Shown: one piece after another, positions 1-51,065 of the stretch | Position numbering within the stretch: the stretch's first letter is position 1 | Layout of the letters: the number at the start of each line of letters is the position of its first letter | NCBI GenBank assembly: GCA_024762925.1 | Contig: JANTGM010000035.1 | Span: 1 to 51,065, forward strand | Origin: Kofleriaceae bacterium | Lineage (GTDB): Bacteria; Myxococcota_A; Polyangia; Haliangiales; Haliangiaceae | DNA length: 51,065 nucleotides | Direction: 5' to 3' | Position numbers and translations under genes: made by a program | Notes under the pieces: generated by a model | Database searches by the model: none | Seen by the model: only the letters and a program-made list of their open reading frames with translations | What the model was told of the DNA's origin: nothing

Positions 1-1
1 C

Positions 2-163
2 GATTCGCGAGCAACCGTCGCCTACAGCTCCGAGCCACTGACGCCACCACCAGACGATTCGCGAGCAACCGTCGCCTACAGCTCCCCGCCACTGACGCCA
101 CCACCAGACGATTCGCGAGCAACCGTCGCCTACAGCTCCGAGCCACTGACGCCACCACCAGAC
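2..163 (+). repeat. 54-bp tandem repeat inside a coding region
   Basis: Three complete copies of a 54-bp unit begin at 2, 56 and 110, and a fourth diverging copy begins at 164. The unit is 18 codons long, so the reading frame is kept. Each copy encodes an Asp-Ser-Arg-Ala-Thr start, a Val-Ala-Tyr-Ser-Ser core and a Pro-rich end. The second copy differs by coding Pro instead of Glu in the middle. The repeat runs off the left edge of the window, so the total copy number is not visible. Confidence 0.95.
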
Positions 164-889
164 GATTCGCGAGCAACTGCCTCGTACGGATCGCCTCCAA
201 CGTCGCCGCCCTCCCCACCACCCGCTACCCCTGATCTCGCGGCGCACTCAGGGGCAATCTCTCTCGACGCACCGAGTTCCGCAATTCCGCAAGCGGTTGC
301 CGATGCGCCGGCCACAGTTCCCGTTCACGTGCCACCGGATGCTGTGATTGAACTTGAGAAACCCCTCTCAAGCTCGAAAAAGCACCGCCATGAGAGGGAC
401 CCGATTCCCACGCCAATCGCAATTCCGGTTGTCACTGGCGATGAGCTTGGCGACCCTGTTGTCACCTTCAGTTCGAGTACAAGCGCGGCCCCAACCGAAA
501 TCCCTCCAGATACGTCGGGTGAGCATTCTGCGACGTACTCAATTCAGCGGCCGCACAGGCGCCGTCGGTCCAGCACACAATCACGGACAGCTTTAGGTCA
601 TCCCCGCAGGCCACACACGCCCGAGCGACCAAAATCCGAGCCAAGCGGCAAAGCTGCGAACCCTCAACCCGGCACTCGCCGGTCTTCTGTCGTGGTTTCG
701 CGACCTGCTGTCATCATTGGAGCACCCGCCCGATCGGTGGGTCGTGACACAGGTCGCCGCTCCAACCGCCGCACACCTCCGAACCGACGCAGTCGCAACA
801 AGGACCTCTTTGGCAACGATACGATCTCCGAGAAAAGCCTCGACGAGGTCATCATGGCCTACCTCTCCGAAGACAACGGCGACGAATAA
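2..889 (+). CDS. Proline-rich repeat protein, 3' part only
   Basis: The frame is open from the left edge to the TAA at 887-889, so this is the C-terminal part (295 residues seen) of a longer protein. It starts with 18-residue Pro/Ser-rich repeats, continues through a Pro/Ala/Ser-rich low-complexity stretch, and then a very basic Arg/Pro/Ser segment (about residues 180-270). It ends with a short acidic tail that includes a possible helix (SEKSLDEVIMAYLSED). No catalytic domain is visible in this part. The composition suggests an intrinsically disordered linker and tail of a larger regulatory or scaffold protein whose folded domains lie to the left. An ATG at 329 exists but is internal, because the same frame continues upstream with codon use and repeats that are clearly coding. 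Confidence 0.75.
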   Translation, partial: DSRATVAYSSEPLTPPPDDSRATVAYSSPPLTPPPDDSRATVAYSSEPLTPPPDDSRATASYGSPPTSPPSPPPATPDLAAHSGAISLDAPSSAIPQAVADAPATVPVHVPPDAVIELEKPLSSSKKHRHERDPIPTPIAIPVVTGDELGDPVVTFSSSTSAAPTEIPPDTSGEHSATYSIQRPHRRRRSSTQSRTALGHPRRPHTPERPKSEPSGKAANPQPGTRRSSVVVSRPAVIIGAPARSVGRDTGRRSNRRTPPNRRSRNKDLFGNDTISEKSLDEVIMAYLSEDNGDE

Positions 890-958
890 GACGGCAGCGG
901 CAGCGATTGTTGACTACGAATTGTTCTTACGGACCAAGAGCAACGTGTGGGCCCGTAA

Positions 959-2041
959 TCAGCGCCGACGAATTGATTGGAAGAGCGCAGTTGCGAACAG
1001 CAATGCAAACGCTGCTAGCAAGAGTACGATGATGATGACATACCAGTAGGTGCCCGGCTCTTCAGTGGTATCGAGGAGGAACGCGCCTGTAGCCACCAGG
1101 GGTGGTGCGCTAACCAAGAGGCTCTGGGTTCGGAATCCCGGCTTCGCATTGCCCAGTAGAATGTCGTCACCATCCATGCCGAGCTCCGACCAAGTGCCGG
1201 TTCGAGTACTGCGAATTTCCGTAGCTTGAGCTGCAAAGAGCTTTGCCGCGCGAAGCTTGGCGGTGATATCCGCGGCCCCATGAGGAGCGGGAACGTCAAA
1301 GGTCCAGCTGGTGGTTGTGCTCGAGACCGGAGCAATCTCTCCAGGCAAGATCCCAGCAGATTGCAGCGCTAGTGACCAGCTTGCCTCGTCACGGTAGGGA
1401 TCGGTTGAAACCGCCAAGATGCGAACTCGGTCGGTTGCGGTCTCGGTGATCTGAACGGCAGTAGTTGGTTGCAGGAGAAATCGGTCGCCACTCACATCGA
1501 GGACTTCGAGAGAGGTTGCATTGAGCGCCTTGCGAACTTCGCTTAGCGCAATCGGCCGCATTGCAACGGTGCCCTTGGCAACATGTGCCTTGAGTGCGTC
1601 ATGGAAATCCATGTCTGCAAGCCGGGAGAGGCGCCCCTGATATACCTCGTTCGTCGCGTCCTTTGCGTTCCAGGCAGTTGTCGGGAGAAGTAACCAAAGC
1701 GCTCCATTGGTGCCAAGAGTGGGAACGAGCACCTGCCCCGAAGTAGAACGATTGGGTACAACGCGCAGTGCCTGTGTGCGATCGGGGTGGACCCGAATCT
1801 CGATAAACGTGTTCTCGAGATCTGAGTTCAGGGCACTGACACTATCGACAAGAGTCGGATTTCCGAGTTGGGAGAAGCGCAAGTCTCCCGCAAGTCGCAC
1901 ACCAATTGTTAGACAAATCCCGATGATAGCCATCGCCATAATCGGACGAATGCGCGTCTTCGGACGCGGTAGCTTAACCAGCTCCGGGTCAAGTTCGTTG
2001 AGGTTGGCCTCGTTGGGCGCGTCGGAAGATTCGTTTGCCAT
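959..2041 (-). CDS. Bitopic membrane protein of unknown function
   Basis: This 360-residue protein has a short acidic N-terminus, a hydrophobic helix at about residues 33-52, a large non-membrane domain of about 270 residues, and a second hydrophobic helix at about 330-355 followed by a basic end. The layout suggests a domain outside the cytoplasm held by two membrane segments. I do not recognise the domain. It has mixed alpha/beta character without cysteines or an obvious active-site motif. The ATG at 2041 is the only good start. The gene converges with the repeat protein (69 bp apart) and diverges from the receiver/GGDEF-like gene at 2110. Confidence 0.7.
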   Translation of the reverse strand: MANESSDAPNEANLNELDPELVKLPRPKTRIRPIMAMAIIGICLTIGVRLAGDLRFSQLGNPTLVDSVSALNSDLENTFIEIRVHPDRTQALRVVPNRSTSGQVLVPTLGTNGALWLLLPTTAWNAKDATNEVYQGRLSRLADMDFHDALKAHVAKGTVAMRPIALSEVRKALNATSLEVLDVSGDRFLLQPTTAVQITETATDRVRILAVSTDPYRDEASWSLALQSAGILPGEIAPVSSTTTSWTFDVPAPHGAADITAKLRAAKLFAAQATEIRSTRTGTWSELGMDGDDILLGNAKPGFRTQSLLVSAPPLVATGAFLLDTTEEPGTYWYVIIIVLLLAAFALLFATALFQSIRRR

Positions 2042-2109
2042 CGGGCCGGCTCAGATTAGCTCGCTTGTACGTCTGGCGCTACTCTCGAGCGAAGGTGTAC
2101 CGTAACCAA

Positions 2110-3087
2110 ATGGTGGGCCCCGCAGATGCGAGTGGACAGGGCTATGGCTCTGGGGACACATTCACAGGCACAGTCGCGGTCTACGAGACAATGGAATCGG
2201 CTCATCAAAGGGCGCGAGAAGCCATCCAAAAGCTGGGATATCGCCTTGCTGTAGAGTCCAGCGTTGATGCAATTGAGCGGCGTTGCCTGGGCGAAAACCC
2301 ACCCGATTTGCTCATCGTCTCGCTCCCCGAAGGCCAAGATCTGGTGGATCGAGTGAAAACCGTTCCCCGACCGCCAATCATCATGGGCTCGCTTGCGGGA
2401 CCACCAGCAACTGCTCGAGAGCGCTTTGCTGCCTTTGACGTCCCGCTCTATGCGGTGCGTCCTCATAGCGTCGAGACGCTGGGCCCACTGGTCCATGCAG
2501 CTGGCATGCTCGCCCGAGCCAACGACAAAATTCGGGCCCTGCGAAATGCCGAGAATCGGATGCGAGACCGCCTTCACCAAGCTGGCCACAGCGGCAACGT
2601 CACGGGGTTTCAGCACTTCGAGTACTTCAAGAAGCTCTTGGTGCTCGAACTCAAGCGCGCAAAACGATATGGCTACAGCATTGCGGTGTGCCTTCTAGCC
2701 CTCGACCCAATTGAAGGGGAAGCCAGCCACATCACAAGTACCGAAGTGCAGGACAAGCTCGCGCGCAAAGTTGCGGCTGCTGTCACCAAGAGCATTCGCG
2801 ACATCGACATTCCCGTCGACTACGCAGATCAGCGCATGCTACTTTTTCTGCCCTACACCGATAGTCAAGGCGCCCAGGAAGTGGGCGATCGGGTGCTTCA
2901 AGTGGTTCGCTCCTCGGTGCACACAAAAGATCGCAACACGCAGGTGCGCATGACCGTTTCCATCGGCATCGCCGCTCTTGGTGAGGGACGCGAGCTCAGT
3001 TTCGCCCGACTCATTAAAGACGCAAACACCGCGCTCAAAGCCGCTCAACTCAAGGGTGGCAACCAGGTCGTTAGCCGTGACAGTTAG
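2110..3087 (+). CDS. Pseudo-receiver plus degenerate GGDEF-like protein
   Basis: The N-terminal half (about residues 15-140) has receiver-like alternation of strands and helices but no phospho-acceptor Asp: the expected site reads LLIVSLPEG. The C-terminal half resembles a GGDEF domain (KKLLVLELKRAKRYGYSIAV near the start, SIGIA and the ANTALKAAQLKGGNQV end). The GGDEF signature itself is replaced by ADQRM, so cyclase activity is unlikely. It is probably a signalling adaptor or a binding domain. An upstream ATG at 2035 would overlap the divergent gene; the ATG at 2110 is preferred, although the ribosome site is weak and a GTG at 2095 is possible. The end overlaps the GTG start of aroE by 11 bp, which suggests translational coupling. 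Confidence 0.7.
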   Translation: MVGPADASGQGYGSGDTFTGTVAVYETMESAHQRAREAIQKLGYRLAVESSVDAIERRCLGENPPDLLIVSLPEGQDLVDRVKTVPRPPIIMGSLAGPPATARERFAAFDVPLYAVRPHSVETLGPLVHAAGMLARANDKIRALRNAENRMRDRLHQAGHSGNVTGFQHFEYFKKLLVLELKRAKRYGYSIAVCLLALDPIEGEASHITSTEVQDKLARKVAAAVTKSIRDIDIPVDYADQRMLLFLPYTDSQGAQEVGDRVLQVVRSSVHTKDRNTQVRMTVSIGIAALGEGRELSFARLIKDANTALKAAQLKGGNQVVSRDS

Positions 3088-3901
3088 CGGCTCGACGCGC
3101 CTTGCCGCCGTTCTGGGAGACCCAGCGAGTCATAGCAAGTCGCCGGTCATGCACAACGCGGGCTTTGCGGAAGCCGGCGTTGATGCTGTGTACGTTGCAC
3201 TGACCGTTCCTTCCGCCGAGTTGCAAACCACGGTCGCCGCGCTTCGTGCCGTTGGCTGCTTTGGTGCATCGGTGACTGTTCCACACAAGCTCGATGTTGT
3301 TGCTCTCTGTGACTCGCTCTCGCCACTCGCGCAGCAAATTGGTGCCGTCAATACGCTGGAGTTCCGAAGCAATGGAACCCTTGTTGGCCACAACACCGAT
3401 GCACCAGGCTTTGTGCGGGCGTTTGAAGAAGCGAGCGGGACGGGCTTTGCTGGCAAGCGCGTTGTGCTCCTTGGCGGTGGTGGTGCGGCTCGCGCTGTAG
3501 ACGCCGGAGTTCGGGACGCAGGAGCTACCTCGGTGCACGTTGTAGCGAGAACCCCGGCAAAGGTCTCGTGGGCAATCGCCGAGCCTTGGACACTGGAGAC
3601 ACTCGAAAAACTCTTAGACGAGTGCGACGTGCTTATCGACTGCACATCAACGGGTCTTAGCACCGAGGGTGAAGCGAATCTCCCGAGTCCGATTCCCGTG
3701 GCGAACCTCCCTTCCACGGCGATTGTGAGTTCACTTGTGTATCACCGCAAGACACAGCTCTTGGCCGACGCCGAAGAGGCCGGCCTACAAGTCGTTGACG
3801 GGGCTGGCATGCTCTTACACCAAGGAGCCATCGCATTCGAAATCTGGACCGGCCACAAGGCGCCTCTTGAAGCGATGCGATACGCCCTTGAGAACTGCTA
3901 G
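3077..3901 (+). CDS. aroE: Shikimate dehydrogenase (NADP+)
   Basis: This 274-residue cytoplasmic enzyme reduces 3-dehydroshikimate to shikimate in aromatic amino acid synthesis. The shikimate-binding SxS is in HSKSPVMHN (about residues 17-25), the catalytic Lys in VTVPHK (about 66-71), and the conserved Asn and Asp in GAVNTL and HNTDAPGF. The nucleotide-binding loop is GGGGAARA (about 132-139). The C-terminal substrate Gln/Gly region is DGAGMLLHQGAIAFE. The length fits AroE. The start is GTG at 3077, because the long upstream extension in this frame overlaps the preceding gene and lacks AroE similarity. The gene lies 11 bp inside the end of the pseudo-GGDEF gene and is likely co-transcribed with it. 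Confidence 0.95.
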   Translation: MTVSGSTRLAAVLGDPASHSKSPVMHNAGFAEAGVDAVYVALTVPSAELQTTVAALRAVGCFGASVTVPHKLDVVALCDSLSPLAQQIGAVNTLEFRSNGTLVGHNTDAPGFVRAFEEASGTGFAGKRVVLLGGGGAARAVDAGVRDAGATSVHVVARTPAKVSWAIAEPWTLETLEKLLDECDVLIDCTSTGLSTEGEANLPSPIPVANLPSTAIVSSLVYHRKTQLLADAEEAGLQVVDGAGMLLHQGAIAFEIWTGHKAPLEAMRYALENC

Positions 3902-3969
3902 AAGCATCTGACGTGTGGCTTTGACGCCGACGAGTCTTTGGGCCGGGCTACGCCAAGAGCGAGCAGCCA

Positions 3970-4680
3970 CTACACACCAGCAACCGAGCGGGCCGCGGTG
4001 ATAACAATGCCAATAATTGCAGAGATCCAAGCGATGCTGGCGCTGCCAAGGGCTAGCACCAACGTGGTGCGTGCGATGCTGCGTTGGGGTTTTTCTGAAG
4101 ACTTGACCCACAGCAAGAGAGCCAACGATCCCGCAAGCATCAGCCCCAGCGCGCTCCAGTGCTCCTTCACATCAAACCATCGAACAAGCTTTGCACCGCG
4201 AGTGATGCGCCGTTCTGCTACGGCCGCAATTGCATCACGCTCCGCTTCCGTAAATGGCTCTGGACTCTGCACGGTATTCGCCTTTCCGAGGCGAAAACGT
4301 CGACTTTCAAGATTGCGAGCGAAGGTGAGCCGAGCAGAGGCAGCCTGCGCCTCGGTCGCACGGCTAATCGCGCTCGGATTCTCCAAGTACTCCGCACGAA
4401 CTCGAACCTTGTACGTTGGGTAGAGCGCCATGCCCAAGGCCATCGTCACGCCGTATGCGCAGGCGGCCCAAATCGCAAACCGCCGAACGCTGCCATGGTT
4501 TGGCACACCACGCGACCAACGACGAAGCCACACAACGAGATGCGTGGTGAGAGCTACACACAAAAGCGCCCCAGCGGCATGGCCAATGAGCAGCAGTGAA
4601 CTGTAGTCCTCAAAGAGCACGCCCAACGATAGCCCACCTAAGCTCGAGCCCTCGACACCGACGACCTCAATCCTTGGCAA
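3970..4680 (-). CDS. Four-TM inner membrane protein of unknown function
   Basis: The 236-residue protein has four hydrophobic helices at about residues 27-52, 67-90, 172-190 and 202-230. A charged loop of about 80 residues between helices 2 and 3 is rich in Arg, Ala and Glu. A WFDVKEHWSALG stretch enters helix 3 and looks like a conserved family motif, with a His that could bind a cofactor, but this is only an impression. I cannot assign a function. It converges with aroE (68 bp) and lies 68 bp downstream of ftsZ on the same strand, so it may be read through from the division cluster. Confidence 0.7.
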   Translation of the reverse strand: MPRIEVVGVEGSSLGGLSLGVLFEDYSSLLLIGHAAGALLCVALTTHLVVWLRRWSRGVPNHGSVRRFAIWAACAYGVTMALGMALYPTYKVRVRAEYLENPSAISRATEAQAASARLTFARNLESRRFRLGKANTVQSPEPFTEAERDAIAAVAERRITRGAKLVRWFDVKEHWSALGLMLAGSLALLLWVKSSEKPQRSIARTTLVLALGSASIAWISAIIGIVITAARSVAGV

Positions 4681-4748
4681 ACGTCACCCGAAACGACGCA
4701 AGGGCTACCTGGTAGGCAGCCCTCGATCGCAAACGCTAGCTTGCGCGC

Positions 4749-6191
4749 TTACTCGACACCGCGTCGCAAGAAGGTCGGCACGTCGAGCTCGCTATCCACT
4801 TCGTTCTCCACAAAGACTGTGCGAAGCCCTGGGTGGACAGCGCCAAAGTCGCGACGAACCGGCTCACTCGGCGCCTTGGTCACAGCCACGTTTACTGCGC
4901 CGTGCGATGCCACCGAAGGCCCTGAGCCTTGCGCCATGGTTACGCCAGGAGCGGCTTGCGCTGCAGTGTCGTTCATCAAATCGGCGAGTGCGCGATCCAC
5001 TTCCGATGCCTCGTGAATTGGCACATCGTCGTCAGAGAGCATTGGGGTGTGAACCGGAGGTTGTGGCGTAACTGCCATTGCTGGCGCCGAAACGACAACC
5101 TCACGAGTGCCACGAGCGCGGCGACTTGCTGCAGGCGGGTAGTCTTGCGTGATTTGGCCCTTTGACTGGTACGCAACCGGAGCTGCGGCACCTCGCTGCC
5201 CATGAGCACCCGTGCTTGGAGAGACACCTTCTTGCGGGCGATCGAAACCGGTCGCGATGACCGTGATGCGAACGTCGTCACCAATGTTGGGATCCACAAC
5301 CGAGCCAAAGATAATGTTGGCATCTTCGTGAGCAGCGTCTTCAACTAGGCTACAAGCCTCGCTCACTTCGTGGATGCCCATATCGGGTCCGCCGGTGATG
5401 TTGATTAGAATTCCAGTTGCACCGTGGATGCTGATGTCTTCGAGAAGCGGAGAAGAGATGGCTTCGCGAGCTGCCTCTTCGGCGCGCTTCTTTCCGCTTG
5501 AGCTGCCGCTGCCCATAAGAGCGCGCCCCTGGTTGCTCATGATGGTGCGAACATCGGCGAAGTCGACGTTGATGAGGCCGGGAATGGTCATCAAGTCGGA
5601 GATACCGCGCGTTGCGTTGAGAAGAACCTCGTCGGCCTTGGTGAAGGCCTCAATCATGCTGAAGTCATGGCCGACAACTTCGAGCAGCTTGTCGTTGGGA
5701 ATCACGATCAGGGTATCGACAGCTTCTTCGAGCTCCGCAATCCCCGCAATGGCTTGTTTCTGTCGACGACGACCTTCGAAGGTGAACGGCTTTGTCACAA
5801 CACCAACTGTGAGCGCGCCTGATTCGCGAGCGATACGCGCAACCACAGGAGCTGCGCCGGTTCCGGTTCCGCCACCCATGCCTGCGGTCACGAAGACCAT
5901 GTCCGCCCCCGAGACAACATCTTCGATGAGCTGTCGGCTCTCCTCGGCACTCTTGCGACCAACCTCGGGGTTAGCGCCAGCGCCGAGTCCCTTGGTGAGA
6001 TGGTCACCAAGCTGAATCTTTGTGCCGGCCATGTTGGCTTCAAGAGCTTGCATGTCGGTGTTTGCCGTGCAGAACTCAACGCCATCCAAGTTCGATGCGA
6101 TCATCGTGTTGACTGCGTTGCCGCCACCGCCGCCGCAACCGACAACGAGAATCTTGGCGTGAGACATATCTTCGAATTCAAGTAGTGCCAT
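4749..6191 (-). CDS. ftsZ: Cell division GTPase FtsZ
   Basis: FtsZ polymerises into the Z ring at midcell and recruits the divisome. The N-terminal GTPase domain has the glycine-rich nucleotide site near residues 18-24, the tubulin signature [10 protein letters not shown] at 106-115 and the T7 synergy loop NVDFAD at 208-213. After about residue 320 comes a long variable linker, and the very end carries the conserved tail peptide ([12 protein letters not shown]) that binds FtsA and other partners. At 480 residues it is longer than most FtsZ proteins because of this linker. The first ATG gives the typical MALLEFED start; a second ATG eight codons later is possible. It is the last gene of the ftsQAZ run, with a 133-bp gap after ftsA. 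Confidence 0.98.
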
Positions 6192-6255
6192 GGTGTTCTT
6201 TATCCTCTCGATCCACTATTTCTATAGGTGGTTCGCGATGGGCAACTTTTTGTCG

Positions 6256-6309
6256 TTTTGGCGGCCAAAAAAGAGTCACTCCCAAAGCTCGAGTGCCAGT
6301 TTTTGGCAC
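6256..6309. promoter_or_regulatory. Two inverted repeats in the ftsA-ftsZ gap
   Basis: The 133-bp gap between ftsA and ftsZ (6192-6324) has no gene. It holds a near-perfect palindrome at 6256-6270 (arms ttttggc and gccaaaa around one base) and a hairpin at 6293-6309 (6-bp arms gtgcca and tggcac). Neither is followed by a convincing T-tract on the coding (minus) strand. They could be an operator, an attenuator or an RNA-processing site that sets FtsZ level relative to FtsA. A separate ftsZ promoter here is plausible but not identified. Confidence 0.4.
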
Positions 6310-6324
6310 CGAATTTTCCGAGTG

Positions 6325-7557
6325 CTAGAAAATTTCGCTCATCCAACCACGCATCTTGCGCCACATGCCGCTGTCGCTCTTTGATTCCATCGTCGCCATG
6401 GGAATGCCATCGCCGCGACTTCCATAGCGCACCAAGCCCACCGCGGTGGAGTACTCTGGCGAATTCACAACGTCGACAAGGCCGCCAATATCGCTTGGGG
6501 TTGATTGCCGGGCGGGCAGATCCAAGACCGTCTCAGCGAGGTCCGGAAGGCCTTCCAGGTGCGTGCAGCCGCCCGTTAAGACAACCCCTGCTGCAAGCTG
6601 TGACAGAAAGCCGCTGTCTTCTAGCTCTTTGCGAACGTGTTGGAAGATTTCTTCCATGCGTGGTTGCACGATCTTCTCAATGAGCAGACGCCTTGAAACT
6701 TGGCGTGCGTCGCGACCACCAACGGATGGCACTTCCATCATCTCGGCCTCATCCACAAGGTAGGGCAGGCAGCAACCGTACTTGCGTTTTATGCCTTCGG
6801 CAGCCTGCAGTGGCGTGCGCAACCCAACCGCAATGTCGTTGGTAACCTGAAATCCCCCAAGAGGAAGAACAGCACTGTGAACCATTGCACCATCAGAGTA
6901 GACGACGATATCGGTTGTGCCACCGCCAATATCCACCAGGGCAACACCGAGCTCTTTCTCATCGTCATCAACAACAGCCTCGGACGAGGCGAGTGGTTCC
7001 AGGACAATCTCAGCAACCTCAAGGCCACAGCGATTGGCGCACTTGATAACGTTCTGCGCGCTTGAAACGAGGGTTGTGGTGATGTGCACCTTGGCCTCAA
7101 GGCGAACGCCTGACATGCCGAGAGGATCGCGAATGCCGTCCTGATCGTCGATGATGTACTGCTGAGGAACCACGTGCAGAATCTCTCGATCGGCGGGAAT
7201 CGCCACTGCCTTGGCGGCTTCAATCACCCGGGCGATGTCGTTCTCTCGCACTTCTTGATCCTTCACAGCCACGATGCCGTGTGAATTCAATCCGCGAATA
7301 TGCCCCCCAGCAATGCCCACGTAGATCGTAGAAATGTCGCAGCCAGCCATGTGCTCAGCTTCTTCAATCGCCTTCTTGATTGCTTGAACAGTAGTGTCGA
7401 TGTTGACCACAACACCTTTGCGCATGCCTTTCGAACGCGCGGTCCCGATACCGATGATGTCTAACCCGTCCTCAGTAACTTCGCCGACAATCGCCGCAAT
7501 CTTGCTTGTACCGATGTCTAGCCCGACGATGATTTCGTCCCGTTTCACTCTTGCCAT
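6325..7557 (-). CDS. ftsA: Cell division protein FtsA
   Basis: FtsA is an actin-like ATPase that tethers FtsZ filaments to the inner membrane. The phosphate-1 motif is GLDIGTSKIAAIVGE near residues 12-26, the phosphate-2 region is VDIGGGTTDIV (about 210-220), and the adenosine motif is VVLTGGCTHLEG (about 325-336). The C-terminus SGMWRKMRGWMSEIF is amphipathic and fits the membrane-targeting helix. The 410-residue length is normal. It starts 6 bp after ftsQ ends, so the two are translationally linked. Confidence 0.98.
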   Translation of the reverse strand: MARVKRDEIIVGLDIGTSKIAAIVGEVTEDGLDIIGIGTARSKGMRKGVVVNIDTTVQAIKKAIEEAEHMAGCDISTIYVGIAGGHIRGLNSHGIVAVKDQEVRENDIARVIEAAKAVAIPADREILHVVPQQYIIDDQDGIRDPLGMSGVRLEAKVHITTTLVSSAQNVIKCANRCGLEVAEIVLEPLASSEAVVDDDEKELGVALVDIGGGTTDIVVYSDGAMVHSAVLPLGGFQVTNDIAVGLRTPLQAAEGIKRKYGCCLPYLVDEAEMMEVPSVGGRDARQVSRRLLIEKIVQPRMEEIFQHVRKELEDSGFLSQLAAGVVLTGGCTHLEGLPDLAETVLDLPARQSTPSDIGGLVDVVNSPEYSTAVGLVRYGSRGDGIPMATMESKSDSGMWRKMRGWMSEIF

Positions 7558-7563
7558 GTTCTT

Positions 7564-8487
7564 CTAGTTCCCCGCAAATGCGACCGTGACCCGGTCTGAT
7601 GGTGTGCGATCGGCGATGCGAAATGACCGCGCAGCAGCGTGCTCCTCGGCATCAAGGGCCTGCCATGCTGAATCGAACGCTTGGTACCGTTCTGCCAATT
7701 CCCCAATTTCAGGAGTACCAATGTGAATCGCGATCGCATCTTCGAACGTTATGAGGCTAGTGCCGTGGTGCTCATCGAGGTGCACCTCACCGATACGTGG
7801 TCTCTCGGTGTTTTCTCCAAACTCCTTGAGCGCTTCCAAGGCTGCGCGCAGCCGCTCCTGACTCTTCGTGGGATCCGCCAAATGGCTCGCACGTGTCATG
7901 CCTGTGATCACCGCTAGCCCATCCATTTCTCCGTTCGCGGTATTGGCGCGTTTGAACAGGTCACCATCAGCATTGGTGAGATAGAGGGCGCCAAGCGACA
8001 CTGCAGCTACGGCATGCTCTTCGCGAATCACGACGTCGAGGCCTGTTGGAAGGTCCCTTGAAACCTCGGCACTCACAATCCAAGGACTGGTTTCGAGGCG
8101 TGCTTCGAGAGTTCCCATGTCTGCGCGAAAGATGTTGGCATTGGCGGGAAGCTTGAGCAGCGCGGCCACGTCCTCGTTGGACACTTGAGAATGCCCCGAG
8201 ATATTGAGTTCGGTGATGGCGAAACGTGGAGAGTGGGTCATCCACTGGTAGCCGTAGTAGCCTCCGCCGATGGTAAGTCCGACCGCTCCGACAATTGCTA
8301 CAGCAGGCACGCTACGACGCCCAAGGCCAAGCAGCTTGGCGCCAACCTGCCGGATACTCGGCACTCGCTGGTGCAGGGGGACTATCTTTCGGTTACAGCT
8401 GCGCCTCGTTGCACGTGACTGCGTCGCTAGAACCGATCCGGATTTGCGCTGACGCCGAGGGGCGCGCTTTTGAGGTGCAACAGGCAC
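7564..8487 (-). CDS. ftsQ: Cell division protein FtsQ/DivIB
   Basis: FtsQ is a bitopic divisome protein that links early and late division proteins. It has a basic N-terminal cytoplasmic tail (about 60 residues), one TM helix at about residues 58-80 (VPAVAIVGAVGLTIGGGYYG), a POTRA domain (FAITELNISGHSQVSNEDV to about residue 160) and a beta domain to the end. The 307-residue length is near the family norm. The start is GTG at 8487; the basic tail makes internal starts possible. It lies between the HDOD gene (77-bp gap) and ftsA (6-bp gap). Confidence 0.93.
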   Translation of the reverse strand: MPVAPQKRAPRRQRKSGSVLATQSRATRRSCNRKIVPLHQRVPSIRQVGAKLLGLGRRSVPAVAIVGAVGLTIGGGYYGYQWMTHSPRFAITELNISGHSQVSNEDVAALLKLPANANIFRADMGTLEARLETSPWIVSAEVSRDLPTGLDVVIREEHAVAAVSLGALYLTNADGDLFKRANTANGEMDGLAVITGMTRASHLADPTKSQERLRAALEALKEFGENTERPRIGEVHLDEHHGTSLITFEDAIAIHIGTPEIGELAERYQAFDSAWQALDAEEHAAARSFRIADRTPSDRVTVAFAGN

Positions 8488-8564
8488 CTAAAATTCATGC
8501 GCATACCTTGCTGTCATGGGCAATTTTTCTGCTTAAATTCAGAGGAGTTGGTGCGAACAGACGT

Positions 8565-9437
8565 TCAGGTACTCTTTGGGAGTAGCCCTGAGTACATGTC
8601 GTTGTAGCGCTGAAACCCCTTGGCCTCGCACTCCTCGAGTTCTTCCTCACTCAGCGCGAGTCGCTCACAAAGCTGTGTCACAAGCTCCGTGGTCTCCTCC
8701 GGAAGCCCCATGGCCACCTGCCGAGATAGCGCAACCAGGAACACCGCGACCTGCGAGGAATCCACAAGCCCAAGCTCCTCGACAACCAAGGGATCATGGT
8801 GGTGCTGCATCACGTGCTCAAGCGATTCAAAGAGCTTCCACTTCTGCGCAACCATCACTCCAAGGTCGCAGTGGTCAAAGCCATAGGTGTCGAATTCCAA
8901 GTCGCGCTGCGCCTCAAGGCAGGGCTCCCCCAAGACCTTGCGGTAGGACTTGCCGATGATCTGGTTCATGAGCACGGTGCCAAAGTCGTGCATCAATCCA
9001 CACAGAAACGGGTCGTCTAGATCTTTGGTGCGAACAAGCTGTGCGATGGCTTCTGAAACTGCTGCAACCTTCAATGAGTAGGACCAGAGTACCTCAGTAA
9101 ACTTCGTAGTCTTGCTACCCATCATCGCCGAAGCCATGACCAGCTTTCGCAAATCGCGCATTCCAATTCGAATCAGTGCGGCCCGCAGGTTCGTTGCGGG
9201 TCGAGATCCGTAGAAGGGTGAGCTCGCCACTCGCAAGATCTTTGCGGCAATCGCCTGGTCGGTCTGCACCAGATCATGCAACTGCGTCATGTTGAAATCG
9301 GGGTCAGTCGTTAGCTGAAGGAGCTGCTGTGCCACCGCTGGCATCGTCTCGATGCTGTCGAGCTTCTCAATCGCCAACTCAAAGTCGGAGAGGGTGGGTT
9401 TCAGGTTTCCGTAGTCTCTTGCTGCAATGACTTCCAT
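8565..9437 (-). CDS. HDOD domain signalling protein
   Basis: This 290-residue protein is almost entirely an HDOD domain, a degenerate relative of HD phosphohydrolases that usually acts as a signalling scaffold. Family features are LDSIETMPAVAQQLLQLT near residue 25-45, LVQTDQAIAAKILRVASSPFYG at about 55-75, and GLMHDFGTVLM at about 150. The start at 9437 is chosen because a strong AAGGAGG lies five bases upstream; the longer ORF start at 9464 would run into the preceding gene. It follows the lone receiver by 10 bp and precedes ftsQ by 77 bp, so it sits in the ftsQAZ transcription unit. A CheY-like receiver next to an HDOD protein suggests phospho-signalling between them. Confidence 0.9.
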   Translation of the reverse strand: MEVIAARDYGNLKPTLSDFELAIEKLDSIETMPAVAQQLLQLTTDPDFNMTQLHDLVQTDQAIAAKILRVASSPFYGSRPATNLRAALIRIGMRDLRKLVMASAMMGSKTTKFTEVLWSYSLKVAAVSEAIAQLVRTKDLDDPFLCGLMHDFGTVLMNQIIGKSYRKVLGEPCLEAQRDLEFDTYGFDHCDLGVMVAQKWKLFESLEHVMQHHHDPLVVEELGLVDSSQVAVFLVALSRQVAMGLPEETTELVTQLCERLALSEEELEECEAKGFQRYNDMYSGLLPKST

Positions 9438-9447
9438 GATGTCCTCC

Positions 9448-9834
9448 TTATTGAGCCACCGCAATCGCCGGTCCGCTTAGCTGACGACTGATCACATCCC
9501 GCAGTTTGTCATTTGCGAGGGGTTTGAGAATGTAGTAGCGAACTCCAGCTGATTTCGCCTGTGCAAGCCGCGAACGCGCGGTAACTGCGCTTATGGCTAT
9601 TACCAGTGGCGAAACTGAGAGTTTTCCCAATGCTTCCGCAAACTGCAGTCCCGACAAGCGAGGCAGGATTAGGTCCAAAGTCACAATGGTCGGTGGATTT
9701 GCTTTGGCAGCTCGCATTGCACTAATGCCGTCTGCGAATACTCCCGAGATGAGGTAATTGTGCTCCTCAAAAGCCTCGGCGATGGAACGCGCCACCGTTG
9801 GGGAGCTCTCTGCGATGATGACTGATTTGCTCAT
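9448..9834 (-). CDS. Single-domain response regulator (CheY-like)
   Basis: A 128-residue receiver with no output domain. The phospho-acceptor Asp lies in VTLDLILPRLSG (about residue 53), the switch Ser in AISAV and the conserved Lys in ILKP. The usual N-terminal acidic pair is reduced to Glu-Ser (IIAESSPTV), so metal binding may be altered. The start at 9834 is preceded by AGGAG at good spacing, whereas the longer ORF runs into the ATPase gene. It begins 7 bp after the PilB-like gene ends and ends 10 bp before the HDOD gene. It probably carries a signal to the ATPase, the HDOD protein or the zinc-ribbon protein. Confidence 0.92.
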   Translation of the reverse strand: MSKSVIIAESSPTVARSIAEAFEEHNYLISGVFADGISAMRAAKANPPTIVTLDLILPRLSGLQFAEALGKLSVSPLVIAISAVTARSRLAQAKSAGVRYYILKPLANDKLRDVISRQLSGPAIAVAQ

Positions 9835-9841
9835 TGGGCTC

Positions 9842-11572
9842 CTATAGGTTGACAACTCGGTGGAGTTCCTCGGCCGTCGTTCGACCGGCAAAGACTTGTT
9901 CCAAGGCGCTTGTTCGTAGATCTTTCATTCCATTTGCCATCGCTAGCGTACGTATCTGAAGTGTGGTCGCGTCTTCGCCTATGAGGCTTCGCATCTCGTC
10001 ATCAACAACAAGGAGCTCGTGAATCGCGATTCGACCCTTGTATCCAGATCCTTCACACACACCACAACCTCTACCGGCCATCAGCTTGATGTCCTTGAGC
10101 CCACCGCCTGGGACAAGCGCCTCAAGTTCTGAGGGCGATGCGGTGTAGCGCACTCTGCATTCGGTGCAAACGGCCCTCAGAAGCCGCTGTGCCAGAATCG
10201 CTTGCAACGAAGGAGCAATCAGTGGTCTGGGCACGCCCATTTCGATCAACCGATGCACCGCTGCCGCTGCGTCATTGGTGTGCAAGGTCGAGAGCAGCAA
10301 GTGCCCTGTCACCGCCGCCTCCGCAGCAATGCACCCCGTCTCATGATCTCGAATCTCGCCAACTAAGATAATGTCTGGATCCTGTCTCAGAATCGCCCGC
10401 AGAGCGGCGGGAAAGGTCACTCCGCGTTTCTTGTTGATTGGAACTTGGTTGAGACCTGCGATCTCATATTCGATCGGGTCTTCCACAGTCACTACGTTCA
10501 CCTCGTCCGAGACGCGCTCCATGAGCGCTGCATAGAGGGTCGTACTCTTGCCCGAACCGGTTGGCCCGGTCACTAGCACCATGCCTTGTGAGCGCTGAAT
10601 CTCTGCACGAAACGATGCCAGTAACTCCTCGTCCATGCCCAATCCGCCCAGGTCGCGGTCAAGCATGGTGTGACCAAGAAGGCGAATCACGACCTTTTCA
10701 CCACTCGCCACGGGAAGACAAGAGACACGCATGTCGACCGATCTGCCGCTCATCTTTGTTCGCACTCGGCCGTCTTGCGGCGAGTACCGTTCCGCGATGT
10801 CCAACTTCGCCAGCACCTTGACACGAGAAACAATCCACGGACAAAGCACGATGGGATAGCTCGGTCCAACGCGCAAAATGCCATCAACGCGAAAGCGAAC
10901 CCGCACCTGCCCGCCGTATGGCTCAATGTGAATGTCGGAGGCGCCCGCGTGAATCGCATGGGCGAAAAGCCTGTCCACCAACTCGACAATCTTGCCAGCT
11001 TCACCGCCTTCTTTGAGCGCGAGCAGATCGCTCTCGGAAAGCGTCGCCACTTCGCTCTCTTCGATGTGTTCGAGCTCCGAGGTATCCGCTGCCATGTAGT
11101 ACACCCGGATCGCTTCCGCGATCTGAGTCGGCGGAACGACGAGAAGCCGAATGGGCCCGCTCACGAGCCTGCGAATATGGTCGTAGACATCAATTTCCCG
11201 AGGGTCGGTGATGCCGATGTACACTTCGTCTCCGGCGCGTGTGAGAGGAATCAGCTGATACCGCTCTGCGAGTTCTTCTGGGATGATCGTAAATAGGTCG
11301 CGATCGATCGTGAAGTCACTCAGCTCGGCTGCTGCAAGCCCAAAGAGTCCCCCAACAAGCTCGGCCCACAGCGGCTCTTCGATGAGTTCTGCGAGCACCA
11401 ACCGCCAACCAGGCGTGGGCGAGTCGTAGTCCGCGTCTTCGAGAATCGACATCGCAGTGACCTGGTCCACGCAGTCGTCGGCGACGAGTTGGTCCAGGAG
11501 CTTGCGGTCGATGACCTTCGCTTGATCGACTCGCGGCCGTTGAATAATCCAGTTATCAGCCAAAGAGGGCAT
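9842..11572 (-). CDS. PilB/GspE-type secretion ATPase, orphan
   Basis: This 576-residue hexameric ATPase belongs to the family that drives type IV pilus extension or type II secretion. After a diverged N-terminal T2SSE_N/MshEN-like region (about residues 1-150) come Walker A GPTGSGKSTTLY, the Asp box VEDPIEYE, Walker B DPDIILVGEIRD, the His box LLLSTLHTNDA, and the four-cysteine zinc site (CTEC and CGVC). All motor motifs are intact. The N-terminal region lacks a clear RLG c-di-GMP signature. No pilin, PilC, PilM-Q or PilT gene lies nearby, so the partner machine is elsewhere. Its start overlaps the end of the zinc-ribbon gene by 17 bp in another frame, which indicates coupled translation. 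Confidence 0.9.
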   Translation of the reverse strand: MPSLADNWIIQRPRVDQAKVIDRKLLDQLVADDCVDQVTAMSILEDADYDSPTPGWRLVLAELIEEPLWAELVGGLFGLAAAELSDFTIDRDLFTIIPEELAERYQLIPLTRAGDEVYIGITDPREIDVYDHIRRLVSGPIRLLVVPPTQIAEAIRVYYMAADTSELEHIEESEVATLSESDLLALKEGGEAGKIVELVDRLFAHAIHAGASDIHIEPYGGQVRVRFRVDGILRVGPSYPIVLCPWIVSRVKVLAKLDIAERYSPQDGRVRTKMSGRSVDMRVSCLPVASGEKVVIRLLGHTMLDRDLGGLGMDEELLASFRAEIQRSQGMVLVTGPTGSGKSTTLYAALMERVSDEVNVVTVEDPIEYEIAGLNQVPINKKRGVTFPAALRAILRQDPDIILVGEIRDHETGCIAAEAAVTGHLLLSTLHTNDAAAAVHRLIEMGVPRPLIAPSLQAILAQRLLRAVCTECRVRYTASPSELEALVPGGGLKDIKLMAGRGCGVCEGSGYKGRIAIHELLVVDDEMRSLIGEDATTLQIRTLAMANGMKDLRTSALEQVFAGRTTAEELHRVVNL

Positions 11573-11987
11573 CGATTTGGTCCTGTCCTAAATCATCGGC
11601 AGTGGCATCCCCAGACTTTTTCGGAATGGGTGGTGGCTTGCCGGCGTGGGTTACATTGCTACTGTTCAAATCGGAAAGCTTGCGCGCTAGTGCTCGCGCC
11701 CCCGGATCTAGCGGTGGTGGCTTGGGAGGTTTCCCCGCAGCAACTGGCGGCGATTGTGTTTGCTGCTGATTAGCGACGAGGGAGAAGCTAGAGAGATCCG
11801 CTCCGCAGCCTCCGCAATACAAGTCAGCTATGGCATTGCCAAAGTCGCAGCCCCCGCAGGCAACAACGATCTTGGCTCCACACGCTCGGCAGAACCTGCG
11901 ATTCCAGGGGTTGTCGGTGCCACATGATTCGCACCCACGACCTATTCCCTCACTTGCCAGTTTCATCCCACACACAAATTCGGACAT
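11556..11987 (-). CDS. Double zinc-ribbon protein with FliM/CheZ-like tail
   Basis: The protein (about 143 residues from the ATG at 11987; a start at 12017 is also possible) opens with two tandem CxxC...CxxC zinc ribbons (CESC/CRAC and CGGC/CGGC). A Pro/Ala/Gln-rich linker follows. The last residues read DDLGQDQIDALFG. That tail resembles the N-terminal peptide of FliM (SQxEIDALL) and the C-terminal tail of CheZ, both known CheY-docking peptides. With a lone CheY-like receiver two genes away, a docking role is a reasonable inference. The gene overlaps the ATPase start by 17 bp and is probably the first gene of the module. Function is otherwise unknown. Confidence 0.75.
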   Translation of the reverse strand: MSEFVCGMKLASEGIGRGCESCGTDNPWNRRFCRACGAKIVVACGGCDFGNAIADLYCGGCGADLSSFSLVANQQQTQSPPVAAGKPPKPPPLDPGARALARKLSDLNSSNVTHAGKPPPIPKKSGDATADDLGQDQIDALFG

Positions 11988-12201
11988 TCTGGCGAGATCT
12001 TTATCCACCACCCACATTCCGCTACAGGATTCAAATGCTTGTAATTACTCACTTCCGTGGTTCAAGTGCGTGTGGATTGCCATCACTGTGGTGGTATTTG
12101 TGGGGTACTGTGTGGGGAGATCTCGAATTGGCTCCCCAAAACCCCCCATTCATCGATATAGTTTAGGTAGCTTGATTTTGTAGTGATGGAGAGAGTTCCT
12201 C
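11988..12201. promoter_or_regulatory. Divergent intergenic region of the inserted module
   Basis: This 214-bp stretch separates the minus-strand zinc-ribbon/ATPase module from the plus-strand receiver/PilZ-like gene and must hold promoters for both. The part near 12080-12180 is G/T-rich with runs of GTGG and then a CCCC-rich stretch. A TATAGT-like sequence near 12157 could be a -10 element, but no matching -35 is evident. I see no clear operator palindrome and no ORF with coding character. Confidence 0.4.
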
Positions 12202-13260
12202 ATGCGCATTCTGATACTCGACGACAGCAAATCGTACGGTGACTTACTTGCAAGTGCTTGCAAGAAGCTTGGCCACCAGAGCGTCGTAAAACAAGATCCT
12301 GCTGAGACGCTCGCGCATCTCAAATCGGAAGAGGTGGACGCCTTCTTTGTCGACTTGGATATGCCCAAAATGAAGGGCACCGTCTTTGCGACGTTGGTGC
12401 GACAACAAGGATGCACGGTGCCAATCGCCATCTGCACAGGTAGCTGCGTAGACGAAGCGCTCACAGCAAAAGCCTCACGTATGGGTCAGGTGTTGCCAAA
12501 GATTTGGACGCACTCCGATCTTCGGATGGTATTGCAAGCCCTTCAACGAGAAGGGCAGGCAGACTCATTGCCGCCAAGCGAACTCGTTGTCAATCTGCCC
12601 GCACACGACGGTCAGGAAGAAGACACTCGCAATGACTCCAAGTCCGTCCGCAAGCTTGCCAGTGGAACGGGTGCTACTGCGAAAAACTCCTACGACAGGG
12701 CCAAGGCCAGGCCCAGAGGACGTGGATCCTCGGTTAGCAAGCGCAAGGGGCCTCCACGCGTGCACGTTCGGTGTTCGGCATGGGAACAGATTCGCAAGCT
12801 CTGCAGCGATGTGATGGGTGGCGCTAGCATGATTACCGTTCGAGCTCAGGCCAACTTGGCAAACGACCAGAGTGTTGTGCTGGCCTTGGCGCTTCCTGAT
12901 GACACGGTGGTCTCGATTGGCGCCAAAATCGTTGACACACGTACGGCCGGTTCCGATGGAAAGCGCCCATATCAGCTCGATCTGGTTGGTTTTGGCAGTA
13001 ATGAGATGGCGTTCTTGCTTGAGCGCTGCGACGAGAACGAGTCGACTGAACCCGACAACCCCAAGCCAACAACCAACCCCAAGCCAACAACCAACCCCAA
13101 GCCAACAACCGAGGCCAAGCCAACAACCGAGCGACCGAGACCGAGGGTGGCGTTGGCTCCAAGCACACCGGCCGACACTCGTCCGAGTATTCCAGAGAGC
13201 ATCGATGCCGTCGACATCAAGAACGCCCCAAGCTACGCCCCAAAAATTTCTTGGGACTAG
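12202..13260 (+). CDS. Receiver protein with PilZ-like C-terminal domain
   Basis: The N-terminal receiver (about residues 1-118) is complete: acidic pair in LILDDSKS, phospho-acceptor in FFVDLDMP, switch Thr in AICTGS and Lys in VLPK. After a basic linker (about 130-185) a domain at about 190-275 resembles the PilZ/TIGR02266 family common in myxobacteria (ITVRAQANLANDQSVVLALALP, YQLDLVGFG). The RxxxR and D/NxSxxG c-di-GMP motifs are not clearly present, so ligand binding is doubtful. A short repeat, NPKPTT-like, and a disordered tail follow. Its TAG overlaps the TAG of the convergent ddl gene, so the two ends share bases 13257-13260. It sits opposite to the division cluster, in the break between ddl and the ATPase module. 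Confidence 0.8.
   Translation: MRILILDDSKSYGDLLASACKKLGHQSVVKQDPAETLAHLKSEEVDAFFVDLDMPKMKGTVFATLVRQQGCTVPIAICTGSCVDEALTAKASRMGQVLPKIWTHSDLRMVLQALQREGQADSLPPSELVVNLPAHDGQEEDTRNDSKSVRKLASGTGATAKNSYDRAKARPRGRGSSVSKRKGPPRVHVRCSAWEQIRKLCSDVMGGASMITVRAQANLANDQSVVLALALPDDTVVSIGAKIVDTRTAGSDGKRPYQLDLVGFGSNEMAFLLERCDENESTEPDNPKPTTNPKPTTNPKPTTEAKPTTERPRPRVALAPSTPADTRPSIPESIDAVDIKNAPSYAPKISWD
13057..13128 (+). repeat. 18-bp tandem repeat (NPKPTT) in receiver gene
   Basis: Three identical 18-bp units at 13057, 13075 and 13093 encode Asn-Pro-Lys-Pro-Thr-Thr. A fourth unit at 13111 has two changes at its start and encodes Glu-Ala-Lys-Pro-Thr-Thr. The unit is a whole number of codons, so copy-number change would lengthen or shorten the tail without a frameshift. 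Confidence 0.95.
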
Positions 13261-14150
13261 ATTGCAGCGAGCAAGATGCGCTCGCACAGCGCTGGGTAAT
13301 CAATGCCTGCGTACTTTGCGACCTTTGGCATTAGGCTCTGCCCTGTCATTCCGGGCAACGTGTTGACCTCTAGCACAAACGCCTCGCCGTTTTCGCGCAC
13401 TCGAATGTCCACGCGCGAGTAGCTTTCGCAACCAAGAGCTCTGTGCGCACCAAGGGCAAGCGCGCTGAGCTTCTCGCAAAGTGTCTCTGGTAGTTCTGCG
13501 GGAATCAGATACTCCGTGTCATCACGCAAGTACTTGGCTTCGTAATCGTAGAAACCTTTGCTGGTTCGCACCTCAATCGTACCGAGCGCTTGGTCTCCAA
13601 GAATCCCAACAAAGACTTCGTGGCCTTCAATGTATTCCTCGATCAGAACAATTCCGCCTTGCTCTTTGGCGAGAGCAAGAGCGTCATCAACCTCGTCAGC
13701 GTTTCGCACAACACTCACGCCAACCGAGGAGCCTTCGCTTGCGGGTTTAACGGCGATCGGATAGTCAATGCGAATCGCTTCGTCAGGATTCCAGATTTGC
13801 CATGCGGGCGTTGCGATACCGTGAGACTCGAAGACTCGCTTGGAGGCAACCTTGTCCATCGCCAAAGCAGAAGACAGAACGCCCGAGCCTGTGCAGGCAA
13901 TGCCAAGGCATTGGAGAAGGCCTTGCACAGCCCCATCTTCGCCGCAGGTGCCATGAAGCGCATTCCACACAACTTCGACCTTTGCCTCTTCGAGAAGCAT
14001 GGGAAGAGAAGTTCCGGGCTTCCAGTCGAGAGCGATTGCCCTGTAGCCAAGTTCGGTGAGCGCATCGAAGACGCCCTTGCCGGTCTTGAGCGACACTTCG
14101 CGCTCGCTACTAGGGCCGCCCATGAGTACTGCGATTCGCTTAGTCTTCAC
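13257..14150 (-). CDS. ddl: D-alanine--D-alanine ligase
   Basis: This ATP-grasp enzyme joins two D-Ala molecules for the peptidoglycan stem. N-terminal MGGPSSEREVS (about residues 9-19) and HGTCGEDGAVQ (about 65-75) are family signatures. The ATP-grasp core has KPASEGSSVGV, EEYIEGHEV and the metal-binding end LEVNTLPGMTGQSLMP. The 297-residue length fits Ddl. The start is GTG at 14150: the longer ORF runs 102 bp into murB without similarity. The GTG lies 11 bp inside the end of murB. The TAG stop overlaps the stop of the convergent receiver gene. Order murC-murB-ddl is typical of the dcw cluster, but here ftsQ does not follow directly. Confidence 0.96.
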   Translation of the reverse strand: MKTKRIAVLMGGPSSEREVSLKTGKGVFDALTELGYRAIALDWKPGTSLPMLLEEAKVEVVWNALHGTCGEDGAVQGLLQCLGIACTGSGVLSSALAMDKVASKRVFESHGIATPAWQIWNPDEAIRIDYPIAVKPASEGSSVGVSVVRNADEVDDALALAKEQGGIVLIEEYIEGHEVFVGILGDQALGTIEVRTSKGFYDYEAKYLRDDTEYLIPAELPETLCEKLSALALGAHRALGCESYSRVDIRVRENGEAFVLEVNTLPGMTGQSLMPKVAKYAGIDYPALCERILLAAI

Positions 14151-15051
14151 CGATGCACTTCCATTCCAAAACCAGTTCCACTCCGTGTTCGGCAAGGACC
14201 TTGGCTTTTGCTTCGGCGACGAGGGCAAGCATGTCCGCTGCCTTTGCATCACCGTGATTCACAAACCAGTTTGCATGGGCGGGTGAGCATTCAGCGGCTC
14301 CCACTCGCGTGCCCTTTAACCCCACAGACTCGATCAGACGCCCAGCGTAGTCACCCTCTGGGTTCTTGAAGACTGAGCCTGCGTTGTTGGCTCCCTTCGG
14401 CTCGCGCTCTTTGCGGCGCGCGCGCAACCCAGCCACGACTTCCTTGATCTCAGCCAGAGGTCGCGGCCAGAGCGTAAGAGTCGCGCTCAAGACAACCTCA
14501 TCCACGGGTAGAGCAGAACCGCGATAGACAAACTTGCACTCCTCATTCGTGCGAGTCACCGTCTCGCCATCGGTCAGCCGAAGTGAGCGTACGCTGGTTG
14601 TGACGTCCTTGAACTCGCCGAGGTACGTCCCTGCATTCATAACCAAGCCACCACCGACCGAGCCCGGAACACCGCCCAAGAACTCGAGGCCACCCAACTC
14701 CCACTTAGTCACCGAACTAAGAAGTTTTCCGGTTGATACCCCAGCGTCCACGACTACAACGTTGTCGCGAACCCGTTCGAGATTGCGGAGTGCACGTGTT
14801 GCAATGACGACGCCTCGGATTCCCCCATCACGAACGAGCAGGTTCGAGCCGCCGCCAACCGTCGTCATAGGAATGCCTTCCGCCAGACACCATTGAACGA
14901 TCGCAACTAGCATGTTTGTGTCGCGAGCCTCGATATAGGCGTCTGCTGGGCCACCGATCTTGAGCGTCGTGTGACGTCTCATGGGTTCAGCAAAGCGCAC
15001 ATCCTCCCCACAGAGGGAAAGCAGCTGCGTTTGCTGGTTCTCGCTAAGCAA
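14140..15051 (-). CDS. murB: UDP-N-acetylenolpyruvoylglucosamine reductase
   Basis: MurB is a cytoplasmic FAD enzyme that reduces UDP-GlcNAc-enolpyruvate to UDP-MurNAc. The FAD-binding part has TTLKIGGPAD (about residues 28-37) and TVGGGSNLLVRD (about 63-74). The middle holds GVPGSVGGGLVMNAGTY. The catalytic Ser lies in NNAGSVFKNPEGDYAGRLIE (about 222-240). At 303 residues it matches the shorter type II MurB. It starts 5 bp after murC ends and overlaps ddl by 11 bp. Confidence 0.97.
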   Translation of the reverse strand: MLSENQQTQLLSLCGEDVRFAEPMRRHTTLKIGGPADAYIEARDTNMLVAIVQWCLAEGIPMTTVGGGSNLLVRDGGIRGVVIATRALRNLERVRDNVVVVDAGVSTGKLLSSVTKWELGGLEFLGGVPGSVGGGLVMNAGTYLGEFKDVTTSVRSLRLTDGETVTRTNEECKFVYRGSALPVDEVVLSATLTLWPRPLAEIKEVVAGLRARRKEREPKGANNAGSVFKNPEGDYAGRLIESVGLKGTRVGAAECSPAHANWFVNHGDAKAADMLALVAEAKAKVLAEHGVELVLEWKCIGED

Positions 15052-15056
15052 GTGCC

Positions 15057-16475
15057 TTACCGAGTGGCGAGGTTCTTCTGTTTTGCAACCGAACCTTTGG
15101 CCTCAAGGACCTCGATCAAGTCGTTGCATGTGAGCTGAATGTCGCCAGCGCCAAGCGTGATGACAATATCACCAGGTCGCACCAGGTCCGCTATTGCCTC
15201 AGCCAGATCCTCGCGCTTGGCTATGTAGCGAACATCCTCGTGATCGTTGTTTCGAATCGCTTTTGCGAGTTCTTCTGAGCTTGCGCCCTCGATCGGAGCT
15301 TCCCCCGCCGAAAAGACATCACAGATGAGTACCTTGTCAGCATCGTAGAACGAGCGGGCAAACTCGTGGAATTGGTCTTTGGTGCGTGTGTAGCGGTGTG
15401 GCTGAAATGCTGCGATCACGCGTTGCCCTGCATAGCCAGCCCGGGCACCTTGTAACGTGGCCTTCACTTCGGTGGGGTGATGTCCAAAATCATCGATGAT
15501 GGTCACTCCCCCAATTTCGGCCCGAAGTGTGAAACGACGTTGGATTCCCTCAAAATCGGCGAGCGCGTCAACCACCGTGGCAAACGGAATGTCCAGCGAG
15601 CTGCAGACTGCCAAGACAGCGAGCGCGTTGAGCACATTGTGTGTTCCAGGTAGCGGAATGTGAATCTCGCCGAGCTCGCGAGCGTGATGCCACGCGATGA
15701 ACGTGCAGCCAAGGCCATCATACCGAATGTTGCGAGCACGAAAGTCAGCTTGGGCGATGGTTCCGTATGTCACAAAGCGCTTTCGCACCTCGGGGAGAAT
15801 GCTCAGAACAGCCGCATTGTCCACACAGAGGGCGGCCTGGCCGTAAAATGGAACGCGATTGATGAAATCGACAAATGCCTTCTTGACGTTTTCGAACGAG
15901 CCATAGTGATCGAGATGCTCTGCATCCATGTTCGTCACAACGGCAAGCGTTGGGTCGAGGCGAAGAAAGGATCCATCACTCTCATCTGCTTCAGCTACGA
16001 GATATTCTGATGTACCAAAGCGCGCATTGGCCAAGCCGAAGCTGTTGACGCGACCGCCAATAACAGCGGTGGGGTCGAGTCCGGCCTTGGTTAGCACGTG
16101 CGCGATCATCGTAGTGGTGGTTGTCTTTCCGTGTGAGCCCGCGACCGTGATGCCGGTCTTTGAACGCATGAGTTCACCAAGCATCTCAGCGCGCGGAATG
16201 ACGGGAATGCGCCGGGCGTGGGCAGCTTCCACCTCTGGGTTGTAGCCCTTGATCGCCGTTGAGGTCACAACGACTTCTGCTTCTTGCAAGTTGTCTGCGT
16301 TGTGACCGTAGTTAATCACTGCGCCCTGCTTGGCGAGGTGCTTGGTGATTTCATTCTCCTGAATGTCGGACCCTGAAACTCGATAGCCGCGGTTGAGCAA
16401 CACTTCGGCAATACCCGACATGCCCATGCCACCAATGCCAACGAAGTGAACCTGAATGTCTGTGTTTTGAAACAT
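15057..16475 (-). CDS. murC: UDP-N-acetylmuramate--L-alanine ligase
   Basis: MurC adds L-Ala to UDP-MurNAc, the first step of the peptide stem. The Rossmann start is HFVGIGGMGMSGIAEVL (about residues 10-26), the ATP P-loop is GSHGKTTTTTM (about 108-118), and the Mur-ligase signatures ADESDGSFL and FGHHPTEVKAT follow. The length of 472 residues from the ATG at 16475 fits the family. The open frame extends 60 codons further upstream without similarity, so the internal ATG is preferred, although its ribosome site is weak. It is the first gene of the murC-murB-ddl run. Confidence 0.95.
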   Translation of the reverse strand: MFQNTDIQVHFVGIGGMGMSGIAEVLLNRGYRVSGSDIQENEITKHLAKQGAVINYGHNADNLQEAEVVVTSTAIKGYNPEVEAAHARRIPVIPRAEMLGELMRSKTGITVAGSHGKTTTTTMIAHVLTKAGLDPTAVIGGRVNSFGLANARFGTSEYLVAEADESDGSFLRLDPTLAVVTNMDAEHLDHYGSFENVKKAFVDFINRVPFYGQAALCVDNAAVLSILPEVRKRFVTYGTIAQADFRARNIRYDGLGCTFIAWHHARELGEIHIPLPGTHNVLNALAVLAVCSSLDIPFATVVDALADFEGIQRRFTLRAEIGGVTIIDDFGHHPTEVKATLQGARAGYAGQRVIAAFQPHRYTRTKDQFHEFARSFYDADKVLICDVFSAGEAPIEGASSEELAKAIRNNDHEDVRYIAKREDLAEAIADLVRPGDIVITLGAGDIQLTCNDLIEVLEAKGSVAKQKNLATR

Positions 16476-16747
16476 GGTTTTCTCGTGAAGGGAGCGCGAC
16501 TCCCCGGTCGCTTTTAGCAGATTCATTTCGAGATTGGAGTTCTCTCGTAACCTTATGATGTTACTAGTTAAGCAGCTCTTGGTATCGCCCATCTTGCCCA
16601 CATAGGTAGAACGTCTGAGGTGGCGGAGTATTCCCTTATGCACAACGCTGAGCACTCAGCCACGTTTGTCAATGCCACGGGTCGGCGGTTCTTGTTCCCC
16701 AAGCTCAAGTGGATAACCAAACCGATGGGGTCTATGATTGGTGATTC
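16476..16747. promoter_or_regulatory. Divergent region between murC and GGDEF-EAL gene
   Basis: About 270 bp without a convincing gene. It should contain the promoter of the murC run and of the plus-strand c-di-GMP gene. I see an inverted repeat gtaac...gttac near 16548-16565 and a small hairpin gctgag-ca-ctcagc at 16647-16660. No clear -35/-10 pair stands out. Confidence 0.35.
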
Positions 16748-19276
16748 GTGAAGAGGAATGTTCGACTTGAGACCTTAGACGACACCACTGAGTCGCCTGG
16801 CATCCTCTCAAGATTTGAGAGATGGATCGCAAAGGGCGCCACCACCAAGCAGCGAGCAGACTTTGCATTTCGTGAACGCGTGCGGAATGTTGGCCTGGGT
16901 ATTCTCGTCGCCCTCTTTGGTTTTGGCCTAGAGAGCATCGAGGGTTTGCGCATTGGCGTACCCATCGTCGCCTACTCTGGAGTTCTTGCCGCCGCGATCT
17001 TTGTGGGCGCGATATTCTTTTTGCGGGCAACGCAGCGCTACGTGCTTGTAGGCAACATCGTTTTGATCGGTGTTCTCGCCGCAACCTGCGCCAACATTGT
17101 CTTTGCTGGTGGATTCCTCAATCCGGCAATCGTCGCGCTTTTTATTCTTCCGATTGGCGCGGCGATTCTCATCGACGTTCGGGCGAGCATCGTTTGGGGT
17201 GGGGTTGCCCTTGCCGCCTTCGTTGCGTTTTGGCTCGCTCCCCGTTTTGGGATTGATACCGGCCAGGTCCCCGGGGGAATTGATGGACTCAATTCTCTCT
17301 TCAATCGCGTAGTCGTACTCTGCGGAGTGGTTGCTGTCATCTCTCTCTTTGTCGCAAGTCAAAAACGAGCCGATGCACGCATTGCCAAAGCGCTTGAACG
17401 TCTTGCACTTCTGAACGAGGCTACGGTCGCAGCCAATGAGTCGACCACCCTTTTTGGGGCAATCGAGAAGTGTCTTGCGGGCGTGTGCACGGTGAAGGGT
17501 TGGACTCTTGGCCTTGCATACAATCGCGCCCCAAGCGAGACAGGTGCGGTTCCTGCGGTGTTTCACATGACGGAGACGGTGCGCGAGCGCGAGAAGCAAT
17601 TCGTGCGCGACTCGATTCAGCTTCTCATCGATGTTGTACCTGATGACGAGGACTTGCCCGACTCTTGGAACAACGATTTAAAAGCGTCAACAAATCCGTA
17701 TCGCGGTGTCCTCGCCCTGCGTCTTGGCCTACGGGCCAGCGTAGAGACTGCGATCGACATCGGTGATGAGCAGTGGATATTCGAGTTTTTCTCAGAAGCC
17801 CCAATCGAGAGCGACGACGACTTTGTCGGAACGCTACAGTTTGCCGGCCTGCAGCTTGAGCGGGTGATGGAGCGAGCAAAAACGCAATCACACATCCACG
17901 ATCTCTCGTACACCGATAGCCTCACTAGGCTTCCAAACCGACGCCACCTCAACGACTACATTCAGCGTGCAGTTGCCAGCTCGCCTGAAGACAAGCATAT
18001 TGCTGCGATTCAGCTTGGGCTTGATGGCTTCAAGACCATTAACGATGCGCTTGGTCACGCCGTTGGTGACCAACTCCTAAGATACGTTGCCAATCATCTC
18101 GTCGACACCGTGAGTTCAATCGCCTTGAAGGACAAACCACAGCGGAGTTGCAGCAATTGCGTATTTCGAAACGCCGGTGATGAGTTCGTAATCGTGTTAG
18201 GCGAGATCGAAACCCCTAAGGAAGTTTCGCAGCTGGCAAATGCCTTGCTGAAAAGCCTTGTGGATCCCATTGAGCTTGTGGACAACCAAATCCACTGCCA
18301 GGCCAGTATCGGAATCGCGATTTCGGGCTTGGATGCCCATAACGGCCCAGGTCTTCTGCAATGCGCGAACTCGGCGTTGTCGGCTGCCAAGAAGTCTGGG
18401 GGCAATCAGATCACGCACTTTGCAGCTGCGCTCAACGAAGAAAGCAGCCGGAGACTATTTCTCGAAAACCATCTCCGCGGCGCGATCGCGGGCGATGAAC
18501 TCAAAGTCGTCTACCAACCGCTCATGCTAGCCACCGATGCCAAGATGGTCGGCGTCGAGGCCCTTCTTCGCTGGGCTACCGAAGGAGAGCATGTCTCGCC
18601 GGTAGAGTTTATCCCGGTTGCCGAAGACAGCGGACAAATTGGTGTGATTGGTCGCTGGGTGCTCACAACTGCGGCAGCACAACTTGCGCATTGGGTGAAG
18701 AGCGGAAATGGCCCAGCCCGAATTGCCGTTAACGTTTCGGTTGTGCAACTTCGGGAAGACGACTTTGTGGACTTTGTTACCGGCCTCGTTGCGACTCATA
18801 AGCTGCCAACGGGTTCGCTTGAGCTTGAGATCACGGAGTCGCGCTTGATTGGAAGCGAGCCCGAGATCATGGCACGACTTGAACAACTGCTATCGAACGG
18901 CATCAAGCTCTCGCTTGATGACTTTGGAACGGGCTACAGCTCACTTAGCCAACTCAAGCGATTACCAATTCACAAACTCAAGATCGATCGCAGCTTTATT
19001 GATGGCATTGAAACCGATGCCAGCAACAAGTCGCTGGTTGAAGCAATCGTTGGAATCGCTAACGACTTGAAGTTAACCATCGTGGCCGAGGGCGTTGAGA
19101 ATGCCAAGCAAGCCGCACTGCTTCGCGATGCTGGCGCAACAGAGCTGCAAGGCTACCTCTACTCCAAGCCCGTTAGCCCTGAAGAGATTGAAGAACTATT
19201 TGAGAGCTTCACGGCCACTAAGCGATTCATGCCGCCATCCCCAACCCAGTACCGATTTCGAAGAAAGGACGGCTGA
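16748..19276 (+). CDS. Membrane GAF-GGDEF-EAL protein
   Basis: The 842-residue protein begins with about six TM helices (residues 50-205), then a GAF-like domain (about 220-375), GGDEF (about 385-560) and EAL (about 570-825). The cyclase site is damaged: the first metal Asp is Gly424 in LGLDGFK and the signature reads AGDEF (476-480). Just before it an insert carries a CxxC (Cys468, Cys471). The EAL site looks complete: EALLRW (604-609), a conserved Asn in AVNVS, ELEITES, DDFGTGYSSL, KIDRSFI and AEGVEN. It therefore probably degrades c-di-GMP, with GGDEF as a regulatory domain. The start is GTG. It diverges from murC. Confidence 0.93.
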   Translation: MKRNVRLETLDDTTESPGILSRFERWIAKGATTKQRADFAFRERVRNVGLGILVALFGFGLESIEGLRIGVPIVAYSGVLAAAIFVGAIFFLRATQRYVLVGNIVLIGVLAATCANIVFAGGFLNPAIVALFILPIGAAILIDVRASIVWGGVALAAFVAFWLAPRFGIDTGQVPGGIDGLNSLFNRVVVLCGVVAVISLFVASQKRADARIAKALERLALLNEATVAANESTTLFGAIEKCLAGVCTVKGWTLGLAYNRAPSETGAVPAVFHMTETVREREKQFVRDSIQLLIDVVPDDEDLPDSWNNDLKASTNPYRGVLALRLGLRASVETAIDIGDEQWIFEFFSEAPIESDDDFVGTLQFAGLQLERVMERAKTQSHIHDLSYTDSLTRLPNRRHLNDYIQRAVASSPEDKHIAAIQLGLDGFKTINDALGHAVGDQLLRYVANHLVDTVSSIALKDKPQRSCSNCVFRNAGDEFVIVLGEIETPKEVSQLANALLKSLVDPIELVDNQIHCQASIGIAISGLDAHNGPGLLQCANSALSAAKKSGGNQITHFAAALNEESSRRLFLENHLRGAIAGDELKVVYQPLMLATDAKMVGVEALLRWATEGEHVSPVEFIPVAEDSGQIGVIGRWVLTTAAAQLAHWVKSGNGPARIAVNVSVVQLREDDFVDFVTGLVATHKLPTGSLELEITESRLIGSEPEIMARLEQLLSNGIKLSLDDFGTGYSSLSQLKRLPIHKLKIDRSFIDGIETDASNKSLVEAIVGIANDLKLTIVAEGVENAKQAALLRDAGATELQGYLYSKPVSPEEIEELFESFTATKRFMPPSPTQYRFRRKDG

Positions 19277-19292
19277 TCGCCAGACAAGAGCA

Positions 19293-19312
19293 ACGGCGGG
19301 CTGAGCCGCCGT
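19293..19312. terminator. Hairpin between convergent genes
   Basis: A 7-bp perfect stem (acggcgg and ccgccgt) with a 6-nt loop lies in the 66-bp gap between the GGDEF-EAL gene and the aminopeptidase gene, which converge here. There is no T-run on either side, so it may be a weak bidirectional terminator or an mRNA 3'-end stabiliser. Confidence 0.5.
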
Positions 19313-19342
19313 GCCCGATGCGATGCCCTAACGGCAGAGACG

Positions 19343-22000
19343 CTAGAGCTTGGCAGGCAATGCCAGCGTCTTCCTCGCGGCCAAACACAAGCGGAAGCTC
19401 TCTAGCGCTTGTTCGGAAGCGCGCTTCCCTCCATCCATAGGAGCGATCCTCTCTTGTAAGAAGGTCTGCACCGAATCTCGCAGCGACTCATCACACTGCG
19501 AACTCGCAACGCGTGCCAAGCGCTTGCCCATTTCTTCGCCATAGCGCTTCGACAGCTCAGAAAAGTTCGCATTAACGAATTCGAGAGCTAGGTGCCCTGA
19601 ACGTTTGTTGCCTGCGATCGAAGAGAGCATCCGCTGTGATTCACGAACATCGATTTCGGGATCGAGCATCACCTTTAGAGCATGGGTGACCAGCGTTGGC
19701 TTGTCTACCGCACCAAGTCCTGCCAACAAGAGACGTCGACGACTGCGATCGCTCGTAGCCTTGATTGCCTCGACGTATTCATCGAGCAAGGCTATGTCAC
19801 CAAAGTGCGCACCGACCTTGAGAGCCAGTCCAGCAACGTTTGCATCCACAGAGGATGGGTCTGAAAGCCAAGCCTTGGCAAGCCTCTGACCCTCCGCACC
19901 GAGCGTTGCGTCGCCTCCACCAAAGACCATGAGCGAGAGCAGTGTTTGCCGAAGTGCTGTGCGCGATGATGGCTCACCGGCTTTCGCCTTCCAACCGAGC
20001 TTCTTCGCAGCTTTGCCGAAGTTCTTTGCCAGCCAGCGCTGGTAGCGCGTCTCATCTGCTTCCTCAACAAGACGTCCCAGTCCGGCCAATCCTGCAGCAG
20101 CAGCCACAAGACCATCGTCCTTACTCGCGGCCAACCTTGGCACAAGCGCAATCATGCTATCGATCGGCGCTCGCCCTGCATGCACAAGAGCTTTCAAATC
20201 GCTCGCCAGAACGAGCTGCTCTGGAACCGTGAGCGGCGCCTTGCTCTGCAAAGCGGAGAGCAGTGGTGCGCTGAGCTGCGAGCGATAGTAGCCGGTCGCT
20301 CCGTCATTGGGCACAATCCACGAAGGACAGCGGGTCGCATGAGTCAGCGCAAACTCCGAGGTGTTCTTAGACACCATGGTACACTCTCGTTTCGTCTCTT
20401 TTCCCTTGCCCGTCGGGTATCGCACACACAGTGGAATCATGTACTCAGGCGATTGGGAAATTTCTGAGCCAAGAGGCTTATAGCGCTCAGCCGAGAGGGA
20501 TAGCGTTGGAGGATTCTGAGCGTCGCACGTCAAAGCGAAGGTAACCAGCGGAGTTCCCGGGTTATCGATAAACGTTGCGAACGATGTAGACACGGTCTTC
20601 CCGGTTCCGACATCCATCGCATCGAGAAAGTCCTTTGCCACCAAGCTCTTCCACTGGTTGTTTCCAAGGTAGTGCTGAATCCCGCGCTGGAAGGTCTCCT
20701 TGCCGAGCCAACCTTCAAACATCGTGAGCACGGATGCACCTTTGGCATAGGTGATGCCATCGAATGCAGCTCCAATGTCGCCTTCGGTTTTGATCGGTTG
20801 GTGGATGATGCGAGCGGTCGAAAGTCGATCGGCGCTCATGGCACCGTTGCGTCGATTGATCCACGAGACATCAGAGCGCCACTGCGGAGCAAACTCTTGA
20901 ACGACTTTTGCCGAGGCCCAGGTAGCAAACGATTCGTTTAGCCAAAGGTCATTCCACCAAGCGTTGGTAACAAGGTTGCCAAACCACTGGTGAGCGAGTT
21001 CGTGAGCACCGACCGCAGCATAGCGCTTCTTGAAGTCCAGATCGTTGTCTTTGGACAGTAGGAGCGTCTCTGTGTAGGTAATGAGCCCGGGATTCTCCAT
21101 CGCGCCAAAACTTCCCGTCGAGGGAATTGAGACGAGATCGAGCTTTGCATATGGGTAGGGAATGCCCGTGTAGTCCTCGAGGATCTTCACTAGCGGCAAT
21201 GTGGATTCCACAACCCACCCCGACTCGCCGCCACGCCCTCGTGGAGCCGCCACTCGAACTGGAACACCACTACGAGTTTTTCCTACATCAACCATGTCAA
21301 AAGCGCCAACCGCAAACGCGACGAGATACGATGGCAACGGTGGGCTCTGCGCAAAGTCGACGCGGACGAAGCCATCACCGATTGCCTCTCGACCAACCTC
21401 CGGAGTGTTGGCGAGCGCCACCAATCCTTCTGGCACCTCCAGGCTTAGCTGCCATGGAACTTTGGAGTCGGGCTGGTCGATGCTTGGGAATGCGCGACGA
21501 GCTCCTCGCGCCTCAAATTGTGTGAAGAGATACCAATCCCCTGCCGCCTTTTGGCGGAAGATCCCAAACGAGCTGTCGCCACTCACCGCGCCGGTGTAGG
21601 TGACGTTCAGGGTTGCGTCACCAACCGCGATGTTGCTTGGTGCGGTGAAGTGCAGCCATTGCTCATCGGCTATCGCAACCTCAAGATCTACCGTAGCACC
21701 GCCCACCGAAATGGATGCCGATGAAACCGCAAGCCCATAGCCGTTCAAGTAAAAGTCTTTGCTGCTCTGTGCAACCTTGAGATCGATCGTGAGTTCTCCT
21801 GAAAACGTACTCTGATTTGGATCGAGTCGAAGTGTGGCTTGGTAGTTTTGGGGCACCACAATGGCTTCGTCGATTCGGAGACCGGGAAGTGCATGAGCCG
21901 CAACCTCGGGCGCAGGCACAGAGTTCGTCCGCTTTGCATCCGACCCGCAGGCGGTGAGAAGAAGCAGGCAGGGCAGGCAAGAAGAGAGCAGTCGATTCAT
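19343..22000 (-). CDS. M1-family metallo-aminopeptidase lipoprotein
   Basis: The 885-residue protein starts with a lipoprotein signal (MNRLLSSCLPCLLLLTACG; lipobox LTAC, Cys18). It then has the four-domain layout of M1 aminopeptidases. An N-terminal beta domain is followed by the exopeptidase motif GAMENPG (about residue 295), the zinc motif HELAHQWFGN with the downstream Glu in LWLNESFATW (about 328-355), and a helical C-terminal HEAT/ARM-like region. All catalytic residues are visible. It probably trims N-terminal residues from peptides at the cell envelope, in the periplasm or on the outer surface. It converges with the c-di-GMP gene and diverges from the DUF4178 gene (65-bp gap). Confidence 0.95.
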   Translation of the reverse strand: MNRLLSSCLPCLLLLTACGSDAKRTNSVPAPEVAAHALPGLRIDEAIVVPQNYQATLRLDPNQSTFSGELTIDLKVAQSSKDFYLNGYGLAVSSASISVGGATVDLEVAIADEQWLHFTAPSNIAVGDATLNVTYTGAVSGDSSFGIFRQKAAGDWYLFTQFEARGARRAFPSIDQPDSKVPWQLSLEVPEGLVALANTPEVGREAIGDGFVRVDFAQSPPLPSYLVAFAVGAFDMVDVGKTRSGVPVRVAAPRGRGGESGWVVESTLPLVKILEDYTGIPYPYAKLDLVSIPSTGSFGAMENPGLITYTETLLLSKDNDLDFKKRYAAVGAHELAHQWFGNLVTNAWWNDLWLNESFATWASAKVVQEFAPQWRSDVSWINRRNGAMSADRLSTARIIHQPIKTEGDIGAAFDGITYAKGASVLTMFEGWLGKETFQRGIQHYLGNNQWKSLVAKDFLDAMDVGTGKTVSTSFATFIDNPGTPLVTFALTCDAQNPPTLSLSAERYKPLGSEISQSPEYMIPLCVRYPTGKGKETKRECTMVSKNTSEFALTHATRCPSWIVPNDGATGYYRSQLSAPLLSALQSKAPLTVPEQLVLASDLKALVHAGRAPIDSMIALVPRLAASKDDGLVAAAAGLAGLGRLVEEADETRYQRWLAKNFGKAAKKLGWKAKAGEPSSRTALRQTLLSLMVFGGGDATLGAEGQRLAKAWLSDPSSVDANVAGLALKVGAHFGDIALLDEYVEAIKATSDRSRRRLLLAGLGAVDKPTLVTHALKVMLDPEIDVRESQRMLSSIAGNKRSGHLALEFVNANFSELSKRYGEEMGKRLARVASSQCDESLRDSVQTFLQERIAPMDGGKRASEQALESFRLCLAARKTLALPAKL

Positions 22001-22065
22001 ATGAGATCCTCCGTCTACGCGAGGCTTATCGCGAGAGAGCGCACAACACCGAAAAACGCGGGTAG

Positions 22066-22755
22066 ATGCAACTTGAAAGTTGCGTAAGGAATCGCGACAG
22101 TCGGACCCTCTTGTTCACCGCGCTCATTATCGCCGCTCTAATTCTCGCTGGCGCCGCTACGGCTGTCGGAGGAGGGCTTGTTATTGCTGCTCGCAAGCGC
22201 AAATCGCTTGGTAGTGGCGGCTCCGAACCGAAGCTCCTTGGTAGCGGAAGCGCGACCGACCTACAAGAGCGTGGTTTTGGTGACCTTCGCGTTGGCGATG
22301 TGATCATGCATGATGCCACCGACTACATCGTTGAGGGCGTGATTCGCTATGACGAGGCAGGCCACCATTGGTCAATGGCACGCATCGTTGATGGCACCAA
22401 GTCTTGCTGGTTGTTAGTTGGACTTGAGCGGACCGGCGGAGCAAGCAAGCGCATTCTCAATCCGACGAATGATGTGGAGCTGGCAGGCTACCCACCCGAA
22501 CTCATCATGCTTGGCGAAGAGCGCTACAACTTTGACAAGCGTGGTACCGCAACGACAGAACTAGAAGGCGACACTGGTTCGCTTGGCGGGATATCTCAGA
22601 ACAATACCGGTGCGGCGGCTCATCGATGCCGCTGGTGGAACTACTCTGCTGCGGGACCGAATGCTCTCCTGGTGGAACAGTGGGGTGACGACTATCGCGT
22701 GCTCGTCGGGGCAAAGGTAAGCGACTCTGAAATCGAAATGATGCCCGGCTCCTAA
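22066..22755 (+). CDS. Membrane-anchored DUF4178 protein
   Basis: The 229-residue protein has one N-terminal TM helix (about residues 15-42) and then a domain matching the DUF4178 pattern. That pattern is a GDVIMHDATDYIVEGVIRYDEAGHHWSMARI core followed by a WLLVGLE strand and a second half that repeats the layout. DUF4178 proteins are often found near membrane-stress or AIM24/PspA-type genes; none is seen here. The ATG at 22066 leaves 65 bp to the divergent aminopeptidase gene. Function unknown. The gene converges with the small lipoprotein at 22762 (6 bp apart). Confidence 0.75.
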   Translation: MQLESCVRNRDSRTLLFTALIIAALILAGAATAVGGGLVIAARKRKSLGSGGSEPKLLGSGSATDLQERGFGDLRVGDVIMHDATDYIVEGVIRYDEAGHHWSMARIVDGTKSCWLLVGLERTGGASKRILNPTNDVELAGYPPELIMLGEERYNFDKRGTATTELEGDTGSLGGISQNNTGAAAHRCRWWNYSAAGPNALLVEQWGDDYRVLVGAKVSDSEIEMMPGS

Positions 22756-22761
22756 AGCGCT

Positions 22762-23163
22762 CTACGATTCTAAGCGAGTTAGTACAAGCTCACCCAATCC
22801 CGCAATCTGCAGCCTTAGTCGATTTTCTTCCACAGCAATGGGAACCGTGCGCTCGTTCCCAAGGGCCCGAGCACGAACCAATCCATCGCCAAACGAGAGA
22901 ATCCTTAGAGAGCCACTCTTGCTGGTACCAAAACCAGATACAAAGAACGTCCCATTGCCAGATGCATCAATGCTGACAACGCCACTCACGAGCCCATACG
23001 ACTCGATACGCAGAGCACCGCTCCAAGTGCCCACCAAAGGCCCATACGCTTCGATTGCTACAACTGGCCTTGCATCAATCGGTTGGGCGCGTTCCGAAAC
23101 GACGTCACCCCTGCCGCAAGAGGCAAGGGCGAAGGTGGCAAGAGGTATTCTTAGACCGAGCAT
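22762..23163 (-). CDS. Small lipoprotein of unknown function
   Basis: From the ATG at 23163 the protein has 133 residues and begins with a short lipoprotein signal (MLGLRIPLATFALASCGRGD; Cys at about residue 16). The longer ORF start upstream overlaps the preceding gene and lacks a signal. The mature part is beta-rich with alternating Gly/Ser and Leu/Val, like a small lipocalin-type barrel (GTWSGALRIESYG, GSLRILSFGDG). It has no cysteines beyond the lipid anchor. It lies 19 bp downstream of the Cys-rich lipoprotein gene and may be co-transcribed. Confidence 0.65.
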   Translation of the reverse strand: MLGLRIPLATFALASCGRGDVVSERAQPIDARPVVAIEAYGPLVGTWSGALRIESYGLVSGVVSIDASGNGTFFVSGFGTSKSGSLRILSFGDGLVRARALGNERTVPIAVEENRLRLQIAGLGELVLTRLES

Positions 23164-23182
23164 GCACTCGGTGAACGTGCGA

Positions 23183-24040
23183 CTAGAGGCAGCAAGGTAC
23201 GTTGCGGGCCACGTCGCAGGCGTTTCCTGATGTCGAAGGAATGTCGACGACCTGAGAAACACTACCCGAGACAGCGGTGAGACTCACAAACCTTGCACCC
23301 TGACCTATGTGCGCAGTCTGGTAGCTCCAAGGTACATTTGCTCCGCCGTTTCCCACATCGGTGTTGGTGCACTGGCGCGCAACATTTTGTGTTGGGTCGA
23401 GAATCCACCATTCCGTGACAGGGTTGTTGTCGCTATCGACAGCGTTGATGAGTTCACCATTGGCTTGTGCTTCAAGAAGCTCTGCAAAACTACAAACCTT
23501 GGCGCCAGGTTCATTGTAGAGAGTTTGACAAGCGGTCTCAGCGCCAGGAACACCAATCGTGCCACCGTAGTTCCAAAGGCCGGTAGAAGGAGTGAGGCTG
23601 CCAATGTATCGCTGGGTTGTGCATGTGCCTGCACTGCACTGGTTCTCGCCGCAATCGGTGCCTGCGTTGGTGCCCGTACAGGTGCCACTAGCTCCGCAGA
23701 AGTCTGCGTTGGTCTTGGGATCAATGCACTCCCCGCCACAGTTGAGTTGGCCAGATTCACAAACATCAACACAAGAGCCTGCGGAGCAGCCCTGCCCTTC
23801 GTCACAGCTGTTGTCACAAGAACCGCAGAAGTCGGGACTGATATCGGTGTCCACACATCGAGCCTCACAGCTCGTGAGATTTGGGTCGTCACAGCGAACC
23901 TCGTCGCCGCCTCCGCCATCGGTTCCCTGAAGATCACTGCAATCGCCCCCCTGGCCGTCTTGGCAAATGGTTTGAGTGCAGGCGCCAAGGCCGCAAGCTA
24001 GGGTGAGAGCCAAGAGGGTTGGGAGCTTCAACATGTTCAT
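23183..24040 (-). CDS. Cysteine-rich secreted lipoprotein
   Basis: About 285 residues from the ATG at 24040, with a lipoprotein signal (MNMLKLPTLLALTLACGLGAC). A Cys-dense segment follows (about residues 22-140). It has repeats of the type CGGxCIDPxTNxDFCG, common in secreted proteins of Myxococcota. The C-terminal 150 residues (from RYIGSLTPSTG) form a separate domain that begins with a short Gly/Trp motif, contains a WWILDP core and ends in PCCL. The CSFAEL and ETACQTLYNEPGAKVC parts look like a small disulfide-stabilised ligand domain. Export and disulfide bonding are expected; the role is unknown. Confidence 0.75.
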   Translation of the reverse strand: MNMLKLPTLLALTLACGLGACTQTICQDGQGGDCSDLQGTDGGGGDEVRCDDPNLTSCEARCVDTDISPDFCGSCDNSCDEGQGCSAGSCVDVCESGQLNCGGECIDPKTNADFCGASGTCTGTNAGTDCGENQCSAGTCTTQRYIGSLTPSTGLWNYGGTIGVPGAETACQTLYNEPGAKVCSFAELLEAQANGELINAVDSDNNPVTEWWILDPTQNVARQCTNTDVGNGGANVPWSYQTAHIGQGARFVSLTAVSGSVSQVVDIPSTSGNACDVARNVPCCL

Positions 24041-24093
24041 ATTACTTTGCACATAGTGATCCAATCGAAGTGGGTGGTGAGAGCTGCCCCAGT

Positions 24094-24109
24094 GGCTAGC
24101 TAACTAGCC
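24094..24109. repeat. Hairpin with ctagctaactag core
   Basis: A 6-bp perfect stem (ggctag and ctagcc) with a ctaa loop lies upstream of the Cys-rich lipoprotein gene. The core ctagctaac is shared, in reverse orientation, with the palindromic element at the right edge of the window (51053-51065 region). This may be coincidence because the motif is short. Confidence 0.35.
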
Positions 24110-24165
24110 GCTTTGCAATGCCGCCCTAGAAAATCCTAAGCGAGCCACCCTGGTCTTGCGGCGCC

Positions 24166-24187
24166 AGACCCCACCTTGCTGGGGTCT
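24166..24187 (-). terminator. Terminator-like hairpin at end of di-haem gene
   Basis: A 7-bp perfect GC-rich stem (agacccc and ggggtct) around an 8-nt loop overlaps the TAG stop of the minus-strand di-haem gene. It is followed by no T-run, so rho-independent termination is not certain, but the position fits a 3' end structure. Confidence 0.5.
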
Positions 24188-25706
24188 AGGGAACGACAAG
24201 CTGTGGGGCTCGACGCAACGACAAGAGGTAGAGACGGAGACTACCTTTGTCTACATGGCTGAGTTCGCCAAACGCCTCGGCAGCAAAGGCGCCTTCGCCA
24301 CCATGAGCGGAAATGGCGCCATCAAGCGTAGGAGATCGGCCATCGTAGAAGTAGGGCGGCGTTGATGCCAAGCCCCAAAGGCGTCTCGTCAGATACTCGC
24401 TAGGTGCTTGGCCCTTCATTGGATGGCTGCCAGCAGCATTTTCACCCAGATCATGGCGTCGCATGTCGCTAAAGAGCCACACGGGATAGCCACCCAAGCT
24501 CTCGTCATATGTGAGTCGAGGCTCTTCACCAGCCTTGCTCAGATCGATCTCGTAGACTTTGCCTGTGACTTCGCTAGTCGTGCGAAACACGGGATCATTA
24601 AGTACCATCATCGGTGTGTGGCAAACGGTACAACCGATCGTATCGAAGAGCCGCTGTCCTTCAGAAAAACGCTGATAGAAGTTGTGCGACTCTGGGGCGC
24701 TGAGCCCATCGGCCGCAGGGGGAAACTCGTGCAAGACCTCTGGGGCCATCACCACGGGCAGTTGCAGAGTTGCGAGATAGGAAATAAGCGACGTGAGTTG
24801 TCCCGCCGAAAGCTCTGAGACAAAGCCGTCATTATCGCGATCGGCTTTGGGGCCAGGTCCTCTTTCGATAGAGCGATCTGCAGGCAAGGCAAGCAGGTCA
24901 TCACTTTGGATGCCCAGGTGCAGTTGGGTGGATGCCATCGTGAAGTCGCGCAGGGTTGCAAACTCGCCGCGCCAACCAAAGGGGCGGATGACAAGGTCTG
25001 GGTCGACTCCCTTGAGTTTGCTCGTGTCGACGACATCCCCACGGATCTGAAGCGACCCAAAGCTCACGCCCTTGGCTGTCAATTCCACTTCGAGGGGCTC
25101 ATCAGAGTTTTTCGCAGACTTCACAGCCAAGCGACGTTGCTCTTGCAGTTCTCTGCTGATCTCCTGGGCGAGAGCCTGTACAACGCCACTCCCGAGCAGG
25201 GCAGGTGGGTTGCGCGCATCAGCGCTACGCGTGTTTATGCCATCGCCACCAATCAGACTGTTGTCTTGCACCGCACCTGCACCGGCGGGCCCACCTCGCC
25301 AATGGCATGAGGTGCATGAGTTTGTCTCTGGGCCACCCAATTCTCCTTCATGGACTTTGCGAAATGGGTCTACTCGTGTCTGCGCATCGTCGCGACCAAG
25401 ACCGTCGGCAAAGCTATACTCGTGCTCAAACAGCAGTCGGCCCACCGTGTAGAGCTGCTCAAGACACACTTGTCCGCGCTCGATCTTGCTCTGCAGGACG
25501 ATTGGGCGGGTCTCTCGAAGAAGGTAGCCTGGCGCCAGCGCTTCCTGATAGCGAATGTTTCGTTTCGTCTCCGCGTGCAAATAGGCGGCCTTGGCTCCCG
25601 CCAAATCAAGCCGCGTAAGAGAAAGAGGCTCAAAGCTTGGACAGTCAACACGTGGCGCAATCTCAGGTTTGTCGCATGCCACCGCCAAGCAGCATGTCGC
25701 CATCAC
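24186..25706 (-). CDS. Di-haem oxidoreductase (DHOR-like), copy 1
   Basis: The protein has two c-type haem motifs, CTSCH (first third) and CTVCH (last third), and family signatures GVDPDLVIRPFGWRGEFATLRDF and RRLWGLASTPPYFYDGR. This matches the putative thiol/di-haem oxidoreductase family (COG3488, DUF1111). It is expected outside the cytoplasm, with covalent haem c. The signal is uncertain. The ATG at 25706 gives MATCCLAVACDKP, a short lipoprotein-like start without a basic end and with no ribosome site. Starts at 25802 or 25886 would give a better basic region but overlap the upstream gene by 70 bp or more. It follows its paralogue by 22 bp and shares about the whole layout with it, so it is a tandem duplicate. 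Confidence 0.85.
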   Translation of the reverse strand: MMATCCLAVACDKPEIAPRVDCPSFEPLSLTRLDLAGAKAAYLHAETKRNIRYQEALAPGYLLRETRPIVLQSKIERGQVCLEQLYTVGRLLFEHEYSFADGLGRDDAQTRVDPFRKVHEGELGGPETNSCTSCHWRGGPAGAGAVQDNSLIGGDGINTRSADARNPPALLGSGVVQALAQEISRELQEQRRLAVKSAKNSDEPLEVELTAKGVSFGSLQIRGDVVDTSKLKGVDPDLVIRPFGWRGEFATLRDFTMASTQLHLGIQSDDLLALPADRSIERGPGPKADRDNDGFVSELSAGQLTSLISYLATLQLPVVMAPEVLHEFPPAADGLSAPESHNFYQRFSEGQRLFDTIGCTVCHTPMMVLNDPVFRTTSEVTGKVYEIDLSKAGEEPRLTYDESLGGYPVWLFSDMRRHDLGENAAGSHPMKGQAPSEYLTRRLWGLASTPPYFYDGRSPTLDGAISAHGGEGAFAAEAFGELSHVDKGSLRLYLLSLRRAPQLVVP

Positions 25707-25728
25707 AAGGGTGAGCGATCCGCTGTGT

Positions 25729-27315
25729 CTAGGGAACGACAAGCGTTGGCTCCCGATCCAGAGACAGCAAGAACACAAGCAGAGCTTGCTGCTCATGCTC
25801 ATCAAGGCCCGTGTACAAATCGCGCGCGGCTGCAGCATCGCCACCGTGCCAGAGGATGGCGTCGTGAATCGTTGGAGCTCGCCCATCGTGTAGATAGGGC
25901 GCTGTGTCGGCCAAGCCCCACAGAGGTCGAGTCAAGAAGATTGACTTGCCAAGATGCCCTTGCTGAAAACCCGACGTGAGCTTCTCACCCATATCGTGGC
26001 GCCGTAGATCGCTAAAGAGTCGCACCCGATAGCTGGAGAGATCGGCGACGACCGGATCAATCTTGGGATGCTGCCCATCCGTTGCAACGTTGATCTCGAT
26101 AGCTTTGCTCTCGGTATAGCGAAGCTCCTTTGGGGCAACTCTTATGACCGGTTGTCCTAGCTCCAGCATTGGTCGGTGGCATTCGCCGCAGCCAACTTCT
26201 TCAAAGAGCAAACTACCTTCTCCAAAGCGCGCAAGCAGACTGGGCTCTTTGGGTGGGCGCACCACAGGAATCTCCAACTGCGAGAGATAGCCGACCATGG
26301 TTGTGAGCATGCCCGAGTCGAGCTCGAGGTGTTGCCCATCTCTATCTGCATCGAACCAAGGCCCATCGCCGTAGTTCACCGGATCCAAGGCGCCGTCTCG
26401 GAGTTTTTCCTGCTCGCGCATTGAGAGCAAACCCATGTGGATGCGAAACGATTCCTCGATCATGCCGCGGAGGGTTGCTTGGTGCCCCTTCCAACCAAAG
26501 GGACGAATCACGAGGTCCGGGTCCACGCCGTTAAGACCGCTTGTGTCGACCGTGCCATCAGCAGCAATCAGAAGTATTCCGAAGCTGACCCCCTTTGCTT
26601 CAAGCGGCACACTGGTTGGCTGTGAGGCGGCGAGCGCGTTTGCTATGCCAGCATCGCGCTGAGCCTGCAGCAGGGAGCTCATCTCGACACTCAATGCTGC
26701 GATCGGCCCCAGACCGAGCAGGTGCGGAGCATTGCGCTCGTCGGCTGTTTGCGCATTGTTGCCATTACCTCGCAGATAGGCGTTTTGGGTATTTGCCCCG
26801 GCGCCATCTGGGCCGCCTTTCGAGTGGCAGGTGGCGCAGCTAAACGAGTCTGGACCGCCAAACTCGCTCTTGTGCACTCGGCGCATGTTGGGCGCCTTGT
26901 CAGCTCCAGCGCGAATTCCGGGCCGCCCCGCTAAGCCATTGCCGTGACCATCCTCAACTCGGAAGGCGTATTCGAAGAGTTCATCTCCAACCGCAAAAAG
27001 CACTTCTGGGCTCGGCGCCTTGATGTCCATGGCTATCTGGCTAAAGGTTGCATGTTCGATACCCTCGCCCGGATCAACGGCATCAAAGTTGAGATCAAAG
27101 TTTGAAGAAAGTCGGAATTCTTCTGCATCCGCAATCTGTGCAAGCAAAACAGGGTCGCTTGGAATGTCGGGGCGAGTTGGAACAAAGGGCAGCGGCTCTG
27201 GGGCAATCGCTTCTTGTTCTGGGACAGCGCAGGCACTTGCAAGCAGCACAATCGCAGGGCACAGGAGTCCCAGCTTGCGACTCGTGGACAACAACCTGCG
27301 CCCAGTCTCTTGCAT
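25729..27315 (-). CDS. Di-haem oxidoreductase (DHOR-like), copy 2
   Basis: From the ATG at 27315 the protein has 528 residues with a clear lipoprotein signal (basic RKLG, then CPAIVLLASAC). Two haem c sites are visible, CATCH and CGECH. Shared blocks with its neighbour are VDPDLVIRPFGWKGHQATLRG and RPLWGLADTAPYLHDGRAPTIHDAILWHGG. A Ca-like acidic loop (DADRDGQ) lies between the haems. The ATG follows the TAG of the dnaJ-like gene by one base, so translation is probably coupled. Substrate unknown; electron transfer in the periplasm or at the surface is inferred. Confidence 0.9.
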   Translation of the reverse strand: MQETGRRLLSTSRKLGLLCPAIVLLASACAVPEQEAIAPEPLPFVPTRPDIPSDPVLLAQIADAEEFRLSSNFDLNFDAVDPGEGIEHATFSQIAMDIKAPSPEVLFAVGDELFEYAFRVEDGHGNGLAGRPGIRAGADKAPNMRRVHKSEFGGPDSFSCATCHSKGGPDGAGANTQNAYLRGNGNNAQTADERNAPHLLGLGPIAALSVEMSSLLQAQRDAGIANALAASQPTSVPLEAKGVSFGILLIAADGTVDTSGLNGVDPDLVIRPFGWKGHQATLRGMIEESFRIHMGLLSMREQEKLRDGALDPVNYGDGPWFDADRDGQHLELDSGMLTTMVGYLSQLEIPVVRPPKEPSLLARFGEGSLLFEEVGCGECHRPMLELGQPVIRVAPKELRYTESKAIEINVATDGQHPKIDPVVADLSSYRVRLFSDLRRHDMGEKLTSGFQQGHLGKSIFLTRPLWGLADTAPYLHDGRAPTIHDAILWHGGDAAAARDLYTGLDEHEQQALLVFLLSLDREPTLVVP

Positions 27316-27316
27316 G

Positions 27317-27943
27317 CTACTTGCGGCTCTTTTCGATCGCTGCGTAGGCAGTAGAAATCTTCGTAGCGAGTTCGGTGGCCGCTTTCTTCTTGCGCGCATC
27401 CTGGTGCAAATCGGGATGGTATTTGCGCATGAGCTTGCGGTAGACGCTCTTGAGTTCGGCAGCATCTGCATCTGGGCTCACCCCAAGCGTCTTGTAATGC
27501 TGGGCGAGGTCTGTGTCGCCAAAGATGCCAGCGCCAGGCCTTCGGCTTCGGGACCTACCTGGACCTGTGCGAGGCGGCCTTTGTGATGATGGACCTGGTC
27601 GTGGTGGCGGTGGCGCGCGACGCGCCTCGTCTGCCATGTTTCGAAAGGCTTCATCCTGCTCGCGCTGTTTCGCCGCTGCACGGCGCCGTCGCTCACCGTG
27701 AATCTTGGCGACGCGCTTCTCTGCAAGAGCTTCTCGCTGCTCCCTCGCTTTGCTTCCAGCGCCAGCCATACGAGCCCGAGCATTGTCATGGGCCGGTGGA
27801 TTCCCAGCCGCTTCTCTGGCAGCGACGCGCTTTGCTAGTTCCTTTTCAAGCTCAGCTTCATCAACCCCAGAAACACCTTCGCCGTCATTGAGCTTCTCAA
27901 AAAGCGAACTCACACCATCGACGAAACGGTCTTTCAGACTCAT
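27317..27943 (-). CDS. C-terminal J-domain protein
   Basis: A 208-residue protein whose last 65 residues are a J domain (HYKTLGVSPDADAAELKSVYRKLMRKYHPDLH), with the HPD tripeptide needed to stimulate DnaK ATPase. The first 140 residues are a charged, Arg/Ala/Glu-rich coiled-coil and a Pro/Arg-rich stretch, with no zinc-finger or client domain of classical DnaJ. It is likely a specialised Hsp40 that directs DnaK to particular partners. The start ATG overlaps the stop of the PilZ gene by four bases, and its stop is one base from the di-haem gene start. Confidence 0.9.
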   Translation of the reverse strand: MSLKDRFVDGVSSLFEKLNDGEGVSGVDEAELEKELAKRVAAREAAGNPPAHDNARARMAGAGSKAREQREALAEKRVAKIHGERRRRAAAKQREQDEAFRNMADEARRAPPPPRPGPSSQRPPRTGPGRSRSRRPGAGIFGDTDLAQHYKTLGVSPDADAAELKSVYRKLMRKYHPDLHQDARKKKAATELATKISTAYAAIEKSRK

Positions 27944-28260
27944 GCCACACCGCCTTTGGCTACCAGGCGCTCAATGAGAGTCATCGTCTCCTCGGTCATC
28001 TCGCGAAACTCAACGCCAATGCCGCGTGGTTCTTCTTGTACTCGAACGATCTCGCCAACTCCTTCAATGATCTCAATCTCGTCAGCCAATATCGTGAACT
28101 TGAGGTTCACTTGCATGCCAACCTGCAGCTCCTCATCGCAACGAACGAAGACCCCGGAGGTTGAAAGGTTGCTAACGTATTGGTCAACGAAGTCCTCCGC
28201 TGAGGCGAACTCGTGATTGACCGTGATACGCGGGTCCCGCGGTTGTAGAGGCGGTGCGAT
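27940..28260 (-). CDS. PilZ-domain protein with non-standard start codon
   Basis: Read on the minus strand from ATC at 28260, an open frame of 106 codons encodes a complete single PilZ domain. It opens PPLQPRDPRITV, has the conserved NLSTSGVFV (matching the D/NxSxxG c-di-GMP motif), and ends GIGVEFREMTEETMTLIERL like other small myxobacterial PilZ proteins. The first motif is only partly conserved (RDPR). No ATG, GTG or TTG occurs in this frame before the domain begins; the first ATG is at residue 49, inside it. AGGA stands six bases before the ATC, and an ATA at 28272 overlaps the rng stop. Its TGA overlaps the next ATG by four bases (27940-27943), as in a real operon gene. Automated callers may miss or truncate it. 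Confidence 0.8.
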   Translation of the reverse strand: MAPPLQPRDPRITVNHEFASAEDFVDQYVSNLSTSGVFVRCDEELQVGMQVNLKFTILADEIEIIEGVGEIVRVQEEPRGIGVEFREMTEETMTLIERLVAKGGVA

Positions 28261-28268
28261 GGGTCGTC

Positions 28269-29951
28269 CTATTCTGCGGCTTCTGAGGTTGCCACACCAT
28301 TTGTTGGAGAATCGGACTTTTTCTTACGCGAACGACTGCGGCGCTTGCCCGATGAGTTGGATTTCGGCTTGCTCTTGCCGGGCTCCTCAATCTTCATGAT
28401 CTTACCTTCAACCTTGTAGTGGTTTGGTGGCAAGCCTCGCGTTCCTTTGATCTCAACCAGCTTTTGAAAGCGCTTCTCGAGGTGATCGAGGTAGTCGCGC
28501 TCGTTCTTCTCCAGCCACTTGGCAACAACAGGTGAGCACTCGACCTGAATTCTCTCGGCTTCAACCAAGCTGCCAACGCGACGCACCTCGCGCATGACCT
28601 CATAGGCCAGGGTTGTGGTCGACTTAACAACGCCACGACCTTCACAGGTTGGGCACGGCTCGGTTAGCAACTGATGCAGCGACTCACGGGTGCGCTTGCG
28701 TGTCATTTCCACAAGGCCTAGTTCGCTAATCTTGGTGACGTTGCCACGCGTGGTGTCCTTGGCCAGCTCCTCATTAAACTTCTCCCAAACCAGCTGGCGA
28801 TTCGAGCTCTTGTCCATGTCGACAAAGTCGATGACGATGATGCCACCGAGGTTGCGCAGACGGAGCTGTCGAGCAACGGCTTCACAGGCCTCGAGGTTGT
28901 TGGCAGTAATCGTCGACTCAAGGTCTTGCTTGCCGACATAGCTGCCCGTGTTGACGTCGATCGCCGTGAGCGCTTCGCCCTGATCGATGACAAGTGAACC
29001 ACCAGACTTTAGCGGCACACGCCGAGAGAGCGACGCGCGAAGTTGTGACTCGATTCCGTAGGAATCAAAGACCGGGCTGCGTCCCTCATAGAGCTTGACG
29101 CGGTCAGTATAGCTCGGCATGAAGGCTTCGGTGAAGCGCACTGCTCGTGCGTGCTGCTCTGGGTCATCGATGATGATCTCAGAAACATCCTCACGCAGCA
29201 TGTCCCGAACAACTCTTAGAACGAGATCCAGGTCCTGATATAGAAGCCCGGGTTTCTTGCTTGCCTTTTCTCGGCGACCAATCTCTTCCCAGAGGCGGAG
29301 CAGGTAGTCGACATCATCTTTGAGTTCCTGCTCTGCGGCGCCACCAGCTGCTGTACGAATGATGAAGCCCGCACCTTCGGGACGCGCCTCGTTGACGATG
29401 TTGCGAAGGCGACGACGCTCTTTCTCCGAGTCAATGCGGTGGGAGACACCAACCTTGTCGAGCGTCGGCATGAAAACGCAGTGACGACCAGGTAGAGAGA
29501 GATAGCCCGTGATGCGCGCGCCTTTGTCGCCCACAGACTCCTTGACGATTTGCACCAAAATCTCTTGGCCCTCTTTGACCAAGTCTTCGATCTTGCGACG
29601 GGACGCTGCTTTGCGAAACCCACGGCGGCCCTTGCCGCTGCTCTTCTTCTTGCTGCTGCTCTCATCGTCGTCGTCGCTCTCGTCATAGCCATCGAAGAGA
29701 CGCTTCTCATCGCCCGCACCCAAGATCTCGGCCACGTGCAGATACGCTTTGCGTTCGACGCCAGGACCAAGGTCAACGAAGGCTGCTTGCATACCGGGTA
29801 GCACTCGGCTCACCCGTCCGCGATAGATGTTGCCAGCGACTCCAGCTTCGCGTTTGCGCTCGAGAAAGTATTCCGCGAGGTTAGAACCCTCTAGCAGGGC
29901 AACACGGGTCTCGGACCCTTCGGCGCTAACGACCAATTTTCGATTCGACAT
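28269..29951 (-). CDS. rng: Ribonuclease G/E family endoribonuclease
   Basis: The 560-residue protein has the RNase E/G catalytic core. It contains an S1 domain (about residues 36-150), the RNase-H-like and DNase-I-like parts with the catalytic Asp residues in LTAIDVNTGSY and IIVIDFVDMD, and the zinc-link CPTCEGRG that pairs dimers. It lacks the long RNase E scaffold tail, so RNase G is the best name; 16S rRNA 5' trimming and mRNA decay are the usual roles. An acidic-then-basic low-complexity insert (DESDDDDESSSKKK to about residue 117) interrupts the S1 domain. The C-terminus is another Ser/Arg/Lys-rich tail. It is the first gene of the minus-strand run PilZ-dnaJ-DHOR. Confidence 0.95.
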   Translation of the reverse strand: MSNRKLVVSAEGSETRVALLEGSNLAEYFLERKREAGVAGNIYRGRVSRVLPGMQAAFVDLGPGVERKAYLHVAEILGAGDEKRLFDGYDESDDDDESSSKKKSSGKGRRGFRKAASRRKIEDLVKEGQEILVQIVKESVGDKGARITGYLSLPGRHCVFMPTLDKVGVSHRIDSEKERRRLRNIVNEARPEGAGFIIRTAAGGAAEQELKDDVDYLLRLWEEIGRREKASKKPGLLYQDLDLVLRVVRDMLREDVSEIIIDDPEQHARAVRFTEAFMPSYTDRVKLYEGRSPVFDSYGIESQLRASLSRRVPLKSGGSLVIDQGEALTAIDVNTGSYVGKQDLESTITANNLEACEAVARQLRLRNLGGIIVIDFVDMDKSSNRQLVWEKFNEELAKDTTRGNVTKISELGLVEMTRKRTRESLHQLLTEPCPTCEGRGVVKSTTTLAYEVMREVRRVGSLVEAERIQVECSPVVAKWLEKNERDYLDHLEKRFQKLVEIKGTRGLPPNHYKVEGKIMKIEEPGKSKPKSNSSGKRRSRSRKKKSDSPTNGVATSEAAE

Positions 29952-30470
29952 GTCATGAAACTCTTTGTTTGGGGCCCTCTGTGGGGCGTCTTAATGACCT
30001 GGCAGTGCACTGGATCTGATTCGCGGTGACTATCAGGTTGGGAAAACGTTTTCTCGTGGGTACCACGTGGTCAGGGCTCACTACAAGCCGGCGGCTTTGC
30101 AAGCATGTGAAACCAGGATGAATTTCCCGTATGCGGTCTCTTTATGTGCAATTTTTTGCACCTTCTAGAGTGACACGTGACACGGCTGTCCGGATAGAGC
30201 AACACGAATTGTCCTGTTCGCCTGCACAAACTCCTACAACACTAGTAACAACAAATAGTTGGCAGTTATTCCCAGACTGGCACCGGTGTTGCTCTACAAC
30301 AATGCAAGTCCTCGGACTCTTACCTTTGCTTAACTTAACTACTGTATTTTACTTAGATTAGACTCACTTAAATCTACCTGCCCAGCAGCGGCCTTAAAAG
30401 AGCCTCCAGTTCCTAAAACCTGGGGGCTTTCGCCGTTTCGGCCCCTTCCCCATCGGCCTATGGTTGTGCG
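29952..30470. promoter_or_regulatory. Divergent regulatory region with several palindromes
   Basis: This 519-bp gap between rng (minus) and the PTPS-like gene (plus) has no convincing gene. It holds a perfect 12-bp palindrome gaaaacgttttc at 30042-30053, a 10-bp palindrome accacgtggt at 30062-30071, an inverted repeat tgcaa-tttt-ttgca at 30147-30160, a direct repeat of gtgacac near 30169-30182, and an imperfect 9-bp hairpin at 30401-30428. From about 30230 to 30360 it is more A/T-rich than its surroundings. I infer promoters in both directions and transcription-factor sites, but no -35/-10 pair is clear. Confidence 0.45.
30401..30428 (+). promoter_or_regulatory. Leader hairpin before PTPS-like gene
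   Basis: A 9-bp stem (agcctccag against ctgggggct, with one G-U pair) and a 10-nt loop lie about 43 bp before the GTG start at 30471. It could be a leader structure affecting translation. It does not match a preQ1 or other riboswitch that I know. Confidence 0.35.
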
Positions 30471-30968
30471 GTGAGTTCTTTGGCCCACCGCATTCATATC
30501 AAGCGAGACCGCTACAAGTTCTCCTGCGCACACATGACGGTTTTCCCGGGTGGCAGGAAAGAGCGCCTCCACGGCCACAACTACTATGTCTCGCTAACTA
30601 TCGAACTTGCGAGCATTGCCTTTGAGCGCATGGTGGATTTTGGCCCTCTCAAAGAGGCATTGGGAGCATTGTGCAATGAGTGGAAAGAGCACGTTTTGCT
30701 AGCCACGGAGAACCCCTACTACAAACTCCTTGGTGAGTCGGACGACGAGATCGAATTCACACTTTGTGAACAACGATATGTCTTGCCGCGGGAAGACGTG
30801 CTGCTCTTGCCAATCGACAACTTGGCGGTCGAACCACTATCGAAGCTGGCGTGTGAGCGTCTCTGCGTGAGCATGAGTGCAGAGCTCGACCCGGCTACTG
30901 TGCACGCGATCGAAGTGACTATCGAAGAAAATCCAGGCCAGGGCGCAACCACTCGTCACGAGTTTTAG
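30471..30968 (+). CDS. PTPS/QueD-family protein lacking the usual Cys
   Basis: The 165-residue protein belongs to the 6-pyruvoyl-tetrahydropterin synthase / 6-carboxytetrahydropterin synthase fold. The zinc histidines are present (FSCAH and LHGHNYYV), and the C-terminal VTIEENPGQGATTRHE matches the family end, where a Glu binds pterin. The catalytic cysteine that precedes HGH in QueD is missing: the segment reads GGRKERLHGH, with Lys and then Glu. It is therefore probably not a standard QueD, and may act on a related pterin. The start is GTG at 30471, and tlyA follows after 24 bp. No other queuosine or folate genes are visible nearby. Confidence 0.8.
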   Translation: MSSLAHRIHIKRDRYKFSCAHMTVFPGGRKERLHGHNYYVSLTIELASIAFERMVDFGPLKEALGALCNEWKEHVLLATENPYYKLLGESDDEIEFTLCEQRYVLPREDVLLLPIDNLAVEPLSKLACERLCVSMSAELDPATVHAIEVTIEENPGQGATTRHEF

Positions 30969-30992
30969 CAGCACACATCGGAATCTTTCTTA

Positions 30993-31742
30993 GTGGCCAA
31001 GGTACGACTCGACAAACTGCTCGTCAAACGTGGCCTAGCAGAGACAAAGCCCGAAGCTGTTGATTTGATCGAGAGCGGGCGAGTCCTTGTTGGCGGAATG
31101 CCCAATGAAAGAACAACGGCTCAGGTAGATTCGGGAGCCGATGTAAAGCTCACAGAACTCGAACCGGGCTGGGTCTCTCGTGGAGCGCACAAGCTGCTCG
31201 GGGCCCTGGAGGCGTTTGGCCTAGACCCTTCGGGGATGGTGGGTATGGATGTAGGAGCCTCTACAGGTGGTTTCACCGATGTCTTGTTGGAACACGGCGC
31301 CTCGAAAGTTTTTGCCGTTGATGTTGGCTATGGGCAGCTTGCCTGGCGGCTTCGGCAGGATAGTCGTGTGGTTGTCTTGGAGCGCGAGAACATTCGCAAC
31401 CTTGCACCAGAGAAACTCGGAGAACCCATCGACATCACCGTTATCGATGCCAGCTTCATCTCGCTAACACTCATTCTTGGCAAGGTTGCTCAGCTTATGG
31501 GCGGCGGCAGCAAACCCATCGTGGCACTCATCAAGCCGCAGTTCGAAGCCCAAAAAGACCAAGTAGGAGAAGGTGGAGTTGTTCGCGACGAGGTGGTGCG
31601 TCAAGAGTGCATTGACAAGATTCGCACGTGGGCACTCGCTCGGCGGTTCCAAATCGATGGCCTTGTCGAATCGCCGATCCGTGGACCTGCTGGCAATATC
31701 GAGTTCCTTATTTTGCTGCGCACACCGAGCGTCGAGACATGA
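30993..31742 (+). CDS. tlyA: TlyA-family rRNA 2'-O-methyltransferase
   Basis: The 249-residue protein has an N-terminal S4 RNA-binding domain (RLDKLLVKRGLAETKPEAVDLIESGRVLVGG) and a FtsJ-like SAM methyltransferase. The SAM loop is DVGASTGGFTDVLLEHGA. The catalytic K-D-K-E set is likely represented by the Lys in VSRGAHKL, the Asp in IDASFIS, the Lys in LIKPQFEA and a later Glu. The family methylates cytidines in 16S and 23S rRNA; older annotations call it hemolysin A. It starts at GTG and overlaps the next gene by ATGA. Confidence 0.93.
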   Translation: MAKVRLDKLLVKRGLAETKPEAVDLIESGRVLVGGMPNERTTAQVDSGADVKLTELEPGWVSRGAHKLLGALEAFGLDPSGMVGMDVGASTGGFTDVLLEHGASKVFAVDVGYGQLAWRLRQDSRVVVLERENIRNLAPEKLGEPIDITVIDASFISLTLILGKVAQLMGGGSKPIVALIKPQFEAQKDQVGEGGVVRDEVVRQECIDKIRTWALARRFQIDGLVESPIRGPAGNIEFLILLRTPSVET

Positions 31743-32638
31743 AGAGACTGATCCGTGTGCTTGCTCAGAGTGACCTGGCGACGTCTCAGGAATTATTGGA
31801 CAGAGCCTGTGGCTACGACAATCTCTTAGGACTGGCTCAAGAGAAGCTCTATGCGCCTGGTGCGCGAGACTTGGTCGCCGAACCCTTGGGTGCGTTTCGC
31901 GGAGAAACCCTGCTTGGTGTGGCGTGCACCTCCGGACGCTGGCTTCGTCTGCTCGCGGTCGCTCCAGAGCATCGGGGCGAGGGGGTGGGCACTGAGCTAC
32001 TACAGGCCTGTGAGCGACAAATCGCTGCACACTCATCTCTTGTGCGAACGTTGGACCAGCCTGGCAACTATCTGAGTCCGGGCATTGATATGCGCAACAA
32101 CGCCAGCATCTCGTGGCTGAAAAGGCGCGGTTATGAACCAGCTGCGAACGCCTGCAATCTGCTCATTGGGCTTGAGAACAATCCCTTGGTCAGCCAAGTG
32201 CGTTTTGCGACGCTTCGCATTCGCTGCGAGCGACAAGGGTATCGAATACTCCGTCTTCCCAAAGAGCGTCTTGAGACAGATGCAGCCACGATTGCTGAGG
32301 TGTTCTCGCAAGGTTGGGCCTTCGAGATGCGACGGTCCCAACACATTTGCGATGGCGTGCACGTCGCAATCGAGGCCGCAACCGGGGTGCTTGCCGGCTT
32401 TGCGGCCCACGATGGCAACAATGCTGGCCGCGGTTGGTTCGGCCCGACAGGAATTCTAGAGCCACACCGCGGCCGTGGGCTTGGCGCCGCACTCCTCATG
32501 GCATGCCTGCTGGATGTTCGGGAAGCAGGCCATGTTCGCTGCCAAGTCGCTTGGATTGGTCCGCGAGAGTTTTATGACAAGATCGCGGGCATCGAAAGCG
32601 AGCGACTCTTTACCGTTATGCGCAAGGAACTCACATGA
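31739..32638 (+). CDS. Double GNAT acetyltransferase
   Basis: The 299-residue protein contains two GNAT folds. The first (about residues 1-140) has the acetyl-CoA loop VAPEHRGEGVGTELLQ. The second (about 150-299) has a similar loop, LEPHRGRGLGAALLMA. Both acetyl-CoA loops look intact. The ATG at 31739 overlaps the tlyA stop (ATGA), so the longer ORF start is not used. It also overlaps the next gene by ATGA. The substrate is unknown; the neighbours (rRNA methylase, sugar nucleotidyltransferase) give only weak hints. Confidence 0.9.
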   Translation: MKRLIRVLAQSDLATSQELLDRACGYDNLLGLAQEKLYAPGARDLVAEPLGAFRGETLLGVACTSGRWLRLLAVAPEHRGEGVGTELLQACERQIAAHSSLVRTLDQPGNYLSPGIDMRNNASISWLKRRGYEPAANACNLLIGLENNPLVSQVRFATLRIRCERQGYRILRLPKERLETDAATIAEVFSQGWAFEMRRSQHICDGVHVAIEAATGVLAGFAAHDGNNAGRGWFGPTGILEPHRGRGLGAALLMACLLDVREAGHVRCQVAWIGPREFYDKIAGIESERLFTVMRKELT

Positions 32639-33663
32639 CTCAAATTGCAAGCGCGATGCTGCTGTGCGCCGGCATGGGCACGCGCCTGGGCGACCTCTCG
32701 AGAGAGTGTCCAAAACCCCTCCTCCCGGTCTGCAATGTTCCCATTCTTCGCTACGGCATCACAAATCTTGTGGCTCATGGCATTACAAACATCGTCATCA
32801 ATCTGCATCACCGCGGGGAGTTGATTTCAGAAGAACTTGGAGATGGCAGCGACTTGGGGGCCAAGATTCAATACTCCCTGGAGGATGAGATTCTTGGTAC
32901 CGGAGGCGGTCTAAAGCGCGCGCTCCCACTTCTCGATCCCGATGGAACCGACGCGCCGATTCTCAGTATGAATGGCAAGCTCATCTTCGACCTGGACATC
33001 GAAGGTTTGCTTGCGAGCTTTCTTGCAGCTGGCGAGACCTTGGGCATGATGGTTGTGCAACGAGCACCCAACGCCATGAAGTGGGGTGCTGTTGACGTGC
33101 GTCCCGAAAACGGTGGACTCCAAAACGGTGGACTCCGAGTTCACAACATTCTTGGCGAGGGAAGTCACATGTTTTGTGGCGTGCACCTAACGCGACCATC
33201 CGTTTTTAAGAACATTACTGAAGGTGAGGCCTGTACGGTACGCCAGGGCTATCTCCCATGGATTCAGGCCGGCGGTCGGGTATCCGCTTTTGAACACCGG
33301 AGTGGCTACTTTGCCGAACACAGCACGCCCAAGCGCTACCTGCAGAGCAATCTCGACTTGCTTCGGGGCACCAAACTGCGCTTCCCGCCCGCACCACGCT
33401 CCTCGATCGCCCAAAGCGCACAGATTGATCCAAGCAGCACAATCACTGAACCTGTGTGCATTGGTGAAGGAGTGAGCATTGGGCCGGAGTGCAGCATCGG
33501 TCCCGATGTGGTGATTGGTGATAACGCGACAATCGCCAAGGGAAGCTCGTTGCGCGAGTCTGTGCTTTGGAAATCGGTACAATTCTCAGGAGCGGCAGAG
33601 CGAGAAATCATTACACCGCACGCCCGGATTCCCGCGTCGGGTGCGGACGATGTAGACGGCTAG
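32635..33663 (+). CDS. Sugar-phosphate nucleotidyltransferase
   Basis: The 342-residue protein has the nucleotidyltransferase signature LLCAGMGTRLGDLSRECPKPLLPV (residues about 9-32) and GTGGGLKRAL, and then a left-handed beta-helix C-terminus (hexapeptide repeats from about residue 265). This is the layout of mannose-1-phosphate guanylyltransferase-like enzymes that make NDP-sugars for surface glycans. The usual catalytic Asp region reads LSMNGKLIFDLD, with Asn-Gly where many family members have Asn-Gly-Asp, so activity should be checked. A 15-bp perfect tandem duplication (33107-33136) encodes a doubled NGGL. Start ATG overlaps the preceding stop. Confidence 0.85.
   Translation: MTQIASAMLLCAGMGTRLGDLSRECPKPLLPVCNVPILRYGITNLVAHGITNIVINLHHRGELISEELGDGSDLGAKIQYSLEDEILGTGGGLKRALPLLDPDGTDAPILSMNGKLIFDLDIEGLLASFLAAGETLGMMVVQRAPNAMKWGAVDVRPENGGLQNGGLRVHNILGEGSHMFCGVHLTRPSVFKNITEGEACTVRQGYLPWIQAGGRVSAFEHRSGYFAEHSTPKRYLQSNLDLLRGTKLRFPPAPRSSIAQSAQIDPSSTITEPVCIGEGVSIGPECSIGPDVVIGDNATIAKGSSLRESVLWKSVQFSGAAEREIITPHARIPASGADDVDG
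33107..33136 (+). repeat. 15-bp tandem duplication in nucleotidyltransferase
   Basis: Two perfect adjacent copies of aaaacggtggactcc, in frame, double a five-residue segment (ENGGL then QNGGL) in a surface loop. This looks like a recent slippage event. Confidence 0.9.
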
Positions 33664-33696
33664 CACCACAGCGGCCGGTCGGTAGCGCGAGACCTA

Positions 33697-35241
33697 CTAG
33701 CCGCGGACACGTTTCAGCAACGACTCAATTGCCGTTCGCAAGTCGTCGCGACGCACGGGCTTTAGTAGCACCGGCTGGGAGGTGCCATCTGCGAAGGACT
33801 GTGTTTTGTCAGTAAAGGTACCCGCAGAGATGAAGATAACGCGTTCACGAGCCTCTGGGCAGACATCGGCAAGGCGCTCGTACAGCGCAACGCCGCTGAG
33901 GCCTGGCATCATGATGTCACAGAGAATTACGTCGTAGTCCCCCTCAACGATCATCTCGAGGGCAAGTTCGCCACCAGAGCAAACATCCACGAGGTACTCC
34001 CTCCGAAGCATGCGACCCAAGCTTCGCAAGATCAGCTCCTCGTCATCAATTACCAAGACGCGTACCGCGGCAACCTCGGCTTGCTCCGATGCGGGCAATC
34101 GGATTTCTATCGTCGCCGACAGCTGATCGTCGCTTGTTGTGACTTCGATGCTTCCACCGTGTGCCACGACGATTTGCTGGCAGAAAATGAGCCCAATCCA
34201 CTTGGTGCTGCCCTGCATGAAGTCCGCGGTTATTCCGGTTTGGGGATTCTCGACTCGGTCGCCTTCCCATATGCGAATGCGAGCCGCCAGCTCTTCGAAG
34301 TACGGAGTTGGGGCACCAAGAGTGCAAGCAAGCTCGACACAGGTCTCGCCATCTTCTGCCCTTGTGGACACTCGTAGGGCGTTTCCCGGGGCATCTTCAA
34401 CCATGGCTCTCGCCACGAAAACGAGCAGCCCTGTGATGAGCTGAATCATCCGTCCTTCGAGTCCATCGACAAATGGGGCTTCTTGCAGCTTCTCCTCGAT
34501 GCTCGCGCGATGGCGAATCTCGTTGTGAGCGAGACGCAGAGCATGTCGCACGCTCACGTTGATGTCGATCGGATGTGTTTCCTCCGATTCCGTCGACGAA
34601 AACGGTGTGAGCTCTGCTGCGACTGTCTCGATCCTACGCAACGCCGTGAGCGCATCGGTCACGACTTCTCCGAGTTCTCCCGAGGAAATGTACTCACCGC
34701 GTTCGCTCAAGTGCTCGAGGCAACTTCGCAGCACCTGCGCCGGATTGTTGATTTCATGGCCCATCGCTGCAGCGAGCTGCCCAACAACAACCATGCTGCC
34801 AGTTGCAACCAAGTGCTCGCTGGCGGTCTTGAGCCGCTCTTGGGTCATTGCGAGCTCATCGATCGGTGTCTTGAGAGCCACCGCATAGGCCAACTTGCCA
34901 TCGTGCAGAACGGGAGCAATGCGCACCAGCTGGCGGTAGGTCTCACCATCGCGACGCCGACCCTCGAATTCCCCGTGCCAGGGGTTGCCTTCGCGCAAGG
35001 TGGCCCAGATCGCGTCAAAGAGCTCGGTATTCTGTGCTTCGGAGGCCAGCAGTTCAACAGCGCTTCGCCCCAAAGCCTCATCAGCCGTGTAGCCGGTGAC
35101 GTTCTGGAAGCTGCGATTCACAAAGCGCAGTAGCCCATCTGCGTCCATGATCTCCACCGACTCGGAGACCATGTCAACCGTCTTGGAGAGAGCGCGCAGC
35201 TGGGTTGCGGTTGGCTTCTCAAAATCAATGCTCTTGCTCAT
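33697..35241 (-). CDS. PAS sensor with defective kinase domain and receiver
   Basis: From the ATG at 35241 (AAGG upstream) the 514-residue protein has a PAS domain (about residues 20-140), a HisKA-type dimer region with the phospho-His in GHEINNPAQVL (about 165-175), an ATPase-like region (about 240-370) and a C-terminal receiver (about 385-510). The ATPase looks dead: the N-box reads GLLVFVARAM with no Asn, the DxGxG box is absent (CTLGAPTP), and the G2 box reads STKWIGLIF. The receiver keeps all key residues (VIDDEE, CDIMMPG, ISAG, LLKP). It may receive or pass phosphate rather than make it. It follows the small lipoprotein gene by 22 bp. Confidence 0.88.
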   Translation of the reverse strand: MSKSIDFEKPTATQLRALSKTVDMVSESVEIMDADGLLRFVNRSFQNVTGYTADEALGRSAVELLASEAQNTELFDAIWATLREGNPWHGEFEGRRRDGETYRQLVRIAPVLHDGKLAYAVALKTPIDELAMTQERLKTASEHLVATGSMVVVGQLAAAMGHEINNPAQVLRSCLEHLSERGEYISSGELGEVVTDALTALRRIETVAAELTPFSSTESEETHPIDINVSVRHALRLAHNEIRHRASIEEKLQEAPFVDGLEGRMIQLITGLLVFVARAMVEDAPGNALRVSTRAEDGETCVELACTLGAPTPYFEELAARIRIWEGDRVENPQTGITADFMQGSTKWIGLIFCQQIVVAHGGSIEVTTSDDQLSATIEIRLPASEQAEVAAVRVLVIDDEELILRSLGRMLRREYLVDVCSGGELALEMIVEGDYDVILCDIMMPGLSGVALYERLADVCPEARERVIFISAGTFTDKTQSFADGTSQPVLLKPVRRDDLRTAIESLLKRVRG

Positions 35242-35263
35242 AGGAGTACCTTGCGAATATCTC

Positions 35264-35662
35264 TTAGGGACGATCCCTTGGGCACAGAGCAATGTCGAGC
35301 TTGCCATCAGCCTCAAAACAGGCAGCGGCGATCTTGCGCGCCTCAACCTTGACAGCTTTCTGTTCGGCAACCTGGAGACCTTCGCTCGCAAGCAGATCGA
35401 GATTGATCTGCAATGCCCCGGGGCTTGCCTTGGCAAGTTCGCACTGCTGCTCTAGCTCGGGGGTAGTTTTGGCGCAGGCACAAACACGCTTGAGATAGGA
35501 TGTGCATGCCTTCTGGGCCCGCTCGACCTCCGCTTTGGGAAGAGCCTCAACCCTGACAGGCCGCTCCCCTTGCTCTGACGATTTCTTGCTACAACCGAGA
35601 GCGCCGGCCACCACCAGCAGAACCAAGGTTTGCGAGAGAGCTCCAAGTGCTCGTAGTTTCAT
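35264..35662 (-). CDS. Small lipoprotein with Cys-rich middle
   Basis: From the ATG at 35662 the protein has 132 residues and a lipoprotein signal (MKLRALGALSQTLVLLVVAGALGC). The mature part is helical and charged, with cysteines in ACTSYLKRVCACAK and EQQCEL, one in AACFEAD and one near the end, a pattern fit for disulfide bonds. Unknown function. It lies between the PP2C gene and the sensor gene on the same strand. Confidence 0.7.
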   Translation of the reverse strand: MKLRALGALSQTLVLLVVAGALGCSKKSSEQGERPVRVEALPKAEVERAQKACTSYLKRVCACAKTTPELEQQCELAKASPGALQINLDLLASEGLQVAEQKAVKVEARKIAAACFEADGKLDIALCPRDRP

Positions 35663-35677
35663 CGCGTCTTGCCCCAA

Positions 35678-35767
35678 TTGCTTGCCGCTCCAATCACTCG
35701 CCGCTCGATCTCCTGCCGCTCGATCTCTCCCCGCATCGCTTGCTCTACGATCACTCGCTGTCCAATC
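35678..35767. repeat. Short degenerate repeats after PP2C gene
   Basis: The 105-bp gap after the phosphatase gene contains three near-copies of a gccgctc(c/g)atc(t/a)c unit about 15 bp apart (35684, 35700, 35715), and then a looser copy. It is non-coding and may be a small slippage repeat or mRNA spacer. Confidence 0.45.
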
Positions 35768-36559
35768 TCACTGTGGCTCGATGCGAGCAAGTACGACAGA
35801 GATATTGTCCACGCCACCCTGTTCGTTGGCGCCAGCGATCAGCGTTTCAACAGCTTTGTCCAGGTCTGGCGTGCCATCAATGATGTGCGTAATTTGCTGA
35901 TCGGTGAGCATGTCGCACAGTCCATCTGAGCAAAGAAGGAAACAATCTCCAACCTTTGGCTGATCGGTGATGATGTCAACTTGGACGCTATCCTTCATGC
36001 CCAGGGCACGCACGATGACGTTTTTGTGGGGCCAGTTCTCGGCCTCTTCTTCGGTCACCCGCTTCATCTTGATGTAATCGTTGATGAGCGAGTGGTCCTC
36101 GGTGATCTGAGTGAGTTTGCCGTCGCGAAGCCGGTAGACGCGACTATCCCCAACATGGCCAATAATAACGGTGTCATCCAAGAAATAGGTAGCGACTACC
36201 GTGGTTCCCATGCCCTTGCAGCTGGGGTCGCGAGCGGCACGTTCGTGCACTTCAAGGTTGGCGAGAAGAACCCCTGTTGTCATGCGATTGATGTCGCCAC
36301 GCAAATCGCGATCAACTTTGTAGGGCCACGTTAATGGCTGCATATCGGCAGTACGGCCGTAATAGTCGACCATTGTATCAACCGCCAAAGCGCTGGCGAC
36401 CTCTCCAGAAGCATGCCCACCCATGCCATCCGCCACGATGGCCAGGCGAACATCGGTAGGTAGGTAGACAGAATCCTCGTTATGGTCGCGTTTGCGGCCA
36501 ACGTCTGTGTCGCCGGAGAAGCGAACGCGCATGTTGTCGAGTGGAAAGGAGGTGCTCAT
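35768..36559 (-). CDS. PP2C-type Ser/Thr protein phosphatase
   Basis: The 263-residue protein carries the PP2C motifs: DVGRKRDHNEDS (residues about 19-30), VADGMGGHASGE (about 42-53), GTTVVAT, HVGDSRVYRL, and the last metal Asp in NEQGGVDNISVV. It dephosphorylates Ser/Thr with two Mn/Mg ions and usually pairs with a Hanks-type kinase, none of which is in the window. It resembles the Stp/PrpC group. It diverges from the large VWA gene (107-bp gap). Confidence 0.95.
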   Translation of the reverse strand: MSTSFPLDNMRVRFSGDTDVGRKRDHNEDSVYLPTDVRLAIVADGMGGHASGEVASALAVDTMVDYYGRTADMQPLTWPYKVDRDLRGDINRMTTGVLLANLEVHERAARDPSCKGMGTTVVATYFLDDTVIIGHVGDSRVYRLRDGKLTQITEDHSLINDYIKMKRVTEEEAENWPHKNVIVRALGMKDSVQVDIITDQPKVGDCFLLCSDGLCDMLTDQQITHIIDGTPDLDKAVETLIAGANEQGGVDNISVVLARIEPQ

Positions 36560-36666
36560 GGTGCTTGCTGGGCTCGATCGATGCCCGCGAAGTATGCTCG
36601 CAAGAATCGCCGCCCGATGTGCCCTGTAATATGGAAAACCCGGAGCCCGACCCTTACTATTAGGTC

Positions 36667-39504
36667 ATGCTTTGGGGGAAGAAGCTTAGCGTAGCTTTAT
36701 GTGTAGGGCTATTGGGCCTGGTCACCTTTTTGGGGCGTCAAGCTGGTGCGCAAAATAGCGAGGCCATCAAACCATTTGTCTTGGTGATTTTTGATGTCTC
36801 GGGCTCGATGGGAGCTGCCACGGGCCAGGGCTCGAGTTCTTGTGGAGCGGCTGACACCAGAATCGATCACGCCAAGTGCGCCATTCAGCAGATTGTGGAT
36901 GCGCACTCTGACATTCAATTCGGCATGGGTCGGTTTCGCACCACACCAAATGGCACCAGCGATTGTTTTAGCTGCGAACAAAACACGGCGATTGACTGCG
37001 CTGCCTGCAACGAGAACAACGGAAACAACTGCTCCGCTGCCATGAGTTCAGCCGATCGATTTCAGCTGCTCGTCCCTTTTGTTGAAGACGCCAACGATTC
37101 CATCAAAGAGTGGGTCAACTTCAACTGCGGCACATCGGGTTGCTCCCTCGACCCCGCTGACAGCCCGGAGATGCGCGTGCCCTTTGGCAACAGCTTCACG
37201 CCTTTGGGCGGAGCACTCCGCGGAGCTCGTCGTTTCTTCCAGGGCAACGACACAAACATCAATAGCAATGCGGTCGACAACCTGGACGCAATCTACGGTG
37301 CAAACATCGATGACCCAATCGGAACCGATCCTCTGCGAGATGACTTCATCGCGGTGGGACAACAATGTCGACCTTACATCGTAGTTCTTCTTACGGATGG
37401 TGAAGAGACATGCGAGCAGTTTGGTGCTGCGGGTGGAACGGTAGACGCTGCCTCCGACCTTCTTGTCACCCCCTTTGGCGCTAACAACTACCGCATTGAA
37501 ACCAAGCCCATTGGCTTTGGCCTCACTCCAGGCAACGCACAAATCGAAGCCATGGCGCGCGCTGGCGGCAACCCCGGTGACGGCGTTGGCGGTGCAAATG
37601 AGGGCCTCTACGCAAATACTGAGCAAGAACTCATCAACGCCTTCAATCAGATTATTTCTGATTCGATTCTCGTCGAAGTTTGCGATGGTGAAGACAACGA
37701 TTGTGATGGCCAAGTAGACGAAGGGTTTCAACTCTTCTGTGATGTCGATGGCGGCAACCCCGCACAAGACCTATGCGTCGATCCTGGCGACGACTGCGAT
37801 GGCAACGATGATAACTGCTCACAGGGGACCGCCGACGAAATCGTAAACGCATGCGGACTGTGCGGACCCGAGCCAACCGAAGTCTGCAACCTAAGCGACG
37901 ATGACTGCGATGGCATCGTTGATGAGAATGGCGACGGTATCGAGGGCAGCATCTGCAACGGCTGTGTCCCCGTTGGCCAAGAGATTTGCAACAACGATGA
38001 TGAAGACTGTGATGGCTTCATCGACGAGGGAATCACCCAGCCTTGCGGAACCGATGTTGGTGAGTGCACAGCTGGTGTGGAAACCTGCGTTGCTGGCTCG
38101 TTCATCAACTGCACGGCGATTGATGGCACCAACGAGGTATGCGACGGGCTCGACAACGACTGCAATGGCGTGGTGGATGGCTTCGTCGAGGAGTGTGCCG
38201 AGCTGCCCGGCAATGTTGCTCCGTTTGAAGGCGTCTGCCAACCTGGTTTCTCCGTTTGCGAAGTTCCCGCCATTCCCGGCATGGGCAACAGCTTTGGTCC
38301 TTGCCAAGGAGAAATCGGCCCGAGCGCAGAGAGCTGCGACTTGCTCGACAACGATTGCGATACGGATGTCGACGAAGACACAGGTGGCGCCGACTGCAGC
38401 TCCACCTGTGGCGTTGGGACCACCGAGTGCGTGGCTGGTGTTCTTGAGTGCAACAACGGCGGCATGATGGGCATGGACGAAATCTGCAACGGCCTTGATG
38501 ATGACTGCGATAACGTGATCGACGAGAACGTTCCCGACCCAGTTCCCAATACTTGTGATGAGGGCGGCACCCTCTGCTTGCCCGGCGTTCTTCAGTGTAT
38601 CGGTGGTGAGTTTGTTTGCACGGGTGGCACAGCTCCTGGAATTGAAGTCTGTGACTGTCTCGACAACGACTGTGACGATGCGGTTGATGAAGAGCCACCC
38701 GCCCTGTGCCCAACTGGTTCAAGCTGCACAAACTGCCAGTGTGCATTTCCCTGTCAAAGCGGCGAGTTTCCCTGTCCACAAGGGTTTCTCTGTAGCGATG
38801 AGAACTTCTGCTTAGTCGATCCGTGCTTCAACGTGGACTGCACACCCACTGGCGAAGGCAATGCCACAACCTGTGTTGCCGGCGAATGTGTTGAGACCTG
38901 CACGGTCACAAACTGTGCTCCTGGCACCGCATGTCGTCCGAGCGATGGCACCTGCCAGTTTGATGACTGTCGAGGCTTTCCGGAACTCTGCAGCGAAGAA
39001 GAGTTCTGCGTTGTTGACCAGTGCGTAAGCGATCCTTGCACCGGCGTTGACTGCCCAGGTGACGACCAATACTGCCTTGAGGGCGAATGCGTAAGCAGCT
39101 GCGCGAACATCAACTGTCCCGAAGGCCAAGGCTGTTTGCTTGGCGAATGCCAACCTCTTCCATGCGGAGGAGAGTGCGAATTCGGCCAAGTCTGCAGCAG
39201 CGAGGGTGTCTGTCAAAACAACCCATGCACAGCACCGTGTGCCGAGGGTCAAGTCTGCAATCCGGCTAACGGCGAGTGCATACAAGATCCTTGTCTAGGC
39301 GTCGACTGCCCAGACAATGGCGTATGCGACTTTGGCACCTGCTTTGACCCAAGCCATGGTGATGCTGGTCCGCCCGTAGATAACGAGTACGTAAGCCCTG
39401 GTGGCGGTGGAGGCTGCTCTACCGGTGGCGGTGCTGGTGCGCTTGGAGGCCTCTTGCTACTGCTCATGCTGGCCTGGTCCCGCAAGCGTGAGGAGGGCCT
39501 CTAA
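36667..39504 (+). CDS. VWA / MopE-repeat surface protein, MYXO-CTERM-like
   Basis: The 945-residue protein has a signal peptide (cut near AGA-QNSE), and a VWA domain (about residues 35-330) with the MIDAS motif DVSGSMG. At least seven MopE-type modules follow (about 335-680), each with a C-x3-D-N/D-D-C-D/N-G/x-x-x-D core that binds metal or stabilises by disulfide. Next come small Cys-rich EGF-like modules (about 690-905). The last 36 residues read GGGGGCSTGG, a hydrophobic stretch and SRKREEG. That is the MYXO-CTERM layout of tail-cleaved, surface-anchored Myxococcota proteins. It is expected on the outer surface. The ATG at 36667 is the only fitting start. Adhesion or sensing is inferred. 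Confidence 0.92.
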   Translation: MLWGKKLSVALCVGLLGLVTFLGRQAGAQNSEAIKPFVLVIFDVSGSMGAATGQGSSSCGAADTRIDHAKCAIQQIVDAHSDIQFGMGRFRTTPNGTSDCFSCEQNTAIDCAACNENNGNNCSAAMSSADRFQLLVPFVEDANDSIKEWVNFNCGTSGCSLDPADSPEMRVPFGNSFTPLGGALRGARRFFQGNDTNINSNAVDNLDAIYGANIDDPIGTDPLRDDFIAVGQQCRPYIVVLLTDGEETCEQFGAAGGTVDAASDLLVTPFGANNYRIETKPIGFGLTPGNAQIEAMARAGGNPGDGVGGANEGLYANTEQELINAFNQIISDSILVEVCDGEDNDCDGQVDEGFQLFCDVDGGNPAQDLCVDPGDDCDGNDDNCSQGTADEIVNACGLCGPEPTEVCNLSDDDCDGIVDENGDGIEGSICNGCVPVGQEICNNDDEDCDGFIDEGITQPCGTDVGECTAGVETCVAGSFINCTAIDGTNEVCDGLDNDCNGVVDGFVEECAELPGNVAPFEGVCQPGFSVCEVPAIPGMGNSFGPCQGEIGPSAESCDLLDNDCDTDVDEDTGGADCSSTCGVGTTECVAGVLECNNGGMMGMDEICNGLDDDCDNVIDENVPDPVPNTCDEGGTLCLPGVLQCIGGEFVCTGGTAPGIEVCDCLDNDCDDAVDEEPPALCPTGSSCTNCQCAFPCQSGEFPCPQGFLCSDENFCLVDPCFNVDCTPTGEGNATTCVAGECVETCTVTNCAPGTACRPSDGTCQFDDCRGFPELCSEEEFCVVDQCVSDPCTGVDCPGDDQYCLEGECVSSCANINCPEGQGCLLGECQPLPCGGECEFGQVCSSEGVCQNNPCTAPCAEGQVCNPANGECIQDPCLGVDCPDNGVCDFGTCFDPSHGDAGPPVDNEYVSPGGGGGCSTGGGAGALGGLLLLLMLAWSRKREEGL

Positions 39505-39505
39505 G

Positions 39506-41995
39506 ATGCGCACGGTTGCAATGCCAGCGAGCATCCTCCTCGCTCTATTAGGAGTTCTTCTTAGCACCACCTCATGTAGCGTCGACGGCTATTGCATCGA
39601 CTGCTACGACGCGAATGGAACCGGTGTCGCATACGACGGCGGTGATAGCGAATTTGACGCTGACCTTGGTGATGGTGGCGGTGGTGAGTTTGACGCCTGC
39701 GTTCCCTCGGGAATCGAGCAGTGTGATGATCTCGACAACGACTGTGACGGCGAAGTCGATGAAGAGACCGATGGCTTACCAGGAGTAGGTGAAACCTGTG
39801 GCACGAACGCTGGCGAGTGCGAGACTGGTACCACCGTCTGTCAGGACGGATCGATTGTTTGCGGCGATGGCGCCATCCACCCAACCTTTGAGCTTTGCAA
39901 CAATCTCGATGACGATTGCGACGACTCGGTCGATGAGAATAATCCTGAGGGCGGGCTCATCTGCGGCACCAACCAAGGCGAGTGCGTGGCGGGCGTTCAG
40001 CAATGCACCAGCGGAACTCTCGAGTGTGTGGGTGATGTCGGCGGCGGTTCCGAGATCTGCAACGGCTTGGACGATGACTGCGATGGCCAGTTCGACGAGG
40101 GCATCACGCTCAGTGGCAACTGCGGCCCCACAAGCGATGACGGCGTTTGCACGTTTGGCGTCAACACCTGCGTAGGTGGCAGCATTCAGTGTGTAGGCGC
40201 GGTTCTGCCTTCGCTTGAGCAGTGTGACATGACCGACCATGACTGCGATGGCAACAACCTCAACGGCTTCAACCTCACAAGCGATCCAAACAACTGCACA
40301 GCATGCGGCAATGTGTGCTCCGGCTTCAACGCATTTTGGAGCTGCAACAATGGCTGTGAAGTTGCTGCATGCGAAACCGACTTTCACGATGTGAATGGAC
40401 TCGCCGTTGATGGCTGCGAGTTTGGTCCCTGCACCTTCCAGGGCAACGAGATTTGCAATGGCGTCGACGACGACTGTGATGGCGTAACCGATGAAGGCGT
40501 GAATGCCAGCCCACCACCGATTTGCGATCAGGACGGAGAGTGCAATGGCACCGTTGCTGTGTGTGACAGCATGGCTGGACAGTTCGTTTGCAACTACGGC
40601 GCAACCGTCACCACCGATATCGATGGCAACCTGATTCCAGAGGGCGACTGCGACGAACGTGACAACGATTGCGATGGGCAGGTTGATGAGGTCTTTGGCA
40701 CCAAGGGCAACGTCTGCGATGACGGCGAGCTTGGTACCTGTCGTGACACGGGAGTCGTTGCATGCAATGCAACCAACGATGGCGTTGTGTGTACAGCGGT
40801 CGACGACCCAACAGACGACCCTCCACCTGCCGAAATCTGCAACAATCTTGATGACGACTGCGATGGAAACATCGATGAGGGTGATATCCAGGATTGGGTC
40901 GACATTGGTGGTGGCGTAGAAATCATGAAGTACGAGGCATCGCGTCCAGATTCCGATGCCACGGAACAAGGCTTTGTCGTGGACGGTAGCGTCTGTAGCG
41001 ATGTCTCACGTGTGCCTTGGACCAATGTCACCCAACCGGAGGCGGAGGCTGCGTGCGCTGGCATCGGGGCGCGCCTTTGCACCGAAGCCGAGTGGCAGCT
41101 CGCATGTGAAACTGACAATGCCTTGCCAGAGAATGTCCAGCAAGGCAGCCAGAACCTCATTGTCATCGATGGTGATGATGGCGTTGCAAACAATGGGTGG
41201 GTTGCGCGAAGCACAGTCGCTGGTTTCACAGGCTCCGGCTACATGCAGGTTCCAGACGACACCGAAACCGATGTCTTCGACCCAAGCAATCTCAACGCGG
41301 CTTCCCCACGCATCGACTACACACTGAACTTCACGCAAACCGGGACGCACTTTCTGTGGGTCCGCATGCGCACTGATGGCAACTTCGAAGATGACTCGGC
41401 GTGGTTTGCGTTTGATGACACAAATGGCAATCTCGCGGGTGGTACTGGCGGTTCACCCTACTTGGACCTGGACACCAACAACTCCTGGGACTGGCTTGGG
41501 CAGTTTGATAACGAGAGCGGTCGCATTAGTTTCAACGTTGGCACCACTGGCAACCACACCATCAGCATCTACAACGGAGAGGATGGCGTCATTATCGATA
41601 GGCTCGTTGTTACGACCGATATCAATTTCGTTCCAACCAGTGATGGGCCACCAGAAGAATGCCAATTTGCATACCAGACTGACTGCAAGGTCTACCAACC
41701 CAACACGTGCAACGGAGAGGACTTCGACGGCGACTCGGGAACCGCCGGTGACCAGGACTTGATGCTGCCAACCGGTAGCTTGGCGGCTTGCTTCGCTGAG
41801 TGGGAGGCTGGTGGTGATGCCTTCGATCTCTCGGGCAACGTTAAGGAGTGGACAGCAGAGCGTGCAGCGGGCATCAACCCACTTCGCGGCGGTTCGTTCA
41901 ACAACACGGCAACGGGAATCAGCTGCCAGTTCGACTTCCTAACGGCGGACGATAGCTTCTTCCTTCCGAACATCGGCTTCCGCTGCTGTCGCTAG
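39506..41995 (+). CDS. MopE-repeat lipoprotein with split FGE-like domain
   Basis: From the ATG at 39506 (GGAGGG upstream) the 829-residue protein starts with a lipoprotein signal (LLSTTSC), an Asp/Gly-rich linker and about seven MopE modules (about residues 68-450). From about 465 it has a formylglycine-generating-enzyme/sulfatase-modifying-factor fold: MKYEASRPD, ARLCTEAEWQLAC (about 520-534), DLSGNVKEWT (about 775) and LRGGSFNN...GFRCC at the end. Between about 535 and 715 a beta-rich insert (WVRMRTDGN, ISIYNGEDG) looks like a carbohydrate-binding module of jelly-roll type. FGE cofactor residues were not confirmed. It follows the VWA gene by one base. Confidence 0.88.
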   Translation: MRTVAMPASILLALLGVLLSTTSCSVDGYCIDCYDANGTGVAYDGGDSEFDADLGDGGGGEFDACVPSGIEQCDDLDNDCDGEVDEETDGLPGVGETCGTNAGECETGTTVCQDGSIVCGDGAIHPTFELCNNLDDDCDDSVDENNPEGGLICGTNQGECVAGVQQCTSGTLECVGDVGGGSEICNGLDDDCDGQFDEGITLSGNCGPTSDDGVCTFGVNTCVGGSIQCVGAVLPSLEQCDMTDHDCDGNNLNGFNLTSDPNNCTACGNVCSGFNAFWSCNNGCEVAACETDFHDVNGLAVDGCEFGPCTFQGNEICNGVDDDCDGVTDEGVNASPPPICDQDGECNGTVAVCDSMAGQFVCNYGATVTTDIDGNLIPEGDCDERDNDCDGQVDEVFGTKGNVCDDGELGTCRDTGVVACNATNDGVVCTAVDDPTDDPPPAEICNNLDDDCDGNIDEGDIQDWVDIGGGVEIMKYEASRPDSDATEQGFVVDGSVCSDVSRVPWTNVTQPEAEAACAGIGARLCTEAEWQLACETDNALPENVQQGSQNLIVIDGDDGVANNGWVARSTVAGFTGSGYMQVPDDTETDVFDPSNLNAASPRIDYTLNFTQTGTHFLWVRMRTDGNFEDDSAWFAFDDTNGNLAGGTGGSPYLDLDTNNSWDWLGQFDNESGRISFNVGTTGNHTISIYNGEDGVIIDRLVVTTDINFVPTSDGPPEECQFAYQTDCKVYQPNTCNGEDFDGDSGTAGDQDLMLPTGSLAACFAEWEAGGDAFDLSGNVKEWTAERAAGINPLRGGSFNNTATGISCQFDFLTADDSFFLPNIGFRCCR

Positions 41996-42004
41996 GCTGT
42001 CGCA

Positions 42005-42110
42005 AGGAGTGGAGCGTATCGAGATACGTGACCGACGAGCAACGCAGAGCGAAGCGCCCAGAAGGTGAGAAACCAAGCGAGGGCCGGTCAAACCTTTTGG
42101 ATCGCACACT
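42005..42110. repeat. Structured non-coding element, possible dispersed repeat
   Basis: The 134-bp gap between the convergent FGE-like and methyltransferase genes has a 6-bp hairpin cgtatc-ga-gatacg (42015-42028) and then a G/A/C-rich stretch with spaced gcgaag and gagcaacgc words. I have the impression of a REP-like element. No second copy is visible in this window, so the repeat idea rests on resemblance only. It may also act as a bidirectional 3'-end structure. Confidence 0.35.
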
Positions 42111-42129
42111 AGGACAAGGCTCTTCGTGT

Positions 42130-43008
42130 CTAGGACACAGATACTGACGACGCTGCCTGGAGACGCCGCCTAGCCAATCCAACGTAACGCGGATCTTGGT
42201 CACCAACGATCCAGCGCCGCCCAAGCCGCTCAGCAAGAGCAGCGGTTGTCCCCGAGCCACCGAAAGGATCCACCACCAGGTCACCGGCGTTACTGCTCGC
42301 AGCAATCATTCGCCGTACGAGTTCTTCTGGTTTTTGTGTTGGGTGCTCGGTGCGCTCCGCGGTGCCGTTGCACAGCACGGGTATCTCAAGTACGTCGCGC
42401 GGTTTTGCCCCAAGCGGATGTGGTTGCCACTTGTCGCGTCGCTTCCCCTTGCCACCATACTGCGACGTCACTGCCTGGACACGTGCGGGATAGCGCTTGG
42501 TGTGCGAGTTGTATGGCACGCGAACCTCATCGACGTTGAGCTTGGTCTTGGCGGCCTTGCGCAGATGCAAGATCGACTCATGGGACCGCCCCCAGTCACT
42601 GCCCAGATTTGCCTTGTTCTTGTAGAACCAAACGAGCCAACGACAGGCCGAGAAGCGCTTGGATGAGCGAGCTTTGATCTCTGCGAGTATTTCTGAGAAG
42701 CCACAGACATACGCCGACCCTGTCGGGCTTAGAATACGCGCAACTTCGGCCAGCCAGCGATCGCACCAATCGATGTAGTCTTCTTGGGATGCGAAGACGT
42801 CCCAGGTGTCCTTGCCGATGGCGTAGGGCGGGTCGGTCACCACAAGATCCACCGAAGAATCTTTGATGTCGCCAAGCAGCTCAAGCGCATCAGCTCGCCA
42901 GAGTTTGCCAAGGCGGCTCTCATACGCGAGGGTCTTGGGCGACAGTGGTACATCCAAATCGCCTGGAACAGGCAATTCGGCAGCAACCCGAGGTGGACGC
43001 TTTGGCAT
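42130..43008 (-). CDS. Orphan site-specific DNA methyltransferase
   Basis: The 292-residue protein (from ATG at 43008) is a beta-class amino-DNA methyltransferase of the N6_N4_Mtase family. It has the catalytic VTDPPYAIG (about residues 57-65) and, much later, the SAM-binding DPFGGSGTTAALAE. Between them is a putative target-recognition region with a basic KRYPARVQ and GGKGKRRDKWQPH. The order catalytic motif then SAM motif is normal for the beta class. It methylates adenine-N6 or cytosine-N4; the sequence target cannot be told. No restriction nuclease gene is near it. It diverges from the wbpD-like gene with a 22-bp gap. Confidence 0.9.
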   Translation of the reverse strand: MPKRPPRVAAELPVPGDLDVPLSPKTLAYESRLGKLWRADALELLGDIKDSSVDLVVTDPPYAIGKDTWDVFASQEDYIDWCDRWLAEVARILSPTGSAYVCGFSEILAEIKARSSKRFSACRWLVWFYKNKANLGSDWGRSHESILHLRKAAKTKLNVDEVRVPYNSHTKRYPARVQAVTSQYGGKGKRRDKWQPHPLGAKPRDVLEIPVLCNGTAERTEHPTQKPEELVRRMIAASSNAGDLVVDPFGGSGTTAALAERLGRRWIVGDQDPRYVGLARRRLQAASSVSVS

Positions 43009-43030
43009 AGGCCACGGCAGGATACTCGGT

Positions 43031-43630
43031 ATGAGCAAAGCCGGCTACTACGTACACCCAAGCGCTGTTGTTGATGACGGAGCGGTAATTGGTGCGGCTA
43101 GCAAGATTTGGCACTTCGTGCACGTCATGCCAGGCGCTCGAATTGGCAGCGACACGGTGATTGGCCAAGGCTGCTACATCGCCAATGTGAGCATTGGCAG
43201 CGGCGTTCGCATCCAGAACAACGTGAGCATCTACGACTCGGTCACACTTGAGGATGATGTCTTCTGTGGACCGAGCTGCGTCTTTACCAACGTCATTAAC
43301 CCGCGGGCGGCAGTGCAACGCAAAGAGGAGTATCTTCCAACCTTGGTGAAGCGGGGCGCGAGCATCGGTGCCAACGCGACCATCGTTTGTGGGGCGACCA
43401 TCGGCGAGTACGCCTTTATTGGGGCTGGCGCCGTGGTTCGTGGTGATGTGCCAGATCGGGCGCTCATGGTTGGGGTTCCCGCCAAGCGCATCGGTTGGAT
43501 GTGTGACTGTGGCGTACGACTTCCAGATGCCGAAGCGATGGCCACCGGCGTACGCGCCAAGTGCCCGGCATGCAGCACGCGATACTGGATTCGCGACAAG
43601 GGCGCTCAGCGCTTGGATGAGTCGGAATAG
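43031..43630 (+). CDS. wbpD: WbpD/WlbB-type UDP-sugar N-acetyltransferase
   Basis: The 199-residue protein is a left-handed beta-helix acetyltransferase (residues about 5-155: VHPSAVVDDGAVIG, IWHFVHVMPGARIG, NNVSIYDSVTLEDDVFCGPSCVFTN) with a small C-terminal zinc ribbon (CDCG and CPAC). It matches enzymes that acetylate the 3-amino group of UDP-GlcNAc3NA in the synthesis of diacetamido uronic acid for O-antigen or capsule. AGGA precedes the ATG at 43031. Its 3' end overlaps the convergent gene by 25 bp. The matching aminotransferase (wbpE-like) lies 3.4 kb away. Confidence 0.9.
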   Translation: MSKAGYYVHPSAVVDDGAVIGAASKIWHFVHVMPGARIGSDTVIGQGCYIANVSIGSGVRIQNNVSIYDSVTLEDDVFCGPSCVFTNVINPRAAVQRKEEYLPTLVKRGASIGANATIVCGATIGEYAFIGAGAVVRGDVPDRALMVGVPAKRIGWMCDCGVRLPDAEAMATGVRAKCPACSTRYWIRDKGAQRLDESE

Positions 43631-44610
43631 AAGCTTCGGCACTGCTGAAGAAGCTCGATCGGATCGAAGCCCAGCATGGCAAACGGGCTGGCGCTACTCT
43701 CCTTTAGGCGGCTCTGAGCAGCTCCCGCGAAGTCGCCCGCCATCTTGCGAGCCCCTTTTGGAAGAAACCGGGCCATGCGCTTGGCGCTGGTTGTCGCAGC
43801 GGCAATGGCTGCAGCACCACCAAGCAAACCTTGCAGCCACAGTGGCGACGGATCGACAACGAGTGCTCCCGAGCGCAGCTCTTTAGCCAGCTGATCAGGG
43901 GGGCCGCGAAGTATGCGATGAACCGCGTCCTTCTCGATGAAGATAGAAACGCTTGGCTTGGAAAAGCGCGATTCCACGGCGCGATTCACCTTATCGTAAT
44001 TTGCTCGCCAATCGCGACAGAGCTCTTGTTCACTAAGAAGATCACCGATCCCGGGATGCATGGTTGCAAGCACAATCGCACCGCGGCGTTTCTCGGCGAT
44101 CACCGAGCAGTGCACCTCTCGCCCATCGAGAACATAGGCGACGAGTGTAGAGTCATTGGGAACGAGAAGATCGAATGTCTTCTGCAAGGCATCGGATCGC
44201 AGGGGCGGAATGAGTTCCAACATCGGTGGGTCACTCCAAATGCCCTCACAACGCCGAAGCGATTGCCATAGTCCAACGCCCTGGCTGGCATAATTCTCGT
44301 CGAGCCGAAGCCCGCGCTCCATGCTCTCAAAGAGATTTGTGAGAGCCCGGCGTTCTACGACCAAGAGTCCATCAACGTCCAATGCCTTGGAGAGCGTAGA
44401 CAGCTGTGACTTTGTCGTTCCGGAAAATGGCACGCTCTTGGTATCGATCGCGCCTTCTCCCGATCGCACAGCGTGCAGAAGCTCTCCCGACTCAAGCACC
44501 ACGAGCGCGTACCGAGAGTCCTTGGAGAGCCCCGGCGGAATCGCCAGCCGCCACCAGTTGTGCAAGTGGCGGCGATCGAGCCACGCCAGGACGGGATCGT
44601 GATCAATCAT
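43606..44610 (-). CDS. Unknown protein with one hydrophobic segment
   Basis: From the ATG at 44610 the protein has 334 residues. A mixed alpha/beta body (about residues 1-270) is followed by an Ala/Gly-rich hydrophobic stretch (LWLQGLLGGAAAIAAAT, about 270-290) and a basic, helical end. I do not recognise a family. The ATG overlaps the stop of the GH35-like gene (ATGA), and the gene is the last of a minus-strand run Nudix - GH35-like - this one. Confidence 0.7.
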   Translation of the reverse strand: MIDHDPVLAWLDRRHLHNWWRLAIPPGLSKDSRYALVVLESGELLHAVRSGEGAIDTKSVPFSGTTKSQLSTLSKALDVDGLLVVERRALTNLFESMERGLRLDENYASQGVGLWQSLRRCEGIWSDPPMLELIPPLRSDALQKTFDLLVPNDSTLVAYVLDGREVHCSVIAEKRRGAIVLATMHPGIGDLLSEQELCRDWRANYDKVNRAVESRFSKPSVSIFIEKDAVHRILRGPPDQLAKELRSGALVVDPSPLWLQGLLGGAAAIAAATTSAKRMARFLPKGARKMAGDFAGAAQSRLKESSASPFAMLGFDPIELLQQCRSFYSDSSKR

Positions 44611-46268
44611 GCGCTGCCCTCTACTCGAAAGATTCGCGTTTCCATAGACGATAGTCTGACGCTGGCAATGCCTTGCTCTTCTCCGATCGAATCTCCGCTG
44701 ATGCCATCGAGAAGAACACAACCAACAGGAACATTCACGTCGGCCGCTGTTGGGGTTTCGGCCCGATTGCGAACAAAGAGCAGCGGTACGTTGTCGTTGT
44801 CATCGTAGAAAGGCGTGCAGGTTACGGTGGCCGACTGGGGAGCAATCCAAAGATCACTGAGCTCACCTGCCAAGCCAAGCAAGTCTGCTGCAAGCCCCTC
44901 CACGTCTTCAAGCGATTCAGCTGCGAGCAGACCCGCGCCCTTGGGCATCGCGCCTTCGTCGCCAAGAGCTCTTCCAAGCTCGTCTTCGAGCGGTACCTCC
45001 GGACCGAGCACAACCGGCATACCTGTGATGCCAAGAGCGTGAAGCGCTCCCCACACCGCGCCATCGACTCGCCGAAGGGTTGGTGCTACAACCGCCTTTG
45101 TCGATGCATCAATGCGATGTAATTCGGTCTCTCCAAGCAGCAGGTAGGGTACTTCGACGAAATCGAGCGCTTCGCGAACAGCTGTCAGCCACCGTGGGTA
45201 GAGGCGGGCAGATGGATCGAGGGCCAGTTCGGCATGCCCTGATGGCCCAAGCCCTATCCACTCGGCAATCGCGGGTGGCACGCTATCCACTGCACAGCTT
45301 GCGAGGGCGGCGCGGTCTTCGGCGCGAGATGCAATCAAGACAATGGGGGTTTTGCGGTGAAGTGTGTGCGCTTGGGTCTCGCGAAGTGTTGTGAGCAACG
45401 AGCCCACCCACTCACAGGCGCGCGCCTCACCGGACCAGCGTTCTCTTCCCACCGTCATGTAGAGGTTGAAACCCATCGCCCCAGAAGCCAGCGACTCAAT
45501 AACAGCATTTTTCTGAGTTTGCTCCGACACAACGGGGAACCACGGCGCACCGCCGACATCGAGCTGCTTGTGCGCATCATGTAACGTCATGCCTGCTTTG
45601 GCAGCGGCCTCCCTTAGCCACTCAACTGCTCTCTCTTCATACTCTTCCGCAAAGGAAACCCATCCCAACATGCGAGGCATCTCTTCTTCTTTGTAGTATC
45701 GCGGAGCAGGTTTCTCGCCACCAAAGTCCAACCACCACTCAATTGCCTCGTGGTGGTAATCGCCATCAAACGCAGCCACGCGGCCCATTGCGCGTCGATC
45801 GCATTGCACACTGACGGTTGCTGGTGCGTCCCGTAGGTGATCGCCAAGCGCTACAAACCACTCGCCGACTTCAGCCTGAAATGCCGTAGAAGCAAATGAC
45901 GGAGCGGGAAACATCTTCGTTGGCCACGGCAGCCACAGAGGCGTTCCCCGACCACTCACCGCTTGGCACTCTTTGCTTGCAAGAACGCGTTCGGGAATGC
46001 CAAAGGCTGTGAGCTCTGCTCCAACTGCGGGACCGAGACGCAAATGCACATCGAGTCCCTGCTCACTTGCTAGCGATACAAATCGGGCGAGGTCTAGGTG
46101 CTTTGAAAACTGATAGGCGCCCTTATGTCGTTCGTGTTCCGACCACGGCACGCAGCTACTAACGCCCGTGAAACCGAGAGAGCGCAGTTCCAACAACAGT
46201 GCTGGCCACTGTTCGGGCTCATGGCGCCAGTAGTGCAGCTCGCCGTGATAGTGAGCGTTGCTGTTCAA
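44607..46268 (-). CDS. GH35-like protein, acid/base residue apparently lost
   Basis: The 553-residue protein resembles family 35 beta-galactosidases in the TIM-barrel part: GELHYWR (residues 9-15), GFTGVSSCVPWSEHE, and LDVHLRLGP. The usual acid/base motif (QIENEYG) is replaced by SVQCDRRAMG (about residues 149-158), and I do not find a clear nucleophile Glu. It may be a non-catalytic sugar-binding protein. There is no signal peptide, so it is likely cytoplasmic. It starts at TTG, which overlaps the Nudix stop (TTGA), and its stop overlaps the next start. Confidence 0.8.
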   Translation of the reverse strand: MNSNAHYHGELHYWRHEPEQWPALLLELRSLGFTGVSSCVPWSEHERHKGAYQFSKHLDLARFVSLASEQGLDVHLRLGPAVGAELTAFGIPERVLASKECQAVSGRGTPLWLPWPTKMFPAPSFASTAFQAEVGEWFVALGDHLRDAPATVSVQCDRRAMGRVAAFDGDYHHEAIEWWLDFGGEKPAPRYYKEEEMPRMLGWVSFAEEYEERAVEWLREAAAKAGMTLHDAHKQLDVGGAPWFPVVSEQTQKNAVIESLASGAMGFNLYMTVGRERWSGEARACEWVGSLLTTLRETQAHTLHRKTPIVLIASRAEDRAALASCAVDSVPPAIAEWIGLGPSGHAELALDPSARLYPRWLTAVREALDFVEVPYLLLGETELHRIDASTKAVVAPTLRRVDGAVWGALHALGITGMPVVLGPEVPLEDELGRALGDEGAMPKGAGLLAAESLEDVEGLAADLLGLAGELSDLWIAPQSATVTCTPFYDDNDNVPLLFVRNRAETPTAADVNVPVGCVLLDGISGDSIGEEQGIASVRLSSMETRIFRVEGSA

Positions 46269-47050
46269 CGGTGAACCCAGCCATGCTCTGGACTAAGAAT
46301 AAATCGGGAGGCGCCCCACGCGAGTCGGTGATCGGGTGACATAGGCATCGATGCCCCGTTGCCCTTGCTCTCGTAGTCTGCATCCCAAGGAAGCAAGAGG
46401 GTGAGTCCCTCCTCGCTGGCACAGGCTCTCGGCAGTATTGGATGTGCGTGGGCGGCACCAGCGCGCGCAAAGTCCAAGATGCCCTCGACACCTCGCGTTG
46501 CTGGCTCGAGCAACTCGTAGCAAGTGCGCAATTGTGGTGGTGGAAGCGCCAGTTCTTTTGAACGAGCCAAGGCTTCTTCCGGGGTGACCCACACTTCGTC
46601 AACCGTCTCTTTGTTGTCTGGTGACGCCACCTGATCGTCAGGCATAACCGCAATGAAGAACTTGGCGCTGTAGCGACGCTTCTCCACCGAAGGCGTAATC
46701 CAGTGCGCGTAATAGGTGAGCGATTCGACGTCAATCGGCGCATTTGCCATGACCACAGCTGGGTCGGCCTTCTCGACATTGAGTGCCTTGCGCCACGCCT
46801 CTCGCTGTGCGGCCTGAGTCTGTGTAGTACTGAGCAAGACACCCGATTCTTCGAAGAGCTCACGGCCAGCCACCATGCGCTCATCGGTCTCAAAGTCCTC
46901 GGCAATCCCGCCGGGGAATACGTAGGACGACGACATGAATGACGCCTTGCGGTGGCGACGGAGCAGATAGATTTGCACGCCAGCGTCGCCTTCTCGCAGC
47001 AATATCACCGAGGCGGCGGCCTTAGGCTCTACATCTTGACTCTCAGCCAT
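46265..47050 (-). CDS. Nudix hydrolase
   Basis: The 261-residue protein has the Nudix fold with box GGIAEDF...RELFEESGV (about residues 48-71). The REUxEExGU part is intact, but the Glu expected eight residues before the Arg is Thr. The long spacing is like NUDT19-type CoA or acyl-CoA diphosphatases. The product could also be a nucleotide-sugar or other diphosphate. The start is ATG at 47050. It diverges from the wbpE-like gene and is followed, with a 4-base overlap, by the GH35-like gene. Confidence 0.85.
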   Translation of the reverse strand: MAESQDVEPKAAASVILLREGDAGVQIYLLRRHRKASFMSSSYVFPGGIAEDFETDERMVAGRELFEESGVLLSTTQTQAAQREAWRKALNVEKADPAVVMANAPIDVESLTYYAHWITPSVEKRRYSAKFFIAVMPDDQVASPDNKETVDEVWVTPEEALARSKELALPPPQLRTCYELLEPATRGVEGILDFARAGAAHAHPILPRACASEEGLTLLLPWDADYESKGNGASMPMSPDHRLAWGASRFILSPEHGWVHR

Positions 47051-47075
47051 GTGCGGACCGTATCATGCACAGCAG

Positions 47076-48149
47076 ATGGCGACGCGCACGGTTCCTTTGG
47101 TTGACCTCGGCAAGCAGAACGCCGAATTGCGCTCGGAGATCGATGCCGCCATCGCGGGTGTCATCGATTCTGGCCGCTTCATTCTCGGGCCCGAAGTAGC
47201 GGCGTTTGAAGAAGAGCTAGCGGCCTCCTGCAGCGCGAAGTTCACAGTTGGGGTCTCCTCGGGAACCGATGCCTTGCTGCTCGCTCTGATGGCCTTGGGC
47301 GTTGGGCCAGGGGACGAGGTTGTAACGAGTGCGTTTACGTTCTTTGCGACCGCCGGCGTAATTGCGCGTCTCGGGGCAACGCCAGTCTTCGCCGATATCG
47401 AGACCGAGAGCTTCAACCTCGACCCATTTGCGGCACTCGCTGCTGTCACGCCAAAGACCGCCGCGTTCATGCCCGTCAATCTCTATGGCCGCTTGGCACG
47501 ATTGCCACCGACGGACATCCCGATCCTCGAAGATTCGGCCCAAAGCGTTGGATGTGGCACACCCCGCGGACTCGCTGCTGGCTACAGCTTCTTTCCAACC
47601 AAGAATGTCGGAGCACTTGGTGACGCAGGTGCGGTTGCGACCAATGACGAGGACTTCGCCGACAAGCTGCGCCTCTTGCGAACCCACGGCGGGCGCCCAA
47701 AGTACTTTCACGCGGTGGTTGGCGGCAATTTTCGCATCGACGCTTTGCAGGCTGCCGTTCTGCGCGTCAAGCTTCGACAGCTCGACACCTGGAACGCAAG
47801 GCGAAGAACGAACGCCGCCCGTTACTCAGAATTATTCGCCACCAAGAACACTTCTGAGATTATGACACCAGAAGACAGCCCTGAGCATATCTACCACCAG
47901 TACACGATTCGGGTACCCGAGCGAGATGCCCTCAGAGATCATCTCAAAGAGAAGGGAATCGCTACCGAGATCTATTACCCGCAGCCGCTTCACCTTCAAG
48001 AGTGCTTTGCCGATCTCGGCTACAAAGAAGGCAGTTTGCCCTGCACCGAAGCTGCCGCGAGAACTTCGCTGAGTATTCCCATCCATGCCCACTTGGAAGC
48101 GGACGATCAGGCGTATGTCGTAGAAACGATCGCCTCGTTTTATGGCTAA
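47076..48149 (+). CDS. wbpE: WbpE/DegT-type PLP aminotransferase
   Basis: The 357-residue protein belongs to the DegT/DnrJ/EryC1/StrS family. Family blocks are VPLVDL at the start, GVSSGTDALLLALMALGVGPGDEVV, AFTFFATAG, and the PLP-Lys in YSFFPTKNVGALGDAGAV (about residues 172-189). It resembles WbpE, which transfers an amino group to the 3-keto group of UDP-GlcNAcA, the step before WbpD. The ATG at 47076 gives the normal N-terminus; an ATG at 47049 overlaps the divergent gene. The dehydrogenases of the pathway are not in the window. Confidence 0.92.
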   Translation: MATRTVPLVDLGKQNAELRSEIDAAIAGVIDSGRFILGPEVAAFEEELAASCSAKFTVGVSSGTDALLLALMALGVGPGDEVVTSAFTFFATAGVIARLGATPVFADIETESFNLDPFAALAAVTPKTAAFMPVNLYGRLARLPPTDIPILEDSAQSVGCGTPRGLAAGYSFFPTKNVGALGDAGAVATNDEDFADKLRLLRTHGGRPKYFHAVVGGNFRIDALQAAVLRVKLRQLDTWNARRRTNAARYSELFATKNTSEIMTPEDSPEHIYHQYTIRVPERDALRDHLKEKGIATEIYYPQPLHLQECFADLGYKEGSLPCTEAAARTSLSIPIHAHLEADDQAYVVETIASFYG

Positions 48150-48167
48150 GCGCGAGATGATCGAAGG

Positions 48168-48210
48168 CGAGTGACTGCTGGCTCCTTACGAGTGACTGCT
48201 GGCTCGTTAC
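48168..48210 (+). repeat. Two 22-bp direct repeats
   Basis: The sequence cgagtgactgctggctc(c/g)ttac occurs twice, at 48168-48189 and 48189-48210, with a 21-bp period. The second copy supplies the TAA stop of the convergent peptidase gene (48207). The first lies in the intergenic part. Confidence 0.85.
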
Positions 48211-48602
48211 CTGCGGCCAAAGGGGCGGCGCAACAACGTTCGCGCAGCCTGAAGATAGACACGTGCTGGCGGGCGTCTTTGCTGTCGATCCACACGCCCG
48301 ACGATGGAGGCCATTGAGGCGCGCCTGGGTCCGCGACGTGTGGGGGCATCGCCTATGTGAAGAAACCAGAGGCGACTCGGCGAAATCAGCACAATGCGGT
48401 GCATGATGTAGGCGCCATCTTTGCCCTCGTACACCACCACATCACCTACCCGAAGCGCATGGTGTGGGATTGCGCGAACCCTCACAGATTGGCCAACCTC
48501 GATGGTTGGCTCCATCGACCCGCTGCTGCAGGTAATCAGTGCACCGGATGGCGACTCTACCAGCTCGCGAAGCAGTGCCCGTCGCTCATTGCAGGGAATC
48601 AC
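48207..48602 (-). CDS. S24/S26-family peptidase-like protein
   Basis: From the GTG at 48602 (GGAG nine bases upstream) the protein has 131 residues. It has the signal-peptidase-like nucleophile block CSSGSMEPTIEVGQ (Ser near residue 29), GDVVVYEG and a MHRIV block. A His in place of Lys is typical of the Ser/His type (Sec11/SipW-like). There is no TM helix, so it is not a classical signal peptidase I. It may process a peptide or a regulator. The longer ORF to 48815 lies over the divergent gene and is less likely. Confidence 0.75.
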   Translation of the reverse strand: MIPCNERRALLRELVESPSGALITCSSGSMEPTIEVGQSVRVRAIPHHALRVGDVVVYEGKDGAYIMHRIVLISPSRLWFLHIGDAPTRRGPRRASMASIVGRVDRQQRRPPARVYLQAARTLLRRPFGRR

Positions 48603-49526
48603 TTGACCATTCTCCGTGGCCGAAGTATCCCCGCGCAACCCTTGAAGACTGCGACTCTCATAGCGACCCTCTTGTGCACAAGCTGTGCGTTCGACACCAG
48701 CGTTCCAAGCAGCCCCAGTGAGGTTGCCGACGCAGCAGGCGAGGCGATTGATGCCAGTCCAATCTCGCCCGATGCCGCCCTCGATGAGAGGCATTTGCTG
48801 CTGAGTGAAGTCCAAACCAAGGGCTCAGGCAAAGAGTTCATCGAAATTTACAATCCGCGCGCTCTGCCCGTCGACCTCTCTGACTACTACATCGCTGACA
48901 CACAAGAGTACGCACTCTTGCCCGGAGCATTTGGAGATAGTCCAGCTCCAAGTGTTGGAACGAGCGACTTCATTGCGCGCTTTCCCGAAGGCGCCATTAT
49001 CGATGGTCAAGCAGCACTGATCCTCGCAATCCGCCCCGTGGAGTTTCGTGACGAGTATGGAACCGACCCCGACTTTCGCATTGGCGGCGAACCGAGTGGC
49101 CAACTCATGAGAGAAGCCCACGGCAATAGCATCGATCCCCTGCTCACACTTACCGACAGCGGCGAAGGCATCGCGCTTTTTTACTGGGACCAAAGTAGTG
49201 ATCTTGTCACCGATGTAGATCTCATTGACGTTGGACCAAACACATCGGCTGGCAATCGGCTGGCCGACAAGTCGGGTGTGCAAGTGGATGGTCCAGACTC
49301 TGGAACCGAGACGTCGGAGTACCTAGTGGACCTTGGCACCATGACGAGCCTTGGCGTTGAGCTCGACAGCGGCCAGAGCTTTCACCGCATTCGTGTCGAA
49401 ACCGACCATGAAGGCCAAGATGGCGCCGGCAATGGCCAACACGGGCACGATGAGACTACCGAAGACATACGTGCGACTTGGGGTGTCAAGGCAGCGACCC
49501 CTGGCACCGTTGCGGTGGAGCTGTAG
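48603..49526 (+). CDS. Lamin-tail-domain lipoprotein
   Basis: From the TTG at 48603 (AGGGA upstream) the 307-residue protein has a lipoprotein signal (basic LRGRS, then TLIATLLCTSC). An Asp/Ala-rich linker follows, and then a lamin tail domain (LLLSEVQTKGSGKEFIEIYNPRALPVDLSDYYIAD, about residues 64-98), which is a beta-sandwich common in secreted Myxococcota proteins. A TTG at 48642 would also give a lipoprotein signal. The end has a His/Asp/Gly-rich stretch (NGQHGHDETTED), which may bind metal. The start touches the GTG of the divergent peptidase gene. Confidence 0.8.
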   Translation: MTILRGRSIPAQPLKTATLIATLLCTSCAFDTSVPSSPSEVADAAGEAIDASPISPDAALDERHLLLSEVQTKGSGKEFIEIYNPRALPVDLSDYYIADTQEYALLPGAFGDSPAPSVGTSDFIARFPEGAIIDGQAALILAIRPVEFRDEYGTDPDFRIGGEPSGQLMREAHGNSIDPLLTLTDSGEGIALFYWDQSSDLVTDVDLIDVGPNTSAGNRLADKSGVQVDGPDSGTETSEYLVDLGTMTSLGVELDSGQSFHRIRVETDHEGQDGAGNGQHGHDETTEDIRATWGVKAATPGTVAVEL

Positions 49527-49529
49527 TGC

Positions 49530-50756
49530 GTGACTCATGACTCTGCAGGTTTGCGTGCGCGCTTCGAGGAGCTCGCAGACGATGTTGCCGAGCGACTGAA
49601 GAGCGAATCGCTCCCAACGGCAGCTACACAGGCACTAAGAATTTTCCTTAGCAAACAGTCGATTGCACCGGTAGACGTTCTAGCTTGGATCGCTGACTCC
49701 AGAGATCTTCCCGTCCAAGAGGACATCACGGCGAGCTTTGGCGAACCACCACTCACCATCGTCAATCGGCCAGAGTTCTACATTCAAGTGCTCTTCTGGA
49801 GAGATGGCACCACACGCGTGCACCAACATGCCTTCTCCGGCGCCTTTGCAGTGCTCTCAGGAAGCTCCATCCACGTTGAGTACACCTTTGAGAAGGCCAT
49901 CACAGTGAGCGACCAATTCACTACGGGACGTCTCCATCACAAGAGCACCGAGCACCTTGTCGCGGGTGATTGTAGAAAAATCCGCAGTGGCTCCAGCTTC
50001 ATACACTCAGTATTTCACTTAGATCACCCAACCATTAGTGTGGTCGTGCGCAACCATGGAGACGACGGCTCCACAACCCAACTTGCGTACCGTCCAACCG
50101 TCGCACTAGACCTCTTTGAACTTTCACCGGATTGCATTCGAAAGCTGCAAACCCTGGATCTGGTGTTTGAAGAATCCAAAGCAGAAGAGCTCTTGGCCTC
50201 CATGATTACGAGCTCCGATATTGCGACGACGTATCTTCTACTGGAGCAGATAACGCGAAAGCGTGGGCGAGTTGGTGCCCTATCGGATCTCTTGGCACAT
50301 GCGGAGGCCCTGCATGGAAAGCCCGCTCTGGCCTTTGCAGAATCCCTCTCGGACTTGCTTCGCGAGGAAAACATCGTAGAGCGAAGAAAGGCCATTCGAG
50401 AGCCCGACCACAGACGTATCCTAGCACTGCTCCTGACCGTACCAAATCGCGAGAGCATTCTCGCGATGCTTGCCACCATGAAGCCTGCGATCGACCCGGT
50501 GGAAACGCTAATGAAAGGACTAAGAGAAATGCTTAGTCTAGATGCACCACCCGAGTGGGGCCCAAATGCGCTGGGGCTCGCTCTCGATGAAGAAGCTCTT
50601 ACGTTTCTCGAGCGCGTCCTGCAGGGCGCCACGATTGATGAGTCCGCAGCGCTGTGCCAAGACCCCATGCAGGGGCAAATGCTGGCACTGCAGTTGCCTC
50701 TATCATCAATACTTCACCCGCTGTTTCGTGTGGGCGAAACCTGCCGCGATTCATGA
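49530..50756 (+). CDS. Cupin-like N-terminal protein of unknown function
   Basis: The 408-residue protein begins with a helical segment (to about residue 65). A cupin-like barrel (about 75-200) follows, with TRVHQHAFSGAFAVLSGSSIHVEY and later STEHLVAGDCRKIRSGSSFIHSVFHL, histidines fit for one metal site, as in cysteine-dioxygenase-type cupins. The second half (about 205-408) is all-helical and looks like a TPR- or HEAT-like region. No signal peptide. It starts at GTG, 3 bp after the preceding stop. The reaction is unknown. Confidence 0.75.
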   Translation: MTHDSAGLRARFEELADDVAERLKSESLPTAATQALRIFLSKQSIAPVDVLAWIADSRDLPVQEDITASFGEPPLTIVNRPEFYIQVLFWRDGTTRVHQHAFSGAFAVLSGSSIHVEYTFEKAITVSDQFTTGRLHHKSTEHLVAGDCRKIRSGSSFIHSVFHLDHPTISVVVRNHGDDGSTTQLAYRPTVALDLFELSPDCIRKLQTLDLVFEESKAEELLASMITSSDIATTYLLLEQITRKRGRVGALSDLLAHAEALHGKPALAFAESLSDLLREENIVERRKAIREPDHRRILALLLTVPNRESILAMLATMKPAIDPVETLMKGLREMLSLDAPPEWGPNALGLALDEEALTFLERVLQGATIDESAALCQDPMQGQMLALQLPLSSILHPLFRVGETCRDS

Positions 50757-50962
50757 AGATAGAACGCGCTCACTCGTCTTCTCGCCCGCTAGGAAGACTG
50801 GCCCAGCCAGTCTTCTTCGTTGTTCCTCGGTCGCTTGCCCCAGCAAACTCCCTCTTCCCGCCTCGCCAGAAAACAAGCTGGCTTCGCGATCACGAATCAA
50901 TGTCCATAGATCGCGCACTAGAGCGATTGCTTGGGACTCATCCTAAACCCGACACTAACTAG
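50753..50962 (+). CDS. Small ORF overlapping the cupin gene end
   Basis: A 69-codon frame begins with an ATG that overlaps the upstream TGA (ATGA) and ends at a TAA just before the palindrome at 50957. The product is basic, with many Ser/Pro/Arg residues and no recognised domain. The overlap is typical of coupled genes here, but the size and lack of similarity leave it uncertain. Confidence 0.45.
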   Translation: MKIERAHSSSRPLGRLAQPVFFVVPRSLAPANSLFPPRQKTSWLRDHESMSIDRALERLLGTHPKPDTN

Positions 50963-50968
50963 CTAGTT
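50957..50968. repeat. Perfect 12-bp palindrome
   Basis: aactagctagtt reads the same on both strands. It partly overlaps the stop of the small ORF and shares ten bases with the outer arms of the adjacent hairpin element. Confidence 0.9.
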
Positions 50969-50981
50969 CCAGTTGGACGCG

Positions 50982-51065
50982 AACTAGCTAATTTCTGGTG
51001 TGGAACACCAGACCACAGCGCCGAAGGCGCGAAACACCACGCTTGCTCGCAAGCGTTAGCTAGTT
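50982..51065. repeat. Closed three-hairpin palindromic element
   Basis: Outer arms aactagctaa (50982-50991) and ttagctagtt (51056-51065) are exact inverted repeats. They enclose three further perfect stems: 8 bp at 50994-51012, 5 bp at 51018-51030 and 7 bp at 51039-51056, the last sharing one base with the outer arm. Loops are 3, 3 and 4 nt. The layout is cloverleaf-like, but there is no TTCGA T-loop or standard anticodon arm, so it is not a canonical tRNA. It may be a small non-autonomous mobile element, a structured RNA, or the start of a longer repeat beyond the edge. Confidence 0.75.

Follow-up and report, generated by a model that had tools for sequence, protein, structure and literature searches.

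A conserved gene cassette in Haliangiales with a third-clade PilB/GspE-type ATPase, a CheY-like receiver and a FliM-like tail on a zinc-ribbon protein

Receiver-controlled pilus ATPases and the cassette in the window

The signal routes that lead to pilus ATPases are largely open beyond a few model species. In Xanthomonas oryzae, EmvR binds PilB and reduces its ATPase activity (PMC11973254), and in Synechocystis the PATAN-CheY protein PixE controls PilB1 (cited in PMC7690835). FliM and FliY capture CheY by the EIDALL motif (PMC9126983). Here we analysed a 51,065-bp stretch of DNA (the window), which is contig C35 of a 6.8-Mb Kofleriaceae genome (G000); Kofleriaceae is a family within the order Haliangiales, phylum Myxococcota. 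Our reading, which we favour with some reserve, is that of a stand-alone cassette in which a chemotaxis-like signal would control a PilB-sister ATPase via a receiver and a zinc-ribbon adaptor, probably at the type IV pilus. Judged from its sequence, the cassette most likely joins receiver-controlled pilus ATPases such as EmvR-PilB and PixE-PilB1, and a FliM-like adaptor tail is most likely the new element among them.

EmvR-PilB is alike in pairing a PilB-type ATPase with a single-domain receiver that acts on it (PMC11973254), but EmvR contacts a canonical PilB directly, and neither a zinc-ribbon adaptor nor a FliM-like tail is described there. PixE-PilB1 likewise places an extension ATPase under a CheY-like regulator, and differs, as far as it is described where cited (PMC7690835), by its PATAN domain, by having no zinc ribbon or docking tail and by acting on a canonical pilus motor. 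In the EIDALL motif, FliM/FliY offer a short helical CheY-capturing tail, and archaeal CheF is an adaptor that connects CheY to a motor (PMC9126983); however, the FliM motif is N-terminal and sits on the flagellar C-ring, whereas that of the cassette stands at the C-terminus of a zinc-ribbon protein whose gene adjoins that of a PilB-sister ATPase, and CheF binds CheY in another mode (PMC9126983). Searches of the open-access literature for PilB together with HDOD, a zinc ribbon, CheX or EIDALL returned no description of such a cassette.

The first-pass annotation of the window had reported four genes, for a zinc ribbon, a PilB-type ATPase, a receiver and an HDOD protein, running in the direction of ftsQAZ, and both their order and their spacings were confirmed by coordinates and Pfam matches. 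The cassette genes and their neighbours are as follows:

7564..8487, minus strand: ftsQ (context; POTRA_1, E 7e-14; FtsQ_DivIB_C, E 8e-8)
8565..9437, minus strand: HDOD protein, ATG start at 9437 (PF08668, E 1e-40)
9448..9834, minus strand: single-domain CheY-like receiver (PF00072, E 3e-17)
9842..11572, minus strand: PilB/GspE-type ATPase, third clade (PF00437, E 9e-122; MshEN, E 2e-16)
11556..11987, possible earlier start 12017, minus strand: double zinc-ribbon protein, putative adaptor (Pfam DZR, E 3e-7)
12202..13260, plus strand: 352-aa receiver protein with a C-terminal alpha/beta domain (PF00072, E 3e-12)
13257..14252, minus strand: ddl (context; PRK01372, above cut-off)

The zinc-ribbon and ATPase genes overlap by 17 bp, the following gaps are 7 and 10 bp, and the HDOD gene ends 77 bp before ftsQ, as computed from receiver and HDOD starts that we shifted inward to ATG codons agreeing with the orthologues; ftsA and ftsZ come after ftsQ on the minus strand. 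All four cassette genes have pN/pS ratios of 0.22–0.55 against the congener G001, with synonymous sites near saturation, and this purifying selection indicates that they are not spurious ORFs. The location of the module between ddl and ftsQ was as annotated, but the module is not in line with ddl, because the plus-strand receiver gene at 12202–13260, which had been overlooked, lies between ddl and the zinc-ribbon gene, convergent on the former and divergent from the cassette. Thus the cassette does not continue the ddl operon, and its four genes, which are presumably transcribed as an operon, would start from a promoter of their own in 11988–12201.

The same order (zinc ribbon, ATPase, receiver, HDOD; type A) was present in 5 of 35 Haliangiales genomes, namely the window genome, G001, G009, G017 and G022, with HDOD orthologues at the same position in all five; in the G017 assembly a frame shift splits the ATPase orthologue. 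Nine further genomes (G006, G007, G014, G018, G019, G020, G021, G400 and G402) carry a cassette of receiver, zinc ribbon and ATPase (type B). Cassette order is constant across two families of the order and the surroundings vary: G001 keeps both the cassette and the receiver gene that diverges from it, with a convergent GST-like gene after HDOD, and G022, G009 and G017 have the cassette elsewhere, among unrelated or flagellar genes. It was not found in the congener G002 (a draft, 86% complete), where ftsQ stands beside the plus-strand receiver gene, and an HDOD-based scan of genome contigs returned no cassette outside Haliangiales.

The ATPase and its possible platform

Simple annotation would name this ATPase GspE/PulE or PilB. 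The protein is intact, with Walker A, Asp box, Walker B, His box and the tetracysteine CxxC...CxxC kept, and the invariant columns of the orthologue alignment lie around G336-K342, Q397-D409 and T422-D434 and at C469, C472, C503 and C506. The first MshEN half at its N-terminus is degenerate, as in G001, and this half-site for c-di-GMP binding is apparently kept in G022 and G009. With canonical T4aP PilB (TIGR02538) it shares an MshEN-like N-terminus and a T2SSE core with tetracysteine, and it is 41% identical to the PilB of its own genome, but it scores 527 bits (orthologues 515–551) against the TIGR02538 cut-off of 675.65, compared with 796 for that PilB, encoded on C4. Likewise, it reaches 510 bits against the GspE model TIGR02533 (cut-off 630.25), compared with 639 for the genome's own GspE on C113. 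Moreover, pilT and pilC are absent beside the cassette, and the genome's own pilB-pilT-pilC are on C4; the earlier statement that pilus and secretion genes are absent nearby held, as no such gene was recognised among those listed for the window.

A tree of the ATPase, which the first-pass annotation had proposed as a check, placed it outside pilus PilB in a separate clade. In the reduced set of 38 sequences (IQ-TREE; FastTree was also used), type A and type B ATPases formed one clade (99.7/100) beside the PilB group (100/100) and GspE (97.2/99); a long-branch ATPase, L233, which fell inside this clade in the first FastTree, was omitted from later trees. The identification as PilB was rejected on the cut-off and on the position outside the clade of Myxococcus and Geobacter PilB, and that as GspE was likewise rejected on its cut-off and on the tree. 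Hence the ATPase is a third clade beside PilB and GspE, which is thereby defined as new. A profile built from four type A orthologues (that of G017 was left out) gave the orthologues 1024–1090 bits and any other protein at most 579 among the matches listed from 379 genomes of the phylum; because the three or four high scorers are the profile's own sequences, this gap means that there are no further close relatives, and it is not an independent test. For type B the gap was 964 bits for G006 against at most 522 for others, and with the type A profile type B ATPases score PilB-like, yet group apart.

As a rule, cassette genomes have no extra PilC or GspF. The PF00482 matches of the window genome are two two-domain platform proteins, PilC next to PilB and GspF next to GspE, together with a Tad pair, and most cassette genomes have four PF00482 domain matches, that is, two two-domain proteins; G022 has eight matches, weaker Tad-like ones included, and may have an extra platform protein. 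Since a third platform protein is as a rule missing, the ATPase probably relies on the platform of the ordinary type IVa pilus (or of the T2SS); it may share either platform, or act without one. Alternatively, the ATPase would be a signalling protein and not a motor, its partners would read its nucleotide state, and it would not itself extend a pilus. That it has no platform protein of its own and has signalling partners as neighbours is consistent with such a role, for which M. xanthus PilB in exopolysaccharide control is a precedent (PMC5544727), but no catalytic motif has been lost, nor has the zinc tetracysteine, and since retention of all ATPase motifs suggests that ATP turnover is used, we regard a pure signalling role as unlikely.

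The zinc-ribbon tail and the signal side

The zinc-ribbon protein has eight invariant Cys, a proline-rich linker and a helical C-terminal tail, which in the window ends in the peptide SGDATADDLGQDQIDALFG:

11559..11591, minus strand: FliM-like tail LGQDQIDALFG, C-terminal in the zinc-ribbon protein (present in 14/14 cassette genomes)

This ending fits the docking pattern L-x-Q-x-x-I-D-A-L-L/F of an amphipathic helix, and AF2 places a helix at residues 135–142 (pLDDT about 80). All 14 zinc-ribbon proteins terminate in Q..[ILV]D.[LMF]F plus 1–6 residues, though their linkers differ greatly, and in a nine-row alignment the eight Cys are invariant together with Q, D and F of the tail. The motif is short (8–11 residues). 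In a first scan of 225 loci, such a tail was seen in 29 ORFs, and 27 of them were these zinc-ribbon proteins, the same gene being counted repeatedly; a stricter pattern had six matches in 1209 distinct called proteins, all of them cassette zinc-ribbon genes. The genome's own FliM, on C10, has a degenerate N-terminus, MSDAPLDPNELEAIQ.

The tail thus resembles the CheY-docking motif of FliM, from which we infer that the receiver docks there, and its presence on the zinc ribbon suggests that this ATPase branch is switched by a chemotaxis-like signal. In the proposed mechanism, the zinc-ribbon protein would offer its FliM-like C-terminal helix to the CheY-like receiver as a docking site and would serve as adaptor to the PilB-sister ATPase, and the state of the receiver would switch the activity or localisation of the ATPase. 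The ATPase would then probably be an alternative or modulating extension motor that uses the platform of the ordinary type IVa pilus (or of the T2SS). The input would come from HDOD in type A, and from a CheA-like Hpt kinase and a CheX-like phosphatase in type B.

The neighbours of type B cassettes are of this kind. A CheX-like protein lies directly downstream in 4/4 checked (19–27 bits, just under the Pfam cut-off of 27), as does, in 3/3 checked, an Hpt-HATPase_c kinase that scores above cut-off; to judge from these matches, the type B gene set is organised like a small chemotaxis-type phosphorelay. Aligned with CheY, all cassette receivers keep Asp57, Ser/Thr87 and Lys109, and the Tyr106 equivalent is invariant; in the window receiver these are the phosphoacceptor Asp57, a Ser at Thr87, Tyr106 and Lys109, and the acidic pair is Glu-Ser. 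The pair is complete in type B receivers and reads E/D then S/Q in type A. With the acidic pair half lost, phosphorylation of the window receiver is uncertain; phosphorylation may be weak or absent in type A receivers, and the window receiver is possibly phosphorylation-independent.

A flagellar association has to be weighed here, in which the cassette would serve the flagellum or a flagellum-pilus switch, drawing on the same CheY-type signals as the motor. FliG was present in 11/14 cassette genomes and 7/21 others (Fisher p 0.015, uncorrected for kinship or for completeness and assembly gaps), including 5/5 type A genomes, and the cassette of G017 lies within a flagellar gene cluster and that of G018 beside FlgB-FlgC-FliE-FliF-FliG. 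However, FliG is absent in 3/9 type B genomes, so that a flagellar link is not obligatory, and the flagellar genes of the window genome are on C10, away from the cassette. We consider a flagellar role improbable, and retain control of the ATPase, probably at the pilus, as the preferred reading. A broader proposal, which we advance only tentatively and think doubtful, is that Haliangiales have wired a third branch of PilB/GspE motors to chemotaxis-like phosphorelays by giving a zinc-ribbon adaptor the CheY-docking peptide of flagella; a single signal could then toggle cells between flagella and pili. Should the tail function in the way that its sequence suggests, it would be a modular way to place a PilB-type motor under CheY control.

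Position of the cassette beside ftsQ

The first-pass annotation had further proposed that the module is co-transcribed with ftsQAZ and links a polar or septal machine to cell division. The cassette and ftsQ are on the same strand, 77 bp apart, and a terminator-like site was not found between HDOD and ftsQ; consensus scans for promoters and terminators had no more matches than chance. But among the 35 Haliangiales genomes, five of them type A, ftsQ adjoins the cassette in the window genome only, an outcome that the annotation itself had named as refuting the coupling; linkage with ftsQAZ is not conserved among relatives, as membership of the dcw cluster would need. The ddl-ftsQ interval holds 2–10 kb of other sequence, mostly unrelated genes, in about 10 other Haliangiales genomes, and unrelated genes likewise in other Kofleriaceae; being so variable in the family, it is a weak indicator of function.

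Co-expression with the divisome had also been claimed, and ftsQ was found to have a conserved upstream element of its own in all three congeners:

8519..8570, minus strand: conserved 52-bp element upstream of ftsQ, ACCTGAACGTCTGT-N19-TTTAAGCAGAAAAATTGCC (alignment of three congeners with differing upstream genes)

In the window the element overlaps the HDOD stop codon and has one match, compared with 0 in 100 shuffles. The form ACCTGAACGTCTGT-N19/20-TTTAAGYAGAAAAATTGCC precedes ftsQ in each of the three congeners independently of the upstream gene; in G001, ftsQ is on a separate contig with 410 bp of upstream sequence present. Because the element is constant despite changing upstream genes, ftsQAZ probably has its own promoter, and the element is probably a promoter or regulatory site of ftsQAZ outside the cassette. 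Read-through from the cassette into ftsQ may occur in the window strain only. Division coupling as the main reading was therefore rejected, by synteny and by the upstream element, and we consider it very improbable; this does away with an attractive but mistaken connection of pili with cell division. The position beside ftsQ looks accidental. The cassette is real but was mis-framed: what stands of the signal-controlled ATPase module is its conservation as a unit apart from pilus genes, and what falls is its coupling to the divisome.

PilZ was considered as the identity of the domain at the C-terminus of the plus-strand receiver protein; Pfam was empty and an AF2 fold search matched the receiver part only. 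Orthologues of this protein are encoded beside ftsQ in G002, beside ddl in G022 and beside the cassette in G001.

Neighbours of ddl and ftsQ

Two further features of the window lie close to the dcw genes:

12202-13260, plus strand: receiver protein with a C-terminal alpha/beta domain
8519-8570: non-coding element of 52 bp, conserved in three congeners on the upstream side of ftsQ

Orthologues of the receiver protein adjoin ddl in another Haliangiales genome (G022), and ftsQ and the cassette, respectively, in the congeners G002 and G001. Given these positions, the receiver gene may be the older dcw neighbour.

Flagellar surroundings

Flagellar gene clusters enclose or adjoin the type A cassette of G017 and the type B cassette of G018 (loci L236 and L241). 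A paralogue of the cassette HDOD (L147, 9995-10903), with FliE-FlgC-FlgB and an NtrC-type regulator as neighbours, shares its genome with the L148 cassette. The window genome carries a large flagellar gene cluster on contig C10 (L245), and the N-terminal CheY-docking motif of its FliM is degenerate.

Proteins at other loci

A 491-aa Thermodesulfobacteriota protein (L155, 11129-12604) lacks zinc ribbons and ends in LNQDAVDKLLAELGF, which is likewise CheY-docking-like. An additional, very divergent T2SSE-type ATPase of 692 aa with a different N-terminus (L233, 7461-9539) is present in several Kofleriaceae.
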